Source: Salinivibrio sp. ES.052
GTDB lineage: Bacteria; Pseudomonadota; Gammaproteobacteria; Enterobacterales; Vibrionaceae
Direction: 5' to 3'
DNA: 64,000 bases
Assembly: GCF_900141775.1 (NCBI RefSeq)
Contig: NZ_FSRI01000003.1
Span: 310,001 to 374,000 of the forward strand
Shown: positions 1-64,000 of the stretch, piece by piece
How positions within the stretch are numbered: position 1 is the first letter of the stretch
How the letters are laid out: the number at the start of each line of letters is the position of its first letter
The notes under the pieces: generated by a model
What the model was told of the DNA's origin: nothing
What the model saw: only the letters and a program-made list of their open reading frames with translations
Database searches by the model: none
Made by a program: the position numbers and the translations under genes

Positions 1-1895
1 ATTCCGATGATGCGGCCGTCTAAGCCTACGTACTTGTACCAGTAGTCAGCAATACCCGCTTCAATCGCAATGCGTGCAGTGACGTCTGATGGCAATACCG
101 ACTCGCGATAAGCGGCATCTTGCTTATCGAATAAATCAGTGCTTGGCATGGATACCACACGTACCTGTTTGCCTGCGTCGCTCAGTTTCGCCGCTGACTC
201 CCTGGCCAGTTCGACTTCAGAGCCGGTCGCAATCAAGATCAGATCAGGCTTGCCTGCACAATCTTTGAGGATGTAACCGCCTTTGGCAATGTTCGCCAAT
301 TGGGTCTCATCACGCTCTTGCTGGGCGAGACCTTGACGCGAAAATACCAGCGCACTTGGGCCGTCTTTACGCTCAACCGCAGCTTTCCACGCGACCGCGG
401 ATTCAACTTGGTCACACGGGCGCCACATGCTCATGTTGGGTGTTTGGCGCAAGGTGGCCATTTGCTCAACCGGCTGGTGAGTCGGGCCATCTTCACCCAA
501 GCCGATTGAATCGTGCGTGTAAACCTGAATGTTTTGCGTCTTCATCAGGGCTGCCATGCGCATCGCATTACGGGCATACTCCATGAAGATTAGGAAGGTT
601 GCGCCGTAAGGCACAAAGCCACCGTGCAGGGCAATGCCGTTGATGATAGCCGTCATACCAAATTCACGCACACCGTAGTGCAGGTAGTTACCGCTCGCAT
701 CGTCGGCACTGATCGCTTTAGAGCCTGACCACATGGTCAAGTTAGACGGGGCTAAGTCGGCTGAACCACCCAGAAGCTCTGGCAGCAGTTTACCAAATGC
801 TTCTAACACGTTTTGCGACGCTTTACGTGATGCAATCTTCGCTGGGTTCGCTTGTAGATCTGCGATCAATTTTTGGGTTTCGCTGTCCCAGTTGCTTGGC
901 AGTTCACCGTTCATGCGACGGGTAAATTCTGCGGCAAGCTCTGGATACTGTGCTTGGTACGCCGCAAACTGCTTGTTCCAAGCTGCTTCTTTAGCCGCAC
1001 CGGCTTCTTTAGCGTCCCACTGAGCATAAATGTCTTGTGGGATGTCGAAAGGCGCGTGCTCCCAACCTAAGAACTCACGTGCCGCTTGTACTTCGTCATC
1101 ACCCAGCGGAGCACCGTGACAATCGTGGCTGCCCGATTTATTTGGCGAGCCATAACCGATGGTGGTTTTGGTGCAGATCAGCGTCGGTTTACCGGTTTCG
1201 GCTTTCGCGGCGCTCAATGCGGCTTGAATCGCATTCGCATCGTGGCCATCGACAGCCGGGATCACATGCCAGCCGTATGACTCAAAACGCTTGGCGGTAT
1301 CGTCAGAGAACCAACCCTCAACGTGACCGTCGATTGAGATGCCGTTGTCATCCCAGAAGGCGATCAATTTACCTAGGCCTAGTGTCCCCGCCAGTGAGCA
1401 TGATTCGTGAGAGATGCCTTCCATCAAGCAGCCGTCACCCAAGAACGCGTAGGTGTGGTGATCAACAATGTCGTGACCATCACGGTTAAATTGTGCGGCT
1501 AGAGCTTTCTCTGCCACAGCCATACCGACCGCATTGGTAATGCCTTGGCCAAGTGGGCCTGTGGTGGTTTCAATACCTGGTGCATAGCCATATTCAGGGT
1601 GCCCTGGGGTATTCGAGTGCAACTGACGGAACTGTTTGAGATCGTCGATAGACAGATCGTAGCCGGTCAGGTGTAGCAATGAATAGATCAGCATTGAGCC
1701 GTGGCCGTTTGATAGCACAAAGCGATCACGGTTGGCCCAATCTGGGTTTTGTGGGTTGTGGTTCATGTGGTCGCGCCACAGTACTTCAGCGATATCTGCC
1801 ATGCCCATTGGGGCGCCTGGGTGACCAGATTTGGCTTTTTGAACGCCGTCCATCGCAAGGGCGCGGATGGCGTTGGCTAGCATTTTGCGTTCCAT
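1..1895 (-). CDS. tkt: Transketolase (C-terminus beyond window)
   Basis: Thiamine-diphosphate enzyme of the non-oxidative pentose phosphate pathway that moves two-carbon units between sugar phosphates. The reverse strand is open from the ATG at 1895 to the window edge (631 codons); the family is about 663 residues, so roughly 30 C-terminal residues are missing. The N-terminus reads [17 protein letters not shown], followed by the cofactor-region motifs [32 protein letters not shown] and the ThDP/Mg motif [12 protein letters not shown]. Further on are [19 protein letters not shown] and [16 protein letters not shown] weak TAGGT ribosome site precedes the start. It lies downstream of transaldolase on the same strand, a functional pairing common in Vibrionaceae. 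Only the exact C-terminus is uncertain. Confidence 0.96.
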
Positions 1896-1942
1896 GTGTT
1901 TACCTACAGGTTGAACAGGTGAAATAGAGTCAAACAGTATCA

Positions 1943-1966
1943 TAAAAGCGGCCGAAACCGCTTTTA
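1943..1966 (-). terminator. Hairpin between tal and tkt
   Basis: An inverted repeat with an 8-9 bp stem (AAAAGCGG / CCGCTTTT) and a 6-nt loop lies in the 98-bp gap between transaldolase and transketolase. Stem ends are A/T rich on both sides but no long U-run follows, so it is more likely an attenuating or weak terminator than a full stop. It could make tkt expression partly independent of tal. Confidence 0.5.
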
Positions 1967-1993
1967 TTGTGTTAAATCACGCTTTGTGTCGGA

Positions 1994-2944
1994 TCACAGT
2001 TGTTCGCGAATCATGTCTTCCAATTTACCTTGGTCGACTGCGAAGTTACGGATGCCTTCAGCAAGTTTCTCGATGGCCATCGGATCTTGGTTATGTTCCC
2101 ACAAGAATTCCGCATGGGTCATACGTGCTGGGCGTTGTTCGGTCGCGCCTGTGTCTTTTAGTTTCACAGGAATGTCGCCTTCAGCGTCGCTCAACTCTTG
2201 CAACAGTTGAGGGCTAATGGTGAGACGATCACAGCCTGCTAATTCCATGATTTCGCCAGCATTACGGAAGCTGGCACCCATGACAACCGTGTCGTAGCCG
2301 TGGGCTTTGTAATAATTGTAAATGGTGGTGACAGATTTCACGCCTGGATCGTCCGCAGGTTCAAAGTCGCGACCTTCTTTGGCTTTGTACCAATCCATAA
2401 TACGGCCAACAAACGGTGAAATCAGGTAAGCGCCGGCTTCGGCACACGCACGTGCTTGGGCAAACGAGAATAAGAGTGTCAGGTTGCAGTTGATCCCTTC
2501 TTTTTCCAGGATCTCCGCAGCGCGGATGCCTTCCCATGTTGAAGCCAGTTTGATCAGAATTCGTTCGTTGCTGATCCCCGCCTCGTTGTACATGCTGATA
2601 AGCTTACGTGCTTTGGTAACGCTTGCTTCAGTGTCATAGGATAAACGTGCGTCTACCTCGGTGGAGATGCGACCTGGGATCACATTGAGGATTTCTTTAC
2701 CAATATTTACCGCTAGACGGTCACAGGTATCTGCGACTTGCTGGTCTGCGTTGCTGCTGTGAGATTTCGCATACGCAATCGCTTCATCGATCAACGGCGC
2801 ATATTCTTTGATTTGCGCAGCTTTCAGGATTAGAGAAGGGTTAGTTGTCGCGTCTTGCGGTTGGTATTTTTTAATCGCTTCGATGTCGCCTGTATCAGCG
2901 ACCACAGTGGTTAGGGCTCGGAGTTGGTCCAGTTTGTTGCTCAT
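1994..2944 (-). CDS. tal: Transaldolase
   Basis: Class I aldolase-fold enzyme of the pentose phosphate pathway that transfers dihydroxyacetone units by a Schiff-base lysine. From [12 protein letters not shown] the product is 316 residues, the usual length of TalB-type enzymes. Diagnostic stretches are [27 protein letters not shown] near the N-terminus, the catalytic-lysine segment [28 protein letters not shown], and [12 protein letters not shown]. The frame is open two codons further upstream (ATG at 2950), but MSNKLDQ matches the family start. It is followed by transketolase and preceded by a SorC-type regulator on the same strand, which suggests sugar-phosphate control of the pair. Confidence 0.96.
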
Positions 2945-3047
2945 CTTCACACACCTTCTTTACGTGATAGGCCCAGACGCCGAACTTACGTGTTAACGCT
3001 TGCTCTGAATTGAACAGATGCAATGCGTCTGAGCAAATGATGTAACG

Positions 3048-3076
3048 ATCTTTGAGTTTTTTACGTCACTTGTCAA
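3048..3076 (-). promoter_or_regulatory. Possible sigma-70 promoter for tal
   Basis: On the minus strand TTGACA (3076-3071) is followed after 17 nt by AAAGAT (3053-3048), a perfect -35 and a weak -10, about 100 nt upstream of the transaldolase start. Placement and spacing are right for a promoter of tal(-tkt), but this is pattern matching only. Confidence 0.35.
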
Positions 3077-3124
3077 TTGTATTGCGACATAAAGAGAGTT
3101 AAGTCTCACTCTTTCGTCAGTAAT

Positions 3125-4141
3125 TTACTCATCCTGTTGAAATATAAACTGTGTTTCATCAGGCGTGGGTTCAGACATATTAAGCAGCGCCATGGCACAG
3201 CTGGCACTGGTTGCCAACACATCAATCACGCCAGTGCGCAGAGCGCCAAGAATCGACAAGGCTTTACGACTTTCACTGGCCATGGCTATCACACTTGGTA
3301 TACGCGCCAAGTCCGGCATCGCGAGCCCGACCACTCGGCCTCGCATCAAATTATCGGCTGGCTGCCCATCCAATCGAAAAAAATCAAATCCACCAATATC
3401 TCCGACAATACCATGGTTCACACGTGCTTCAACAAACTCGCGTGCGGTAAAGCAACCCAATTTGACCATATGACTATTTTCATCCATATCGCCAATGCCG
3501 ACCAGCGCAAATTCAGCTTTTCTGGCCTGGTTCAAGGTTTCACTGATGTTTGGGTGGGAGACGAACACTTGTTGGATTGACTCGTTGTCCACGTAAGCAG
3601 GGGAATAGAGTGTTTCACTGCTTCCTCCAAATTTTTTCGCTAGACGTCGACAGATATGATCAGCATTAAACGCATCACCACTGCGGTGTGTGCCGCCAAT
3701 TGCGCAAACAAAACGAGCTTGGCGGTGAGATACAACGCCTGGATGATCAGCGACGGCTGCAACGTTTTGGCCTTGACCAACAGCAACCACCATACCGTCA
3801 TTGAGATTGCCATCAAGATAAGATGACACCAACGTGGCAACCTGAGTGCGTTGCTCCTCTGCACTGGGCTGGTCGAGAGAAATTAAGGCACGTTTGAGAT
3901 TGAATCTCGCCATCAGTCGCTGTTCAAGCTGAGCACTGTGCACGGGATGAAATTTCACAGTGATCTCCACAATGCCTTCTTCCCGTGCTTTGCGCAGTAG
4001 GCGGCTCACTTTGGGGCGACTAATTTTATACTTGCGCGCGATTTCTTCCTGTGTCGCGCTTTGTTGGTAGTACAAAATGGCGATCTCGGTAAGAAGATCC
4101 GTATCTTCGTGAAAACTGTCGGGCGGCGTTGGCATGCTCAT
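3125..4141 (-). CDS. SorC/DeoR-type sugar-binding transcriptional regulator
   Basis: Predicted cytoplasmic regulator of 338 residues. An N-terminal helix-turn-helix (about residues 28-52, with ATQEEIARKYKISRPKVSRLL) is followed by a SorC-type effector domain related to sugar-phosphate isomerases (about 60-330, including GQGQNVAAVAD, FALVGIGDMDENSHMVKLG and VGDIGGFDFF). Members of this family bind phosphorylated sugars. It lies upstream of tal and tkt on the same strand with a 180-bp gap, so control of these pentose-phosphate genes is a reasonable inference, as is autoregulation. Start choice is uncertain by two codons (a second ATG at 4135); no strong ribosome site is visible. Confidence 0.85.
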   Translation of the reverse strand: MSMPTPPDSFHEDTDLLTEIAILYYQQSATQEEIARKYKISRPKVSRLLRKAREEGIVEITVKFHPVHSAQLEQRLMARFNLKRALISLDQPSAEEQRTQVATLVSSYLDGNLNDGMVVAVGQGQNVAAVADHPGVVSHRQARFVCAIGGTHRSGDAFNADHICRRLAKKFGGSSETLYSPAYVDNESIQQVFVSHPNISETLNQARKAEFALVGIGDMDENSHMVKLGCFTAREFVEARVNHGIVGDIGGFDFFRLDGQPADNLMRGRVVGLAMPDLARIPSVIAMASESRKALSILGALRTGVIDVLATSASCAMALLNMSEPTPDETQFIFQQDE

Positions 4142-4459
4142 GTTCTATTGTCTCGCGGCTAAACGGTATCTCAGGTACAACATTGAGACACTGTGAATGC
4201 AATGGTTATCAGTATATCTTTGTTATTCGCAATGAACAAACGTTCTCAATAAATACGAATGTTCACTCTGAGAGGAGAGGTATTGCAGTAAAAAGCGCTA
4301 ACGGGAGAGATGGCTTGGGGGAGCGAGAAAAATCATGTTTGAAAAAATAGCCATTACTATCTAGTTTTATTATGTCCCCGTTAATATGTTCTATCGGTAA
4401 TTGATAACTACAAGAAGTAAGATGACGGGCCCGTCTTTGGTTTAGGGGAGTGTGTTTTT
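4142..4459. promoter_or_regulatory. Divergent intergenic region with operator-like repeats
   Basis: This 318-bp gap separates the divergent SorC regulator and the 7TM-EAL gene. It holds a GAAC-N4-GTTC palindrome at 4234-4245 and a nearby related half site (GAATGTTCA, about 4257-4265), which could be operator sites of the SorC protein or another factor. A short open frame at 4129-4350 has no homology I recognise and no good ribosome site, so I do not call it a gene. Confidence 0.3.
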
Positions 4460-7033
4460 ATGCACGCACTGCAATCACGACAGTCCCTTATCTGGGTTGC
4501 CATCTTGCTCGCTCTGTTTGCAATGGTGGCTATCGGGATTTGGATGATGAACTTGAATCGCAGTTCAGAACCTGCGCAACCGCTCCTTGACACCCATTAT
4601 AGTTATTTTATTGATGAAACAAACGAGCTGTCGCTTGGTTATGTCATGGGTCATGCGCCTTTCACGTCCGTTACCGATTCGAGTGATATTCCTTGGAAGC
4701 TCGCCTATCAAACATATTGGATAAAGATTGATTTTGATTATGATGGGCTCAGAGAACGCTCGGTTTATGTGATCACTGACAATACGTCGATCGATTATCT
4801 GGATGCCTACCATATCCTTGATGAGGAAAAAGTGCGCTCGCAGATAAAAGCAGGTGACATGACGTTGGATCGGCTGAATCAACTTCCTCTGCCTGCAGCG
4901 GTACCTGTGACACTACTGCCTAATGAAGCCAACCAATTACTCATCAAAGTTACGTCGAGCGATATGGCGACCATGCCATTAAACGTGATCCCTTATAAAG
5001 AATACGGACATCTCGCCAAATCATTGCATCTGATTTGGGGGGGCTTTATTACATTTACTTTTCTTGTCGCATTGTATAGCGCGGGAGTCTATGTATATAG
5101 CCGTGAGCGTGTGTATTGGATATTTGTACTAGCAACCGTGATGAGCACATTGGTGGTCAGTGTGAATCATGGATTTAGTCGATATTTCTTACCGAGTACT
5201 GTCCAAATGTTTGTCAGTAATCATTTGATCGCTATAACGGTATGCTTGCTAGCCGTAGGTTTGTGGTTTACTTACTATTTTTTGGACTTTGAACGAAGCC
5301 CTGTTCATCAGCGGGCGCATTCACTGTTTTTATTCACCACCGGTGGATTGATTGGGCTCGCATTACTCAGTTTTATTACACCCACCTATATTTCTCTCTC
5401 TTTTGTTTTCATTGCTCAGCTCCCTGTTTATGGTTTGGTTTTATATTACGTGTGGCAGCAATGGCAACCGAAAAAAGCTTGGCTTCTTCTATTTTTACTC
5501 TGCTGGTTACCCGTGATGGTGGGTGGCTTTACTTTCTACGCTCTGATGCTTAACTACATTGAATACAGCCTAGTGTCACGTTATGCGTTAATGATGTCGC
5601 TTGGCCTCACCATGATTTTTTTCTCCTTAGCATTAGCCGAGCGTTTCCGTTTCCAGCGGATGCAGGCCATGCAAGCATTAACGCATGATACCTTAAGCTG
5701 TCTTCCCAACAATAATGTGTTGCATATGGTGATCAACGACATGATCAGTCGAAATTTCAGCTTTTATATTTGCTGCTTGTCAGTTGATAACTATAAGAAT
5801 TTGTTACCTTATTTGGACGAAGTCGCGCGTGATGAATATATCAATGCGGTGGCGCACCGCATTAATGAGACGTTAATCGTGCAGCCAGTCCAAGAAATTA
5901 AAACCGATACGGATATGCCCAGTTATCGTTTAGGGTGTTTAAAAGAGGGTGTCTTTACCTTTTTGATTGGAGATGTGGACCAAGCTACATGCGATAATGT
6001 GCTTGATTCTGTCGTAAAAGGTTTAAATGGTGAATTGTGCGTTGGCTCTTTTGTTACCCAAGTCAATGCGCGCATTGGTGTTTGTCATTATCCGACGGAT
6101 GGCGATCATCCTAGTTTATTGATTAGTCGTGCAATGAATGCGATTGATCAGCACCGATCGGTGCCTAGCAGTTATGTCCACTTTAGTTCTTATGAATTTC
6201 GTCACCGTCAATTACATGTTTCATTGGTAACCGATTTAAGAGATGCAATTGAAAACGATGGCCTCGAGCTTTATCACCAACCTCAAATTGATTTACGTAC
6301 AGGCTCGGTGCATGGGTCAGAGGTTCTCGCTCGTTGGACTCACCCAGAGTATGGCCAGATATCGCCTGATGTGTTTGTACGAATGGCCGAGGACGTCGGA
6401 ATCATTAATCATTTGACCCTATGGGTCATTCGCCGGGCTTTTGAGCAACAAGCTCAGCTGATCAGTCACGGGCACTGTCGTCGGCTATCGATTAATATCA
6501 GCGCGTCAGATATCTATATCCCTAACCTAGCCAGCCGGGTGGTTGAGCTAGCAAAACAATATGAGATACCCACCAACCTTGTGTCGCTTGAGCTAACCGA
6601 GTCAGTCATGGTTGAAGATTATAATTGGTTAAAAAAGCTAATTTCTGACCTATCGATGAGCGGTATTGAAGTGTCAATTGATGACTATGGAACGGGCTAT
6701 TCATCATTGTACTTTCTTTCTCAGCTTCCATTCACTGAGCTTAAAATTGATCGTAGTTTTGTTCGAGATCTCGCCAAAAATGGCCGCCACCAAAGTATTG
6801 TTCGTGCCACAACTGATATGGCGCGTTCACTCGGTGTGATGGTGGTGGCTGAGGGGGTTGAAAGTGAAGATGCGGAGACGTTACTGCGACGGTATGGGGT
6901 CGATGTTTCCCAAGGGTATTACTATTCTCGTCCGATCCCCTTTAGCCAATATTTGGCCTACGTAAAACGTATCGATAGTGTGCAACCACATTCCGTTTTG
7001 CGTGACGAAAACCGGCGTTCTTCATCGGGATAA
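4460..7033 (+). CDS. 7TM sensory c-di-GMP phosphodiesterase (degenerate GGDEF, EAL)
   Basis: Membrane signalling protein of 857 residues. One N-terminal membrane segment (about 11-32), a periplasmic 7TMR-DISM-like extracellular domain (about 45-180), seven membrane helices (about 190-400), then GGDEF and EAL domains. The GGDEF site is destroyed: the signature position (about residues 490-505) reads YRLGCLKEGVFTFLIGD, so no cyclase activity is expected. The EAL domain keeps its metal and catalytic set: EVLARW (about 621), LTESVM (about 712), DDYGTGYSS (about 739), KIDRSF and AEGVES (about 797). It should hydrolyse c-di-GMP. A GGGGAG ribosome site precedes the ATG. It lies 45 bp upstream of a globin-linked diguanylate cyclase, so the two opposing enzymes may be co-transcribed. 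Confidence 0.9.
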   Translation: MHALQSRQSLIWVAILLALFAMVAIGIWMMNLNRSSEPAQPLLDTHYSYFIDETNELSLGYVMGHAPFTSVTDSSDIPWKLAYQTYWIKIDFDYDGLRERSVYVITDNTSIDYLDAYHILDEEKVRSQIKAGDMTLDRLNQLPLPAAVPVTLLPNEANQLLIKVTSSDMATMPLNVIPYKEYGHLAKSLHLIWGGFITFTFLVALYSAGVYVYSRERVYWIFVLATVMSTLVVSVNHGFSRYFLPSTVQMFVSNHLIAITVCLLAVGLWFTYYFLDFERSPVHQRAHSLFLFTTGGLIGLALLSFITPTYISLSFVFIAQLPVYGLVLYYVWQQWQPKKAWLLLFLLCWLPVMVGGFTFYALMLNYIEYSLVSRYALMMSLGLTMIFFSLALAERFRFQRMQAMQALTHDTLSCLPNNNVLHMVINDMISRNFSFYICCLSVDNYKNLLPYLDEVARDEYINAVAHRINETLIVQPVQEIKTDTDMPSYRLGCLKEGVFTFLIGDVDQATCDNVLDSVVKGLNGELCVGSFVTQVNARIGVCHYPTDGDHPSLLISRAMNAIDQHRSVPSSYVHFSSYEFRHRQLHVSLVTDLRDAIENDGLELYHQPQIDLRTGSVHGSEVLARWTHPEYGQISPDVFVRMAEDVGIINHLTLWVIRRAFEQQAQLISHGHCRRLSINISASDIYIPNLASRVVELAKQYEIPTNLVSLELTESVMVEDYNWLKKLISDLSMSGIEVSIDDYGTGYSSLYFLSQLPFTELKIDRSFVRDLAKNGRHQSIVRATTDMARSLGVMVVAEGVESEDAETLLRRYGVDVSQGYYYSRPIPFSQYLAYVKRIDSVQPHSVLRDENRRSSSG

Positions 7034-7078
7034 GATGCATCGGTATGGTCAGGGGCAGCCCATGCACTGAGGGTTAAT

Positions 7079-8161
7079 ATGAAAAGAATAGAGCAAACGC
7101 TTCTTGAACAGATGCAAATTACTGATTTAGAAATAGAGTATCGCAAGACGCTGTTCGATTTTTCAAGCTCAGACGCTCAGCATCTTCGATCGTGTAGATC
7201 AATGATTGAAAAGAACATTGAAGCGATTGTCTCTGAGTTTTACATGCATCAAACAAGCATTCCCGAAATTGCACTTCTGATAGGCGATGCAGATACCTTA
7301 ACGCGACTTCGAGGCGCTCAACATCATTATATTCTCGACTTGTTCAGTGGTTTATATGATCGTGAATATGTGAATAATCGCCTACGTATTGGTCTTGTAC
7401 ACAAACGTATCGGTGTTGACCCCAAGTTATATCTCTGCGCTGTGCATACCTTGCAGACATTATTACATCGTGCCATTGAGCAAAATAGCACAAACCCAAT
7501 GAATGCTAAGTTGACCATGATGGCGTTAGATAAGTTATTGATGTTTGATGTGTCACTGATTTTTGAAACGTACGTTGGCAGCCTGGTGAGTGAAATCGAA
7601 ACTGCCCAAGCGAAGTCAGAGCAGTATGCGCGGAGTCTGGAAGCTAAGGTTAAAGAACGGACACGTGAGCTTGAAGAGCTGTCCCGTACGGATGCTTTGA
7701 CCGGCTTATTAAATATGAGACATTTGAACGATATTCTTACCACGATGTTACGTGCTGCACAGAGGCGTCATGAGCCTGTTTCTGTGATATATATTGACAT
7801 CAATGAGTTTAAACAGATAAACGATACGTATGGGCATCAATATGGTGATGAAGTCCTCTGTGTTGTCGCGGGGATCATCTCGGAGGAGACGCGAGCAGAG
7901 GACAAGTGTTTTCGCTATGGAGGCGACGAATTTTGTATTGTCATGACAAATAGCGGTGAGGCTGACGCGAACAAGTTGCTAGTCAAACGTATCAACAAAC
8001 GAATTGAAGAAGTATTGGGAGACGTCACATTAAGTATTGGTGTCGCGCAAACGGGCCCCGTGGAATATGTAGACGCAACGACGATCATACAAATGGCGGA
8101 CGAAAAAATGTTTGCTGCGAAGTATGAGCACCATAATATCACTCATATTTCCAATACCTAA
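7079..8161 (+). CDS. Globin-coupled diguanylate cyclase (DosC-like)
   Basis: Predicted cytoplasmic haem-based oxygen sensor of 360 residues. An N-terminal protoglobin-type domain (about 10-160) contains the candidate proximal histidine His108 in LVHKRIGVDPKLYL. A middle linker with a coiled coil (about 175-205, SLEAKVKERTRELEEL) joins it to a GGDEF domain (about 205-355). The active site GGDEF is intact (281-285) and is preceded at the canonical five-residue spacing by RAED (272-275), the product-inhibition I-site. By family it makes c-di-GMP from GTP in response to O2, as in E. coli DosC. GAGGG lies upstream of the ATG. Convergent with murQ, whose stop is 13 bp away. Confidence 0.93.
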   Translation: MKRIEQTLLEQMQITDLEIEYRKTLFDFSSSDAQHLRSCRSMIEKNIEAIVSEFYMHQTSIPEIALLIGDADTLTRLRGAQHHYILDLFSGLYDREYVNNRLRIGLVHKRIGVDPKLYLCAVHTLQTLLHRAIEQNSTNPMNAKLTMMALDKLLMFDVSLIFETYVGSLVSEIETAQAKSEQYARSLEAKVKERTRELEELSRTDALTGLLNMRHLNDILTTMLRAAQRRHEPVSVIYIDINEFKQINDTYGHQYGDEVLCVVAGIISEETRAEDKCFRYGGDEFCIVMTNSGEADANKLLVKRINKRIEEVLGDVTLSIGVAQTGPVEYVDATTIIQMADEKMFAAKYEHHNITHISNT

Positions 8162-8174
8162 TCTCGCGCAGAGC

Positions 8175-9104
8175 TTAGCGCCGTTCGTCATTGACCCTCT
8201 TAAGTGCATCGCGTAAACGCCCCTGGGTTGTCTTGAGGTGTTGTTTTGCTGTTTTTGCATCCTGTGCTGCTATGATCATAAAAATAGCCACTTTGACTTC
8301 ACCCTCGGCATCAGTGAGTGTGCGTGTTGCGGTTTGTTCATCACAGCCAGTGGCTTCCATCACGATAAGCCGAGAGCGTGTGACCAATTTTTCATTGGTG
8401 GCCTTCACATCGACCATTAAGTTTTGGTAGCACTTGCCAACTTTAACCATGGCCGCCGTGGTTAACGTATTCAATACCAATTTTTGTGCGGTGCCAGACT
8501 TCATCCGTGTTGAGCCGGTTAGCGCTTCGGGACCAACTTCCGGTGTAATAGCGACCTTTGCATGCTCGTTGATGGCCGCATTGGGGTTACATGATAGGGC
8601 GATAGTAACGGCTCCTTGCTGCTTTGCATGGGCAAGGGCCCCGATCACATAGGGTGTTCGGCCGCTTGCGGCGATCCCGACAACAACATCGTTCGGTGTG
8701 ACATGGTGGGCTGAGAGGTCGGTCTTCCCTGCGTCGGGGTCGTCTTCTGCCCCCTCTTGAGCGACAAACATTGCTGGCTCTCCCCCCGCTATAATGCCGA
8801 TCACTTGTGCCGGGTTGACGCCAAAAGTCGGTGGGCACTCAACCGCATCCAGCACGCCTAGGCGGCCACTGGTGCCGGCACCCATGTAAATGAGCCGACC
8901 TCCCGCATTAAATGCTGCTGCAATGTGCTCCACTGCCTCAGCCATAGCGGGAAGTTGCGACTTTACTGCCTGTGCGACATGCTGATCTTCCTCGTTAATC
9001 ATAGAGACAATACCGAGAGTGTCTTGCTCATCGAGTCCATAGGTGTTGGGGTTTCGGGTTTCTGATAATAATTTTTTTAGCTGGTCGACGCTGGGGGCTG
9101 TCAT
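8175..9104 (-). CDS. murQ: N-acetylmuramic acid 6-phosphate etherase
   Basis: Cytoplasmic etherase that splits the lactyl ether of MurNAc-6-phosphate to give GlcNAc-6-phosphate and D-lactate in peptidoglycan recycling. The 309-residue product has the SIS-domain signature GAGTSGRLGVLDAVECPPTFG (phosphosugar site and catalytic glutamate), AEDDPDAGKTDL and LTGSTRMKSGTAQKLVLN, and length close to E. coli MurQ. It starts 9 bp after the stop of anmK on the same strand, so the two form an operon in which AnmK makes the substrate of MurQ. nagZ, acting earlier in the same pathway, is divergent from anmK. Confidence 0.96.
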   Translation of the reverse strand: MTAPSVDQLKKLLSETRNPNTYGLDEQDTLGIVSMINEEDQHVAQAVKSQLPAMAEAVEHIAAAFNAGGRLIYMGAGTSGRLGVLDAVECPPTFGVNPAQVIGIIAGGEPAMFVAQEGAEDDPDAGKTDLSAHHVTPNDVVVGIAASGRTPYVIGALAHAKQQGAVTIALSCNPNAAINEHAKVAITPEVGPEALTGSTRMKSGTAQKLVLNTLTTAAMVKVGKCYQNLMVDVKATNEKLVTRSRLIVMEATGCDEQTATRTLTDAEGEVKVAIFMIIAAQDAKTAKQHLKTTQGRLRDALKRVNDERR

Positions 9105-9113
9105 TGACGCTCC

Positions 9114-10226
9114 TTAATAGGGTAAGTAGATGGCACCTAGGCAACAGGCTTGGCTGGCTCCCGTTACGGCGGGTACATTGCCAGGTTGATGATTGATCGT
9201 TTGTTTGGCAAGCCAGGCAAACGCAATGGCCTCCATATCATCGCAACTTATCCCAATTTCATCTGTTTGTGCGATAGCCCAGTTAGGCAAAGCCTGCTGA
9301 AGTGCTTGCATCAAGGTTGTGTTATGTGCCCCGCCGCCACAAACAAAGACCCGCCCGCGTTCTAACGGACGAATAGCTAACGCGATGCTTTGCGCTGTGA
9401 GTGCCAAGAGTGTTGCTTGTACTTGATCGGGTGACAGAGAAAAGGCCAGTAACTGGCGATCGAGCCAATCGAGATTAAAATATTCACGGCCAGTGCTTTT
9501 GGGGGCAGGGCGGGCAAAATAAGCATCGGAGAGCAACCGGCTCAGTAGAGGTTGATACAGTGAGCCGCTTGCTGCCCACTTTCCGTCTTTGTCATAGGCC
9601 TGGTTGTGATGTCGCTGTGTCCAGGCATCCATCAGCATATTACCTGGGCCCGTATCGTAGCCATAGAGCGGACGATCGGGGCAAATCATCGACACGTTGG
9701 CAATGCCGCCGATATTCACAATGGCGGTGGGTTGTGTACTATCGGCACAATAATCATTATGAAAAGCTGGGACGAGAGGCGCTCCTTGGCCACCGTATGC
9801 CATATCTTTGCGTCTAAAATCCGCCACTGTGGTGATGCCTGTACGAGCAGCAATGATATTGGCATCGCCGAGTTGCATCGTAAAAGGGTATTGACCACTC
9901 GGCTGGTGATAAACGGTTTGCCCGTGGCAGCCGACCGCCGCAACATGTATGGGTTGTAAGGCGGCTTGGCTAAGCAAGGTGTTAATAGCAGAGGCATAAC
10001 ATTCCCCTAATTGGCGGTCGAGCTCACCCAGTGTGGTTACTGATACAGGGTGGCCGCGACTTAGGCGGATCACAGTGGTTTTGATATCTTGAGGAAGCGG
10101 ATCACTGTGTCGAGCGATCGACTCAATCTGACCTGCCTGTGTAAATCGTACGGCGACGACATCGATGTTATCTAAACTGGTTCCTGACATCACACCAATA
10201 TAGATATCTGCTCCGGGCTGTGACAT
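9114..10226 (-). CDS. anmK: Anhydro-N-acetylmuramic acid kinase
   Basis: Converts 1,6-anhydro-MurNAc plus ATP to MurNAc-6-phosphate for cell-wall recycling. I place the start at MSQPGADIYIGVMSGTSLD (10226) because AAGGAA lies 8 nt upstream; the open frame runs another 28 codons upstream (to 10310) without family resemblance. The resulting 370 residues match the usual length of about 370. Motifs include IGVMSGTSLDNID (most homologs have G where this has N), GCHGQTV, GDFRRKDMAYGGQGAPLVPAFH, NIGGIANVS, YDTGPGNMLMDAW, KSTGREYFN and GDDMEA-like CDDMEAIAFAWLA. In an operon with murQ. Confidence 0.95.
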   Translation of the reverse strand: MSQPGADIYIGVMSGTSLDNIDVVAVRFTQAGQIESIARHSDPLPQDIKTTVIRLSRGHPVSVTTLGELDRQLGECYASAINTLLSQAALQPIHVAAVGCHGQTVYHQPSGQYPFTMQLGDANIIAARTGITTVADFRRKDMAYGGQGAPLVPAFHNDYCADSTQPTAIVNIGGIANVSMICPDRPLYGYDTGPGNMLMDAWTQRHHNQAYDKDGKWAASGSLYQPLLSRLLSDAYFARPAPKSTGREYFNLDWLDRQLLAFSLSPDQVQATLLALTAQSIALAIRPLERGRVFVCGGGAHNTTLMQALQQALPNWAIAQTDEIGISCDDMEAIAFAWLAKQTINHQPGNVPAVTGASQACCLGAIYLPY

Positions 10227-10422
10227 GTAGCTATTCCTTGCGTTGTGGCAACGGTACGATGGTAATAATAAGGCGCGCGATGAGTATAAACAGATTGCGA
10301 TACGTGGCAAAGTGCTTGATTATCCGTCTGTGATACAGACTTATTCTCACCGTCTGGGTCTGCATCATCCAGGATAATCGCTATGTTTGTCAGTTGATTG
10401 ACAGCAGGATGAAGGAGAAATC

Positions 10423-11427
10423 ATGGGACCCGTTTGGCTCGATATGCACGCAGAGCAGATCGATAATGAAGAAAAAGAAATCCTTGCTCACCCCAGTGTC
10501 GGTGGGGTGATTTTGTTTGCCCGTAATTATCATGACTCAGCACAGCTTCGCGCGCTCACTCAGTCTATTCGTGTAGCGGCGGGGCGTGAGATATTGATTG
10601 GTGTGGATCAAGAAGGTGGACGTGTACAACGCTTTCGTGACGCGTTCACACCCATACCGGCTGCGCAATCTTACCATGCGTTGGGCGCGAGTCCGGACAT
10701 TGCCCAGCAAGCAGGCTGGTTGATGGCCGCCGAATTGATATCACATGGCATTGATCTGAGCTTTGCGCCTGTACTGGATCTTGGGTTTGGATGTGCGGCG
10801 ATTAAAGATCGTGCCTTTGGCGCGGAAAAAGAGGCTGTTACTCAATATGCTCGCGCTTTCTCATTGGGTATGCGTCGTGCCGGTATGGCAACCACAGGAA
10901 AGCACTTTCCAGGTCACGGTGCGGTGCAAGAGGATTCTCATTTGGTTACGCCACAGGATACGCGCGATATTTTACAGTCGTCTGACTTCGCGATTTTTAA
11001 AGCATTTATTGAGCAAGGTCTGCTTGATGCAGTGATGCCTGCACATGTGATATACCCTCAGCATGACACACTTCCAGCCAGCGGCTCTCCGTACTGGTTG
11101 ACTCGTATTTTGCGACATCAGCTAGGGTTTGAAGGGATCATTTTCTCTGATGATTTAAGTATGGGAGGCGCGCATGTATTCGGCGATGCCCCGTCTCGCG
11201 CAAAAGCGGCATTGGATGCTGGGTGTGATATGGCGTTGATATGCAACGATCGTCCAAGTGCAGTCTCGGTACTTGATGCCTTGCCGATTGAATCTGTGCC
11301 GGTTGCAGACACTCTCCGGGTCCGTCAGTCCATTGACTGGCAAGCGTTAAAGCGAGATGCAGGTTGGAAAGCGGCGCACCACGCTTTAGTGGAGCATGAT
11401 AAGGTGTGGCGGGACAAACAAGGCTAG
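10423..11427 (+). CDS. nagZ: Beta-N-acetylglucosaminidase NagZ
   Basis: Cytoplasmic family-3 glycoside hydrolase that removes GlcNAc from anhydro-muropeptides, the step before AnmK and MurQ. The product is 334 residues, typical for the short proteobacterial NagZ. Visible motifs: GPVWLDMHA at the start, [23 protein letters not shown], the family signature KHFPGHG followed by the mobile-loop histidine in [15 protein letters not shown] and [11 protein letters not shown] with the nucleophile aspartate. AAGGAG precedes the ATG. Divergent from anmK across a 196-bp promoter region. In many gammaproteobacteria NagZ activity controls AmpC induction; no ampC is seen here. Confidence 0.96.
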
Positions 11428-11455
11428 TGTCACTGATAAATAGTCAGTAAAAAAC

Positions 11456-11485
11456 AAAAGGCAACGGACTCGCGTTGCCTTTTTC
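11456..11485. terminator. Bidirectional intrinsic terminator after nagZ
   Basis: A perfect 7-bp stem GGCAACG / CGTTGCC with a 6-nt loop, flanked by AAAA on the left and TTTTT on the right. It serves nagZ on the plus strand and the small convergent gene at 11512-11688 on the minus strand. Confidence 0.85.
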
Positions 11486-11511
11486 ATTTTGATGACGAAA
11501 GCGTCGTCCCA

Positions 11512-11688
11512 TTAATGGTCGTCGCCGAAATAATTATCATCGTGCTGAGAACGTTGAGGGCGCTTGCTATGGTGCTTCCTCCCTCTTTTTCCGCGTGGCG
11601 TCTCATCATCAAAATCGTCGTGGTGCCGGGACTTAAACTTCTCTTTCTGTTGAGAGCCGTGTTTTAACCATTGATCCCACTGTGCCAT
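11512..11688 (-). CDS. Small basic/His-Asp-rich protein, 58 residues, unknown
   Basis: A 58-codon frame starts MAQWDQWLKHGSQQKEKF and ends in a His/Asp-rich tail (SQHDDNYFGDDH). It is highly charged, with clusters HHDDFDDE and RGKRGRKHH, no membrane segment and no cysteine. An AGGA sequence lies about 10 nt upstream of the ATG and a bidirectional terminator follows the stop, which supports a real transcript. I do not recognise the family. It sits between nagZ (convergent) and hdfR (same strand, 150 bp upstream). It could be a nucleic-acid-binding or metal-binding peptide, but this is only composition-based. Confidence 0.55.
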   Translation of the reverse strand: MAQWDQWLKHGSQQKEKFKSRHHDDFDDETPRGKRGRKHHSKRPQRSQHDDNYFGDDH

Positions 11689-11838
11689 GGTGGTGCTTTC
11701 CTAACGCTTGTTAATTTGCATAGCTATATGTAGCCGAGGAATTAGACAATCTTGGATTACCTAACCATCTTAAGATAGCCGAAAAATGCATTGTCGACTA
11801 GCGAAACACGTCGAAATTTGTGGTTTTTTTAAACAGCA

Positions 11839-12684
11839 TTAAATTTGACCAGTTGATCTGATTAACTCATTGATTAATAAGGTTTTATCATTGCTCTTTA
11901 GCCACAAAAGATAAAGAGGATGAGTCATAACGTGCCCATGATCAACCAGGTACAATTGCGCGCTATCCACGTAAGGTTGGATCGCCAAAGAGGGGAGAAA
12001 TGCGACGCCACCATGAGTCAGAAGATAATTTAAAGCTAAATGGCATGACTGGGTGTGTAAAACCGGTGGGCGCTGGAGTGGCGCAATTTGGCTATGGGCT
12101 ACTGCAAAGCGTGTCCCCCAATCAAGGTATACCAGTGACAGCTGGCTGATATCGCCTAAGGTGAGATCAGGCAAATGACTCACTAACTGAAGTTGGTAAT
12201 CGCCAAGATGGTGGGATTGTAAACCTTCTAGCTTGGGCTGCTCGGATGTTAGGCCTGCATCGATACGCTTTTCTATTAAGTGGCGAGCGAGTAATTCCCT
12301 GGGGGTGGACTCGGCGCGAAGTAGCCAATCAGTATGATCAGCACAGAGACGGTTCATCCATCCACTGACCCCGTCAAGCTCCCACAACATAGGGGATGCA
12401 CCGAGCGTCAGTTGTTCGTTGGCCACTTGCATGGCACTGACATCTTGCTGGGCACGTTGCCAGGTCTGGATCATCGTTTCGGCATACGGAAGTAAACGCT
12501 CACCGGCATCGGTTAAGCGCACATTATTGCGTTGGCGAATAAAAAGCGCAGTGTTTAGTTGTGTTTCGAGTTGTCGAATGCGAAAGCTGACTGCAGATTG
12601 GGTCAGGTACAAGTTGTCCGCCGCATGTCCAAAATGCCGTGTTTTACTGACTTCGATGAAAGTACGCAGCAGTTGAATATCCAA
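11839..12684 (-). CDS. hdfR: LysR-family regulator HdfR (TTG start)
   Basis: LysR-type transcription factor; E. coli HdfR represses flhDC and acts on other genes. N-terminal winged HTH: DIQLLRTFIEVSKTRHFGHAADNLYLTQSAVSFRIRQLE, very close to the HdfR pattern, then RQRNNVRLTDAGERLLPYAE and an effector domain to the end. The ATG-based frame would add 27 codons of unrelated sequence; a TTG at 12684 with AAGGA 8 nt upstream gives 281 residues, the expected length (about 279), and aligns with the family N-terminus. I therefore choose the TTG. Upstream on the same strand lie the transposase-like gene and deoD. Confidence 0.88.
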   Translation of the reverse strand: MDIQLLRTFIEVSKTRHFGHAADNLYLTQSAVSFRIRQLETQLNTALFIRQRNNVRLTDAGERLLPYAETMIQTWQRAQQDVSAMQVANEQLTLGASPMLWELDGVSGWMNRLCADHTDWLLRAESTPRELLARHLIEKRIDAGLTSEQPKLEGLQSHHLGDYQLQLVSHLPDLTLGDISQLSLVYLDWGTRFAVAHSQIAPLQRPPVLHTQSCHLALNYLLTHGGVAFLPSLAIQPYVDSAQLYLVDHGHVMTHPLYLLWLKSNDKTLLINELIRSTGQI

Positions 12685-12774
12685 TGATCTCGTCCTTATG
12701 GGAAACGCTATCTTATTGAGACAAAAAGACTCGGCTATCGTCAAGTCGCCTAGGGTATGCGCCAAATCTCAAAT

Positions 12775-14241
12775 TTAGAGCATTAAATCGGCCAACGTCA
12801 GCGGGCGCTCTGTCAGCCCCAGCCGTTGGGCAGGCGTTAGGTGTGCTTTATCTTGCCAGCATAGGTTGTGCCAAGCGCGATAGATATCAAGTAATGGTAA
12901 TAAACCACCTGGGCGTAACCGGCGTCGTGGCTCATTTACCAATAACGAAAATTGCTGATGAAATTGTTGTTGATATTTTTTCAGGGCATCGCAACTGGCA
13001 TGCGTTAACCAATAGGCTTCTTTACCTTTATTTTGTCCGTGATCGCAAATGGCTTTAGTGCCATCGCCACTACGGGTAAAAGCCCAACGATCACGCCACC
13101 AACTGAGTAACACAATATCGATCTTTTCCGGCTCAGCGCCGGGTTGCCAATGACTATCTTGCTCAACATAGACATGGCTCACGCGTTTGTCACGAATATC
13201 GGCTTCGAACACAGATAAACATGCAGATCGCAGTAAAGGTTCCTGGGGGGAAAACACCACGATTTGTTGCCAATGATCAATCAATGGCTTGAGGTTCAAG
13301 TAGTGCGCATACGTCGTGTATTGGGGCCGAATGAGGGTTCCACGGTTTGGATAGATAAAGTGCAGTGGATATGTATAAGGGTCTTCAACGTTTGAGCGCG
13401 CAAACACCTCACGGTATTTAGCATCAACACGACCTAGTAGTCCTTCAGGGCGAGGCGATCGATCTTCATGCTGGCCGGCATGAGTGGTTGCCATAAAGCG
13501 ACAATCTTCTTGATAGGGATCGTGATGATCGCTTAAGTGACTATGAGCATAAGGATGATAGTTGACGTCTTGTAGCAGCACATAACCGCTGTGTGCTTCG
13601 CCCGTCGCAAGCCACTGTACACCATTCTCGCTCTTAGGCTGCAAAGCAGTATGAACACTGGCAAGATGGCCAGTGGAGGTGTCGGCGAGAAAGCGTGTGT
13701 CGTAAGCCGCGAGCTTTTGTCGGCAGCGTGCAGCGATTTGATTGAGGTGGTCATAAAAAGTTTTTGGGTTGAGAGAAAGGCGGCGGCAGATATCTCTTAC
13801 CGTATGCCCAGTAAAGAGGAAAGCGAGCAACTTTTGCTGTAATTCGCTCTTTTTATTGATGCCAGACCAACGATCAACAAAGGTACTCTGGCATCCTTTA
13901 CAACGATAGCGTTGTCGATCACCGCTATAGCCAAAGGCATGGTAACAATGGCGGTATGTGAGGACCGGTTTCCCCAAATGCTCGCAATCAGGGTTGGTGC
14001 AGGCACATAACCCATCAGCATGGAGCTGGCGCTGTGCGATAAGCTCAGCATGGACTTGATGATTGTTAAGCAGAGGAGGAAACGCCCCACATTCGCGGCA
14101 GACTAATGTCGGACGCGCCGGGTTAGTGTGCTGAACGAGGTAATCCTGCTCATCTATTGACCCAAAGTTTGGGCAGGTGAGCGTTTTACAAAAGTTCAGC
14201 TGCAGTTCGCCCGTAGCGGGTGGCAGTTTACCGCTTGACAC
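12775..14241 (-). CDS. Transposase-like zinc-ribbon/HTH protein (InsA-related)
   Basis: A 488-residue protein (from a GTG at 14241 preceded by GGAGGA; the frame stays open to a TTG at 14256 without a ribosome site). It has an N-terminal cysteine module (C18, C23, C48, C51), a second with CACTNPDCEHLG and RYRCKGCQ (C114, C117), a helix-turn-helix (about 135-170: HTVRDICRRLSLNPKTFYDHL) and a large C-terminal part that could be an RNase-H/DDE-like fold (LADTSTGHLASVHTALQP, then GVQWLATGEAHSGYVLLQDVNYH). This order is that of IS1/IS1595-type transposases, but the protein is far longer, no terminal inverted repeats or target duplications flank it, and it sits neatly 18 bp after deoD. It may be a domesticated transposase acting as a DNA-binding protein. 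Function unknown. Confidence 0.7.
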   Translation of the reverse strand: MSSGKLPPATGELQLNFCKTLTCPNFGSIDEQDYLVQHTNPARPTLVCRECGAFPPLLNNHQVHAELIAQRQLHADGLCACTNPDCEHLGKPVLTYRHCYHAFGYSGDRQRYRCKGCQSTFVDRWSGINKKSELQQKLLAFLFTGHTVRDICRRLSLNPKTFYDHLNQIAARCRQKLAAYDTRFLADTSTGHLASVHTALQPKSENGVQWLATGEAHSGYVLLQDVNYHPYAHSHLSDHHDPYQEDCRFMATTHAGQHEDRSPRPEGLLGRVDAKYREVFARSNVEDPYTYPLHFIYPNRGTLIRPQYTTYAHYLNLKPLIDHWQQIVVFSPQEPLLRSACLSVFEADIRDKRVSHVYVEQDSHWQPGAEPEKIDIVLLSWWRDRWAFTRSGDGTKAICDHGQNKGKEAYWLTHASCDALKKYQQQFHQQFSLLVNEPRRRLRPGGLLPLLDIYRAWHNLCWQDKAHLTPAQRLGLTERPLTLADLML

Positions 14242-14259
14242 GTTTCCTCCAACCAACGT

Positions 14260-14970
14260 TTACAGGTTGATCGCAGTTTCGAGCGAGACCGTCATCATTT
14301 CATTGAATGACTTTTGGCGCTCGTCTGAGCTTAACGCTTCGCCACGAATGATATGGTCAGACACGGTCAGAATGGTGAGCGCGCGCGCGCCTAATTCTGC
14401 TGCAACGCCGTAGATGCCTGCCGCTTCCATATCCACCGCGAGAATGCCGAGGTTATCCATTTTGTTGAACAAGTCGGCTTCAGGGCTATAAAACAGGTCA
14501 GCAGAGAACACATTACCAACACGTACTGATACGTTTTGCTTGCGGGCTTCGCCAACAGCGGTTTCGAGCAGGTGGTAATCAGAGATAGCAGCAAAGTCGT
14601 GGCCGGCAAAACGGGTGCGGTTTACTTTGGCATCGGTTGATGCGCCTTGCGCGACGATAATGTCCATAAGCTTCACATCATCTTTAACGGCGCCACAGCT
14701 ACCCACGCGGATGATGTTTTTCACGCCGTAATCTTTGATCAGCTCGTGCACGTAAATTGAGCAAGATGGAATCCCCATACCATGGCCCATTACTGACACT
14801 TTTTTGCCTTTATAGGTACCGGTATATCCGAACATATTACGTACATCAGTTACGCGTTCGGCGTTTTCTAGGAAATTCTCGGCAATGTATTGTGCGCGAA
14901 GTGGGTCACCTGGCATGAGGACCGTTTCAGCAAACGCGCCGTCTACGGCATTAATATGTGGGGTAGCCAT
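14260..14970 (-). CDS. deoD: Purine nucleoside phosphorylase, DeoD type
   Basis: Cytoplasmic hexameric enzyme that phosphorolyses purine (deoxy)nucleosides to base and (deoxy)ribose-1-phosphate. From [26 protein letters not shown] the product is 236 residues; GGAG lies 8 nt upstream, and the longer MEHI start is rejected because it overlaps that site. Motifs: [56 protein letters not shown] and [10 protein letters not shown] with the catalytic aspartate. A XapX protein gene lies 22 bp upstream on the same strand, and a transposase-like gene starts 18 bp downstream, suggesting one transcript. Confidence 0.96.
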
Positions 14971-14992
14971 AATGTGCTCCAATTATCTTAAG

Positions 14993-15163
14993 TTAAGAGA
15001 AAAAGCGTTCGATCACAGCTTGATAAGCCATGCCGCCAATGTAAATACCAACGATGCCCATGATCCCAGAAAGCACTGGGGGAGCGGGCAAGGGTAATTT
15101 GATCGCGCTGAAGAAAAAGCCAACGATGGCACCAGCAACGACCGCGAGTAAAATTTCGTTCAT
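14993..15163 (-). CDS. XapX domain small membrane protein
   Basis: A 56-residue hydrophobic protein, MNEILLAVVAGAIVGFFFSAIKLPLPAPPVL and so on, with two membrane segments (about 3-20 and 30-48) and the conserved P-x-P-AP-PPVL-G-x-x-G-I pattern of XapX (DUF1427) proteins. The start at 15163 has GAGGG upstream; the frame extends four codons further without support. XapX proteins often lie next to nucleoside or other small-molecule metabolism genes; here deoD follows 22 bp downstream. Function unknown, perhaps a membrane partner in nucleoside handling. Confidence 0.82.
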   Translation of the reverse strand: MNEILLAVVAGAIVGFFFSAIKLPLPAPPVLSGIMGIVGIYIGGMAYQAVIERFFS

Positions 15164-15685
15164 TATAACCCTCAAACAACTAGTTAGATGCAGTTCAGCT
15201 CAAATCGGTACCGAATTTGCGACAGTCATAGCTGCTTTTATTATCTTTTCGGTGGTACCGCATGAGATGAGCTCAGTGTATGTAACTACCGCGCATTTAC
15301 GCGCGATCTTGATCACAACTATCTCTATATTACCGCGTAAAGCTTCTAATGGTTACCATATATGTTGATAATGTCGGTGCAATCGCTTTCGTTTTATTCA
15401 AACCCCACTAAGGATTGCGATGAAAACGTATAAAATGAAGTGATTTAAACGAATAACTCTGACCTATCTGGCGCTATTTTGCGCAAGATCAAAACAGTTT
15501 TAGTAAGTGACAGGCAATGACTATGGAGTGCTTTTATTAATAGGTAGATTCGGTATCACGTCATGGTGGTTATTCCATGTGATATATCAACAAAACTATA
15601 AATATTAATAATTCTCACTTCTATTCGTGACTTAGTGATTTGACTGCGTTAGCATGCTGCCATCGATTTTTGCGAGGAAAGAGCC
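15164..15685. promoter_or_regulatory. Divergent promoter region xapX-deoD / siderophore ABC operon
   Basis: A 522-bp non-coding stretch. It must contain the promoters of xapX-deoD (minus) and of the binding-protein gene (plus). Visible structures are a small CGCG-N6-CGCG palindrome near 15292-15307 and an A/T-rich Fur-like element at 15601-15619. No convincing open frame lies inside. Confidence 0.5.
15601..15619 (+). promoter_or_regulatory. Possible Fur box
   Basis: AATATTAATAATTCTCACT matches the 19-bp Fur consensus at 11 of 19 positions by eye and lies 67-85 bp upstream of the ferri-siderophore binding-protein start. Iron control is expected for the transporter, but this site is much weaker than the one at 57703. 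Confidence 0.4.
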
Positions 15686-16600
15686 ATGCAAGCTTTTCGT
15701 TCATTTTTTCAATTTATTCTTTTTACCGTTTCTCTTGTATTGAGTGGCCATGCCGCGGCAAAAACTATCGACCACGCGATGGGTACGATTGAGATTGAGG
15801 GTGTCCCTCAACGGGTTGTGGTTCTTGGTCAAGGTAGCTTAGATGTGCTTAACCGCCTCGGTGTTGAGCCTGTCGGAGTAGTAAAATCACTGATGCCTGA
15901 TTACTTAGCAAAAACCTATCAAGATGATAAATATGTGGCGGTTGGGACGGTTAAAGAGCCTGACTACGAAGCTATTTTTACTGCGAAACCGGATTTGATT
16001 ATCGCGGAGGCGCGGATGGCATCATTGATGGGTGATCTAGAAGAAATTGCTCCGACGATTATGTTCCAGGCGGATTATGAAAACTACTGGCAGAGTGTTC
16101 AGAAAAGCTGGCGTATGCTAGGTAATGTATTTAATAAACAACAAAAAGTTGAAGAAATCATTGACGAAATGAGCACCAAGATTGCTCAGACGCGTGAAAA
16201 AGCCATTACCGATAACTTTAATGCTCTGATGGTGATGAGTAACGGCAGTAAAGTGGCAATGTTCGGTGAGAAAAGTCGCTTCGGTATGGTGTTTGACGAG
16301 CTCGGTTTAAAACCGGCAAGAAGTGATAAGGTCGAAGTGGCAGGTTCTCACGGTAATTTGATTTCCTTTGAGTACATTGCTGATGCTAATCCAGATGTGT
16401 TGTTAGTGCTTGATCGCGAGCAAGCGATTGGTGAGGGCGAAGGAAAAGCGAAGGCGCGTTTCGATAACCCATTGGTGAATAAAACACCCGCGCACAAAAA
16501 CCAACGTATCAGCTACTTAGATCCAACGGCTTGGTATATCACCATGGCTGGCATGACCGCGATGGATAAAATGATCGACGATGTGAATCGCGTGCTTTAA
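15686..16600 (+). CDS. Periplasmic ferri-siderophore-binding protein (FatB/VctP/CeuE type)
   Basis: Class III solute-binding protein of 304 residues with a signal peptide (about 1-25, FFQFILFTVSLVLSGHAAAK). The mature part has the typical start TIDHAMGTIEIEGVPQRVVVLGQGSLDVLNRLGVEPVGV and a long backbone helix region, followed by PDVLLVLDREQAIGEG and LDPTAWYITMAGM near the C-terminus. Relatives bind ferric catecholates, photobactin-like compounds or hydrolysed siderophores. GAGGAAAG precedes the ATG. It heads a four-gene cluster with two permeases and an ATPase. A hairpin after its stop probably makes the binding protein more abundant than the membrane parts. Confidence 0.9.
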   Translation: MQAFRSFFQFILFTVSLVLSGHAAAKTIDHAMGTIEIEGVPQRVVVLGQGSLDVLNRLGVEPVGVVKSLMPDYLAKTYQDDKYVAVGTVKEPDYEAIFTAKPDLIIAEARMASLMGDLEEIAPTIMFQADYENYWQSVQKSWRMLGNVFNKQQKVEEIIDEMSTKIAQTREKAITDNFNALMVMSNGSKVAMFGEKSRFGMVFDELGLKPARSDKVEVAGSHGNLISFEYIADANPDVLLVLDREQAIGEGEGKAKARFDNPLVNKTPAHKNQRISYLDPTAWYITMAGMTAMDKMIDDVNRVL

Positions 16601-16618
16601 TCATCATTCATGATACGG

Positions 16619-16645
16619 AAAGACCCGGGCTAGCTCCGGGTCTTT
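16619..16645 (+). terminator. Hairpin between binding protein and permease genes
   Basis: A perfect 10-bp stem (AAAGACCCGG / CCGGGTCTTT) with a 7-nt loop directly after the binding-protein gene. It has only three U residues after the stem, so it is likely a partial terminator or mRNA-stabilising hairpin that sets the ratio of binding protein to permease. Confidence 0.65.
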
Positions 16646-16675
16646 GTGGTTATAGACCTCACCGGTAGTTGTGTT

Positions 16676-17623
16676 GTGAAGTATCTCTCTATTCCTGTTT
16701 TAATCGTGCTAGCGCTGTTGTCGATATCTATCGGCGTTGCGCACGTCTCTTTGGATAGTTTATGGGCAGGCGATCCCGAAGCCTGGACCATTTTTACCAC
16801 CAGTCGTATTCCGCGCCTGTTGGCGATTTGCCTTGCCGGGGCTGGGCTGAGTGTTGCTGGCCTTATCATGCAGCAGATCTGTCAAAACCGCTTTGCGTCG
16901 CCAGATACCACGGGCACCATCGATTGTGCCTTACTCGGGTATGTCATTACCTTGGTGGTGTTTAGCGGCGTAAGCCAGTGGCTTGACTTAGCGATTATTG
17001 TGGGGACGGCCATGGTTGGTACCTGGCTGTTTGTCCGTTTTCTACAACGCCTTAAATTTAAAAATACCGTATTAGTGCCGTTGATAGGGATTATGTACGG
17101 CAATGTTGTCTCCTCGCTAACCCAATTTCTCGCCTATAAATACGATTTGATTCAAACCTTGCAAGCTTGGACCGTGGCGAATTTTTCTTCGGTGTTGGCC
17201 GGGAACTACGAAATTTTGTTTGTGGCCATGCCAGTTTGTGCCATTGCCTATGCCTACGCGAGTCAGTTTAGTGCCGCCAGTATTGGAGAGAGCTTCGCCA
17301 AAAATATTGGCTTGGATTATCAAAAAGTCGTGCTGTTTGGTGTCATGGTGGTTGCCTTGTTGTCATCGGCGGTGGTGATGATTGTCGGTGTGATCCCTTT
17401 TCTTGGTCTGATTGTGCCGAATGTGGTCTCACTTTTCATGGGCGATAACATTAAGCGCAATTTACCTTGGACGGCGTTCTGGGGCGTGGTGTTGGTTCTA
17501 AGTTGCGATATTTTGGGTCGTGTGATTATTTTCCCTTACGAAGTGCCTATTGCCATGATTATTTCAGTTTTGGGTGGCGTGGTGTTTATCTACTTAGTGA
17601 TGAGGGATAAAGCCAATGCGTGA
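16676..17623 (+). CDS. Siderophore ABC transporter permease (FatD/VctD type)
   Basis: FecCD-family inner-membrane permease with about nine or ten membrane helices. The usual family start MKYLSIPVLIVLALLSISIG corresponds to a GTG at 16676; the frame stays open to a GTG at 16646 that abuts the preceding hairpin. Only a weak GGTAG lies upstream of 16676, so the start is uncertain. Typical features: SRIPRLLAICLAGAGLSVAGLIMQ, NRFASPDTTG, and GVIPFLGLIVPNVVSLFMGDNIKRNLP (the coupling helix to the ATPase). Overlaps the next permease by 8 bp. Confidence 0.9.
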   Translation: MKYLSIPVLIVLALLSISIGVAHVSLDSLWAGDPEAWTIFTTSRIPRLLAICLAGAGLSVAGLIMQQICQNRFASPDTTGTIDCALLGYVITLVVFSGVSQWLDLAIIVGTAMVGTWLFVRFLQRLKFKNTVLVPLIGIMYGNVVSSLTQFLAYKYDLIQTLQAWTVANFSSVLAGNYEILFVAMPVCAIAYAYASQFSAASIGESFAKNIGLDYQKVVLFGVMVVALLSSAVVMIVGVIPFLGLIVPNVVSLFMGDNIKRNLPWTAFWGVVLVLSCDILGRVIIFPYEVPIAMIISVLGGVVFIYLVMRDKANA

Positions 17624-18563
17624 TGGACTCAAACTTTCCCTGGTTGCGGCCGGTGTCTTGCTGGTGGCCGGTTATTTCTTGGGGCATGGCCTAACGGCGG
17701 ATAATTATGCTTACTTTCTCTCTCGGCGTACCCCGAAAGTCCTTGCGATTGCACTGGCCGCGGTCGCGATATCAGCTTCCTCGCTCGTATTTCAAACCAT
17801 CACCAATAATCGCATACTCACCCCGTCGATTTTAGGGTTTGATAGCTTGTATGTCTTATTGCAAACCCTGCTACTGGTGATCTTCGGTTCAACCAGCCTG
17901 TATTTGGTCAATGCCTATTTAAACTTTGCGGTGAGTGTGGCACTGATGACGGTAACCGCGAGTGTGCTGTTCACTCTCTATTTTCGTCGACATCGTGCCA
18001 ATATTTATACCTTGTTATTAATTGGTATTGTGCTCGGTAGTGTGTTTGGCAGTATCAGTCAGTTCTTCACGCTCCTCGTTGATCCTAGCGAGTTTGCGGT
18101 GCTTCAAGATGCCATGTTCGCGAGCTTTAATAATGCGAATCGCGATTTGGTGTATATCAGCGTGCCGGTACTGATATTGTGTTTGTTAGCGCTTTATCGC
18201 TATGCCAACCAGCTGGATGTCTGCTTGCTTGGCGAAGACAATGCCACCAGTTTAGGTGTCGATATGCGCGGACTCACCCTGAAGGTGATGATGATTATCG
18301 CCGTCATGATTTCGGTCTCGACGGCTTTGGTCGGGCCCGTGCTCTTCTTTGGCTTGATTGTGGTCAGCCTTGCGCGCCAGATGTTTACTCGCTACCAACA
18401 TCGCTTTTTGATCCTTGCGACCAGTGTATTGGCAGTTTTTTTATTGTTAACGGGTCAGTATGTTGTCGAGCAGTGGTTCGGGTTTGAAACCACGGTCAGC
18501 GTGATTATCAACTTTGTTGGCGGAAGCTACTTCTTGTACCTGCTAACGAAAAACAAGTTTTAA
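17616..18563 (+). CDS. Siderophore ABC transporter permease (FatC/VctG type)
   Basis: Second FecCD-family permease subunit, 315 residues, highly hydrophobic with about nine membrane helices. Key stretches: SRRTPKVLAIALAAVAISASSLVFQTITNNRILTPSILGFDSLY near the N-terminus and GPVLFFGLIVVSLARQMFTRYQHR (ATPase-contact loop). It overlaps the first permease by 8 bp and is followed 5 bp later by the ATPase, so the three form a translationally coupled unit that would act as a heterodimeric channel. Confidence 0.9.
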   Translation: MRDGLKLSLVAAGVLLVAGYFLGHGLTADNYAYFLSRRTPKVLAIALAAVAISASSLVFQTITNNRILTPSILGFDSLYVLLQTLLLVIFGSTSLYLVNAYLNFAVSVALMTVTASVLFTLYFRRHRANIYTLLLIGIVLGSVFGSISQFFTLLVDPSEFAVLQDAMFASFNNANRDLVYISVPVLILCLLALYRYANQLDVCLLGEDNATSLGVDMRGLTLKVMMIIAVMISVSTALVGPVLFFGLIVVSLARQMFTRYQHRFLILATSVLAVFLLLTGQYVVEQWFGFETTVSVIINFVGGSYFLYLLTKNKF

Positions 18564-18568
18564 CCATT

Positions 18569-19354
18569 ATGATTGAATTAATTGGATTATCAAAAGCCTA
18601 CGGGCAGACTCAAGTGGTGAATCAAGCCAGTGCGTTGTTCCCGCCGGGTAAAGTGACCGCGATTATTGGTCCAAATGGCGCGGGGAAGAGCACGTTACTC
18701 TCGATGGCGAGTCGACTCACCGATAGTGATGCAGGTGAAGTCCTGATTGGTGATAAACCTCTCAGTGAATGGAGTAATGAGGCGTTAGCCAAAAGACTAG
18801 CGGTATTGCGCCAGGCGAATAACGTCAATATGCGCTTTCGGGTGCGTGAGCTCGTGGCATTTGGCCGTTTCCCCCATTCTAAAGGCCGACTCTCGGCAGA
18901 TGATGATGCGGTGATTGATGAGGCGTTAGCTCAGTTAGGGTTAACGGAGTTGCAAGACCGCTTCATTGATCAATTGAGTGGGGGTCAACGGCAGATGGCA
19001 TTCATTGCGATGGTGGTGGCACAGAACACCGACTATATCTTTCTCGATGAACCGCTTAATAATCTCGATATTCGTCACTCGGTGGCGATCATGAAAACGG
19101 TCAGAGACTTGGCACATCGATACAACAAGGCGGTCGTGGTCGTCATGCACGATATTAACTTTAGCGCTTGTTATGCAGACAACATGGTCGCGATGAAAGA
19201 CGGCGAAGTGGTGTCCAGCGGTCGGGTTGATGAGGTGGTGACCAAGCCAGTGATGGAGCGTATTTACGAGATTGAATTTGAAGTTGAACAAATCAATGGT
19301 CAGCGTATTTGCCTTTACTACGGGGCAGCTGCTTCATCAATGGCGACGGTTTAG
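18569..19354 (+). CDS. Siderophore ABC transporter ATPase (FatE/VctC type)
   Basis: Cytoplasmic nucleotide-binding subunit, 261 residues, FecE/FepC-like. Walker A GPNGAGKST (about 33-41), Q-loop near LRQANN, ABC signature LSGGQRQMAF, Walker B YIFLDEPLNNLD and the switch histidine in VVMHDINFS. The C-terminus ends in a short unique tail. It completes the binding-protein/two-permease/ATPase set and is closed by an intrinsic terminator 40 bp downstream. Catechol or citrate-hydroxamate substrate cannot be told from sequence. Confidence 0.93.
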   Translation: MIELIGLSKAYGQTQVVNQASALFPPGKVTAIIGPNGAGKSTLLSMASRLTDSDAGEVLIGDKPLSEWSNEALAKRLAVLRQANNVNMRFRVRELVAFGRFPHSKGRLSADDDAVIDEALAQLGLTELQDRFIDQLSGGQRQMAFIAMVVAQNTDYIFLDEPLNNLDIRHSVAIMKTVRDLAHRYNKAVVVVMHDINFSACYADNMVAMKDGEVVSSGRVDEVVTKPVMERIYEIEFEVEQINGQRICLYYGAAASSMATV

Positions 19355-19394
19355 TCGCGCTGAACGCTCGTCTATGACAGAGAACATCTCGGAT

Positions 19395-19419
19395 AAACAG
19401 CCGCCTCGTGCGGCTGTTT
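19395..19419. terminator. Intrinsic terminator, siderophore ABC operon / yddG
   Basis: A perfect 10-bp stem AAACAGCCGC / GCGGCTGTTT with a 5-nt loop between convergent genes. The A/T ends act as U-runs in both directions, so it can stop both the ABC operon and the exporter gene on the other strand. Confidence 0.8.
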
Positions 19420-19422
19420 ACA

Positions 19423-20334
19423 TTAGTGAGTACTTGCTGTTTTAGGGGCTTTCTCTGGCAATGGCGTTCTGGTCAGCCACCAGCTGGCGAGCGATCCCAG
19501 CGTGACCATAACCACACCTTGCCAAAAGGCGAGGGTGAGCGGCGTTGACAGTAAAATCGCCGACAAAAAAGTAGAAAGGATGGGAATGAAATACGATAGG
19601 GTGGCCAAAAAAACCAGGTTACCTTTTAGGATCCCCATGTTCCAAAGGCCGTACCCCCCACCCATTGCCAGTCCGGCAAAGAGCACATAAGGGCTATTTG
19701 CCCAAGATAAGGTTAGCGGTGGCGCATCAGAGAAGGCATACCCAACCCAAAGCGTGGCGGCCGTTGCACAGAAAAACCATGTGATCCCGTTCTTACCTTG
19801 AGCATGCATTTTGGTGATATTGCAATAAATCGCCCAGATGATCGCGCCACTGAAAGCAAGAAAATAGCTTAACGGGTTGGTCTGTATATTCGCGACAAGG
19901 TGCGGCCAAGAAACGCCATTTTCACCTCCAACTGTCCAGACGACGCCCATAAACGCGACGGTGAGCGCAGGATAAAGCCAGAGGCTGACTTTTTGCCGCA
20001 TCAGGATGACAGACAACAGGACCGTTAGGCAGGGCCATAGATAATTAATCACGCCCATCTCAATGGCTTGGGTTCGGGTATTGGCCCACGCAAGAGAGAG
20101 GGCGAGGCAGAGTTCATAAACCACAAACAGAACACCACCACCCACCAGGTAGCGGCGAGGAAAATCGCTGAGCTTGGGAGCACCCACAAACAAGATTAAA
20201 AAGACAGAGGCAAGGGTATAAATAGCTGCTGCACCGCCAAGTGGCCCCAGTTGCTCAGTGACGTGACGGATGAGCGCCACATTACTGCTCCAAAGCACAA
20301 TGGCACCGCATCCAGCGAGCGTATATTGGTTCAT
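19423..20334 (-). CDS. yddG: YddG-like aromatic amino acid exporter (EamA/DMT)
   Basis: Inner-membrane drug/metabolite transporter of 303 residues with ten predicted helices in two EamA repeats. Shared with E. coli YddG: IVLWSSNVALIRHVTEQLGPLGGAAAIYTL, LFVVYELCLALSLAWANTRTQAIEMGVINYLWP, NPLSYFLAFSGAIIWAIYCNITK, and FWQGVVMVTLGSLASWW near the end. YddG exports aromatic amino acids and paraquat-like compounds. Monocistronic; its stop is 4 bp from the terminator shared with the siderophore transporter. No clear ribosome site is visible before the ATG. Confidence 0.85.
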   Translation of the reverse strand: MNQYTLAGCGAIVLWSSNVALIRHVTEQLGPLGGAAAIYTLASVFLILFVGAPKLSDFPRRYLVGGGVLFVVYELCLALSLAWANTRTQAIEMGVINYLWPCLTVLLSVILMRQKVSLWLYPALTVAFMGVVWTVGGENGVSWPHLVANIQTNPLSYFLAFSGAIIWAIYCNITKMHAQGKNGITWFFCATAATLWVGYAFSDAPPLTLSWANSPYVLFAGLAMGGGYGLWNMGILKGNLVFLATLSYFIPILSTFLSAILLSTPLTLAFWQGVVMVTLGSLASWWLTRTPLPEKAPKTASTH

Positions 20335-20405
20335 GGTTGGCAGTCCGAGTAAAAAGGGTTAAATTGCCTGCTTTTTAAGTATTCTGCAACCTCATTATCA
20401 CGCTC

Positions 20406-23400
20406 TTAATGCGCTGACGATTTTAGGGTGTTAGCCGCGAGTAGCGTATCAAGTGGTGTCGGGTAATCGATTAAAAATCCCTGCACGTAGTTAATCCCGA
20501 TTTCTTGCACCCGAGCGAGCTTGTCTTCATCTGACACCCATTCCGCGACCGTTTTGTATCCCATGGTGTCGCAAATACTCACGATAGATTCTAGGATGAC
20601 ACGATCAATCTCGTTGTCGTTGTCTGTTAAGTTGGCAACAAATTGCCCGTCGACTTTTACCACGTCGACGTTAAATAATTTAAGGTAGTGGAAAGAGCAC
20701 AAGCCTGCGCCAAAATCATCCAGTGCCACGTGGGCGCCATAGGCGCGTAATTCATCTACAAATGAGACGGCGGCATTTAAGTGGCTAATCAGTGCCGACT
20801 CTGTGATCTCAAAACATAAACGATCGGCGGGAAACACTGAGGTGGTCAGTAATTGCTTTAAGTGGACTTGAAACTTGGGATCACTGATTGAGTGGGCCGA
20901 CAGATTCAAATTAAACCTCAGCCCAGAGTCGGCCAGCTCACGCGCGCGCGTATTGAGCACATAATTGGCCACCCATGCATCAATGTCTCGAATATAACCA
21001 AACGCCTCCGCGGCAGGAATAAATTGCCCTGGATTTATAATACTGCCATCGGTCTCCACCATACGTACTAATAGCTCATACCAGTGCTCAATAGTGGGGC
21101 CTTTAGCCGGAGCAACTTGTTGTCCATAAAGCGTAAATCGGTCTTCGGCTAACGCGCGGGTGATGTTTCCTACCATTTGTATGTCGCTATGACGACCTTG
21201 TGCCGTGCCAGAAATATCATCGTAATCGACAATTTGTCCACGCCCCGCGGATTTGGCTTCGTACATGGCGACATCCGCGCGGCTCATCAGATCAGAGAGG
21301 GTTAAGGTGTTATCATTAACATTCACGACACCAACGCTGGCACTGATAGAAAAAATGCGTTCACCATAGGAAAAAGAAAGCCCCTCGAGTCGCTTGATCA
21401 AATCGGCAATCGTGCGCTTGGCGTCTCGCATATTGCAGTGAGTGAGTAGTAGCGCAAATTCATCTCCCCCTAGCCGTGCCACGGTATCATCACTGCGAAT
21501 GTTATCAGCCAGTGCTTGAGAAACCTGACACAGCACATCGTCACCGGCGTGATGGCCGACAGAGTCATTAATGATTTTGAAAAGATCCAAATCGACGAAC
21601 GCGAGCACTAATGGGGTATCCTCATTGCGATACAGAGAAAGGTGCGTTTCCATGATGGTTTCAAAGGCTCGGCGGTTGGGTAATAGTGTGAGCGGATCAT
21701 GATTCGCGTTGTAGTCTAATTGTGCCATCAGCGCGTGTTCTTCGGAGACATCGCGTAGAACAAAGACATAGCCGTGATGGGATCCTTGATCTTTGTTACT
21801 GGTGAGTGGCGAAACGGCAACTGAGACATACACCCGTTCGCCACTGGCGAGAACCAGCTGATAGGCATCTTGTATTTGGGTGGCAAAGAAAGTGTTTGTT
21901 TGTTGGTCGCTAAAGTGTGAAAGCAGCACGCGTTCCTGTTTATTGTAAAGATGAAAAATCGAGTCTACTGGTTGACCCAGCGGCAAGCTATCGTTGTTAG
22001 CGGTAAGCCATTGAGCGGTATTATTAAGATAAGCCAAATTGCCTTGTTCATCGACGGTAATCACAGCATCGTTGATGGAGTTCATTACCACGTCGAGCTG
22101 TTCGCGCTCTTGGGCGAGAGTTTGGTTGAGTTCGTTGATTTCCGTGTTGTCCCAGTTCGCCCCGATCATGCGTACGGTTTGGCCGTTATCATCGAGCTGG
22201 AGGCTGGCTAGTGCACGAATGTAACGAACGCGACCTTGGCTATCGATAATACGAAACTGCGTATCGAGTCGTTCATGATGGTGAAGCGCTTGATTAAAGG
22301 TGTGGTTAATCGGATCCGCGTCGTCGGGATGAAGGCGGCGTTGCCAAGTCGCTAGCGTTTCATGGCCATCCGATATGGGTATGTCGTAAAGGGTGTACAT
22401 TTGTGGATCCCACTCAAGCCTATCCTCTTTGGCGTGGTACTCCCAGATACCGATATTCGCGGCTTTGGTGGCGGCTTCAAGGCGACGTCGTAAAGTATCC
22501 GTTTGGGTATTGGCCAAATATTGCTCGGTGATGTCAATCACGGTACTTAACACTGTTTCAGTCTCTTCGCCGGTTTGTCGCGCGGACGCTTGGCGGAGAT
22601 AACGGTATCTACCCTGATCATTTTTAAAGCGAAAGACTTCGATCATACGATTGGTATGTTTATCCATCAGAAGACGCATGGCTTGTTCCCAGCCTGCGCG
22701 ATCATCTGGATGAATACGCGTGACCCAAGCCTGATAGGTTTGAATACTTTTTGGATTAATTCCCAGTAATGGCGCAGACCAACCCGAAAACAGCAGAACC
22801 CCAGTATGAATATTCAGCTCGAAAACCGCGAGTTTGTTTATGTCTAGTGCAAAGCGCCAGCGCTCAAGCCAGCGTTTTTGCTCTCGTTGTGCGGCTTTTA
22901 GCGCGTTAATGTCTTCTATTTGACTGATTAGGTGGGTCACATGTCCCGCATGTTTATCGCGCACAGCGGTGACTGAAAGTCGCCCCCACACGTGCTCTCC
23001 ATCGGCCCGTAAAAACTGTTTTTCTAGCCGTTTGTTGTCGGCATGGCCCATGATGAGATCATTAAAATAATCCTTTAGAGCGGATTGGTCTTGCTCTCGC
23101 GTAAACAGGGATACATGCGAACCCAGTAAAACATCACGGTCACAACCAAAGAAGTGAGCAAGGCTGGTATTAGCATCTTGAACGATGCCACGAGGATCGA
23201 GTATGGCCATACCAATGAGTGAGTTATGCATCGCTTGCGTCAACAGTGAATGTTGCTCAAGGTGATGTTTTTGATGACGACGATAACTGTATGCCAGTTG
23301 CGTCATTCCCACCCCGATCAGCATCGCGGTTGCGGCTGTAATCAGGCGCGATAAAGAGGCTTTCTGTTCGATATCAATATGAAATGTAAATACCCCAACA

Positions 23401-24164
23401 GCGGATAGCACATCAAAACTAACGACTGATAAAGCGATAGTGGCAAGTCCCACTAAGCGGCTCTGTAGTGTTGCAGCAAGGAAGAACAACCCCGTTAGCG
23501 CAAGAAAGGGGAAAGGAAAAGCGTACAAAAGTAGGCTGATGAGTAAGAAAAGTGCGATACATACTAAAACGATTTTTAAAGGAGAGGGTAATGGCTGATA
23601 AATCGTCTCTTGGAATTGAGCTTGGCGTCGCTCTTGAAAGGCCAATAAAAGAGGGAAAAGCGCGATAAACCCGATCAATTCACTGAAAAACCAGCGGATA
23701 ATATAGTAGTTGTACCCGTTTTCAGTGTTGACCGACAAGATACTGGCTCCAATCAGAGCACCGATAAGCGGGCTGATGATAATCACGGGGGTCAGTCCAC
23801 GTATAAAAGGCCAGATGCTCCGAAGCGGATTGCCATAGCGCCTTTTCATAAAAAGGTATAGCGAACTTCCCACGACTGCGGTCAAGGTATTTACGAGCGC
23901 AAGCTGGATGCTGAGTTCCGCGGAGAGCCCCATTTGATAATCGGCGATAAAGACACCGACGCAAAGGCCCAGTGTTGCAAATGGCCACGTACCACGAGAT
24001 AAGCATGTGAGAGCGAAAGCGCCAACGGATGAGGCGTACCAAATGACTGAAAATTGTTCACTGTCAGGCAATACAGCTAGCGAAAACCACACTAACGAGA
24101 AGCTAATCGTCATCAAGATGAGAAAGGCGCTAACCGATTGGCGTGCTCGTCGACGGGTGATCAT
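20406..24164 (-). CDS. MASE1-PAS-GGDEF-EAL c-di-GMP enzyme, 1252 residues
   Basis: Large membrane sensor. An N-terminal MASE1-like region with about eight helices (1-300), then at least four PAS/PAC segments (about 300-830; for example HSLLTQAMHNSLIGMAILDPRG, FALDINKLAVFELNIHTG, RLEAATKAANIGIWEYH, VVMNSINDAVITVDEQG), a GGDEF domain with intact LGGDEF (about 898) and an RSDD I-site five residues upstream, and an EAL domain. In the EAL the motif reads ELL (about 1030), the loop-6 motif is DDFGAGLCSF (about 1148), and ITESAL, KVDGQF and AEWVSDE are present. The cyclase should be active; the phosphodiesterase is likely but its loop is atypical. GAGAG lies before the ATG. Divergent from the chemoreceptor gene. 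Confidence 0.9.
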   Translation of the reverse strand: MITRRRARQSVSAFLILMTISFSLVWFSLAVLPDSEQFSVIWYASSVGAFALTCLSRGTWPFATLGLCVGVFIADYQMGLSAELSIQLALVNTLTAVVGSSLYLFMKRRYGNPLRSIWPFIRGLTPVIIISPLIGALIGASILSVNTENGYNYYIIRWFFSELIGFIALFPLLLAFQERRQAQFQETIYQPLPSPLKIVLVCIALFLLISLLLYAFPFPFLALTGLFFLAATLQSRLVGLATIALSVVSFDVLSAVGVFTFHIDIEQKASLSRLITAATAMLIGVGMTQLAYSYRRHQKHHLEQHSLLTQAMHNSLIGMAILDPRGIVQDANTSLAHFFGCDRDVLLGSHVSLFTREQDQSALKDYFNDLIMGHADNKRLEKQFLRADGEHVWGRLSVTAVRDKHAGHVTHLISQIEDINALKAAQREQKRWLERWRFALDINKLAVFELNIHTGVLLFSGWSAPLLGINPKSIQTYQAWVTRIHPDDRAGWEQAMRLLMDKHTNRMIEVFRFKNDQGRYRYLRQASARQTGEETETVLSTVIDITEQYLANTQTDTLRRRLEAATKAANIGIWEYHAKEDRLEWDPQMYTLYDIPISDGHETLATWQRRLHPDDADPINHTFNQALHHHERLDTQFRIIDSQGRVRYIRALASLQLDDNGQTVRMIGANWDNTEINELNQTLAQEREQLDVVMNSINDAVITVDEQGNLAYLNNTAQWLTANNDSLPLGQPVDSIFHLYNKQERVLLSHFSDQQTNTFFATQIQDAYQLVLASGERVYVSVAVSPLTSNKDQGSHHGYVFVLRDVSEEHALMAQLDYNANHDPLTLLPNRRAFETIMETHLSLYRNEDTPLVLAFVDLDLFKIINDSVGHHAGDDVLCQVSQALADNIRSDDTVARLGGDEFALLLTHCNMRDAKRTIADLIKRLEGLSFSYGERIFSISASVGVVNVNDNTLTLSDLMSRADVAMYEAKSAGRGQIVDYDDISGTAQGRHSDIQMVGNITRALAEDRFTLYGQQVAPAKGPTIEHWYELLVRMVETDGSIINPGQFIPAAEAFGYIRDIDAWVANYVLNTRARELADSGLRFNLNLSAHSISDPKFQVHLKQLLTTSVFPADRLCFEITESALISHLNAAVSFVDELRAYGAHVALDDFGAGLCSFHYLKLFNVDVVKVDGQFVANLTDNDNEIDRVILESIVSICDTMGYKTVAEWVSDEDKLARVQEIGINYVQGFLIDYPTPLDTLLAANTLKSSAH

Positions 24165-24486
24165 GGGTCTCTCATTAATAACAACAACCTAGAAGTAGCT
24201 TAGCGCATTTTAAGTAAGATTTAATGATGTTTGTCGTGTTTATCTTATAGAGGCGACAGTGAGTGTGAGTGAACGCTGGATGATCAGGGTTGATTGAGCG
24301 GGAATGTGTTGTCTTTTTTCTACGGCTTTAGTCTAAATTTGATGGTATTCACCGTTATTGCCCTAAAAGCATGGCATTAGTATGAAATGGTCAGGTGCTT
24401 CAGCACCAAAAGATACTGATATTTACGCTGAGTATCAGCACTATAACCACGGTAAATCGTTTCCAGGAAAGGATGAAGGGTGAAAG
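24165..24486. promoter_or_regulatory. Divergent intergenic region, MASE1 enzyme / chemoreceptor
   Basis: A 322-bp non-coding region with two short inverted repeats in front of the chemoreceptor: GGTGCT-TC-AGCACC near 24394-24407 and CTGATA-N11-TATCAG near 24416-24438. I looked for a c-di-GMP riboswitch fold and did not find its conserved core. No gene seen. Confidence 0.3.
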
Positions 24487-26085
24487 ATGACAGGGAATGT
24501 AGCAAATAGAAAATTGTGGTTTTGGAGCGTGTTCGTGGCAACCTTGGCGTTATCAATATTGGCTCTTTGGATTATCCTCTCTACACAATTTCTCAGTGTC
24601 GTGGCAATCGTGGTTGGCCAGATGGCAACCTTGGCAGTTGCCGCTAAGGTTTGTTTATATCCATCACACTCGGCTCAGCCGGGAATCGAAAACAACGATA
24701 CTCAAACCATTCCAACAGATACGATTGGACGGCTAGCAACCCGAGCCACCATGAATGCGATGACGGCTGCCGAAGTATCGCATCGTTCCGACATTTTAAA
24801 AAACCGTTTGACGGAACAGTTTTCCGCTGTGGTCGAGATTACCGAGACAGCGCAACATATTGAAAAAACGCTATCAAATGCATGTCATGCGCAGAGCGAA
24901 TCGGTCACTCGAGTCACCGCTATGCGTGATATAAGCACACAAGGTGTGGAGCAACTGACGGCGTCTATTGCTGAGATGCGAGAGATTAACCAGAAAACCG
25001 CAGCAACTGTTGCGCGCATTGAAGCGCTGGATGCGAATGTAAACAAAGTCAGTGATGTGGCTCAGGTGATTGATGACATTGCAGCACAGACTAATTTGTT
25101 GGCGTTGAATGCGGCGATAGAGGCGGCAAGGGCCGGAGAGCAGGGTCGTGGCTTTGCTGTTGTTGCCGACGAAGTCCGTCAACTTGCACAACGTACGTCG
25201 CAAAGTACGAGTGAAGTTGCCTCTATCATTCAACAAATCATGGCTGAATCACGCAGTGTTATGACGCATATTCAAACATTATCGGCGGATGTGGAGTCGG
25301 GCACGTCAAATGTAGAAAATGTAGGGCGTATTTTAGCTGAGTTATCCTCTGGCGCGGATCAGGTTGAAACGGCGGTGACAGAAATGGCGGAGGGGTCGTC
25401 ACAAAATAGTGCCAGCTTAGAGCAAATTGCGGCGGCGTTGACGCAAGTGCGCTCAGGCCTTGAAGACAGTGATCAACAGATTATTGTATTGAGCAAAGAA
25501 GCAGAAGGCTTGATGGATACCGCAGAAAAAACGAACGCTGTTTTTGCGGCCTTATCTGATGCGAGCCCCCATCAGCGTTTCTTCAAAGCCGCCAGTCTAT
25601 GCCGAGATCGCATTGAAGCCGCATTTGAGCAAGCACTTGAGAGGGGGGATATTCGTCAGACTGATTTGTTTGATCGCCACTACCAGCCTATTGCTCATAC
25701 CCACCCGAAAAAATACACCACGCGGTTTGATGAGTTCTGTGATCGGGTGTTACCTCCGATTCAAGAGCCGATCCTCGCGATCGATGATCATATTGTGTAT
25801 GCCATTGCCAATGATCATAACGGCTATGTTCCCACACACAATCAACGCTTTTGCCAGCCATTAACCGGGGATTATGCGCAAGATATCACCGGAAACCGAA
25901 CTAAGCGCTTATTTGATGACCGAACAGGTAGGCGTTGTGGGCAACATACTGATACCATGCTGCTGCAGACCTATAAGCGCGATACTGGTGAGGTTATGCA
26001 CGATCTCTCCGTGCCCATATTTGTAGCAGGTAAACATTGGGGGGCGGTGAGAATGGGGTATTATCCTCCGGTGTCTGCGGATTAA
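24487..26085 (+). CDS. Methyl-accepting chemotaxis protein with C-terminal sensory domain
   Basis: A 532-residue chemoreceptor. Two closely spaced N-terminal membrane helices (about 8-60) are followed directly by the signalling domain, with the hairpin-tip stretch [35 protein letters not shown] (about 197-231) and no sizeable periplasmic domain. After the signalling helices a C-terminal domain (about 365-530) carries [59 protein letters not shown] and [19 protein letters not shown], a module seen at the C-terminus of other proteobacterial receptors. The ligand would thus be sensed in the cytoplasm. AAGGG precedes the ATG; ygfF-like SDR follows 16 bp downstream. Confidence 0.9.
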
Positions 26086-26101
26086 GCGAAAAGGAGTAGC
26101 A

Positions 26102-26848
26102 ATGAATCCAGTTGCGATTGTAACCGGGGCAAGTGGCGGCATTGGCCGTGAGACGGCAAAGTTATTGGCACAGCGAGGCTATGCCATTTGCATCAATTAT
26201 CTTAGCAACAGTGAATCTGCTTTTGCGCTTGTTGATGAACTTCAAGCCATTGGTGTCAACGCTATCGCCGTGCAAGCTGATGTCTCAACAGAAGAGGGTG
26301 TAAAGCGATTGTTCAGTGAAGCGGATAACCGCTTGGGGAACATTACGGCACTGGTGAATAACGCAGGCATTATGTTACCGCAATCATCTGTAAGCGGCAT
26401 GGATGCAGAGCGTATCAACGCCATGTTCCAAGCCAATGTCACCAGTGCGTTTTTGTGTTGCCGTGAGGCGGTACATCGTATGGCGCAATCACGTGGTGGT
26501 AATGGTGGGGCGATTGTGAATGTCTCATCCGCTGCGGTTAAGACCGGCTCCCCCAATGAATATGTGGACTATGCAGCAACTAAAGCGGCGCTAGACACTT
26601 TGACCATGGGTCTGGCTAAAGAAGTCGGCCGTGAGGGGATCCGCGTTAATGCGGTACGCCCAGGCCCGATTGATACCAACATGCATGCTGCAGGCGGAGA
26701 GCCGGACCGTGTCGCACGCGTTGCCGATAACATCCCTCTAGGCCGAGGCGGATCGACAATGGAAGTGGCGGAAATGATTGCATGGCTACTCTCAGATAAT
26801 GCCTCCTATTCGACGGGAAGTTTGTTTGACGTTGCCGGTGGTATGTAA
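26102..26848 (+). CDS. SDR-family oxidoreductase, YgfF-like
   Basis: A classical short-chain dehydrogenase of 248 residues. NAD(P)-binding TGASGGIGRE (8-17), NNAG, catalytic serine in NVSSAA and the YAATK Tyr-Lys pair; C-terminal NIPLGRGGSTMEVAEMIAWLLSDNASYSTGS. The GGNGGAIVNVSS and MHAAGGEPDRV stretches match E. coli YgfF closely. Family members reduce carbonyls or oxidise sugars; the substrate is not known. AAGGAG lies 6 nt before the ATG, 16 bp after the chemoreceptor stop, so it may be co-transcribed with it or head the DedA cluster. Confidence 0.85.
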   Translation: MNPVAIVTGASGGIGRETAKLLAQRGYAICINYLSNSESAFALVDELQAIGVNAIAVQADVSTEEGVKRLFSEADNRLGNITALVNNAGIMLPQSSVSGMDAERINAMFQANVTSAFLCCREAVHRMAQSRGGNGGAIVNVSSAAVKTGSPNEYVDYAATKAALDTLTMGLAKEVGREGIRVNAVRPGPIDTNMHAAGGEPDRVARVADNIPLGRGGSTMEVAEMIAWLLSDNASYSTGSLFDVAGGM

Positions 26849-26918
26849 TCGCTATTTTCATTAATTTGTAAGTAATCTGTGTTTTCTCCTGTCTATGCTT
26901 ATAGAGAGGAGAAAGCCA

Positions 26919-27506
26919 ATGATTGAAAGTGTGATACCCAGTTTGGCGGCCCTACCGTCTCTGGGGCTGTTTTTTGTAATTATTTTAACCTCTTATATCT
27001 TCGAGGATGGGGCGATTGCCCTTGCGGCGTTTGTTGCCGTTCAATCTCTATTGGCATGGCCTATGGCTTTGTTTGCTATTTTTGTCGGTATCGCAAGCGG
27101 CGACACGATTCTCTACCTACTTGGACATTATGCGCGGCGTTATCGTGGCTTACGAGCCAGGCTTTTGACCGTGAAAGGTGTGCGAGATGCGCGCCATTTG
27201 TTACGTCGGCATCCCTTTCTTAATCTTTTCTTAATTCGCTTCATTCCTGGCCTCAGAACAGTAACCTATAGCCTGAGTGGTTTTCTTTCCATCCCTATCG
27301 GGACATTTCTATTGTCGGTTGGTATTGCGACTGCAACTTGGACAGGATTGATCTTTTGGGGCGCGTTTGAAATTGATCGGAGCACGTGGTTAGCGGAACA
27401 GCAGCTCACAGGATGGGCGTTTATGATCGCGGTGGTGGTATTGGTGATTATCAACCGTTTATTACGTCGTCGTGCACGACCTAAACTAACAAAAGAGTCC
27501 GTATGA
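26919..27506 (+). CDS. DedA-family membrane protein
   Basis: Polytopic inner-membrane protein of 195 residues with about five hydrophobic segments. The DedA/SNARE-associated signature is visible: TSYIFEDGAIALAAFVA, GDTILYLLGHYARR and FLIRFIPGLRTVTYSLSGF. DedA relatives translocate lipids such as undecaprenyl phosphate or phosphatidylethanolamine and affect membrane potential. I start at MIESVIP (26919) because AGGAGA lies just upstream; the frame is open eight codons earlier. The stop overlaps the ATP-grasp start by 4 bp (ATGA), strong translational coupling. Confidence 0.88.
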   Translation: MIESVIPSLAALPSLGLFFVIILTSYIFEDGAIALAAFVAVQSLLAWPMALFAIFVGIASGDTILYLLGHYARRYRGLRARLLTVKGVRDARHLLRRHPFLNLFLIRFIPGLRTVTYSLSGFLSIPIGTFLLSVGIATATWTGLIFWGAFEIDRSTWLAEQQLTGWAFMIAVVVLVIINRLLRRRARPKLTKESV

Positions 27507-28615
27507 CAAAATCCACTGCAATGCTTATCGGCCAAACAGGCATGCCGGATTATCCGATCAGACGCCAATTGGGGTGGTTCGAATTCTTACCCACATGGTG
27601 TTTCTACGCGCCGGTTGTACTTCAGTCAGTGGGGCTGGGGGTTTACTACCGGAGTTTAACGTTACCTTTGCTGGCGAACCCAGGGATTACCCTTTCGGGG
27701 ATGGTGGGCGAGGCCAAATCAGATATTTTTGCTCAAGCCGGTGAGCATGCCCAGCAATACATTGCACCCTACTGGCGTTGGCACAAACCCAAAAAGATGA
27801 CAAGCGCTATACAAAACAATTTATTGGCAGAACTAAGGGCGGCAGGCCTATCAATACCATTGGTTGCTAAGCCCGATAAAGGATGCCGTGGTGCGGGGGT
27901 GCAGTACATTGATAGTGAGCAGAAGGTACTCGATTATGTGGCGGCCTTTCCAGAGGAAAGGGATATAGTGTTTCAAGCGCTTGCTCCGTATGAGGCGGAA
28001 GCAGGCTTGTTTTACATCCGCTACCCGGGAGAGGGTCAAGGGCAAATTTTTTCGTTAGGGTTAAAATATTTGCCTGCGGTGGTCGGTGATGGTGTTAGTA
28101 CACTAGAGGCATTAATACGGTGTAATGAGACCGTGGCCGATCGCGCCCATTTGTATCATCAGCGACATCGCGATCGCTTACAGAATGTGGTACCGGCTGG
28201 AGAGCGTGTCCCGCTGGCTTTTTCCGGTAGCCATTGTCGTGGGGCAATCTTTAAAGACGGTGCGTCCTGGATAACGCCTGAACTGACCGCGCGTATTGAT
28301 GCGATCGCCAAAGATATTGAAGGTTTTTACTTTGGTCGTTTTGATATCAAGTTTCGAGATATTCCGTCGCTAATAAAAGGAAAGGAGCTGTGTATCGTGG
28401 AAGTCAACGGGGCAAGCAGCGAGCCTGCACACATCTGGGACAGTGATGGCGGGTATTGTCAGGCTGTTCGTGCCCTACTGTGCCAGTATCGACACCTCTA
28501 TCATATTGGTGAATGCATACGGCGTCGAGGGCATAAACCGCCGTCATTACGGGCATTGCTTCGTGTTTGGTTCCAAGAAAGACATTGGATGACACAGTAC
28601 CCCGATACCGATTAA
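27503..28615 (+). CDS. ATP-grasp ligase-like protein, function unknown
   Basis: A 370-residue protein with an ATP-grasp fold related to D-Ala-D-Ala ligase and carboxylate-amine ligases. Visible: PLVAKPDKGCRGAGVQYI (ATP-binding lysine and glycine-rich loop, about 114-131), FQALAPYEAEAGLFYIRYPGEG, GDGVSTL, and the metal-binding end FDIKFRD-KELCIVEVNGASSEPAHIWD with glutamate and asparagine. The N-terminal 100 residues (LGWFEFLPTWCFYAPVVLQ) may lie along the membrane. Translation is coupled to the DedA gene by an ATGA overlap, so it may activate or modify a lipid or cell-envelope carboxylate. That link is inference; no substrate is known. Confidence 0.8.
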   Translation: MTKSTAMLIGQTGMPDYPIRRQLGWFEFLPTWCFYAPVVLQSVGLGVYYRSLTLPLLANPGITLSGMVGEAKSDIFAQAGEHAQQYIAPYWRWHKPKKMTSAIQNNLLAELRAAGLSIPLVAKPDKGCRGAGVQYIDSEQKVLDYVAAFPEERDIVFQALAPYEAEAGLFYIRYPGEGQGQIFSLGLKYLPAVVGDGVSTLEALIRCNETVADRAHLYHQRHRDRLQNVVPAGERVPLAFSGSHCRGAIFKDGASWITPELTARIDAIAKDIEGFYFGRFDIKFRDIPSLIKGKELCIVEVNGASSEPAHIWDSDGGYCQAVRALLCQYRHLYHIGECIRRRGHKPPSLRALLRVWFQERHWMTQYPDTD

Positions 28616-28686
28616 AGCGGCATGACTTCTGCTTAAACATTAAGCACATCGGCACGGCTTGCCGCAAACTGTACTAAGGTGAAGGT

Positions 28687-29235
28687 ATGCATTCTAGTTT
28701 AACAAACGCAGATAGCGCGATTATTGGCGGGAACCTGGATGTGATGTATCAGGCGCAACTGTTATTGGCTGAGGTGACCGATACCGCTTACAGCCGAAAA
28801 CGTGCGGATGGGTTTACCAGCACGATTGGTCAACATATGCGGCATGCACTCGATATGTTCTGGGCGTTGAAGCAGGGCGAAACTCGCGGCTTAATAGATG
28901 CAGATCAACGGCGTCGTGGACACCGAGTGGAGCTGGACAGACACGCTGCGCTTAATGAATGGCAATCCTTGGCCGATTGGCTCCATAGCCTGTCGAGTCA
29001 ACGGCTTCATCGGCCTATAAACGTTTCCACTCAAGTCACCTTATATGCCACCAACACGGTCGAAACGCCGTCAACCATGATGCGAGAGTTGATTGCCGTC
29101 TCAAGTCATGCCACCCATCATTTTGCGATGATCCGCTGCGCGGCGTATCAACTGGGAGAAGTTTTGGACGAGCATATAGGCGTGGCAGCGGCAACTGCAA
29201 GTTATGAGCGAGAGCATCATTCATGTGCACGCTAA
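28687..29235 (+). CDS. DinB-like (DUF664) four-helix protein
   Basis: A 182-residue protein of the DinB/YfiT four-helix bundle type, usually metal-binding. Candidate metal histidines are H52 in TIGQHMRHALDMFW, and H137 and H141 in SSHATHHFAMI. AAGGTG is upstream of the ATG. Its last 13 bp overlap the NRDE gene in another frame, so the two are translated as a pair. Members can be thiol-dependent transferases with mycothiol or bacillithiol, but this is not known for proteobacterial ones. Confidence 0.75.
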   Translation: MHSSLTNADSAIIGGNLDVMYQAQLLLAEVTDTAYSRKRADGFTSTIGQHMRHALDMFWALKQGETRGLIDADQRRRGHRVELDRHAALNEWQSLADWLHSLSSQRLHRPINVSTQVTLYATNTVETPSTMMRELIAVSSHATHHFAMIRCAAYQLGEVLDEHIGVAAATASYEREHHSCAR

Positions 29236-29993
29236 CCTGGCTAACGACGGAGCGGGGGTTTGAGTTGTGTTTTAATCGCGATGAAGCTCGAGGAAGGAGT
29301 CGCGCTTTCCCTCCGAAAATATATCACGTCGATGGGACGCGCGTATTAATGCCGATTGACCCTGACGGGATGGGAACGTGGATCGCGGCGAATGAGCATG
29401 GTCTTGTGGTGTGTTTATTGAACGACTATCAGCACGGCCACCGCGTTGTGCCGACGCGGAGTCGAGGTCAACTGGTTAAATCGGTGTCGGTCGCTCAACG
29501 TTTGTCGCATGTGGCTAACATCATGATGGCGCAAGACATGCGTGATTTCTCTCCATTCATGTTAGTGGCGTTTGCACCTGACTCGGCGAGTGGCTCTCCA
29601 GTCTTTCCACTGGCATGGCGCTGGAACGGAAGGGTTTTAAAGGAAGTTAATTGCTTGCCTCCCGTGGTGTCTTCCGCGGTTGATATTGAAGCCGTCGCGC
29701 AGGCCCGATCAGACTATTTAGCGCTGCAGTTACGTGACGCCTCTCCCGTCGGCACTCTCCTTGATTATCATCGCAGTCACGTCCCCAACCAAGGTCACTT
29801 ATCGGTTTGTATGCACCGTGACGATGCCAGTACAGTGAGCCTAACGCACATATGCGTCGACACGGAGAGTGTGGATATGCATTATTACGACGGTTCGCCT
29901 TGTCGAGTCAGTACGCCGCAAGCTGCCCAATTACCGCTTACGGCAGATGTGGCGTCGTATTTAAAAACCAATACTAGTACCGACACTCACTGA
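29223..29993 (+). CDS. NRDE/TANGO2-family protein
   Basis: A 256-residue protein starting MCTLTWLTTERGFELCFNRDE, with Cys2 as a possible N-terminal nucleophile and the diagnostic NRDE motif at 18-21. PPKIYHVDGTRVLMPIDPDGMGTWIAANEHGLVVCLLNDY follows and is typical of the Ntn-like fold. Human TANGO2 has been linked to haem and lipid metabolism; bacterial roles are largely unknown. It overlaps the DinB-like gene by 13 bp. Its 3' end overlaps the convergent outer-membrane protein gene by 33 bp. Confidence 0.85.
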   Translation: MCTLTWLTTERGFELCFNRDEARGRSRAFPPKIYHVDGTRVLMPIDPDGMGTWIAANEHGLVVCLLNDYQHGHRVVPTRSRGQLVKSVSVAQRLSHVANIMMAQDMRDFSPFMLVAFAPDSASGSPVFPLAWRWNGRVLKEVNCLPPVVSSAVDIEAVAQARSDYLALQLRDASPVGTLLDYHRSHVPNQGHLSVCMHRDDASTVSLTHICVDTESVDMHYYDGSPCRVSTPQAAQLPLTADVASYLKTNTSTDTH

Positions 29994-30470
29994 GCTGGTT
30001 TCAGCATCCCCTCTATCCGCATAGGTGAGTTCAAATGCCATTTTGGGTCCGACCGTAGGTTGCAATTCAAATCCCACTGTACCCGTGGCGCCCCAGCCAA
30101 TGTCCTTTTCAGAGCCGAACTCGGTTTGGTAATAGTTGCCACCCCCGCGTAAATAGACACTCCCCATGGTCATGGGAAAGTTCACTTGCACGCCGACAGG
30201 GATATAGCTTGAGGTTAATGTGGTCTTCGTACCATTGGTGTTATCAAAATCGGCACTGGTTTCGCCGTAACCACTATAAAGACTGGTGTAATCTGTGACT
30301 CGTAAAGTACCGTTAACTTCCCACGTGTACCCGGTTTCAGTTTGAGAAGCATACTTTACATCGGTAACACTTGCGCTGGCACCGATGCTTAGCGGAGAGG
30401 TTTGAGCGTGTGCGGTGGTGGCCAGTAACATGCCCGCAAAGAGCGTAGCAAACGATAAGCTTTTCGTCAT
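29961..30470 (-). CDS. Small outer-membrane beta-barrel protein
   Basis: A 169-residue exported protein: signal peptide (about 1-22, MTKSLSFATLFAGMLLATTAHA) then an alternating polar/aromatic pattern of beta strands (GYTWEVNGTLRVTDYTSLYSGYGET, GSVYLRGGGNYYQTEFGS, VGTSIGF at the end). The C-terminal phenylalanine is the usual barrel-assembly signal. Length fits an eight-stranded barrel (YfaZ/OmpA-like), though I cannot assign a family. The ATG at 30470 is preferred over 30479 because it begins the signal peptide. The gene's 3' end overlaps the NRDE gene on the other strand. Confidence 0.8.
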   Translation of the reverse strand: MTKSLSFATLFAGMLLATTAHAQTSPLSIGASASVTDVKYASQTETGYTWEVNGTLRVTDYTSLYSGYGETSADFDNTNGTKTTLTSSYIPVGVQVNFPMTMGSVYLRGGGNYYQTEFGSEKDIGWGATGTVGFELQPTVGPKMAFELTYADRGDAETSSVSVGTSIGF

Positions 30471-30691
30471 AATAACCATCCTTTTGGCCGAGAGTGTGTC
30501 TGACGCATCTATTCAGTATAAAAGGATAGCGGCGAGCGTCCACCAAGCTTGAGTGATATTTGCGCTTTAACACAATATCGTTATAAAGAATCTTCCCAAT
30601 CGATTTTAACTGTTAGCAAGCAGTGCTATTGTATTGCCCCTTGTGTACCAGCATGACCCCATGCGTGTTTGTCTCTCAAAGGGCTTTAAAA

Positions 30692-31279
30692 ATGAAATTT
30701 GCTGTTCTCGATCAAGCGACCTACGACCATCTTTACCGTGATATTGAAGCCTTTCGAATCACGTTTGATCTGCCTTGTAATGATCCAAGTTCATTAGATG
30801 ATAAGGCCGATGATCTCCATACGGCACTCGCGGTTGAGGAAATGACCGAATTGGCAGAGGCTGATTCGCTGGTTGAACAAGTCGATGCCATTGTTGATAG
30901 TGTGTATGTACTCATGGGACGCGCGGTACAGATGGGTGCGCGTGGGTATCGTGATCAACTTGAAGTCAGTTACATGATCGATATTTTGCTTCAAATAGCG
31001 AATCGACTTGGAATCGATTTCACCACATGCTGGGATGAAGTCCATCGCAGCAACATGAGTAAAGTCTGCCGTAACGAGAATGAGTTCATTGAGACTCAGG
31101 CGTTCTATACGAAAAAAGGCATTGAGGTAGTGGCGAGCCCGAAAGAAGAAGGGATTATCGCGAAATGTGCTGCTGACGTGACGGTGGACGGTAAGCTTAT
31201 TCGTGAAGGCAAGGTCATGAAGTCGGTCTATTATCGTCCTGCCGATCTTGCCAAATGTGTGATGGATGAACTGACTTAA
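30692..31279 (+). CDS. MazG-like nucleotide pyrophosphohydrolase
   Basis: A 195-residue protein beginning MKFAVLDQATYDHLY. The all-alpha MazG/phosphoribosyl-ATP pyrophosphohydrolase signature EExxE-12-28-ExxD is present as AVEEMTELAEADSLVEQVDAIVDSVYVLMG, and DEVHRSNMSK matches later helix residues. A C-terminal part (about 140-195, VVASPKEEGIIAKCAADVTVDGKLIREGKVMKS) is an extension beyond the core. It would cleave a nucleotide triphosphate or analog, perhaps a house-cleaning role. The open frame extends to 30623 but the internal ATG gives the family start. A strong terminator follows. Confidence 0.8.
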   Translation: MKFAVLDQATYDHLYRDIEAFRITFDLPCNDPSSLDDKADDLHTALAVEEMTELAEADSLVEQVDAIVDSVYVLMGRAVQMGARGYRDQLEVSYMIDILLQIANRLGIDFTTCWDEVHRSNMSKVCRNENEFIETQAFYTKKGIEVVASPKEEGIIAKCAADVTVDGKLIREGKVMKSVYYRPADLAKCVMDELT

Positions 31280-31305
31280 TCGCACGTTACCGTCGGATAG
31301 ATATA

Positions 31306-31338
31306 AAGCGCCACTTCATCAAAAGAGTGGCGTTTTTT
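31306..31338 (+). terminator. Intrinsic terminator after MazG-like gene
   Basis: Seven-base-pair stem CGCCACT / AGTGGCG with a 10-nt loop, followed by six T residues; A-rich left side. A clear intrinsic terminator 27 bp after the stop codon. Confidence 0.88.
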
Positions 31339-31602
31339 CGTTGTCAGTGGGTTCTTGATTTGACTAGAGTAAAAGCTCTTCCTTCCCTCCAACTTGCGCC
31401 TTTGTCATGAAAGTGTTGCGAAATTGTCTTCTTTTATTACAAATAGTGCGCCTTATCTTCCTCTATACTTTTGCACTTAGCGCTGATTTAGGTCTAAGTT
31501 AAAGGTTTGCAGTTGCTTTAGAGTAACGACACTTTTTTTAGTGTAATCGCTCAACATCTTGAGCGGCTCACGCTTTCGCAACGCATTATAAGGGAGAGCA
31601 CC
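31339..31602 (+). promoter_or_regulatory. Leader of the FabI-MaoC/Pta-AckA operon with two inverted repeats
   Basis: Between the terminator and the GTG start, the region holds ACTTAG-N13-CTAAGT (31475-31499) and a 7-bp stem hairpin CGCTCAA-N4-TTGAGCG (31548-31565), about 37 bp before the start. Either may be an operator or a 5'-UTR structure. No matching FadR or PsrA site was recognised. Confidence 0.35.
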
Positions 31603-32376
31603 GTGGAACATCCTTTCTCACTTGAAGGTAAAGTCGGCATCATTGCCGGGTTAGCGAATGAAAACAGTATTGCATTTGGCTGTGCTCAAGCACTGAGCCA
31701 AGCAGGCGCAGACATACTGGTGACCTATGGTAGTCCCAAGGCAGAGCGCTTTGTCACCCCTTTGAAGGCATCAATGGGTGATCCTGAGTTGATGCTTTGT
31801 GATGTCCAAGATGACCAACAGCTTGATGCACTATTTGCACGCGCCAAAGAAAAATGGGGACGGGTTGATTTTGTGGTGCATTCCATTGCGTTTGCACCAT
31901 TGGATGATTTGCATGGCCGCGTGGTTGATTGCTCGCGTGAGGGATTTTCGCTCGCGATGGATATTTCTTGCCACTCATTTATTCGCATGGCCAAACGCGC
32001 CGAGCCGCTGATGTCGTCCGGTGGGACACTCTTTAACATGTCTTACTACGGTGCCGAGAAAGCGGTGGATAATTATAACTTGATGGGGCCGGTTAAAGCT
32101 GCGCTGGAATCGACAACTCGCTACCTTGCGGCGGAGTTAGGGCCACAAGGTATTCGTGTTCATGCCATTTCGCCTGGCCCTATTCGTACGCGTGCAGCCT
32201 CTGGATTAAAAGAGTTTGAAGCCCTGGCGGTAGATGGCGAAACGCGCTCACCGCTGCGTCGACTCGCGACGGTTCAAGATGTCGGTAACGCCGTGGTCTA
32301 CCTGTCTGCCGATGCAGGATGTGTATTGACAGGATTAACGCACTATGTCGATGCCGGTCATCATCTTCGATTTTAA
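31603..32376 (+). CDS. Enoyl-ACP reductase, FabI-like
   Basis: A 257-residue FabI-type SDR that would reduce enoyl-ACP or enoyl-CoA with NAD(P)H. The FabI pattern is clear: GKVGIIAGLANENSIAFGCAQAL, FVVHSIAFAP, MSYYGAEKAVDNYNLMGPVKAALES with Tyr148, Tyr158 and Lys165 as the catalytic set, and HAISPGPIRTRAASGLKEFE. The start is a GTG preceded by GGGAGAG. It heads an operon with a MaoC-phosphotransacylase fusion (43 bp downstream) and an acetate-kinase-family enzyme, so it may be a dedicated reductase for short-chain acyl-CoA rather than the housekeeping fatty-acid enzyme. Confidence 0.85.
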   Translation: MEHPFSLEGKVGIIAGLANENSIAFGCAQALSQAGADILVTYGSPKAERFVTPLKASMGDPELMLCDVQDDQQLDALFARAKEKWGRVDFVVHSIAFAPLDDLHGRVVDCSREGFSLAMDISCHSFIRMAKRAEPLMSSGGTLFNMSYYGAEKAVDNYNLMGPVKAALESTTRYLAAELGPQGIRVHAISPGPIRTRAASGLKEFEALAVDGETRSPLRRLATVQDVGNAVVYLSADAGCVLTGLTHYVDAGHHLRF

Positions 32377-32419
32377 ATTCATATAGTTACCGACTTAATC
32401 GATTATTGAGGAGCCCACT

Positions 32420-33838
32420 ATGACAGGGACACATAACGAGGAAGTCATCGAGAATAAGACGTACGATGAAATTTCAATAGGTGATGAGGCATTTTTAGAG
32501 AAACGCCTGACTATGGAGGATATAAAGCTCTTTGCGATTATGTCCGGAGACGTGAATCCTGCTCACGTGGATGATGACTTTGCGAAAAGCAGTCGCTTTC
32601 AAGAGATCATTGCCCATGGCATGTGGGGCGGAGCGCTGATATCAACCGTGTTAGGGACTAAGTTGCCTGGGCCTGGCACCGTGTATTTGGGTCAGACGCT
32701 CTCCTTTAAGGCACCCGTGATGCTTGGGGATGTGTTACGGGTCGTGGTACGCGTCGGCCAAATGGATGATAAAAGACATCATATTGTGTTTGCTTGCCGC
32801 TGTGAAAACCAACGCGGTGATACCGTGATAGAAGGCGAAGCGCGTGTGCTAGCGCCTACGAAAAAAGTGAGACGCCAACGCACTGTGATGCCTGAAGTCC
32901 GCTTGTCAGAGAGAGGACAGCTACACGCCATTCTTACCGCCGCAGATCATCCCGATCCTATGCATACGGCTGTTGTCCATCCGGTTGATGACAGCTCTAT
33001 TCGTGGCGCAGTGGCGTCGGCCAAACAACAACTGATCATTCCGACCCTTGTGGGGCCCAAAGATAAAATTCTCGCGGCGGCGGATAAAGCTGAGTTGGAG
33101 ATTAAAGATTTTGAGATTGTTGATGTGCCACACAGTCATGCCGCTGCCGAGCGGGCCGTTGAAATGGCACGTGCGGGGCAAATTGAAGCCTTGATGAAAG
33201 GGGCCCTACACACTGATGAATTGCTGCATGAGGTGGTTAAACGTGAAGGCGGCTTGCGCACAGAGCGATGTTTGAGCCATGTGATGGCGTTTGATGTGCC
33301 GACGTATCCACGACCGCTATTGATTACCGATGCGGCGATTAATATCTCCCCAGGGCTGGCGCAAAAGCGCGATATTATCCAAAATGCGATCGAGCTCGCT
33401 CATGCGATTGGGAATACCAATCCGCGCGTTGCCATATTGTCTGCTGTTGAAACCATTAACCCTAAACTCAATGCAACCATTGATGCTGCAGCACTGTGTA
33501 AGATGGCCGAGCGTGGCCAGATTACCGGGGGAATTCTTGATGGGCCACTGGCCTTTGATAGCGCTGTGTCTGAAGATTCACGCGCGACAAAAGGCATTGA
33601 ATCGCCCGTGGCAGGGTGCGCTGATATATTGATGGCACCGGATCTTGAGGCTGCCAATATGCTCATGAAGCAACTGACGTACCTCGCTGATGCAACGGGA
33701 GCGGGCGTTGTCGTCGGGGCTCGAGTCCCCATTATGTTGACCAGTCGTGCCGATGATGCATTGACACGTATCGCCTCAAGTGCACTTGCTTTGCTATTGG
33801 CAGACTATCAACGAAAAGCGCTCGATATGCGCACATAG
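32420..33838 (+). CDS. MaoC enoyl-CoA hydratase / phosphate acyltransferase fusion
   Basis: A 472-residue two-domain protein. Residues about 10-145 form a MaoC/(R)-specific hydratase hot-dog domain with the hydratase dyad in MSGDVNPAHVD (Asp44, His49) and IIAHGMWGGALIS. Residues about 160-470 form a PTA/PTB domain: DDSSIRGAVASAKQ, PTLVGPK, EALMKGALHTDELLHEV, LLITDAAINISPGLAQKRDIIQNAI and GILDGPLAFDSAVSE. It could hydrate a trans-enoyl-CoA and transfer the acyl group to phosphate. GAGG precedes the ATG. The acetate-kinase-family gene begins 6 bp after its stop. Such fusions exist in other proteobacteria; substrate chain length is unknown. Confidence 0.87.
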   Translation: MTGTHNEEVIENKTYDEISIGDEAFLEKRLTMEDIKLFAIMSGDVNPAHVDDDFAKSSRFQEIIAHGMWGGALISTVLGTKLPGPGTVYLGQTLSFKAPVMLGDVLRVVVRVGQMDDKRHHIVFACRCENQRGDTVIEGEARVLAPTKKVRRQRTVMPEVRLSERGQLHAILTAADHPDPMHTAVVHPVDDSSIRGAVASAKQQLIIPTLVGPKDKILAAADKAELEIKDFEIVDVPHSHAAAERAVEMARAGQIEALMKGALHTDELLHEVVKREGGLRTERCLSHVMAFDVPTYPRPLLITDAAINISPGLAQKRDIIQNAIELAHAIGNTNPRVAILSAVETINPKLNATIDAAALCKMAERGQITGGILDGPLAFDSAVSEDSRATKGIESPVAGCADILMAPDLEAANMLMKQLTYLADATGAGVVVGARVPIMLTSRADDALTRIASSALALLLADYQRKALDMRT

Positions 33839-33844
33839 GTTGCT

Positions 33845-35041
33845 ATGGCTAATATTCTCGTGATTAATAGTGGTTCATCGAGCCTGAAGTTTGCGCTATT
33901 CGATGCTGATATTCAGTGCGACCACGATGAGATGGACGCCGTCTCCTACGTGTTTCGCGGTCAGTTTTCAGGATTGGGGACGGAGCGATACGAAGTGACG
34001 GTAGAGACAGCAGGAGTGACTGCGACCTCGTCACCCGCAGAGGCGAACGACCACCAGACGGCGATCCTATCGTTATTAAACTGGTTAGAACACCAGGGGG
34101 CACTCACGGATCTGGTGGCGGTGGGGCACCGTGTCGTACACGGGGGGATGCATTTTGATCAAGCAACCTGTTTAGATGAACACAAGATAGCACTTCTTGA
34201 GGCGTTAACGTCGTTGGCACCGCTTCATCAACCATACAGCTTGGCGCCGATAAGGGCATTGCAAATGCGTTTGCCAGACATGCCTCAGATTGCCTGTTTC
34301 GACACGGCTTTCCATACCCAGCAACCACGTCAAGCTCGTCAATTTGCATTACCCTATCCGATGTATGATCGTGGCTTCCAACGGTATGGATTTCATGGCC
34401 TTTCCTATGATTATATTTGCCGCTGTTTACCGGTAGTGATCCCCCATTACGATCCTCAATCACGGGTGATTGTTGCCCATTTAGGTAATGGTGCCAGTTT
34501 ATGTGCGATCAAAGCGGGGCAAAGTGTTGCCTCGACCATGGGATTCACTGCGCTTGAAGGATTGCCCATGGGGACTCGAAGTGGGGCGATTGATGCGGGG
34601 TTGGTCTTACATTTGATTGCTGAAGAGGGGATGACCGTTGAAGAGGTGACGGCGCTCCTCTACAAAGAGTCCGGCCTATTAGGCTTGTCGGGGATTAGCA
34701 GTGACATGAAAACCCTGTTGCGCAGTGATAAACCAAGAGCACAGCAGGCGATTACGCATTATTGTTACCGTATTGCGCGCGAAATAGGCAGTTTGAGTGC
34801 CGCCCTGGGTGGCGTAGATCATCTAGTGTTTACAGCCGGGGTGGGCGAGCATGCCGTGCCGGTGCGAGACAATGTGGTGCGCCAATGTGGCTGGCTCGGC
34901 ATGATGATAGATGACGTGGCGAACCAAAGCCATCAAACCTGTATATCCTCACCAAAAAGCGAAGTGGACGTGTGGATCATCCCGACCGATGAGGAGCGCG
35001 TGATCGCGATGGATTGTGCGGCATTCATTGCGCCACGATAG
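33845..35041 (+). CDS. Acetate/propionate-family kinase
   Basis: A 398-residue AckA-family kinase that makes ATP from acyl phosphate or the reverse. All core motifs appear: ILVINSGSSSLKFALF, AVGHRVVHGG, CFDTAFHTQ, RYGFHGLSYDY, VAHLGNGASLCA, STMGFTALEGLPMGTRSGAIDAG, LGLSGISSDM and FTAGVGEH. It follows the phosphotransacylase fusion by 6 bp, so the pair can form an acyl-CoA to acid plus ATP route. The housekeeping ackA-pta pair is usually separate, and this copy may prefer butyrate or propionate. That preference is inferred from its partners only. Confidence 0.9.
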   Translation: MANILVINSGSSSLKFALFDADIQCDHDEMDAVSYVFRGQFSGLGTERYEVTVETAGVTATSSPAEANDHQTAILSLLNWLEHQGALTDLVAVGHRVVHGGMHFDQATCLDEHKIALLEALTSLAPLHQPYSLAPIRALQMRLPDMPQIACFDTAFHTQQPRQARQFALPYPMYDRGFQRYGFHGLSYDYICRCLPVVIPHYDPQSRVIVAHLGNGASLCAIKAGQSVASTMGFTALEGLPMGTRSGAIDAGLVLHLIAEEGMTVEEVTALLYKESGLLGLSGISSDMKTLLRSDKPRAQQAITHYCYRIAREIGSLSAALGGVDHLVFTAGVGEHAVPVRDNVVRQCGWLGMMIDDVANQSHQTCISSPKSEVDVWIIPTDEERVIAMDCAAFIAPR

Positions 35042-35176
35042 AGACCGTTCTGGATGGATGCATCATAAATATGCACCTAAAAGTGTGATATTCCATACAA
35101 TATTTTTTCTTTCAGTGCACGGTCGGGCGCGAAATGCGTATCCTTAGCGCGGACAAAGGGAAGTAAGGATAACATT

Positions 35177-35866
35177 ATGATGCGCTGGTTTTGGGTGAGT
35201 GTATTGATGCTCAGCCTGACGGGGTGTGCGCAAAAGCTAGGCCGACCATTTGATATAAAAAACCTGGCCAAGTCAGACATGGATTTGATTACCGATATTC
35301 ATATCGCTGAAATTCGTCAGATCACCGAGCGGTTATTGATTAAGCTCTATAAACGTAACCCTAGAGAGCTTAACAAGGTGCCCGGTATGACTATCGACCA
35401 ACGTGTTAACCAGCTGATGGGTGAGCAACGCCCCCAGAATGGATTCCGTGAATTGGGTGGAATGGATGGGATTGCATTACTGCCGTTGGCATTTTCGACC
35501 GAATTTGAGGGTGATCGTGTGTTTGCTCTCATGGCCGGGGTGACTGGCATGATCAGTGCCAGCTATAACCACCAAACCGAATTCTTTTTACTCGATGACA
35601 TCGACCAGCAAAAACTTTACAACTGCGCGCGTAATCTCGAGAAAATTGCGTGGCTGTTAAATAACCGTCGTGATCCTCAAGGCAATTTACTGCTGCTCAG
35701 CAACGGCATTAATCAAAACGGTGTACCCAATTACAGTTATGAGCGTTTACTTAGCCAGATGATATTGATCCAAGATATGATGGCACTGATGGTGGCGGAC
35801 AGCACCAATCGCAATATTAACCAAGTGGTACATAGCATGGCGTCCATGACATTTTTTCCCATCTAG
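35177..35866 (+). CDS. Predicted lipoprotein, unknown function
   Basis: A 229-residue protein with a short signal and lipobox: MMRWFWVSVLMLSLTGCAQ, with Cys16 as lipidation site. The residue after Cys is Ala, so sorting to the outer membrane is likely. The mature part is mostly helical, with DMDLITDIHIAEIRQITERLLIKLYKRNPRELNKVPG, GFRELGGMDGIALLPLAFSTEFEGDRVFALMAGVTGMISASYNH and a C-terminal helix MILIQDMMALMVADSTNRN. TAAGGA lies 8 nt before the ATG. I do not recognise a characterised family. It is alone, with the SDR pair convergent. Confidence 0.8.
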   Translation: MMRWFWVSVLMLSLTGCAQKLGRPFDIKNLAKSDMDLITDIHIAEIRQITERLLIKLYKRNPRELNKVPGMTIDQRVNQLMGEQRPQNGFRELGGMDGIALLPLAFSTEFEGDRVFALMAGVTGMISASYNHQTEFFLLDDIDQQKLYNCARNLEKIAWLLNNRRDPQGNLLLLSNGINQNGVPNYSYERLLSQMILIQDMMALMVADSTNRNINQVVHSMASMTFFPI

Positions 35867-35871
35867 TGTAA

Positions 35872-35892
35872 CAGGCGGGGTCTAGCCGCCTG
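35872..35892. terminator. Hairpin between convergent lipoprotein and SDR genes
   Basis: Seven-bp stem CAGGCGG / CCGCCTG with a 7-nt loop in the 31-bp gap between two convergent stops. There is no U-run on either side, so termination may be weak, but the position suggests this role. Confidence 0.5.
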
Positions 35893-35897
35893 CATCA

Positions 35898-36605
35898 TCA
35901 CCAGCCGATCTCTTTGCCTTGATAATCAATGAAACTGCCGCTTTGGCTGTCGGTTAGGGTATCAAGTACTTGCTTTAAGCCATGTGCCGATGTTGGGGCG
36001 GTGATCAGCGCATTGGGGCCGCCCATTTGAGTTTGTACCCAACCAGGGTGAAGCGCAACCGTGCGAATACCTTTTGGGCGCAAATCAATCGATAAGCTTT
36101 TTACCACGGCGTTTAGCGCCGCTTTTGAGCTTCGATAAATATACCCGCCGCCGGACTGGTTATCACTCATGCTACCTACTTTTGATGACACAAAAGCAAG
36201 AATAGGCGTATGGCCATCCTGAGCAGCCAGAATCAGATGTGGAAGAAAAGACTCTGCTATCACGAGTGGGGCGATAGTATTCACTGACAGGACTTCTTGC
36301 CATGCCGCGGTGTCCGTTTCCCCTAACGTGTAACCTTTGGGGCCATACAGGCCGGCATTATTGATCAACAAGTGGATGGGAGTATTGGCAAGTGTTTCAC
36401 TGAGTTGCGCCACGGCCGCCTGATTACTTACATCAAGCGCATGGGTGGATAACGAGGCATAACGCTTTTTCAGGGTCATTAAATGTGGCGCTGAACCCGG
36501 GAATCGGCAGCAAGCGATGACGCGCCAGCCATGCTCTAGGTACTGCTCGGTGAGAGCTAATCCGATCCCGCGATTCGCGCCGGTGATAAGGAGTGTGGGG
36601 GTCAT
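35898..36605 (-). CDS. SDR-family oxidoreductase (C-factor-like)
   Basis: A 235-residue short-chain dehydrogenase: TGANRGIGLALTEQYLEHGWRVIACCR at the coenzyme site, INNAGLYGP, a catalytic segment FVSSKVGSMSDN with serine, YIYRSSKAALNAVVKSLSIDL (Tyr-x-x-x-Lys as YRSSK) and GWVQTQMGG. It resembles the C-signal/CsgA-like group. Substrate unknown. It follows the FabG-like gene by 33 bp on the same strand and probably shares its promoter. Confidence 0.82.
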   Translation of the reverse strand: MTPTLLITGANRGIGLALTEQYLEHGWRVIACCRFPGSAPHLMTLKKRYASLSTHALDVSNQAAVAQLSETLANTPIHLLINNAGLYGPKGYTLGETDTAAWQEVLSVNTIAPLVIAESFLPHLILAAQDGHTPILAFVSSKVGSMSDNQSGGGYIYRSSKAALNAVVKSLSIDLRPKGIRTVALHPGWVQTQMGGPNALITAPTSAHGLKQVLDTLTDSQSGSFIDYQGKEIGW

Positions 36606-36638
36606 AAGTGACTCATGGTGGCTACTGTTGTCCCCTTA

Positions 36639-37370
36639 TTATATGACTAATCCACCATCCACTTTAAGTGTTTGACCTGTGATAAAGCTCGCGTTATCGC
36701 TGGCGAGAAAACTGATTGCATTGGCAATGTCTTGCGCTGTTCCCATTCGCCCTAACGGTGTTTTACCTTTCATCATCTCAATCACTTTATCGGGTAAATT
36801 TTCCGTCATGGGCGTTTCGATAAAGCCAGGTGCGACACAATTGGCACGTATTTGGGCTCCGTGACGTGCGAGCTCTTTCGACCACGTTTTGGTCATTGCG
36901 ATCACGCCCCCTTTTGACGCAGCATAATTGGTTTGGCCGATGTTTCCGTCCGTACCTACAACGGAGGATAAACTGACAATCGCACCTTGCTCTTGTGCGA
37001 TCATCAGTGGCGCAATTGCTTGTGTCACGGTAAATACCCCTTTAAGGTTGACGTCTATCACCGCATCCCAATCACTTTCGCTCATTTTAGTGAGTAGGTT
37101 GTCTCGCGTTATCCCTGCGTTATTCACGAGCACATCGACCATTGCGTTTTGTTGGTGCAAGGCTTGCACCCAACTAGCAACAGCATCTCTGTCACAGACA
37201 TCCAGTGCAACAGGCTTAATGACGGTATGGCCTTGCCAATCTTGCATATTGTCAATATTTCGATCGAGGGCGTAAACGGTTTTGGCTCCTTGCTCGACAA
37301 ACGTATTGACGATCGCACGGCCGATACCTTGAGCAGCACCTGTAATCACACAGTGTTTACCGGTTAGCAT
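36639..37370 (-). CDS. fabG: 3-oxoacyl-ACP/acetoacetyl-CoA reductase, FabG-like
   Basis: SDR of 243 residues from MLTGKHCVITGAAQGIGRAIVN, the usual FabG length. Cofactor site TGAAQGIGRA, VNNAGITRDNLLTKMSESDWDAVIDVNLKGVF, catalytic SLSSVVGTDGNIGQTNYAASKGGVIAMTK, and CVAPGFIETPMTENLPDKV. GGAGAAAG lies just before the ATG at 37370; the frame is open 17 codons upstream without a ribosome site. It may reduce 3-ketoacyl-ACP or, as in PHB pathways, acetoacetyl-CoA. No polyhydroxyalkanoate synthase is visible in the window. Confidence 0.85.
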   Translation of the reverse strand: MLTGKHCVITGAAQGIGRAIVNTFVEQGAKTVYALDRNIDNMQDWQGHTVIKPVALDVCDRDAVASWVQALHQQNAMVDVLVNNAGITRDNLLTKMSESDWDAVIDVNLKGVFTVTQAIAPLMIAQEQGAIVSLSSVVGTDGNIGQTNYAASKGGVIAMTKTWSKELARHGAQIRANCVAPGFIETPMTENLPDKVIEMMKGKTPLGRMGTAQDIANAISFLASDNASFITGQTLKVDGGLVI

Positions 37371-37415
37371 GGTCTTTCTCCTTGTTGTATTAAAAAACGA
37401 TTTTCTTGGGCGGTT

Positions 37416-37494
37416 GGTCACCTAAGCGCTTGCTTACATTTACGTATCTACGTAACAACTGAATAAACGTGCAACAACTGGGCCATAGGTGACC
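37416..37494. promoter_or_regulatory. 9-bp inverted repeat in divergent promoter of the FabG-like gene
   Basis: GGTCACCTA (37416-37424) is repeated in exact reverse complement as TAGGTGACC (37486-37494), with two TACGTA palindromes (37441-37446 and 37449-37454) between. The pair spans about 79 bp of a divergent promoter region and looks like a looping operator or two copies of one site. The binding protein is unknown. Confidence 0.45.
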
Positions 37495-37578
37495 CCCTCT
37501 ATAGTAAATTGTGATATCAATTTTTGGGTGAATAGGCTAAAATTTAATCAAGATGTCACCTTGTTTGAGAGAGGAACT

Positions 37579-37923
37579 ATGCCGACGTCAATCAACTCGC
37601 AACCCTTAGCGCAGCAATATATGCAGCGCCAGCGCGATCGTCAGGACGATCAGGTCAATGGCGGTCTCAATAACTCGATGAGTGTTCAAGAACGTGCTGA
37701 GCTGATCCGTAAAGAGCGAGAAGAGCAGAAAGAGACGGCTGCATCCGGTGAACAGCGTGAAGATAAACGAGATTATCAGGCACTGATTGACCGAGTTGCC
37801 GATCAAGAAGCCCAGAAAACCAAAGCGGATGCGTACAATCAGCAGCAACAGGCGTTGATGGATCAAGTACAAAAAACGATCACACCAAATGCACAACAGA
37901 CGAGCTACAGCTTGAAGGTATAA
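37579..37923 (+). CDS. Gln/charge-rich hypothetical protein, 114 residues
   Basis: Protein of 114 residues starting MPTSINSQPLAQQYMQRQRDRQDDQ; AGAGGA lies 7 nt before this ATG, while the frame opens further upstream at 37489. It has no membrane segment and is rich in Gln, Glu, Lys and Arg, with helices likely over VQERAELIRKEREEQKE and RDYQALIDRVADQEAQKT, a probable coiled coil. An intrinsic terminator follows. I recognise no characterised family. Confidence 0.72.
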   Translation: MPTSINSQPLAQQYMQRQRDRQDDQVNGGLNNSMSVQERAELIRKEREEQKETAASGEQREDKRDYQALIDRVADQEAQKTKADAYNQQQQALMDQVQKTITPNAQQTSYSLKV

Positions 37924-37956
37924 GCGGATAGGCACGCAGTTATGTGCTCCTTGATT

Positions 37957-37981
37957 GCCGTCCTATGTGGGGCGGCTTTTT
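37957..37981 (+). terminator. Intrinsic terminator
   Basis: A seven-bp stem (GCCGTCC / GGGCGGC with one G-U pair) and a run of five T follow the 114-residue hypothetical gene. Confidence 0.75.
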
Positions 37982-38020
37982 GCTTTTTGACGATATGGTT
38001 TTTATTTTGAGTTGCAAAAA

Positions 38021-38057
38021 TGTAAAAAATAAGTGATTTTGCGCGTTTATCTTTACA
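38021..38057 (+). promoter_or_regulatory. TGTAAA/TTTACA inverted half sites upstream of hppD
   Basis: TGTAAA at 38021-38026 and its reverse complement TTTACA at 38052-38057 flank a 25-bp A/T-rich spacer in the 309-bp gap before hppD. TyrR boxes use the same half sites but with 6 bp between them, so an actual TyrR site here is doubtful. The rest of the gap holds the terminator at 37957 and no gene. Confidence 0.25.
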
Positions 38058-38232
38058 CTTTCTTCTATTGGCTCCCCCTTTTAAACCCTGTTTATTCAGC
38101 GTTCTCCTCTTTCTGTTCATCAATAATGACACTATTGGTTAACATTTAAGAAACATGGTGTCGTCCATAGAGCTCTAGTGCTTGCGCCAATCTGATGCTA
38201 TCTCTAATGGCATAACCAAGGAGGAAGCGACT

Positions 38233-39318
38233 ATGACGTCAACTATGCAAGCGCCTGTCAAAACCATTAACCCACTAGGCACTGATGGGTTCGAGTTTGT
38301 GGAATACACAGCGCCCGATCAAGCGGGTATTGATGCGCTGAAACATCTATTTTCGTTGATGGGTTTTGCCGAGATTGCGAAGCATAAGCACAAGCAAGTT
38401 TGGCTGTATCGTCAAGGAGACACCAACTTCATTGTTAACGGTGAATCTAACTCTCAGGCACAAGGCTTTGCTAATCATCATGGCGCGAGTGTGAATGCCA
38501 TGGCATTTCGTGTTCAAGATGCAGTACATGCTATCGCTTATGCGGCGAAACAGGGCGCGAAGGTGGTTGAGCCAAATATTGGCCCGATGGAACTGAGCAT
38601 CCCAGCGGTATACGGTATTGGTGATTCACTGCTTTACTTTGTGGACCGTTATGGTGAGCAAAGCATTTATGAGGTGGATTTCGACTTCTATCCAGATTGG
38701 CAAGCGCGTCTTCAAGAAGCGGATGCGGGACTGCGAGTCATTGATCACCTAACGCATAATGTCGATATTGGCAATATGGATGTATGGGCAGACTTTTACG
38801 ATCGCATTGCCAACTTTAAAGAGATACGTTTCTTCGATATTGAAGGAAAGAAAACCGGGTTGAAATCGCGCGCATTGACAGCACCATGTGGAAAAATTCG
38901 TATTCCTATTAACGAGTCAAGCGATGATAAATCTCAAATCGCGGAATACCTGAAAGAGTATAATGGTGAAGGGATTCAGCACATTGCGATGACAACAGAG
39001 AACATCTACGAAACCGTACGTACGCTGCGTAAACGTGGTATGGCATTTATGGATACGCCAGAAACCTATTATGAACAAGTGAATGATCGCGTTAATGGCC
39101 ATGAAGAGAGTATTGATGAGTTGCGTGATACCCGTGTACTCATTGATGGCGATGCCGAAAGCGGTATCCTGCTTCAGATTTTTACGAATACAGTCATTGG
39201 CCCTGTGTTCTTTGAGATTATTCAGCGCAAAGGAAATCAAGGCTTTGGAGAAGGTAATTTTAAAGCCTTATTTGAGTCTATCGAGCTCGATCAAATGCGC
39301 CGCGGGGTGCTAGATTAA
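38233..39318 (+). CDS. hppD: 4-hydroxyphenylpyruvate dioxygenase
   Basis: Non-haem Fe(II) enzyme that turns 4-hydroxyphenylpyruvate into homogentisate in tyrosine degradation. From MTSTMQAPVKTINPLGTDGFEFVEY it has 361 residues, the usual length; AAGGAGG lies 8 nt upstream. Two vicinal-oxygen-chelate halves are seen, and the three metal ligands are His172 (IDHLTHNVDIG), His250 (GIQHIAM) and Glu328 (VFFEIIQRKG). GFGEGNFKALFESIELDQ is the typical C-terminal lid. The gene is alone: no homogentisate dioxygenase, fumarylacetoacetase or maleylacetoacetate isomerase follows, unlike the usual Vibrio operon. A strong terminator lies downstream. Confidence 0.96.
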   Translation: MTSTMQAPVKTINPLGTDGFEFVEYTAPDQAGIDALKHLFSLMGFAEIAKHKHKQVWLYRQGDTNFIVNGESNSQAQGFANHHGASVNAMAFRVQDAVHAIAYAAKQGAKVVEPNIGPMELSIPAVYGIGDSLLYFVDRYGEQSIYEVDFDFYPDWQARLQEADAGLRVIDHLTHNVDIGNMDVWADFYDRIANFKEIRFFDIEGKKTGLKSRALTAPCGKIRIPINESSDDKSQIAEYLKEYNGEGIQHIAMTTENIYETVRTLRKRGMAFMDTPETYYEQVNDRVNGHEESIDELRDTRVLIDGDAESGILLQIFTNTVIGPVFFEIIQRKGNQGFGEGNFKALFESIELDQMRRGVLD

Positions 39319-39409
39319 TGAATCAATGCAATGTGATGCATATTTGTAGTGTGTTCAGGTAGGCGTGTTTACTCGCGTTATGTAACCAAAAATAGACACT
39401 TAAAAAGAC

Positions 39410-39435
39410 GGCGCTTCAGGTGGAGCGCCTTTTTT
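39410..39435 (+). terminator. Intrinsic terminator after hppD
   Basis: Six-bp G/C stem GGCGCT / AGCGCC with an 8-nt loop and six T residues. It closes the single-gene hppD transcript. Confidence 0.85.
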
Positions 39436-39531
39436 GTCTGTTTTTTTCGGCGATTAGCCGGAACATTTTTCGCTCAAAGCAAGAATAGACTCTATGCTTA
39501 CCAGATACGCTTTTTCATTAAAAAGGTGATT

Positions 39532-41799
39532 ATGAAGGTAGGCAAACCTATGAGGCGCCCTTCTCCCTCGGTGTCTTTAATGACCAAAGTGGCCTTATAT
39601 TGGTCGATACTGACAGCCTTGTTAGCATCGCTCTTACTGTTAGCGGATTATCATACTCATAAAGCACAAGTAGGACGTGCGCTCCAAGACGTAGGCTATC
39701 GTGATTTGACCACCGTGACTGATCATTTATGGCGAGTAGAAACACAAGCTTTTGAACAAAAAGTAGAGCAGCTGATCGCGCAGCCAGAGATAGACTTTAT
39801 CCGCGTTTATGACGCAGACGGTACGCTAATCGAACGAGGGGTGGAGCCTGCAGATCAGGCACTTCGTATGAGCTGGCCATTAATTGCTCGAGATGAAGGC
39901 AATGAGTACGTGCTTGGGCAGCTCGAAGTTGCCTCTAATTACACGGTCTTAAAAGCTTACTTAGGCAACAGTGTTCAGTGGATATTCTTAGTCTGGCTTG
40001 GCATTACAGCCTTAGGGATTATGGGCTCAATCATCATTATTCGACGCAACCTTGCGACGCCATTATCTGTGCTTCATCAACAGGTTAATCAGTGGGATGA
40101 TGGTTTACCTATGACGATCAGTGTCCCGCCGCAGTTTCGTCATTGGCGAGGGTTTGAAAAGCGTTATAACCTGATGATCACGCGATTCAGGCAACAGCTG
40201 TCCCAGCTTAAAGATGACAAGCATAAGGCTGACCAGGCGAGTCAGAAAAAAAGCGAGTTCCTCGCCAACATGAGTCACGAGATCCGGACGCCAATGAATG
40301 GCATTATTGGCATGGCATCATTGTTAAAAAGTACACGCTTGAACGATGAACAACAAGAGTTCGTTGAGATGCTAGAAACCTCTTCAATGTCGTTGCTGGA
40401 TATTATTAATGACATCCTGGATTTTTCGAAAATAGAGGCAGGAAAGTTAGAGTTAGAACCATTAGAGCTCAATGTATTTGAGCTGGGCAAAGATCTTGAA
40501 AACCTGTTTACGCTTCGCGCCAAGGAAAAGCATTTAATGTTTGGCTGTAGTATTGATGCGAATATCTCACCGTTACTGATTGGTGATGCGCCTCGATTAC
40601 GGCAAGTGATGATCAATTTGGTTGCCAACGCCATTAAATTTACAGAGCAAGGGGAAGTGGCTATCGCGGTAACGCAAATCCATGATGAAGAAACGGCTTG
40701 TGTGCTCCGTTTTGAAGTCAGAGATACTGGACCAGGCATTCCCCTTGAGGAACAAAGCCGCATTTTTGGTAAATTTGAGCAGGGTGATTCGTTAGTAGCA
40801 ACCGCTCGGGGTACCGGACTCGGACTGGCTATTTCACAGCAAATTGTCAACTTGATGGGGGGACGAATACTCCTAGAGAGTGAGGTTGGCATAGGAAGTC
40901 TTTTTTCATTTACCGCGCGGTTTGAATGTGCGGATGTACCGCTAGCGACGCCGGTAGAAGCCTATTTATTTGCTGGGGCGCCGATGCTTTTGGTTGACGA
41001 TAGCCGGTTGAATATGCGTATTACTACGGCACAATTGAGTAATCTTGGGTGTCAGATTACTTGCTGTATGCACCCTGATGATGTTTTGCCTCTTATTGAA
41101 GAACGGCTGGCTAGTCAGTCGCCTTTCAAAGTCATATTGCTCGATAAAGTGATGCCGAAAATGGATGGATTTTCATTAGCGGAACAGATTGCCGACACAT
41201 TTGGTGACAAAAGCCCTGCGATCATGATGTTAACGGCTGCACCTGATACTTTAGACAAGCCACGCATTGAACGATCAGGCATAGAGGGGTATCTAGGTCG
41301 CCCCTACAAATTCAATGATTTGAAAGCCCACTTGGTGCGGATCTTACAACAGCGTCAGCCAACACTAGGGGTCGTACGTTCCACCGGAAAAGGCACATCA
41401 CTGGCTGGGTTACATGTTTTGGTGGTAGAAGATTCTAAGGTCAACCAGCGTGTGACTGAGGCCATGTTGAGCCAACTGGGGATATATGTCCGCTCTGCCG
41501 CCGATGGCGAGCAAGCGGTGGCGCTGTGGAGAAACCAGCCCTTTGACGTAATTTTCATGGATTGCCAAATGCCTGTGATGGACGGGTATCAGGCGGCTAG
41601 TCTTATTAGAAGCAAAGAATCACGCTTTAACCGCACGCCCATTATAGCCTTAACTGCTAATGCAACGCTGGAAGATAAGGAGGCCTGTTTAGCCGCCGGC
41701 ATGGATGACTATATTGCCAAGCCAGTACGGCAACATGAGCTGGCGACCATGCTGAGAAAGCATACCTTTACATCGCAAACTCACTTAGTGACTCATTAA
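39532..41799 (+). CDS. Hybrid sensor histidine kinase with two receiver domains
   Basis: Inner-membrane kinase, 755 residues from MKVGKPMRR (39532), with AGGTGA upstream. Two membrane helices (about 15-40 and 143-165) bracket a periplasmic domain, then HisKA with His249 in [13 protein letters not shown], HATPase with [20 protein letters not shown] and [11 protein letters not shown], then two receivers. Receiver 1 has Asp538 ([11 protein letters not shown]) but the conserved lysine is replaced by Arg590 (LGRPYK). Receiver 2 is complete: Asp677 in [11 protein letters not shown] and AKPV. There is no HPt domain, so transfer to an output regulator must use a separate HPt protein. No cognate regulator is adjacent. 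Confidence 0.9.
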
Positions 41800-41946
41800 C
41801 GGTGTCATACAAGCAACGTGATCTTAGTTACAAAAAACATCAAAAAAGTAAACAAACTCTGGGTCGATTAAGCCTGATTTCGTTAGGCTCCTAATCTTTT
41901 GGTGGGCTAAGCACCGATAATTAGAAAGCAAAGCGAAAGAGGAAAC

Positions 41947-42954
41947 ATGAAAATTAGAAAAATGCTCTTAACGGCAGCGTCCTTACTGCTAAGCCTCAGT
42001 GCGCAAGCAGGTCAGCTAAATGTCATGGCGTATAACATTATGCAGCTGAGTAACCTTCAGGATTGGGATCAGGCAGAGCGAGCGGCCCGTTTGCCGCAAG
42101 CCATCGCTGATATGGATACTCAACCGGATGTGATTCTGATCAGTGAAGCCTTCAATGCTGAGGCCGAGCAAGCAATGAATCAGCTGGCTAACTGGTACCC
42201 GTATCAAACGCCCAATGTAGGGCAAGATTGTAGTGGTGAAGGCTGGGATGCGCTGACAGGAAATTGCTCCAACTCGTTGTTTGTTGTGCGTGGCGGCGTG
42301 ACGATCCTTTCTAAATACCCTATTTTGACGCAAAAAGCGCATATTTATAACCAGAGCTTGAAAGGCAGCTGGGATTATCAAGCCAACAAAGGCTTTGCTT
42401 ACGCCAAGATCGATAAAAATGGTGAGGTGTTTCATCTGATTGGCACTCATTTACAAGCAACGCACGACGGCATGTCTGATGAAGAGCATCAAGTTCGTCT
42501 CGGCCAGCTTAGTGAAATTAAACACTTCATCGACAATGCGGCGATTTCTGCTGACGAGCCGGTAATCATTGGCGGTGACATGAATGTGGAGTGGAGTCGC
42601 CAAGATGAAATCAAAGACATGAAAGCGGCATTAAATGGTGCACTGCGCTTCACCGAGCCAGAGGTGACGTCTTTTTCGGCCCCGCATAATTGGTTCACGA
42701 AGGCGAACGCTTATCACTTTGACTATGATCTTAACTACAACACCACGTTAGATTACATTTTGTGGAGTCGTGACCACGCTGCGCCAACCAATCAACCTGA
42801 GATGAAGGTGATACAATTAACCGCCAATGACCGCTGGTATTGGGATTACCTGGAAGGTGAGTGGCCGCAAGAAGCTGGGCAAACTTACCATGATGGTTAT
42901 TACAATGAACTGTCTGACCACTATCCGGTCATGGTGCAGTTTGAATTTAAGTAA
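41947..42954 (+). CDS. Secreted sphingomyelinase C-like phosphodiesterase
   Basis: An exported protein of 335 residues with a signal peptide (1-21, MKIRKMLLTAASLLLSLSAQA). DNase I-like fold of bacterial neutral sphingomyelinases: Asn30 (MAYNIM), Glu67 (ILISEAFN), GGVTILSKYPI, KGFAYAKI, His168 (GTHLQA), Asp211/Asn213 (GGDMNV) and Asp324/His325 (LSDHYPV). An aromatic segment NDRWYWDY (294-301) matches the position of the membrane-inserting beta-hairpin of the Bacillus enzyme. Cys95 and Cys107 may form a disulfide. It would release ceramide and phosphocholine from sphingomyelin and could be a haemolysin. AGAGGAAAC lies just before the ATG. Monocistronic. Confidence 0.88.
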   Translation: MKIRKMLLTAASLLLSLSAQAGQLNVMAYNIMQLSNLQDWDQAERAARLPQAIADMDTQPDVILISEAFNAEAEQAMNQLANWYPYQTPNVGQDCSGEGWDALTGNCSNSLFVVRGGVTILSKYPILTQKAHIYNQSLKGSWDYQANKGFAYAKIDKNGEVFHLIGTHLQATHDGMSDEEHQVRLGQLSEIKHFIDNAAISADEPVIIGGDMNVEWSRQDEIKDMKAALNGALRFTEPEVTSFSAPHNWFTKANAYHFDYDLNYNTTLDYILWSRDHAAPTNQPEMKVIQLTANDRWYWDYLEGEWPQEAGQTYHDGYYNELSDHYPVMVQFEFK

Positions 42955-42984
42955 AATCGGCTAGCAACAACGTGCATCAATCCA

Positions 42985-43005
42985 GGGCTCAACCGTGTTG
43001 AGCCC
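42985..43005 (+). terminator. Hairpin after sphingomyelinase gene
   Basis: Perfect 8-bp stem GGGCTCAA / TTGAGCCC with a 5-nt loop, 31 bp after the stop. The downstream tract is only partly T-rich, so it is a probable but not strong terminator. Confidence 0.65.
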
Positions 43006-43214
43006 TCGTTCTCATCATTATCTCCTCGTCTCAGCCATACCACTTATTTCTGTTCGTATGCCAAGAAAATTTGACGTTTTGGGCTACGCTTATTGAAAGG
43101 AAAGATAGGCATCTGCACGTTGGGATAGCGTTCAGATGGGACAGACGCGGCGTTTAGTTATTGCCTGACGGTTACGCAGGCAGTTTAAGACACCTATGAG
43201 GATACGAGGGAAGA

Positions 43215-44357
43215 ATGGATAGGCCACGTTTCCACATCATCTATATCGATGATGACGAGCTCACATTAAAGGCCATTGGTCGGGTCATTCGTCGTTTGAA
43301 ACCTAGTTGGGCTATCAGTTTGATAAAAAATCCCACTCAGTGGGAGAAAGGCTTGTTAGATGAGCTGTCTCCCTCTCTCGTGATCAGTGACCTACTGATG
43401 CCCAAATTAAAAGGTGATGCACTGCTAGAGCAGGTCCGGGCGCGATTTCCCGGCACGATCCGTGCGTTGATAACGGGAGATACGCGACAAAAGATTACGA
43501 AGCTGGCGACGCCCAGTGTGCACTTCGTTTTGCCTAAACCTTTCTCTGAAGATGATTTTGCTAATGTACTCAACAGTGTTGAGCGTCTCTATAAGCTGCC
43601 TATTGATACAGAAACACGCAACCGGTTAGTCGGTATTGAAGATTTTCCTGTTTTACCTGATTGTGTGCGCCGCTTACGTGCCACTATTAACGATCCGAAT
43701 TCGGACATGGAACAAATCGCGCGCGTCGTTAGTGAAGAGCCGCCGCTGGTTGCTCGCCTTTTACAGCTTGCCAATTCCGCCTATCTGGGTTTTCGACATC
43801 GGGCTTGGTCAATAGAAGCGGCGATTAATCGGTTAGGGATTCAATCGGTCGAGTCAATCGCCGCCACCATGGTGGGACACAATGCGTTTCAGTACCTGTC
43901 TTCCAAAGAACACTATGCGGTGGTGGATGAACATATTGAACTCGCTAATGTCAGTAAATCGCTGGGCTTATTCTTAGGCTATGACAAAGCGCATGCCGAG
44001 CGTTTGTATCTCGCGTCAGTACTGTCATCGTTAGGAGAATTAATGGCGAGAGAGCTTGGTTGTCGTGAAAGTGGCAACAATCCCATTTGCGATTTACCTT
44101 CCCGTTTTGATACAGCGCTCGTCGTTTCGAGCTATATCATCATTTTGTGGGGCTATGACTTTGAGCTTGCAGAGACAGTGCTTGCAAGTGGTGCCATCTC
44201 ACCAACACCTGAAAGTGAACGAACTAAGGATGGTGCATTATTGCATTATTGCCGTCAGTGGATTAATGCAAACGATATAGAGAAAGCGAAGCTTTTACAG
44301 TCTTGGTCGGCCAACATCGGTGCTTTTTTTACTCAGTCGTATAAGGAGACGATCTGA
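43215..44357 (+). CDS. Response regulator with HDOD output domain
   Basis: A 380-residue regulator: receiver (1-125) with Asp59 in VISDLLMPK and Lys108 in VLPKPF, then an HDOD domain (about 140-340) with LPDCVRRLRATINDPNSDMEQIARVVSEEPPLVARLLQLANSAYLGF. HDOD domains are helical, usually non-enzymatic relatives of HD hydrolases and act in signalling scaffolds. GAGGGAAG lies before the ATG. It begins a cluster with a soluble kinase and a REC-EAL regulator on the same strand, and may be a partner or inhibitor in the same phospho-signalling route that controls c-di-GMP. Confidence 0.9.
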   Translation: MDRPRFHIIYIDDDELTLKAIGRVIRRLKPSWAISLIKNPTQWEKGLLDELSPSLVISDLLMPKLKGDALLEQVRARFPGTIRALITGDTRQKITKLATPSVHFVLPKPFSEDDFANVLNSVERLYKLPIDTETRNRLVGIEDFPVLPDCVRRLRATINDPNSDMEQIARVVSEEPPLVARLLQLANSAYLGFRHRAWSIEAAINRLGIQSVESIAATMVGHNAFQYLSSKEHYAVVDEHIELANVSKSLGLFLGYDKAHAERLYLASVLSSLGELMARELGCRESGNNPICDLPSRFDTALVVSSYIIILWGYDFELAETVLASGAISPTPESERTKDGALLHYCRQWINANDIEKAKLLQSWSANIGAFFTQSYKETI

Positions 44358-44433
44358 GTGTGCCGGCAGTTAATCGTGGTCATTTATGACGCCGCGGTCT
44401 CTTGTTCATGCAACATGAGCATGGAGGGGTCAC

Positions 44434-45699
44434 GTGCAGGATAATGACCTATCACCCGCGATTCTGAATCAACTGTCGATAGCGATATGCATCGTCGATC
44501 ATGAGTACAAAATCGTTAATGCGAACACTTGCTTCTTTATCAGCCTAAATTTAACAAGCGACATACTGATTGGGGACGCACTGTTAGCACGTTTCCCAAC
44601 TCATTATCAATTTTTGCAACAAAACATCGCGACAGTTTTCTTGACGAAAGCGCCATTACAGTCTTCTGGCGCTGTTATCGTTGATATATCTAGGGATGTG
44701 GGGAGCGACGCCGCACACATTTGGCAAGACATCGAGTTTCTGCCCATCCCCTCTGCGTGTGGTGTGGTAACACAAGTTGCTATTTGTTTTTACCGACCCA
44801 CAGCGTTGGCGGCACCCAAGCAAGACTTAGTACCCACTATTTCTGATAGTCAGCGATTCAAACGAAGCTCGGATGCGTATCAATGTGTCGTGTCAGAGCT
44901 GAAGCAGTTACAAAGCCAACTGCTCCAGTCTGAAAAAATGGCGTCAATTGGGCAAATATCAGCGGGTATTGCTCATGAAATAAATAATCCTATTGCGTTT
45001 ATTTCCTCCAATATTTGCACTTTGTATGATTATCTCGAGAAGTTTACCGCTTATGTTCACCGATTGGATGAAACGATTGATAGCACCCAAAATAAGGCCT
45101 TACTGGCCGATAGGCAGGCGCTAAAAGACGATATCCAATTGAGTTATTTACTCGAAGATGCCAGCGATCTGATTGAAGAGTCGTTAGAAGGTATTACGAG
45201 GGTGATGACGATCGTAAAAGATCTCAAAGAGTTCTCACACGTCGATAGTGGAGAGTGGGTCTTAACCGATATTCGCTGCGGTATCGATTCGACGTTGAAA
45301 ATCATCCATAACGAAATCAAATACAACATTGAGATAGAAAGAGTCTACTCGCCACAGACACCTGAGATCATGTGTCAGCCTATGCAGTTGAATCAAGTTT
45401 TTCTCAATTTGCTCATTAATGCAGCGCAAGCTATTGAGGGAGAAGGAAAAATAAAGATTTCTGTTGCTCCTCTCGATGAAAAGCATCTCGTGATTAAAAT
45501 TACAGATAATGGCCAGGGGATGCCTGAAAAGGCGCTGACGACGATCTTTGAGCCGTTTTATACCACCAAACCGGTTGGACAAGGGACCGGGCTTGGCTTA
45601 TCCGTTTCGCGCGATATTATCGCCGCGCACGGCGGCCAGATTACGGTAATCAGTGAGCAGGGCAAAGGGACCACATTTACCATTGTTTTACCTTGTTAA
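44434..45699 (+). CDS. Sensor histidine kinase with N-terminal PAS
   Basis: A soluble kinase of 421 residues. A PAS-like domain (about 5-120, ILNQLSIAICIVDHEYKIVNANTCFF), a coiled coil (SELKQLQSQLLQSEKMASIGQISAG), the phospho-acceptor His181 in GIAHEINNPIAF, and a catalytic domain with NQVFLNLLINAAQAIEG, DNGQGMP, and GTGLGLSVSRDIIAAHGG. The start is a GTG at 44434 with GGAGGGG five bases upstream. It is followed 62 bp later by the REC-EAL gene and is the best candidate to phosphorylate both regulators in the cluster. No membrane segment is visible. Confidence 0.9.
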   Translation: MQDNDLSPAILNQLSIAICIVDHEYKIVNANTCFFISLNLTSDILIGDALLARFPTHYQFLQQNIATVFLTKAPLQSSGAVIVDISRDVGSDAAHIWQDIEFLPIPSACGVVTQVAICFYRPTALAAPKQDLVPTISDSQRFKRSSDAYQCVVSELKQLQSQLLQSEKMASIGQISAGIAHEINNPIAFISSNICTLYDYLEKFTAYVHRLDETIDSTQNKALLADRQALKDDIQLSYLLEDASDLIEESLEGITRVMTIVKDLKEFSHVDSGEWVLTDIRCGIDSTLKIIHNEIKYNIEIERVYSPQTPEIMCQPMQLNQVFLNLLINAAQAIEGEGKIKISVAPLDEKHLVIKITDNGQGMPEKALTTIFEPFYTTKPVGQGTGLGLSVSRDIIAAHGGQITVISEQGKGTTFTIVLPC

Positions 45700-45761
45700 T
45701 AAAATGGTGGTGAGTGTATGACACTGCCCGTTAATCAGGCGATGAGAGGAGGCCATAGTCG

Positions 45762-47381
45762 ATGATGGCGTACACGGAAATTCTACTGGTTGATGATGAG
45801 CCACATATACTTCGTGCGCTAAAGCGAGAGCTACGTCGTTTTGTGGCGCATATTCATACCGCAGAGTCGGGCCAGCAAGCGCTCGATATTTTAACGCAAC
45901 ATCAAATTGGCCTCGTGATTTCCGATTACCGCATGCCAAATATGAACGGCGCAGAGTTACTGATCAACATCCACCAACGTTATCCCGGTATCGCTACGAT
46001 CATGCTGTCTGGACAAGCGGATTTGCACGGTGTCTCTAAAGCCATCAATGCGGGAGCACTGAGCCAGTACGTCAGTAAGCCATGGGATCGCGATGTGTTG
46101 TGCGACACGGTCAAAACAATCTTGACCAATAAACAAGCCTCTTTGCCGAACGACACATTGACGGCGTGTTTATCGATGCAAGCACTTAATCAGCGGATTC
46201 AAAATATGGCGATTGAAGAAAAGACGCCGTGGCTGGTGGCGATGATTGATACTCAAGGGACAAACTCGATTAATGAAACTCAAACGGTAATGGCAGGTAA
46301 CCAGCGTTTGCAACGGGTGAGTGAACACCTTTATCAGCTAGAGATTTTTAATTGGTACCGCGTCGCGGATAAGTTTGTTGGGTTATTGGAGTATTCATCA
46401 GAAGGGCATTGTTTGTTAAACGAACTGATTGAAAGTTTGCATTGCGCAAGAGAGGAGAAAGGACTGCCGACGCAATTAATGGTCAGTGCGCTCCGCTCTT
46501 GGCAGGAGGTATCGTTCGAAAACATTCAGGCGCGTAAAGCGGGAAAAATACCACTTTATGATGCGCTCTACTGGCTTCCGTGCCCTGAGGAACATCAAGA
46601 CGACGCGATGTTGCGCACCTTGATTCGTGATATTGAAGCCAAACACTTCGAGGCATTTTATCAACCACAATTGAATATTGTGACGGGAGAAATCGATGGC
46701 TTTGAAGCTCTTGTGAGACGTCGACTCGAGTCGGGAGGCTACCAAAGCCCTGCCGACTTTCTACCTTTACTTAGTCAATATCAACTTGACGACGTATTAA
46801 CCACCTCGATGTTCGAGCAAGCGCTGGAGACGATTCGACTATTACGCCGTGAGGGTAACGGCAAGACGGTCAGTGTCAATGTCACGGCAAGGCAGTTAGA
46901 AAGTGGGTTCGTTGGGGACGTTATTCAGCACCTTTCGCCGCACTACCCCGATGAAATTGCACACCTTGAAGTCGAGCTGGTAGAAACTGACAGAATTCAT
47001 GATTTTACTCAGACGCATCAGCAAATGGGTCGTTTGAAATCCCTCGGTATCTCCTGTGCGTTAGATGACTTTGGTACTGGTTTTGCTGGATTTGAATCCA
47101 TGTGCGATCTCCCCTTTGACGTGATAAAAATTGATGGTCGCTTCGTTCGTAATATCGGCCAGAGTGAAATGGACGAAGTGATCCTGACATCGATTAGCCA
47201 AAGTGCGAAATTAATGAACGTAGAGGTTGTCGCTGAGTGGGTGGAGAACCAAAATCAAATCGATTTCTTAAGAGAAAAAGGATGTACGCGTGTGCAAGGT
47301 TATGGCATCGGTGCGCCGCTGAGTCAAGATAAGCTATTCGAGTTCCTGAATACCTTTAAGCAATCAGAAAATCCCTCTTAA
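45762..47381 (+). CDS. Response regulator with EAL c-di-GMP phosphodiesterase
   Basis: A 539-residue regulator with receiver domain (1-120; Asp55 in VISDYRMPNMNG, TIMLSGQ, YVSKPWD), a middle region (about 120-285) resembling a degenerate GGDEF domain without signature, and an EAL domain (about 290-535). Active-site residues present are Glu315 in FEALVRR, ELVETDRI, DDFGTGFAGF, KIDGRFV and AEWVEN. So c-di-GMP hydrolysis under phospho-control is likely. AGGAGG lies 9 nt before the ATG. Similar REC-EAL plus REC-HDOD plus kinase sets occur in other Vibrionaceae. Confidence 0.92.
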   Translation: MMAYTEILLVDDEPHILRALKRELRRFVAHIHTAESGQQALDILTQHQIGLVISDYRMPNMNGAELLINIHQRYPGIATIMLSGQADLHGVSKAINAGALSQYVSKPWDRDVLCDTVKTILTNKQASLPNDTLTACLSMQALNQRIQNMAIEEKTPWLVAMIDTQGTNSINETQTVMAGNQRLQRVSEHLYQLEIFNWYRVADKFVGLLEYSSEGHCLLNELIESLHCAREEKGLPTQLMVSALRSWQEVSFENIQARKAGKIPLYDALYWLPCPEEHQDDAMLRTLIRDIEAKHFEAFYQPQLNIVTGEIDGFEALVRRRLESGGYQSPADFLPLLSQYQLDDVLTTSMFEQALETIRLLRREGNGKTVSVNVTARQLESGFVGDVIQHLSPHYPDEIAHLEVELVETDRIHDFTQTHQQMGRLKSLGISCALDDFGTGFAGFESMCDLPFDVIKIDGRFVRNIGQSEMDEVILTSISQSAKLMNVEVVAEWVENQNQIDFLREKGCTRVQGYGIGAPLSQDKLFEFLNTFKQSENPS

Positions 47382-47413
47382 GTTCGTCGTTATTTTAAGT
47401 GCGTTGGTAGGGG

Positions 47414-49048
47414 TTAGGCATTATTTGTTGCGGTATTATTAATCTGGCGAACGAGAGTGATGGTGGCAGTGGTGCCTTCGGTTGAGGATGTCAGCTGTAT
47501 GTCTCCTTGATGATGACGGACGATATCATAGGCATAGGTTAACCCGAGTCCCATGCCTTGCCCAACCGGTAAGGTGGTAAAGAAGGGGTCGTAAATACGA
47601 TGACTCTGATCGTGGGGAAGTCCCTGTCCTGAATCTTTCACCGTGATGGTGCACAGTTCGCCCTTCTCTTCCCCGTCGACTTTAATGTGATGCGTCATAT
47701 CTGAGCGACCGCGCTCACAGGCTTGCAGGGCATTTTTGAGTACTTCTTTAAACAACATGACCAGCTCGTCATCGCGTCCCATGACGGGGGGCAATTGATA
47801 CACGGTGGCGGCAATCGATATCTTGAGGTTAGCTGGTGGAGAGAGGGCATTCAGGGCCTCATCAATTACCGCAAAGATCTCAACGCCTTGAAAGTGTTGG
47901 CGTGTTTGTTGGTTGTAGCTGGAGTACTGTTGTAAGGCGGAAACAATATTGATTACGCGTTGCACACAGTCGTTGGCATCGGCAAGGCTATCACTGAAGT
48001 CATCGTAGAGCTCATCAACGTACTGTTGTTTTTTCCAGCGAGTGAGGGCCTCTTGCGGCTCTGTTTGTTGGATGACTTGCTCGGTGATTTGTGTCCACTT
48101 TTGGTAAGTGTCGAGATATTCTTGACACATTTGCAGGTTACTTTTCACCGCGCCGATGGGGTTATTGATCTCATGGGCAACCCCTGCCGCCATGGTCCCT
48201 ATGGATGCCATTTTCTCGCTTTCGAGCAGCTTTTCTTGCGTTTGCTTGAGCTGATGGTTTATCTCGCGCAATTGATCATTCGATTGCACTAAATCAGCCG
48301 TACGTCGTGCCACCTTACTTTCCAACGACTGGTTGGCTTCTTCTAGCCTGTTTTGATAAATCGCGGTTTTGTTTTCGGACTGGCGTAATGCCTGAATCAT
48401 ATTACTAAAGGCGGTGGCGACACTGGCTAGTTCATCGTTCCCGTGAGTAGAAAGGCGTACATCTCTTTTGCCACTGGCGATGGTATCGGCGGCGTTTTTG
48501 AGTTCTGATAACCGCTGGGTGAGATAGCTCCCCAATAGGTAAGAGAATAAGGCCACTAATAACATCTCACCCAACACAATCAGCATGCTCCAATTTTTCG
48601 CGTCTTTAATTTGGCTAAGCAGGCCGGTCAAGTCAAAGCCAATCCAGACCGAGCCAAATTCAATGCCAGACTCGGAAATGGTCGCGCGCACATCATAAAG
48701 TCCATCGGTCACTGACTGGGCATTTGTCTCAAGAATGTCTGAGGTGAAGGCAGGGGGGAGGTTACCAGCCGATGATAAGACTCTCCCATTATCGCCTAAA
48801 ACGGCGACATACATAATATCGCTGTTATGGAGCAGCTCTTGAGTAAAAGAATCGACGGTGGCGAGATCAAATGACAACACCGCATTCTTTACCGTGGAGG
48901 CGAACAACTGAGTTGTGGAACTGGCGCGTTGGTTGAGCCCTTGGTAGTTGGTAGTTTCTAAATAATTAAGGGTCAATGTCAGCAGAATCGCCAACAGGAT
49001 CGCCTCAATCAGTGCGACACCTAAGATGGTCTTTAATCGCAAGGACAT
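47414..49048 (-). CDS. Membrane sensor histidine kinase coupled to PhnD-like protein
   Basis: A 544-residue inner-membrane kinase: two membrane helices (about 5-30 and 150-175) around a periplasmic sensor domain (about 35-145), HAMP-like linker (TQRLSELKNAADTIASGKRDVRL), a coiled coil, phospho-acceptor His292 in GVAHEINNPIGAV and ATP-binding KEVLKNALQAC, DSGQGLP, GMGLGLTYAYDIV. It starts 3 bp after the stop of the PhnD-like binding-protein gene, so the two are a unit in which the binding protein probably presents its ligand to the kinase. It converges with the REC-EAL gene, the likely target. Confidence 0.9.
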   Translation of the reverse strand: MSLRLKTILGVALIEAILLAILLTLTLNYLETTNYQGLNQRASSTTQLFASTVKNAVLSFDLATVDSFTQELLHNSDIMYVAVLGDNGRVLSSAGNLPPAFTSDILETNAQSVTDGLYDVRATISESGIEFGSVWIGFDLTGLLSQIKDAKNWSMLIVLGEMLLVALFSYLLGSYLTQRLSELKNAADTIASGKRDVRLSTHGNDELASVATAFSNMIQALRQSENKTAIYQNRLEEANQSLESKVARRTADLVQSNDQLREINHQLKQTQEKLLESEKMASIGTMAAGVAHEINNPIGAVKSNLQMCQEYLDTYQKWTQITEQVIQQTEPQEALTRWKKQQYVDELYDDFSDSLADANDCVQRVINIVSALQQYSSYNQQTRQHFQGVEIFAVIDEALNALSPPANLKISIAATVYQLPPVMGRDDELVMLFKEVLKNALQACERGRSDMTHHIKVDGEEKGELCTITVKDSGQGLPHDQSHRIYDPFFTTLPVGQGMGLGLTYAYDIVRHHQGDIQLTSSTEGTTATITLVRQINNTATNNA

Positions 49049-49051
49049 GGG

Positions 49052-49870
49052 TTATTCACTCAACAAGTGTTGTAACAGCGTAATGTTTAACGCTCTCACA
49101 TCGTCCCAATCCTCGTCCTGCGCCGACTCTATCCCTTTGAAGCTAATATTATCTAGCAGCGCTCGGCCTTTTTCACTGTCATTGAGGGAGATAAATGCCG
49201 CTTTGATGGCGGCGGCCGTCTTAGCGTCTAAGTCCGGATGAAAGGCGAATGCATGTGGGGTATAACCTGGCGTTTTCCATAATACGCGCAGCTGCTCGCT
49301 TACTTCAGCATCGGTATTATTAAACGTGCGCTCAATGCCGCCGCCGGCAATAAAGAACTCTCGTGCAACGTTCAAATACACCGAGTCATGAGACGAGACA
49401 TATTGCGGTGTAATGCTTATACCTTGATTTTTCAGTGCGGCGCGAGGCACCACGCTGGCTGCGAATGCGGCCGGTGAGGGAAACGCTAAGCGCTTGCCAT
49501 CGAGTGCCTCAAGTGAGGAAATGGACGTCGCTTTCTTGACGACTAAAATACCGTGAATACGTTTATCTTTTTGTTTCACAAACGCTTTATACCCAGGCTT
49601 TTGGTGGAAAACCGTGTAGTGATAAGGATTCATGTAAGCAATGTCGTACTCGCCGGTGAGCACGCGGCCTTCGAATTCAGGGATGTCTTTGGCGGTACGA
49701 AAGACAATATTGTGACCAGATTGTTGAGACACATATTCTAAAATTGGGCCCCAATTGTTGGCTAATGTAATGGCAGATTGTTGCGGCACGATACCAAAGG
49801 TAATGTCTCTGGCCTGAGCATGGGGAACGAGGGTGATGCTGAATAAAAGAGACAGCAAGATTCCTTTCAT
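49052..49870 (-). CDS. PhnD-like periplasmic binding protein, sensor partner
   Basis: A 272-residue exported protein with a signal peptide (about 1-20, MKGILLSLLFSITLVPHAQA) and a type-II periplasmic-binding fold of the PhnD/TctC-like phosphonate group: ITFGIVPQQSAITLANNWGPILEYVSQQSG, GRVLTGEYDIAYMNPYHYTVFHQ, KRLAFPSPAAFAASVVPRAALKNQG, and a SHDSVYLNVAREFFIAGGG hinge region. No permease or ATPase accompanies it. It is coupled to the kinase gene 3 bp downstream, so its role is probably sensing rather than uptake. Confidence 0.88.
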   Translation of the reverse strand: MKGILLSLLFSITLVPHAQARDITFGIVPQQSAITLANNWGPILEYVSQQSGHNIVFRTAKDIPEFEGRVLTGEYDIAYMNPYHYTVFHQKPGYKAFVKQKDKRIHGILVVKKATSISSLEALDGKRLAFPSPAAFAASVVPRAALKNQGISITPQYVSSHDSVYLNVAREFFIAGGGIERTFNNTDAEVSEQLRVLWKTPGYTPHAFAFHPDLDAKTAAAIKAAFISLNDSEKGRALLDNISFKGIESAQDEDWDDVRALNITLLQHLLSE

Positions 49871-50114
49871 TTAATCATTTCTCGTAATGTGATTGACGAA
49901 CTATTAGACAGTGTAGTTACCGACAGCCCCCCTTGCCATGTGATCATGCGTGATTAAGTCAATGAAATCACATTGTAACCAGAATACGACTGTCTCCTGT
50001 CTTAACGAAGACTGTTCGGGTATTGCTTGCCCTCGATGACGCCGTTGATGTCCATGTGTGAGGGCGAGCGTATTGGTGAGAAGTCTTTGAAGTAGAATTG
50101 TCTAGAGACGCGAA

Positions 50115-51320
50115 TTAGCGAGACGACAAGGGGCGTTTGGCAATCAGTATCCCAATGACGATGGTGCAGGAAAGCAGAATGCAGGTTAACGTGGGCAGTG
50201 GCGGATAGCGCAAGGTGAGCGTTGCTAACAGTGATGCTAATCCATAGCCTAGGGTATGGGCCATAGCGATATAACCACTCACTTTGCCCGGCGCATTGTC
50301 GATCTGTTGCATCGCTTGGCTGGTATAGGCGGGGATAAGTAACGCACAGGCGCCAGATATCACCAGCATTGCAATCACTAACGCGGTGACGCTAGGCAGC
50401 AATAGCAGTGCGTAGCCTGCAACCAAACTGATTGCGCCGACGCCTAGCATGTGTTCGGTACTCAGGCGCTGCTTTTTTACCACCAACACCTGGACCACTA
50501 AGGTGGCTATGCCGCTTAACGTCAGCAAATAACCAATAGCTTGGCTGACGTTATTGGCAGACCATTCGGTGAGGGTATTGAGCATGGGGGTGAGGTTATA
50601 TTGCAACAGGGCAATCGCTGCACACACGGCGAGGCCGTAACCCATATAGGGCCAAATAGCTTTAGGCGCTAGCCATTGACCAGCGGGTGAGTGAGGTTCG
50701 TCCTTTTTGTCCTCGCAGTGAGGCATCATGCTGACAACCAATGCCGCCAATACGGGTAGCAGTAGCATCAACGTCAGTGAAGCGTAGGGGCTGATCACTA
50801 GTACGGCCGACGCAATCAACGGGCCAGCTAATCGACCGAGGCTTAAGCCAATGCTAATGGAGGTAATGGCTTGCATACGGCGCGCCTCACCGGCGAGCAA
50901 CACGGCCCAATGCTGATTAGCAGGTACCATCCCTGCGACCGTCAATCCGTAGATCACCCGCGCCAGCACCGCGAGCGCTAGCCAAGGCCATTGGTTAGCG
51001 CTGCTTTGCGCGCCCAATGTGGCAGCGAGCAATAACGCGAAGCTCACGGCCATACCGGTTAATGCTTGTAGCACCACAAATTTGGGGCCGTGATGATCGC
51101 TGAACCGACCCCAAAATGGCGCGGCGGGCAGGAAGAGCACGCTCCCTACGGCAATAATCACTGCCCATGTCGACAGTGAAAATCCTCCTTGCGCCACCAA
51201 TAGAGGCAGCGAGACCAAGAGCCCATTCTGACCAATGCCCATTAAAGCGGCAATCAACGTCAAGGTGACCGATTGCCACTTTGTGGTTTGTATGGCTGAT
51301 TGTGTTTGCGCGTGCGCCAT
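50115..51320 (-). CDS. MFS transporter, probable aerobactin exporter
   Basis: Twelve-helix major facilitator protein of 401 residues. Motif A-like loop GRFSDHHGPKFVVLQA between helices 2 and 3, and hydrophobic segments throughout. Its ATG overlaps the iucD stop by one base (TAATG), so it is translated with the siderophore enzymes. By position it most likely exports aerobactin, like ShiF or PvsC in other iuc- or pvs-type loci; this is inference. Last gene of the iutA-iucAB-iucD-MFS string. Confidence 0.87.
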   Translation of the reverse strand: MAHAQTQSAIQTTKWQSVTLTLIAALMGIGQNGLLVSLPLLVAQGGFSLSTWAVIIAVGSVLFLPAAPFWGRFSDHHGPKFVVLQALTGMAVSFALLLAATLGAQSSANQWPWLALAVLARVIYGLTVAGMVPANQHWAVLLAGEARRMQAITSISIGLSLGRLAGPLIASAVLVISPYASLTLMLLLPVLAALVVSMMPHCEDKKDEPHSPAGQWLAPKAIWPYMGYGLAVCAAIALLQYNLTPMLNTLTEWSANNVSQAIGYLLTLSGIATLVVQVLVVKKQRLSTEHMLGVGAISLVAGYALLLLPSVTALVIAMLVISGACALLIPAYTSQAMQQIDNAPGKVSGYIAMAHTLGYGLASLLATLTLRYPPLPTLTCILLSCTIVIGILIAKRPLSSR

Positions 51321-52633
51321 TACCAGCCGGCCACTTTTTGCACCTCAGGGGTGGTGGATGCCGCCAGCGTCCAGTCCAGCAGGCCGTGGTGATGAGCAAT
51401 ATCGTACACCGGCGTACCGCTAATCGCATTAATGATGGTGGCGGCTCGCCATGCTGCGAGACTCAGTTGTGGCTCAATAATACCGTGACAATGGGTGCCG
51501 ACATTCATCATATACAATGCCTGTGAGCAGCCTTCACGCATTTTTACTCGGTAGTGAGTATTCACATTTGGCCGCCCTTGGTCATCAAGGACGAGATGAT
51601 CGCTTAGGGTATTGAGGCATTGAGGGAGTGCCCGAGAAAAACCAGTGCACAAGATCACCACGTCCGCATCGATTGTCGCGGTGTCACCGGTCAAGGTTGC
51701 TGTTGTGGTTAACTGGTAACCTGCTTGGTGTGATTGCATGCCAGTAAGCATTTGTCCCGGAAGCAGTCGCCACCACAGTGGGGACCGGCGTACGTATTTG
51801 TCGTGATACAGGCGTTGATAGAGTCCTTGTAAGCAGTCGTCGGTGATCCCATCACTGGCAAGCTTTTGTTGCGTAAGTTGAGTGTGTTTGACCTTGGGGT
51901 CGAGGCTATGAAACTGCTCTGCATAATCAGGCATAAAATACTGATCGGTAAACGGGTTCTCATCCAGTCCTTGTAGATTAGGGCGGCGAGAAACCCAATC
52001 AACATGCGCCACTTTGCCAAATTCACCATCAAAGACATGCTGGAAGACATCCGCGCCGGTTTGGCCACCACCGATAATGGCCACTTTTTTACCTATTAAG
52101 TCAGGTTGTCGGAGCGCGAGTTCGCTGGCGTGAAACACCTGTTCACCCACAAACGACGTGGCGCAGTCAGGCATAAACGGTTGGGTACCAGTCCCCACGA
52201 TTAAATGATCGCAGGTCAATTGTCCGTGTGGGGTATTCACCGCGAAGCCTGAGTCATAAGGCGTGATGTTCAGCACTGGCGTATCGAATTGGGTATTGGG
52301 AAGCTGGTGCGCGACCCAAGCCATATAATCAGAAAACTCCAACCGCGATATCGTCTGTTCGCCCCGCGCGGTAAAGGGATAAAACTTTTTGGTTTTAACC
52401 AGATAATTAATGAAGGTGTAAGGGCTGGTCGGATCAACCGCTGTTACCATGTCTTTTAGGTACGAGGTTTGCATTTTCGCATCGTCCAGCAGCAAGCCGG
52501 GGTGCCACGCAAAGCGTGGTTTTTGCTCGACAAACAAACTCGACATGGACTGACTGTGGGGAGCCAGCAGCGCCGCCGCACTGAGATTAAAGGGGCCAAG
52601 CCCTACACCTAAAACAGAATAATGCCTTGTCAT
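51320..52633 (-). CDS. iucD: L-lysine N6-monooxygenase IucD
   Basis: FAD- and NADPH-dependent hydroxylase that makes N6-hydroxylysine, the first step of aerobactin synthesis. I start at MTRHYSVLGVGLGPFNLSAAAL (52633), because AAGGA lies 7 nt upstream and overlaps the stop of the previous gene; the frame opens at 52681. This gives 437 residues, close to the 445 of E. coli. FAD site GVGLGPFNLS (about 8-17), RFAWHPGLLLDDAKMQTSYLKDMVTAVDPTSPYTFINYL, NADPH site IIGGGQTGADVF, and the C-terminal LCTGFSRALP and HGIIEPQLSLAAWRAA. Coupled to the fused iucA-iucB gene. Confidence 0.95.
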   Translation of the reverse strand: MTRHYSVLGVGLGPFNLSAAALLAPHSQSMSSLFVEQKPRFAWHPGLLLDDAKMQTSYLKDMVTAVDPTSPYTFINYLVKTKKFYPFTARGEQTISRLEFSDYMAWVAHQLPNTQFDTPVLNITPYDSGFAVNTPHGQLTCDHLIVGTGTQPFMPDCATSFVGEQVFHASELALRQPDLIGKKVAIIGGGQTGADVFQHVFDGEFGKVAHVDWVSRRPNLQGLDENPFTDQYFMPDYAEQFHSLDPKVKHTQLTQQKLASDGITDDCLQGLYQRLYHDKYVRRSPLWWRLLPGQMLTGMQSHQAGYQLTTTATLTGDTATIDADVVILCTGFSRALPQCLNTLSDHLVLDDQGRPNVNTHYRVKMREGCSQALYMMNVGTHCHGIIEPQLSLAAWRAATIINAISGTPVYDIAHHHGLLDWTLAASTTPEVQKVAGW

Positions 52634-52643
52634 CTCTGCATCC

Positions 52644-55316
52644 TTATTGCGCATAATGTGCGAAAAAATCGTTACGCTCACATTGCATCAGTGCGGCGCG
52701 TTTATGGGGAAAGTCAAATTCTTTTTGTTTTTTCATTCCCACGCCGCGGGCGATCCTGACCACACGCCAATTTTCCGCATTGGGCTCACCCATCACATTT
52801 GGCGTGCGAGACTCGGCCAAAAAGCAGTAATGGATGACCGATTGCGCCCAGGTGTTAAAGTATTGGCGGCCTAAAAAGTCGGGATTGCCGACCAGCATAT
52901 GCATACCGCGATCGAATGCATCGACATCGTAGTAAGGCCCTAGTCTGTCTTCCGCAACCCAGTAAATTTCAAAGTAGCCAAAAGGCTGGCCATCAAACTC
53001 GCCAATCACCGGGAGCAAGTGCGCGTCATGGTGCGCCTTTTGCAGATAGTGTCGGTGAAAGTCGAGCGAGCCTTCTAACTCCCAAATCGGGGCAATATCC
53101 GGATGGTTGTGCCATGCGTGGAAGCAAGCGAGATCGCGTTCTGTCTCTGCCGAACGTAGCGTCAGTGTGCGCCCTAGGTGATAAAAGTAGCGACGATAAA
53201 ACACGCCTTGCGGCTTTTCAGGCCGCGTTGGGTAGGTTAAGCCGTTCTCTGCCGTTTGGGATGCCTCACTCGTTGGAGGCTGAGCTTGGTGCCAAATTGG
53301 GCAGTGCTGTTTAAACTGCGAACGTGTCAGTGGTGTGCCTGGCGCGACCACCGCTTGCAGTGCGTGAGGATAATCACTGGCATGCAGTGTTTGGCATTGA
53401 TGTTGATAAAAGACGTGCTCAACGGCCGACCACCAGAGGGATTCGTCGCGACAATAGCGCGTCGTTAGCGTCGACGTCGCGGTGCTATCGTCCGGTGTGT
53501 TCAGCACGAAGGTCGCTTTGGCCTGACCATGCTCCATCACATCGATTAAGTGATAAGACGCGTTGAGCGAGTGACTGCGAAGCCCCACGGTGCGATGAAG
53601 ATTAACCGGTTTAAATACCCACGAACAGAGAGCTTTGTCACCATAAAATGGGTTATCGATATCAGTATAAATTTGGCTTGGGTCGGCCAGTGTCGCTTCA
53701 TTGTGATCGGCGAGGAAAGTGTGAAAGTTCCGTTTCCAGTGCAGTGTCGGCGAGTCGAGAAGATAGTCATACAGACGGCTATCCACCGGGTGGCCCGTCT
53801 GCCATGTCGCGAAGGCTTGACGGCAGATCTGCCACAAACGCTGTTCGCTGGCACCGGTGGCTTCGCTGATCGCGGAAAGGGTATTGATCAGCGTATTACC
53901 AATCAGATAGTAGCTCAGATACGGATCGACCTTATCAGCCGGCACATAACAACTCGGTAATCCCTCACTGAATGCGTCAGGGAACAGCGTCGGGGCAGGA
54001 TCGGTGATCCAGATGCCCTGACAGTCTCGGTACATCATGGCACAAGGCAAACCGTGCGCGGTACGCAGCAAGATATTTTGCTGGTGGGCAAGCAATAGGA
54101 TGCCGTAATCACTGCGCGCCAAACACAGGGGATACAGAACATGAGTTAAGAAGGCGGCTAGCCAATGGTGTGCAGCGTCGGGTTGTGACCATTGATAGTA
54201 CTGTGCGGCTTGCGCGATCAAGGCGCCAATTTGGCTGCCTTGCGCATGCGGCTGATTGATACTGGCGAGTAGGTGGACATCTTGATCGGCTTGGCGGGCA
54301 AATATATTGTCGCGCAAGCTCACCAAAGGCAGTGATAAAGGCTCGCCTTGCGCGGACAAAATGGTGCACCAGACTGGCTCTTCGATAAAGGTCGTGGTGG
54401 GAGTTCGCTGCTGCAGCGTTTGTCCGGGGGCTGCGTTTAGCATTTTACTCAGTAACGTACCACGCTTGGCTTCAGTGGCGGTTAATAGCCGTACCGAGTT
54501 AGTGAGTTTGACGGGCAGCGAGACTTTTAGCATCCAGTGATGGTCGGGATGATAAATGGCGCGCGACGATGAGGTGGCCAGCCAGCCGCTACTGGTCAAG
54601 GCTAAATCAATCACGCTGTCTTTGAGTGTGTTTGCGTCATCACTGTCACGCCATGCCTGCGCTTGTAACGGATGCATGGGCAGGGGGAGCCAGCCTTGTG
54701 GTAAATTGGCCGCATGGGTCAAGCCCACGCTATCCACAAATAACGCCTGTAAGGTGTCGAGCACATCATGATTCACCCCTTCGCCTGTCCATTGCCCCGG
54801 CGCTACGGCAAACCATTCAATCGCAAATGACTGCGCAAATTCGGGTAAGTACGCCGCTTGTTGTTCAGGCGTAAGCGGCTCATTGCTTTTGGGCGCTGGA
54901 TGCATGCTATGACCACCGGTCAGAGACTGTTCCGATTCGATAAAACGCTGGGGCCAGCGCTCGGAAAACGTGTGTTGCCAATGCGTTTCTGCCCGCTGAA
55001 TATAGGCATCCGACTGGCTAACGCGCGATGCAAAGCGATCGAGGCGCTCGCCACTGACCTCAGGCACCGATACCGCGATACGGCAAACCGCATCGGCAAA
55101 GGTGGTAGGGGTGGTGTCACCTTCGTCAGAGCGCCACAGTATGGCCCCTTGATAGCGATGACGGCCGGCTGCTGAGGTGTAGGTGAGCGGTAATAATAAT
55201 TCGCCCTGCTGGCATGGGAAACAGGCGTGGTCAGGCTGACCTTTTATCACACGCGTGTGCGGGTGCTCGACAAACAACGCATTGAAAAACGCATTCAAAC
55301 TCAGGGGATGTGTCAT
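52644..55316 (-). CDS. iucA/iucB: IucA-IucB fusion: aerobactin synthetase plus N6-hydroxylysine acetyltransferase
   Basis: A single 890-residue protein covering two aerobactin steps. Residues about 1-565 are IucA-like NIS synthetase: GGHSMHPAPKSNEPLTPEQ (134-152), SSRAIYHPD, VKLTNSVRLLT, LLLAHQQNILLRT, MMYRDCQG and HNEATLADPSQIY. Residues about 585-890 are IucB-like; the GNAT part (about 700-890) has PQGVFYRRY, PIWELEGSLDFHRHYL, FGYFEIYWVAEDRLG, DRGMHMLVGN and KEFDFPHKRAALM. The reading frame is continuous with no stop between the parts. In E. coli these are separate genes. GGAG precedes the ATG. The frame's stop leads straight into iucD. Confidence 0.95.
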   Translation of the reverse strand: MTHPLSLNAFFNALFVEHPHTRVIKGQPDHACFPCQQGELLLPLTYTSAAGRHRYQGAILWRSDEGDTTPTTFADAVCRIAVSVPEVSGERLDRFASRVSQSDAYIQRAETHWQHTFSERWPQRFIESEQSLTGGHSMHPAPKSNEPLTPEQQAAYLPEFAQSFAIEWFAVAPGQWTGEGVNHDVLDTLQALFVDSVGLTHAANLPQGWLPLPMHPLQAQAWRDSDDANTLKDSVIDLALTSSGWLATSSSRAIYHPDHHWMLKVSLPVKLTNSVRLLTATEAKRGTLLSKMLNAAPGQTLQQRTPTTTFIEEPVWCTILSAQGEPLSLPLVSLRDNIFARQADQDVHLLASINQPHAQGSQIGALIAQAAQYYQWSQPDAAHHWLAAFLTHVLYPLCLARSDYGILLLAHQQNILLRTAHGLPCAMMYRDCQGIWITDPAPTLFPDAFSEGLPSCYVPADKVDPYLSYYLIGNTLINTLSAISEATGASEQRLWQICRQAFATWQTGHPVDSRLYDYLLDSPTLHWKRNFHTFLADHNEATLADPSQIYTDIDNPFYGDKALCSWVFKPVNLHRTVGLRSHSLNASYHLIDVMEHGQAKATFVLNTPDDSTATSTLTTRYCRDESLWWSAVEHVFYQHQCQTLHASDYPHALQAVVAPGTPLTRSQFKQHCPIWHQAQPPTSEASQTAENGLTYPTRPEKPQGVFYRRYFYHLGRTLTLRSAETERDLACFHAWHNHPDIAPIWELEGSLDFHRHYLQKAHHDAHLLPVIGEFDGQPFGYFEIYWVAEDRLGPYYDVDAFDRGMHMLVGNPDFLGRQYFNTWAQSVIHYCFLAESRTPNVMGEPNAENWRVVRIARGVGMKKQKEFDFPHKRAALMQCERNDFFAHYAQ

Positions 55317-55386
55317 GACAACTCCTTACAGACACGGGCTTACTGGGGCAATGTTGTTGTGCAAATATGGGCTAAAAAAATTGGGA

Positions 55387-55414
55387 GAAAAGGCGCCCAG
55401 CGAGGGCTGGGCGC
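55387..55414 (-). terminator. Terminator-like hairpin between iutA and iucA-iucB
   Basis: On the minus strand a perfect 8-bp stem GCGCCCAG / CTGGGCGC with a 6-nt loop is followed by CTTTTCTC. It lies in the 112-bp gap after iutA and should lower read-through into the biosynthetic genes, unless they have their own promoter here; I see no Fur box in the gap. Confidence 0.7.
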
Positions 55415-55428
55415 GACAAGGAATACAA

Positions 55429-57612
55429 TTAAAACGTGGCGCTGTAGCTCAAGCTAAAGGTGCGCCCTACGCCGGCGTAATTGAACAGGTTGCTAAGCCC
55501 ATAAGCACTGTATACTTTTTGTGCCTTTTGACTCCAAATCGTTTGATAGTCTTTATCAAACAGATTTTGGATGCCGAAATTAATTTGGCCGACTGGCAAA
55601 GTGTAGTACCCATTAAGACCGACTAGCTCGTAGCCTTTGATACGATCATTATCTTGGTCAGATAAATCACCGACATGCTGTAAGTTAAGCTCTGTTCCCC
55701 AATCGAAGTTATCGTAACCCACTGCCGCCATCGCGGTAGAAGGGCTCGCATTGTAGATACTTAGCTCATCCCAATGGCCATTATTCTTGATTTCGCTCTG
55801 CACTAAGTGGCCTTGTGCGCGGCTATACCACGTGTCAGTGAGGTAGTATTTGATTTGCCCTTCGAGGCCATAAATACGCTGTTTGTCACTATCTAAGGTG
55901 ACATCGAGATCGCTGTTGTACTTGTACGACTTGTCCGAAATTGAGTAGTACGCGGCGACTTGCGCGTTGTAGTCTTGTTGCTGGGTTCGCCAGCCTAGCT
56001 CAAAGGAGTTGGTTTTTACGCCGTCCAATTCTGTGTTTTGAACACTCACGCTATTGGTGAGGGCGCCGCCTGCATATGTGCCTTTGCCGTAGAATTTTCC
56101 TGGGTCCGGCATATTAAAGCCTTGACTAAAGTTGGCCCAAACTTGTTGGTTATCGGTTAGGTCGTACTTGAGCCCCGCATTTGCGAGCCAAATATCTTTA
56201 TCCGTCGTACCACCGGGGATGGTATCCGCGCTGTTTAATTTTCCAACGAGTATTTTGGCTTGCTCTGCAAAACCGATAAAGTTATCGCCTTCATACTGAG
56301 TGTACTGATAGCGCAATCCGGCAAAGGCATTCAGTTTGTCGTTAATGGCCCAATCCAGCTGAGAAAATACGCCTACGTTTTGAGTCGTAAAATCTGGATA
56401 GCGGCCTACGTCACCGAGGTGCTTAAACTTAAGCCCATTGCTGGTTAGACTTGTGCCTTGATCATAGAGGCGCTGGAATGCATCGAACTTCTCTTGGCTG
56501 AAATCGATTCCATAATTCACCGTTATGTTATCAATACTTTTCTCAAGTAACACTTTTGCACCGATCACTTGGTTGCTTTGCTCTGAAGCCCCAAGATATT
56601 GCATTTTTAGTGCACGGACGGGAAACGGAAAGAACCCAAATGTTTCTTTGCGATAATAAGCTTGGGCCAGTAAGGAATGGCTAAAGACGTTAGCATTACT
56701 GTATTGAGCGTTGAGCATCATGCGTTCAGTAAAGGGTTGCTCATCCAATTCCAGTCCATCGGAGCGTTTAATCAGCGAATCATCTTTAAGACCCGCAAAC
56801 ATAGGCCCATAATCAATCCCATAATCCGTATCTTGCTGACTGTCATAGTATTGAGCAGTGAGGGAAAGGTGCTGTTCGTCATCAGGGCGGTAATCGAGGC
56901 TACCCATCACATCGATGCTGTCATTGAATTGGGTATCGGTTTGGGTCACATCGGGCAGGATAGGATCGCCATTGCCGTCGTAGGCCGCGCCTTTGCCTTC
57001 ATACGCTACGGATAAGCGCCCTTGCAAGGTATCACTGCCGCCGGATACCGCGACCGCAGCGTTTTTGGTCAGGTCGTCGCTGTTGTTAAACCCAGTGGTG
57101 ACACCGGTATGTAGCTCTAACTGCGCATCGCCAGCCTCACCACGTTTGGTGATGATATTGATAATACCGCCGGTTGCGCCGGCACCATAAATCGAGGTTG
57201 CGCCCGATAGTACCTCAACACGTGCGACATTAAAGGGGTCGATACTATCCAGTTGGCGGCTGATGGTGCGTGCAGCATTCAATGCGACGCCATCAATCAT
57301 GATTTGCGCGCTGCGGCCACGTAAATTCTGTGAGGCATTGGTACGTGCGTTGGTGCTGCCAAAGTCAAAGCTTGGGATCAGCTTTCCTAGCGCGCCTTTT
57401 AATGATTCACCGCCTTGAATTTCACGGGTTAATTCTTCATTGGTGATCACCCAGTTGGTGCTGGCGGAATCGGCGATGGTGGTCTGAATTTTACTGCCAG
57501 TCACGATGATGGTTTCGGTATTGGCCGCAGAAGGGGCGGCTTGGGCAAGGTGTGCGCCAATCACTAACGCCAGTGGTGTCAGTGAGAGGCCAACTGCTTT
57601 TTTAGTGTTCAT
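55429..57612 (-). CDS. iutA: TonB-dependent ferric aerobactin receptor IutA
   Basis: Outer-membrane receptor of 727 residues with a signal peptide (about 1-25, LSLTPLALVIGAHLAQA) and a TonB-box-like ETIIVTGS. Plug domain: NWVITNEELTREIQGGESLKGALGKLIPSFDF, NLRGRSAQIMIDGVALNAARTISRQLDSIDPFNVARVEVLSGATSIYGAGATGGIINIITKRG, closely matching IutA. The barrel ends with FSLSYSATF and C-terminal Phe. AAGGATAATT precedes the ATG. Transcribed away from iucC from a Fur-box region, with the fused iucA-iucB downstream. Confidence 0.94.
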   Translation of the reverse strand: MNTKKAVGLSLTPLALVIGAHLAQAAPSAANTETIIVTGSKIQTTIADSASTNWVITNEELTREIQGGESLKGALGKLIPSFDFGSTNARTNASQNLRGRSAQIMIDGVALNAARTISRQLDSIDPFNVARVEVLSGATSIYGAGATGGIINIITKRGEAGDAQLELHTGVTTGFNNSDDLTKNAAVAVSGGSDTLQGRLSVAYEGKGAAYDGNGDPILPDVTQTDTQFNDSIDVMGSLDYRPDDEQHLSLTAQYYDSQQDTDYGIDYGPMFAGLKDDSLIKRSDGLELDEQPFTERMMLNAQYSNANVFSHSLLAQAYYRKETFGFFPFPVRALKMQYLGASEQSNQVIGAKVLLEKSIDNITVNYGIDFSQEKFDAFQRLYDQGTSLTSNGLKFKHLGDVGRYPDFTTQNVGVFSQLDWAINDKLNAFAGLRYQYTQYEGDNFIGFAEQAKILVGKLNSADTIPGGTTDKDIWLANAGLKYDLTDNQQVWANFSQGFNMPDPGKFYGKGTYAGGALTNSVSVQNTELDGVKTNSFELGWRTQQQDYNAQVAAYYSISDKSYKYNSDLDVTLDSDKQRIYGLEGQIKYYLTDTWYSRAQGHLVQSEIKNNGHWDELSIYNASPSTAMAAVGYDNFDWGTELNLQHVGDLSDQDNDRIKGYELVGLNGYYTLPVGQINFGIQNLFDKDYQTIWSQKAQKVYSAYGLSNLFNYAGVGRTFSLSYSATF

Positions 57613-57702
57613 AATTATCCTTATTCGTCACAACGCTGCAGGGGTGATGAGGCTGCGTCCCTGCAGTACTACTGAATCACTACCTTTGCTTCAATATCAA
57701 AT

Positions 57703-57721
57703 GATAATGGATATCATTATG
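57703..57721. promoter_or_regulatory. Strong Fur box in the iutA/iucC divergent promoter
   Basis: GATAATGGATATCATTATG matches the 19-bp Fur consensus GATAATGATAATCATTATC at 15 of 19 positions by eye, is palindromic, and continues into a second overlapping A/T-rich half (57713-57731). It lies 91 bp upstream of the iutA start and 96 bp upstream of iucC, so one site can shut both directions in iron-replete cells. Confidence 0.85.
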
Positions 57722-57816
57722 ATTATTGATCTTTACTCGTGATGTCAATACATTGATAACCGAATTGCCACATTTCACCTAAATTGGTGAAAATTAACGC
57801 ATAAAGGACGTAACAA

Positions 57817-59535
57817 ATGCAGGGGAATTATTGGCAAGCTGCCAATCAGAAGTTGATCGCAAAAGCGATCAGTGAGCTTCACTTTGAAAATGCGATTACC
57901 GTTTCGCACTTGGAAGGGCGACAGTTTAGGTTGAGGCTACCTGATGCCGAGTGGCTATTCTCTGGCACCATGAGTCTTTGGGGCATGGTGATGGTAGAGA
58001 GTGGTAGTGTGTCACGTGGGGACAATCGTCAGCCCGAGCTTATTTCGCTGGTGATGGATTTACAAGCCGTTATTGAGATGGTGCCGCTTCACCTCGGTGG
58101 CTTTATCGAAGAGTTGCAAGAAACGCTCGCCGAGGAACAGCAGCACCTGGCGATGCTAAATGCAATGCCAGCAGAACAACTGGTGGTGCTATCAGAAATC
58201 GACCGTCAGCCCTATTTGGATGCTCATCCTAAGTTTCTTGCCAATAAGGGCCGGTTAGGCTGGGGGCAGCAAGAGCGCCAGCAGTATGCGCCTGAATACG
58301 GTAACGCTTTTGCCTTGCATTACATCGCAGTACATCGAGAATGTGCGCAACATGGCTTTCGTCACGGGCTGGAGCAGGTGGCGTTGCTTACAGATACACT
58401 ATCGCTGGCCTCTTACGATGCGCTCATGACACGGTTACCGGCGGATAAGCATGATGATTATCTCATTATGGCGGTGCATCCATGGCAGATGCAGCGCTAT
58501 ATTTACAGCCAATATGCATCATTACTCGCCTCAGGTGACATGATTGACCTTGGCACGAGTACGGAACAGTGGCGTCCACAGCAGTCCATTCGTACGTTGA
58601 GTCGGGCTGATGGACAAGGCAAATACGACGTCAAAACCGCCCTGACCATTCTCAATACCTCCTGCTATCGCGGTGTACCGGGGAGTTTTATTGCGCATGG
58701 CCCAGTGCTCTCAAACTGGCTGTCAGCCTGTGTGAGCCAGGATGCATTATTGTCGCGTCTTGGTATGCATGTGCAGCAGGAAGTGGCGGGAGTGTACTGC
58801 CCGCAGCCTTATCAGGCGCAAATAGACAGCTGTTACAAATATCACGAAATGTTGGGATGCGTCTGGCGTGAACGTGCGGAAAGCCTGTTGCCGTCTCATC
58901 AGCGACCCATGAGTATGGCGACCTTGATGCAAGCGGGTGGCGATGGGGTCAGCTGTGTCGAAGCGCTGATTACACGCACCGCGTTAACGCCTAACGAATG
59001 GTTACAGCGGTTGTTTGATCATGTCGTTGTCCCCCTCTATCACTTACTATGCCAATACGGGATTGGGTTGGTTGCGCATGGGCAAAACATTACCGTGGTG
59101 CTTGAAGACGATATCCCAGTGGGCTGCATGATCAAAGATTTTCATGGTGACTTACGCTTTGTCGATCAACCGTTTCCAGAGTTGGATAGTTTGGATAAAA
59201 GCGTGCGAGCGGCGATCAAACACTTACCGCCACACTATCTGGTTCATGATTTATATACGGGACACTTTGTGACGACACTGCGTTTTATTTCGCCATGGTT
59301 TGTGTCACTTGGGGTGGGTGAGGTTGAATTCTATCGTCAGTTAGGTGATACCCTTCACGCATATCAACAGGCACATACACAGTTGAGTGAACGGTTTAGT
59401 TTGTTTGATGTGTTGAGTGAGACGAAAGAGAAGATTTGTATCAATCGGGTCAGATTTAACATTGGCTACGATGATAGTAATGAACGACCGTTGCCTATGT
59501 TTGGTGAGCCTATCGCTAACCCTCTCGGCATGTAA
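57817..59535 (+). CDS. iucC: Aerobactin synthase IucC
   Basis: NIS synthetase of 572 residues that joins the second N6-acetyl-N6-hydroxylysine to the citrate intermediate. Matches IucC: WQAANQKLIAKAISELHFENA, HPKFLANKGRLGWGQQERQQYAPEYGNAFALH, AVHPWQMQRYI, QQSIRTLSRADGQGKYDVKTALTILNTSCYRGVPG, LLCQYGIGLVAHGQNITVVLEDD, KDFHGDLRFVDQ and HDLYTGHFVTTLRFISP. AAAGGA lies about 8 nt before the ATG. It is divergent from iutA, unlike the single iucABCD-iutA string of E. coli, and has its own terminator. Confidence 0.95.
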   Translation: MQGNYWQAANQKLIAKAISELHFENAITVSHLEGRQFRLRLPDAEWLFSGTMSLWGMVMVESGSVSRGDNRQPELISLVMDLQAVIEMVPLHLGGFIEELQETLAEEQQHLAMLNAMPAEQLVVLSEIDRQPYLDAHPKFLANKGRLGWGQQERQQYAPEYGNAFALHYIAVHRECAQHGFRHGLEQVALLTDTLSLASYDALMTRLPADKHDDYLIMAVHPWQMQRYIYSQYASLLASGDMIDLGTSTEQWRPQQSIRTLSRADGQGKYDVKTALTILNTSCYRGVPGSFIAHGPVLSNWLSACVSQDALLSRLGMHVQQEVAGVYCPQPYQAQIDSCYKYHEMLGCVWRERAESLLPSHQRPMSMATLMQAGGDGVSCVEALITRTALTPNEWLQRLFDHVVVPLYHLLCQYGIGLVAHGQNITVVLEDDIPVGCMIKDFHGDLRFVDQPFPELDSLDKSVRAAIKHLPPHYLVHDLYTGHFVTTLRFISPWFVSLGVGEVEFYRQLGDTLHAYQQAHTQLSERFSLFDVLSETKEKICINRVRFNIGYDDSNERPLPMFGEPIANPLGM

Positions 59536-59536
59536 A

Positions 59537-59558
59537 AAACCCGCCGTTTGGCGGGTTT
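59537..59558. terminator. Intrinsic terminator shared by iucC and the next gene
   Basis: Nine-bp stem AAACCCGCC / GGCGGGTTT with a 4-nt loop just after the iucC stop; A and T ends on both sides make it usable for both converging genes. Confidence 0.85.
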
Positions 59559-59582
59559 CATTGAGCCAGTAAAGCAAAGGGG

Positions 59583-59888
59583 TTATTTTCCGCTCTTGCT
59601 TTGCTTGGTCAACTCTTTAATGGTTCGGCTAATTTCACGGCGCTGTTTTGAAATTTCCGCGTTTTTGATGATGTGATCATCAACACGATCTTCGTAATCG
59701 CCTTTCATATTCTTGATGATTTCAACGATTTCTTCGTAAGACATCTCAGGCTGGATGTAGTCGAGCAAGTTTTCTAACAGAACCACCCGCTTTTGGTTAT
59801 CGCGGATTTTCTTGTCATTGTCCTGGATTTCTCGTTTTAGCTTGTTCTTTTGTCGTGAGTGCTTAACGATCTCATATACGCTGGTCAT
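59583..59888 (-). CDS. Small coiled-coil hypothetical protein, 101 residues
   Basis: A charged 101-residue protein, [45 protein letters not shown]..., with an N-terminal coiled coil (about 12-45), a middle [24 protein letters not shown] and a basic C-terminal helix. No cysteine or membrane segment. AAGG lies 8 nt before the ATG. Similar small proteins occur in Vibrionaceae as hypothetical; I cannot assign a role. It converges with iucC on a shared terminator. Confidence 0.75.
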
Positions 59889-60114
59889 AGTAGTCGCCTT
59901 CTATTTTTTGAAGTATGAAAAAATTAAACCACAAGCGCCGCGGCAAACCCAGTCTTTTTGCGCTTGTAGTGGGGAGTTTTTGGTCAATTGAGTTATCGAG
60001 GAAGTAATAGGATAATCAGTATGAATGTTAGTGTTGAGACACCAAGAGACGTGTGTCTTTTCTACCATTCCACACCTCATTGATACTACTGTTTGATGGA
60101 AGTAAAGATATCAG

Positions 60115-60153
60115 GCTGGTATTGACAATGTTATGACACATGTCAATACCAGC
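60115..60153. repeat. 13-bp perfect inverted repeat downstream of cheV
   Basis: GCTGGTATTGACA at 60115-60127 and its exact reverse complement TGTCAATACCAGC at 60141-60153, separated by 13 nt (ATGTTATGACACA). Very stable hairpin in RNA from either strand but with no U-run, 17 bp after the cheV stop on the minus strand. It may be a transcription stop aid, an mRNA-stabilising end or a protein-binding palindrome. Confidence 0.6.
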
Positions 60154-60169
60154 TACAGCCAGACTCACC

Positions 60170-61099
60170 TTAATAATCGGTTGGGCTGCCTTCTAACTTC
60201 ACGGATGAGCCAGAGGTTTTCATCATCGCACCGCGCAGCATCGCCTGCACGAGTTCCGTTGCATCGAACTTCGTTAGCGCTTCGTGTGCACCGACTTGTT
60301 TCGCTCTATCGACGCTGATGTCACTGGATAAAGAGGTATGCAAGATCAGATACGCTTCTGCGAGTTTATCGTCACCACGAATTTCAAATGCAAGCTCATA
60401 GCCATCAATACCTGGCATTTCAATATCGCTGACCACAATATCAAACGGCTTACCCGTAGACGCAGCATTTTTCATCATCTTCAATGCTTCCAGTCCGTTG
60501 TTGGTTACAAAGTAGGGAATATTGATACTGTCTAGGGCTTCTGATAGCTGTCTTCTGGCTGTCAAAGAATCATCCACCAGAAGGATATTCATCGGCTTCA
60601 GCTTCTCTCGGTCTACGTCTGCCAAGATAGGATGGAGCTTATCGGGGTCTGATGGGAAAATGTGTTCCATAATGTATTCTACATCGAGCAGCTGTACCAG
60701 CTTATCATCAATGTGCATTACCCCCGTTAAAAACGCACGCGTTCCTAAGGTCTCAGGTGGTTCAGAAATAGAGCGCCAATCACATTCACTAATTTTATCA
60801 ATGCCACGCACTAAAAAACCCATTACGCGGCGTTGGCAGTCAGTGACGATGATATAGCAAGACTCCCATTCGGACTTTGCTATCGGCTTATAGCCAATCG
60901 CTTTTGCCATATCAATGACAGGAGTGGCGATGCCACGGAAGCTAGTGGTCCCGATCACCGTTGGGTGAGATCCCGGCAAATCCGTGAGCGGCTGAAAAGG
61001 GATGATCTCCCGCACTTTTAATGTCCCAATGGCAAAAGATTGGGTGGCAGTGAGGCGGAACATCAACATGCCTTGTGCTTGATTAGCTTTGCTCTTCAT
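60170..61099 (-). CDS. cheV: Chemotaxis coupling protein CheV (CheW-REC)
   Basis: Cytoplasmic adaptor of 309 residues. CheW-like domain (about 8-150: LMFRLTATQSFAIGTLKVREII, LPGSHPTVIGTTSFRGIATPVIDMAKAIG) and a receiver domain (about 170-295) with phospho-acceptor Asp225 in VVSDIEMPG, ILLVDDS at the acid pocket, LHTSLSS and Lys277. It links receptors to CheA and may act as a phosphate sink or adaptation element. GAGTG lies upstream. It is divergent from a second cheV; the two differ widely in sequence, so they probably serve different receptors. Confidence 0.93.
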   Translation of the reverse strand: MKSKANQAQGMLMFRLTATQSFAIGTLKVREIIPFQPLTDLPGSHPTVIGTTSFRGIATPVIDMAKAIGYKPIAKSEWESCYIIVTDCQRRVMGFLVRGIDKISECDWRSISEPPETLGTRAFLTGVMHIDDKLVQLLDVEYIMEHIFPSDPDKLHPILADVDREKLKPMNILLVDDSLTARRQLSEALDSINIPYFVTNNGLEALKMMKNAASTGKPFDIVVSDIEMPGIDGYELAFEIRGDDKLAEAYLILHTSLSSDISVDRAKQVGAHEALTKFDATELVQAMLRGAMMKTSGSSVKLEGSPTDY

Positions 61100-61510
61100 G
61101 GCATCACTCTGCGTGTTATCGTCAATCGTTTAGTAATGGTAACAGCCTTATCTTTGATCACCTATCCTTACACTAGGATAGGGGCTGATTAGCAAAAAGA
61201 TAAATCTTTTCTGCGCAATTGTCTCATATTTGATACTTATTGACAGTCTCATTTAAACGAGGGATGCGCCACGCTTTGGGTGATGCTCTTTTGGTAATAT
61301 TGATGAGTGAATAGGTCAGATTGGCCAAGCATTTAGACGCCAACCTTGGTAAAGAGGTTGCCTGTGGCTGTATCTTACCTAAAATAGAGAGAGGCTTTTT
61401 TGTCACCGTGCCCTTAGCGCAACAGAAAAGTAGTGAATAGAGGCACGTGAGTAAGCCAATACGTGTCCGGGTAAATGCGAACGAGCAGTAACACGACGGT
61501 TGAGTGAGCT
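61100..61510. promoter_or_regulatory. Divergent region between two cheV genes
   Basis: A 411-bp stretch that must hold promoters for both cheV genes. A 60-codon minus-strand frame at 61224-61406 shows no ribosome site or recognisable protein and is not called. No obvious sigma-28 or sigma-54 site was identified by eye. Confidence 0.3.
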
Positions 61511-62455
61511 ATGACCAATATTTTAGATTCGGTAGATTCGCGGACACGGCTGGTGGGGGAAAATCGCCTCGAGCTTTTAATGTTTTACCTTGGTTCTACC
61601 CAGCCTTTTGCTATTAATGTATTCAAAGTCCGTGAAGTGATCAAAGTGCCCAAGCTTAATCAAATGCCGGGCTCGCATCCCAATATTCGCGGTGTCGCAA
61701 TGATCCGCGGTAAATCAATCCCTGTGATCGATCTGAGGCAGTCTATTGGCATGGGGACGATTGGGATGTCCGATGAATGTAACGTTATCGTTACGGAGTA
61801 CAATCGCACTATTCAAGCCTTCCTCGTCGGGCAAGTGATTAATATCAAGAATATGGGATGGGATGAAATCATGGAGCCGCCATCGAGTTCGGGGCGAAAT
61901 AATTATTTGACGGCCATTACCCGCCAAGACTTTGATGGACAAACTCGTTTGGTTGAAATTGTCGATGTGGAAAAAGTGCTGGCCGAGATCGTTGCGTATG
62001 AAGTTGGCGTCTCTGAAGAGGTACTCGATCCGCAACTGACCCCTTATATGACGGGTCAACGAGTCTTGGTTGTCGATGACTCATCGACGGCGCGTGCTCA
62101 GGTCAGCGAAACCTTGTCGCAGTTTGGTGTCGAGTGCATTATCAAGAAAAATGGTGCGGAAGCATTGAATTTGTTGAAGGGGTGGTGTGATGAAGGCAAA
62201 AATGTCAGTGACGAAATTTTGCTGATGATCACCGATGCAGAAATGCCGGAAATGGACGGCTATAAACTGACACACGAAGTGCGCTCTGATAGTCGGATGA
62301 GTGATTTGTATATTGCACTGAACACGTCGTTGAGTGGTAGCTTCAATGAAGCCATGGTTAAAAAGGTAGGATGTGACCAGTTTATTTCTAAGTTTCAACC
62401 GGATCTTTTAGTGAGTGTGGTGCAAGAGCGCCTACGTCAAGTCGTTGCAACTTAA
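61511..62455 (+). CDS. cheV: Chemotaxis coupling protein CheV (second copy)
   Basis: A 314-residue CheW-REC protein: CheW-like domain (about 18-165, LELLMFYLGSTQPFAINVFKVREVIKVPKLNQMPGSHPNIRG, VIDLRQSIGM) and receiver (about 180-310) with RVLVVDDSSTAR, phospho-acceptor Asp242 in MITDAEMPEMDG, ALNTSLSG and Lys294. A receiver insert KGWCDEGKNVSDEI lengthens the region before the acceptor strand. GAG lies before the ATG. Monocistronic with a terminator, then sixA. Confidence 0.93.
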   Translation: MTNILDSVDSRTRLVGENRLELLMFYLGSTQPFAINVFKVREVIKVPKLNQMPGSHPNIRGVAMIRGKSIPVIDLRQSIGMGTIGMSDECNVIVTEYNRTIQAFLVGQVINIKNMGWDEIMEPPSSSGRNNYLTAITRQDFDGQTRLVEIVDVEKVLAEIVAYEVGVSEEVLDPQLTPYMTGQRVLVVDDSSTARAQVSETLSQFGVECIIKKNGAEALNLLKGWCDEGKNVSDEILLMITDAEMPEMDGYKLTHEVRSDSRMSDLYIALNTSLSGSFNEAMVKKVGCDQFISKFQPDLLVSVVQERLRQVVAT

Positions 62456-62483
62456 TAGATAAAGTCTTCGTGTATTGAAAGAG

Positions 62484-62506
62484 AGCGAGCCTGGGCTCGC
62501 TTTTTT
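62484..62506 (+). terminator. Intrinsic terminator after cheV
   Basis: Seven-bp stem AGCGAGC / GCTCGCT with a 4-nt loop and six T residues, 23 bp before the sixA start. Confidence 0.85.
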
Positions 62507-62528
62507 ATTGAACAATGAGGAGAGCACC

Positions 62529-63020
62529 ATGAAAACGGTATTTCTCATGCGCCACGCAAAATCAAGTTGGGACGATCCGAGCCTTGATGATCATGAACGT
62601 CCGCTCAATCCAAGAGGGTTTCGGCAAGCGCCGCAAATGGCTGAGCGTTTGAATGCATGGCTGTGTCAACCGCAGGCTATCGTATCCAGCACTGCCCAAC
62701 GAGCGAAAGATACCGCTGTTCTGGTGGCACAAACGCTGGCGGATAAGCCCCCTATCGTTCTAGACCGCAAGCTTTACAGTGAGCAAAGGGCCATGATAGC
62801 GCATGCTATTCAAGCATTAGATGCTGACCATGACACAGTGATGATTATTGGACACAACCCCGCACTAAACGATTACCTGCACGATTTAGGGATGACTAAA
62901 GATAATTTACCCACATCAGGGGTTGCGGTCATTCATTATCCGGTCAAGCATTGGATCGAGACAAGTGAGTGCGATGCACAACTTTGTTTTTTAGATTGGC
63001 CCAAACGGCTACAGATTTAG
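62529..63020 (+). CDS. sixA: Phosphohistidine phosphatase SixA
   Basis: A 163-residue histidine phosphatase. RHG motif MRHAKSSWDDP with the nucleophile His8, RPLNPRGFRQAPQMAERL, SSTAQRAKDTA, and the second catalytic histidine in IIGHNPALNDYL. SixA removes phosphate from HPt domains such as ArcB's or from the PTS protein NPr. GAGGAG lies before the ATG at 62529; the frame opens earlier within the cheV terminator, so the short start is right. Its presence next to hybrid-kinase signalling is suggestive only. Confidence 0.93.
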   Translation: MKTVFLMRHAKSSWDDPSLDDHERPLNPRGFRQAPQMAERLNAWLCQPQAIVSSTAQRAKDTAVLVAQTLADKPPIVLDRKLYSEQRAMIAHAIQALDADHDTVMIIGHNPALNDYLHDLGMTKDNLPTSGVAVIHYPVKHWIETSECDAQLCFLDWPKRLQI

Positions 63021-63346
63021 CTATGATAGCGGCGTTAACGATGATCCACATGCATACTAGATATTGTTTTCACTGAACTATATTTAGTTCTTTGGTCGTA
63101 AAGTTATCTACTGTATCTGTGGATAACTCCGTTGACTTCTTTGTAACCGTAATGAACAGTCCACGCCAATACCGGAAGGCAACCCCACAATGACGAACTG
63201 GTTACAAAATGACCATCCAAGGTGGGGCAATGCGGTTGTTAAACAGTGTCACTGCAAATATGCGATACTCGCAGCATGGGAGTGAGTCACTCAATTCCCG
63301 ATGATAGTGGTGGGACAAACTTGATTGCGTTCACAGGAGAGCAGTA
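63021..63346. promoter_or_regulatory. Intergenic region with inverted repeat and one DnaA-box match
   Basis: A 326-bp non-coding stretch. TTTGTAACC (63140-63148) recurs reverse-complemented as GGTTACAAA (63200-63208), and CCCCAC (63184-63189) as GTGGGG near 63222-63227. A perfect DnaA-box match TGTGGATAA lies at 63118-63126 but is single, so this is not an origin. The repeat pair may be an operator for the gene at 63347. Confidence 0.4.
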
Positions 63347-64000
63347 GTGATCACGGTAGACAAACATGAGGGATTGTCGGTTAGAGTTGCGGTCCTGAAT
63401 GAGGAAGTCAGTGCCCAAGAGGTCGAGTTTTACCTCTTTGTCCCGGGCGAGCTTAAGTTTGGTAAGCATGTGCTCTCCGAGGACGATTTTTATTATCGGG
63501 TACTCGCTAATAGCCGCACTTATTTTACGTCGCGTTATCATTTGCCTCTCGTACACGCACGGTTAGCGAGTCGTGACAAGCTACCAACAGAACAATATCG
63601 CGTTAGCTTGAGCCTGTATGCTTATCAATATGCGTTATCGTTGGAGAAGGCAACCCATGACTTTTTTGAGTCTGTGGCGGACCTAGACGATGCTGAAGCC
63701 TTGGAACAGTTGGAAGACACGATCGAAATGGCGGTTGAAATCTTGCGTCGTTTACGCCGTTATAAGCCGCAGAACGTGAAGCTTCTCAAGTATTACCATA
63801 ATATTGACAACTACTTATCCTGGTTAACAGAGCAACGATTTCTCTCATTACTCGCCCATATGCCACGCGGTAATGTGTATAAAACGGCGCGCCAACAGCT
63901 GATTGAGCTATGCCAAGCAGAAGAAGCGCATCGACTGGTCAATCGTTATAATTCTGACAAAGCTGTACGAGATCCAACCCGCATGGTCAATAAAATGCGC
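63347..64000 (+). CDS. Unknown protein, 3' end beyond window
   Basis: An open frame from a GTG (63347) with AGGAGA 7 nt upstream runs 218 codons to the window end without a stop, which is too long to be chance on this strand. It begins MITVDKHEGLSVRVAVLNEEV. A beta-rich N-terminal part (about 1-95, VEFYLFVPGELKFGKHVLSEDDFYYRV, ISLSLYAYQY) is followed by a helical charged part (LEDTIEMAVEILRRLRRYKPQNVKLLKYYHN). No signal peptide or membrane segment. I do not recognise the family. Confidence 0.7.
   Translation, partial: MITVDKHEGLSVRVAVLNEEVSAQEVEFYLFVPGELKFGKHVLSEDDFYYRVLANSRTYFTSRYHLPLVHARLASRDKLPTEQYRVSLSLYAYQYALSLEKATHDFFESVADLDDAEALEQLEDTIEMAVEILRRLRRYKPQNVKLLKYYHNIDNYLSWLTEQRFLSLLAHMPRGNVYKTARQQLIELCQAEEAHRLVNRYNSDKAVRDPTRMVNKMR

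Follow-up and report, generated by a model that had tools for sequence, protein, structure and literature searches.

The window considered here is the whole stretch of 64,000 nucleotides analyzed from Salinivibrio sp. ES.052, and the genome carrying the locus is 3.57 Mb in size. Read from left to right, the locus consists of an MFS transporter gene, iucD, a fused iucA-iucB gene, a hairpin, iutA, a Fur-like box, and iucC, with the first three genes and iutA on the minus strand and iucC on the plus strand. The transporter (50115-51320, minus strand; Pfam MFS_1) is presumed to be a siderophore exporter; its start overlaps the iucD stop, and it occupies the same position in two other Salinivibrio loci (L003 and L004). 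The iucD-like lysine/ornithine N-hydroxylase (51320-52633, minus strand) was recognized by the Pfam family Lys_Orn_oxgnase, which includes both lysine and ornithine enzymes, and by its relatives in the PDB, and the ATG at 52633 is a likelier start than the listed GTG at 52681, which falls within the fusion. Its identity to the IucD of fetched loci with separate iucA and iucB genes is 43-49% in 18 of 19 cases, and no IucD was found in the short stretch available for the remaining one (L075).

The iutA-like TonB-dependent receptor (55429-57612, minus strand; Pfam) is 38-46% identical to the receptors of the fetched separate-type loci of Vibrionaceae, and its best NCBIfam match is RhtA, at 715 bits and under that model's cut-off of 1100. 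Divergent from it lies iucC (57817-59535, plus strand), a type C NIS synthetase by Pfam and by its match to IucC of PDB entry 6cn7 (E 1.4e-127). Taken together, the Pfam and PDB matches bear out the gene assignments first proposed for the locus. Elsewhere in the window, at 15815-18551, a periplasmic binding protein is accompanied by two matches to FecCD permeases, together a predicted iron-, siderophore-, or haem-type ABC uptake set. A second ABC uptake set, with a 684-aa, FhuB-like double permease, occurs on the same contig beyond the window (C5 605929-608669).

The Fur-like box (57703-57721, minus strand) lies in the iutA/iucC divergent promoter region and agrees with the consensus at 16 of 19 letters, where 0.01 such sites would be expected by chance in the window. 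Of 20 producer loci tested (out of 32 fused-type loci), 19 have a box at a threshold of at least 15 of 19 letters, which no more than 3 of 200 shuffles reached; L124, with 13/19, is the exception. All four receptor-only loci have one as well. An iucC divergent from iutA with a shared Fur box, as the preliminary description had it, is upheld, the Fur-like box lying in a predicted promoter region and being conserved in relatives. On this evidence the locus is probably Fur-controlled.

Between iutA and the fusion there is a terminator-like hairpin of nine pairs (55393-55414, minus strand; -20 kcal/mol, z -5.35) with a weak T-tract, in a region whose 13 terminator-like sites are near the shuffled mean of 10.5. 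Its existence, also proposed at the outset, is confirmed by how well it folds and by its conservation in all eight Salinivibrio genomes with small changes: the stem is short of one base in G006, wobble changes occur in some, and G002 and G004 lack the T-tract. The hairpin still ends iutA in Salinivibrio genomes that have no synthesis genes behind it, which fits a putative iutA 3'-end or partial-termination element. Differential expression of uptake and synthesis could conceivably be achieved through it, as had been suggested. The iutA leader also contains an inverted repeat at 57636-57666 (CTGCAGGG/CCCTGCAG) that is kept in 8/8 Salinivibrio genomes. The 86-nt stretch around this repeat folds no better than shuffles (z -0.52), and Rfam gave no match at gathering scores from 49000 to 61000.

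The fused iucA-iucB gene

The fused gene (52644-55316, minus strand) is one open frame of 890 codons' worth of protein, within which three parts can be distinguished. Residues 1-559 (53640-55316, minus strand) form the IucA half, a type A NIS synthetase whose residues 6-559 match the IucA of PDB entry 5jm7 (E 1.6e-73). Residues 560-690 (53247-53639, minus strand), across which the frame is unbroken, comprise a joint of low conservation and the N-terminal part of IucB, while residues 691-890 (52647-53246, minus strand) form the GNAT part of the IucB half. Pfam places IucA_IucC at 125-353, FhuF at 384-542, and Acetyltransf_8 at 725-869, the last with a score of 171 bits. The PDB relatives of the C-terminal end are the hydroxamate GNATs SidF (matched by residues 694-885), Rv1347c, and MbtK. 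The IucB half is 37-45% identical to separate IucB proteins (17 fetched loci), and the IucA half has 31-36% identity to the IucA proteins of separate-type loci recovered in the search of Vibrionaceae genomes.

Both halves also appear to have kept their catalytic residues. S250, R252, K264, T272, R276, and H411 are identical in 25/25 fused proteins and align with the AcsD active-site residues S279, R281, K293, T301, R305, and H444. In the GNAT half, H806 and E844 are likewise invariant in 25/25; H806 corresponds to H130 of Rv1347c, and E844 stands opposite D168. The joint is the least conserved part, with only 10-30% identity to fused relatives in the 30-residue blocks from 571 to 690, and the distance between two fixed points flanking it ranges from 143 to 200 residues across fused proteins. 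In two Salinivibrio pairs, dN/dS is about 0.10 for the fusion as a whole and is highest in the joint, at 0.17-0.20 versus 0.06-0.10 elsewhere. Structure prediction from three near-identical sequences gave a mean pLDDT of 30.7, too low for a usable model.

A sequencing artefact was considered as the source of the fusion and rejected. The named relatives of the protein, from Salinivibrio proteolyticus and S. sharmensis, are about 90% identical to it, and the same unbroken fusion occurs in the records of two S. proteolyticus strains and of S. sharmensis; since these records are independent and agree, sequencing error does not account for it. The single 890-residue frame with IucA and IucB domains, as originally reported, stands on its Pfam and PDB matches, and the fused gene is real.

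Distribution and descent of the locus type

A search of 329 Vibrionaceae genomes returned some match in 143. Tallied by hand from the matches listed, down to about 147 bits, at least 19 of the 329 carry the fused-type gene (four Salinivibrio and 15 of the genus g12) and at least 49 carry separate iucA and iucB, so that the fused type makes up 19 of the 68 genomes with both IucA and IucB among the matches listed. The preliminary description had conceded that the arrangement would not be unusual if most Vibrionaceae loci were of this kind. They are not, the fused type being a minority; it is nonetheless a regular one, with a recurrent gene order.

In 12 of the 19 genomes, one stop-free frame runs across both halves. 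The gene is cut or interrupted in the other seven (G003, G157, G187, G214, G215, G305, and G347), through either decay or poor assembly. In three of them (L071, L072, and L073, from G215, G214, and G157), the frame is broken in the joint, near residues 620-650, and other interrupted genes in the same loci make sequence quality or decay a likely cause. In S. socompensis (G003; L077, L078, and L005), the fusion, iucD, exporter, and iucC lie in pieces owing to frame and contig breaks, which may be either real decay or draft errors.

For the separate type, stretches were fetched from 18 of the 49 genomes (16 measured, G211 read, and G151, as L089, mapped), and the other 31 were classed from search rows. 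Seventeen separate-type loci were measured, 16 of them from Vibrionaceae; the eighteenth, L089, yielded no pair. With the first ATG taken as the start, iucA and iucB overlap in 13 of the 17, in 10 cases by 8 bases. The two frames differ in 15 of the 17 and are the same in two, where a stop and a spacer lie between the genes. Frame lengths had suggested independent fusions in G312, G211, and G217, and these candidates were dropped because a stop codon divides iucA from iucB in each, although both lie in the same frame.

An order-wide sample of 394 genomes added 14 with the fusion outside Vibrionaceae. Thirteen of these, from four other families, were fetched, and the gene was a single frame in 13/13. 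Three further candidates (G786, G876, and G809) proved to be separate genes once fetched. In a class sample of 369 genomes, no match across both halves was found among those listed besides the window's own. Plasmid records with a match numbered 1907; among the 30 best and a spread of 60 others, one annotated gene spanned both halves, that of S. proteolyticus TGB10, where it is annotated merely as a GNAT family acetyltransferase, and one Sinorhizobium row among the listed plasmid matches came without annotation. The rarity that had first been implied does not hold, as the locus type is common to five families of the order, and comparison against E. coli alone had hidden it.

The 32 fused-type loci examined (the window, three other Salinivibrio, 15 of g12, and 13 of other families) have much in common beyond the fusion itself. 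The gene iucD directly follows the fusion in 32/32, and iucC is divergent in 27 of the 32, every locus whose fetched stretch contains it; in L062, L064, L069, L070, and L127 it does not fall within that stretch. What varies is the content of the interval between iucC and the fusion, where genes other than iutA were named by eye from their translations. In Salinivibrio, this interval contains iutA alone; in g12 and some other families, it contains either a single transporter-like gene or a series of transporter, iutA, ABC uptake, and nitroreductase-like genes; and in the four loci of family f12, it contains no gene at all.

Trees were built for each half of the protein, excluding all interrupted fused genes. 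With 12 fused and 17 separate proteins, the fused ones fall on one side of a branch in both the A-half and B-half trees (100/100 and 100/99). Wider trees of 23 fused versus 17 separate, which excluded near-copies (fused L063 and L066; separate L081, L088, L090, and L093), again place the fused rows on one side, with an SH-aLRT of 92 for both halves, a value from a quick method on a branch that is not starred. Some rows are long-branched, in the smaller trees as well as the wider ones. Because each half groups in this way, the simplest reading is that a single old IucA-IucB fusion took place and would never have been split later.

Receptor-only Salinivibrio

All eight Salinivibrio genomes have iutA beside a DUF496 flank (the window, L003, L004, L077, and L112-L115). 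NIS synthetases were found in four of the eight, one of which is G003 with its broken genes. The stretches fetched from G004, G002, G001, and G006 (L112-L115) showed neither a fusion nor iucC or iucD. The receptor itself is under purifying selection, with dN/dS of 0.06-0.18 in nine pairs, receptor-only ones included. Such receptor-only strains could, in principle, use the siderophore without making it.

Producers and receptor-only strains are intermixed in both the iutA tree and the flank tree. Starred branches force at least two changes in each, although both trees are small and mutually discordant; this disagreement makes recombination likely, and regain may have occurred. It is conceivable, then, that the receptor-only state is ancestral and that the producers gained their synthesis genes, and the trees alone, being discordant, do not separate gain from loss. 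The edges of the locus, however, make this highly improbable. G001, which lacks the fusion, retains the exporter, and that gene is now headed by sequence from the fusion, namely its ribosome-binding region, its ATG, and its four opening codons (MTHP). On the other side, homology persists up to about the iucC ATG in both G001 and G006. These remnants are readable in the sequence as the footprints of deletion, and they already disfavour gain for these two genomes; G002 and G004 share another edge, which may stem from either loss or gain. Most simply, the synthesis genes would have been lost in several Salinivibrio species and the receptor kept.

Pathway, precedents and significance

In the aerobactin pathway, IucD hydroxylates lysine, IucB acetylates the product, IucA carries out the first ligation to citrate, and IucC carries out the second. 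Each step has a candidate here. Lysine would be hydroxylated by IucD and then acetylated, with acetyl-CoA as the donor, by the GNAT half of the fusion. Of the two acetyl-hydroxylysines needed, one would be ligated to citrate first, by the IucA half, and the other afterwards by the separate IucC. Export of the finished product would fall to the MFS protein and its re-import to IutA. Product identity, enzyme activities, and promoter function are all inferred from sequence. The locus is most likely an aerobactin-type locus, probably under Fur control, of a distinct and old type defined by the fused IucA-IucB, iucD, and divergent iucC, with probable loss of synthesis in several Salinivibrio species.

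A less favoured possibility is that the product is a different citrate-hydroxamate, with another amine or acyl group. The receptor is closest to RhtA (rhizobactin) among NCBIfam models, albeit under the cut-off, and GNAT family members use various acyl donors; in fact, the PDB relatives of the GNAT half include SidF, an anhydromevalonyl transferase, and MbtK, a lysine acyltransferase, while those of IucC include DesD and alcaligin synthetase. This is rather unlikely given that aerobactin enzymes are the closest PDB matches of both the IucA half and IucC and that no decarboxylase or aminotransferase occurred in the eight proteins scanned with Pfam (47414 to 59888).

The fusion would most likely fix the IucA and IucB activities in a 1:1 amount and in the same place. 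It had also been suggested that N6-acetyl-N6-hydroxylysine could pass straight from the GNAT site to the IucA site. In the wider trees, each of the 23 fused proteins has indeed kept its halves together, down to an A-half identity of 31-37%, and catalytic positions are invariant in both halves. Such channelling is distinctly doubtful even so, for the part that connects the halves is, as described above, the least conserved of all and variable in length, and IucC, which needs the same intermediate, remains separate. Each aerobactin takes two acetyl-hydroxylysines and IucA uses just one of them, the first, so the fusion by itself could carry no more than part of the flux. Its retention would be explained well enough by equal dosage and proximity of the two activities, with no need for channelling.

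Compared with the iucABCD-iutA systems of E. coli, Klebsiella, and V. mimicus, the locus is alike in its four enzyme relatives, siderophore receptor, and Fur-like box. It differs in having iucA and iucB merged into a single gene, a divergently transcribed iucC, and iutA at the head of the operon; the arrangement iucABCD-iutA, in which iucA and iucB are distinct genes, does not occur here. This deviant order is treated as a locus variant of the same pathway.

Fusions of this general kind are already in print. PMC10609062 describes bifunctional IucAC/AcD synthetases in Pedobacter, with a type A NIS synthetase first and an acetyltransferase last, in clusters judged to make unknown siderophores, one group having a decarboxylase; the same arrangement had been seen earlier in Anabaena variabilis and Synechococcus. 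By that description, the Salinivibrio fusion shares the order of type A synthetase first and acetyltransferase last. In the one cyanobacterial record examined, a Picosynechococcus PCC 7117 plasmid (L116:10949-13390), an 813-aa protein combines a type C'-like NIS synthetase with a GNAT at its C-terminus, unlike the type A arrangement given in that paper, and its gene adjoins separate NIS synthetase and GNAT genes. DfoC-type GNAT-NIS fusions (PDB 5o7o) also pair an NIS synthetase with a hydroxamate GNAT in one protein, but there the GNAT comes first (chain 19-183) with a type C' synthetase behind, whereas here the order is reversed and the synthetase is of type A. BibC is a further GNAT-NIS fusion, according to PMC8891985.

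Receptor-only strains have also been described. One study used IucABCD of V. mimicus as the query to chart aerobactin across Vibrionaceae and marked receptor-only species; the words "fusion" and "fused" are absent from its main text (PMC5812596). A V. toranzoniae strain with the receptor and without iucABCD is reported in PMC5277001. As portrayed in those accounts, the Vibrio cases resemble the Salinivibrio ones in that synthesis genes are absent and IutA is kept; they differ in that the Salinivibrio strains occur alongside a fused-type locus and have readable deletion edges. No IucA-IucB fusion appears in passages of PMC6562677, PMC12874462, PMC3225927, PMC7221216, PMC9600172, PMC11424930, and PMC8891985. 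In sum, both receptor-only strains and fusions with the NIS synthetase ahead of the GNAT are known in kind. No description of an IucA-IucB fusion in aerobactin loci came up in searches of open-licence papers, and as far as these searches reach, the aerobactin version, its locus type, and its spread appear to be undescribed.

Although it spans at least five families, the fused locus type could possibly be mis-scored by surveys whose queries are the four proteins of V. mimicus. Receptor-only cheating has reportedly been seen in marine Vibrio by Cordero and others in 2012. Salinivibrio, in which producers can be compared with receptor-only strains at the same site and the deletion edges are readable, offers a natural test of how a shared siderophore is lost. 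A broader and speculative idea, not to be rated as probable, is that one ancient fusion founded a second, hitherto unrecognised aerobactin locus type in the order, that a need for the two sites to cooperate, through hand-over of the intermediate, has kept it unsplit, and that the shared promoter layout permits loss of synthesis from both sides. If this were true, the Salinivibrio deletions would spare the receptor and its Fur control, and siderophore cooperators and cheats would stand side by side within a single genus as a natural series.
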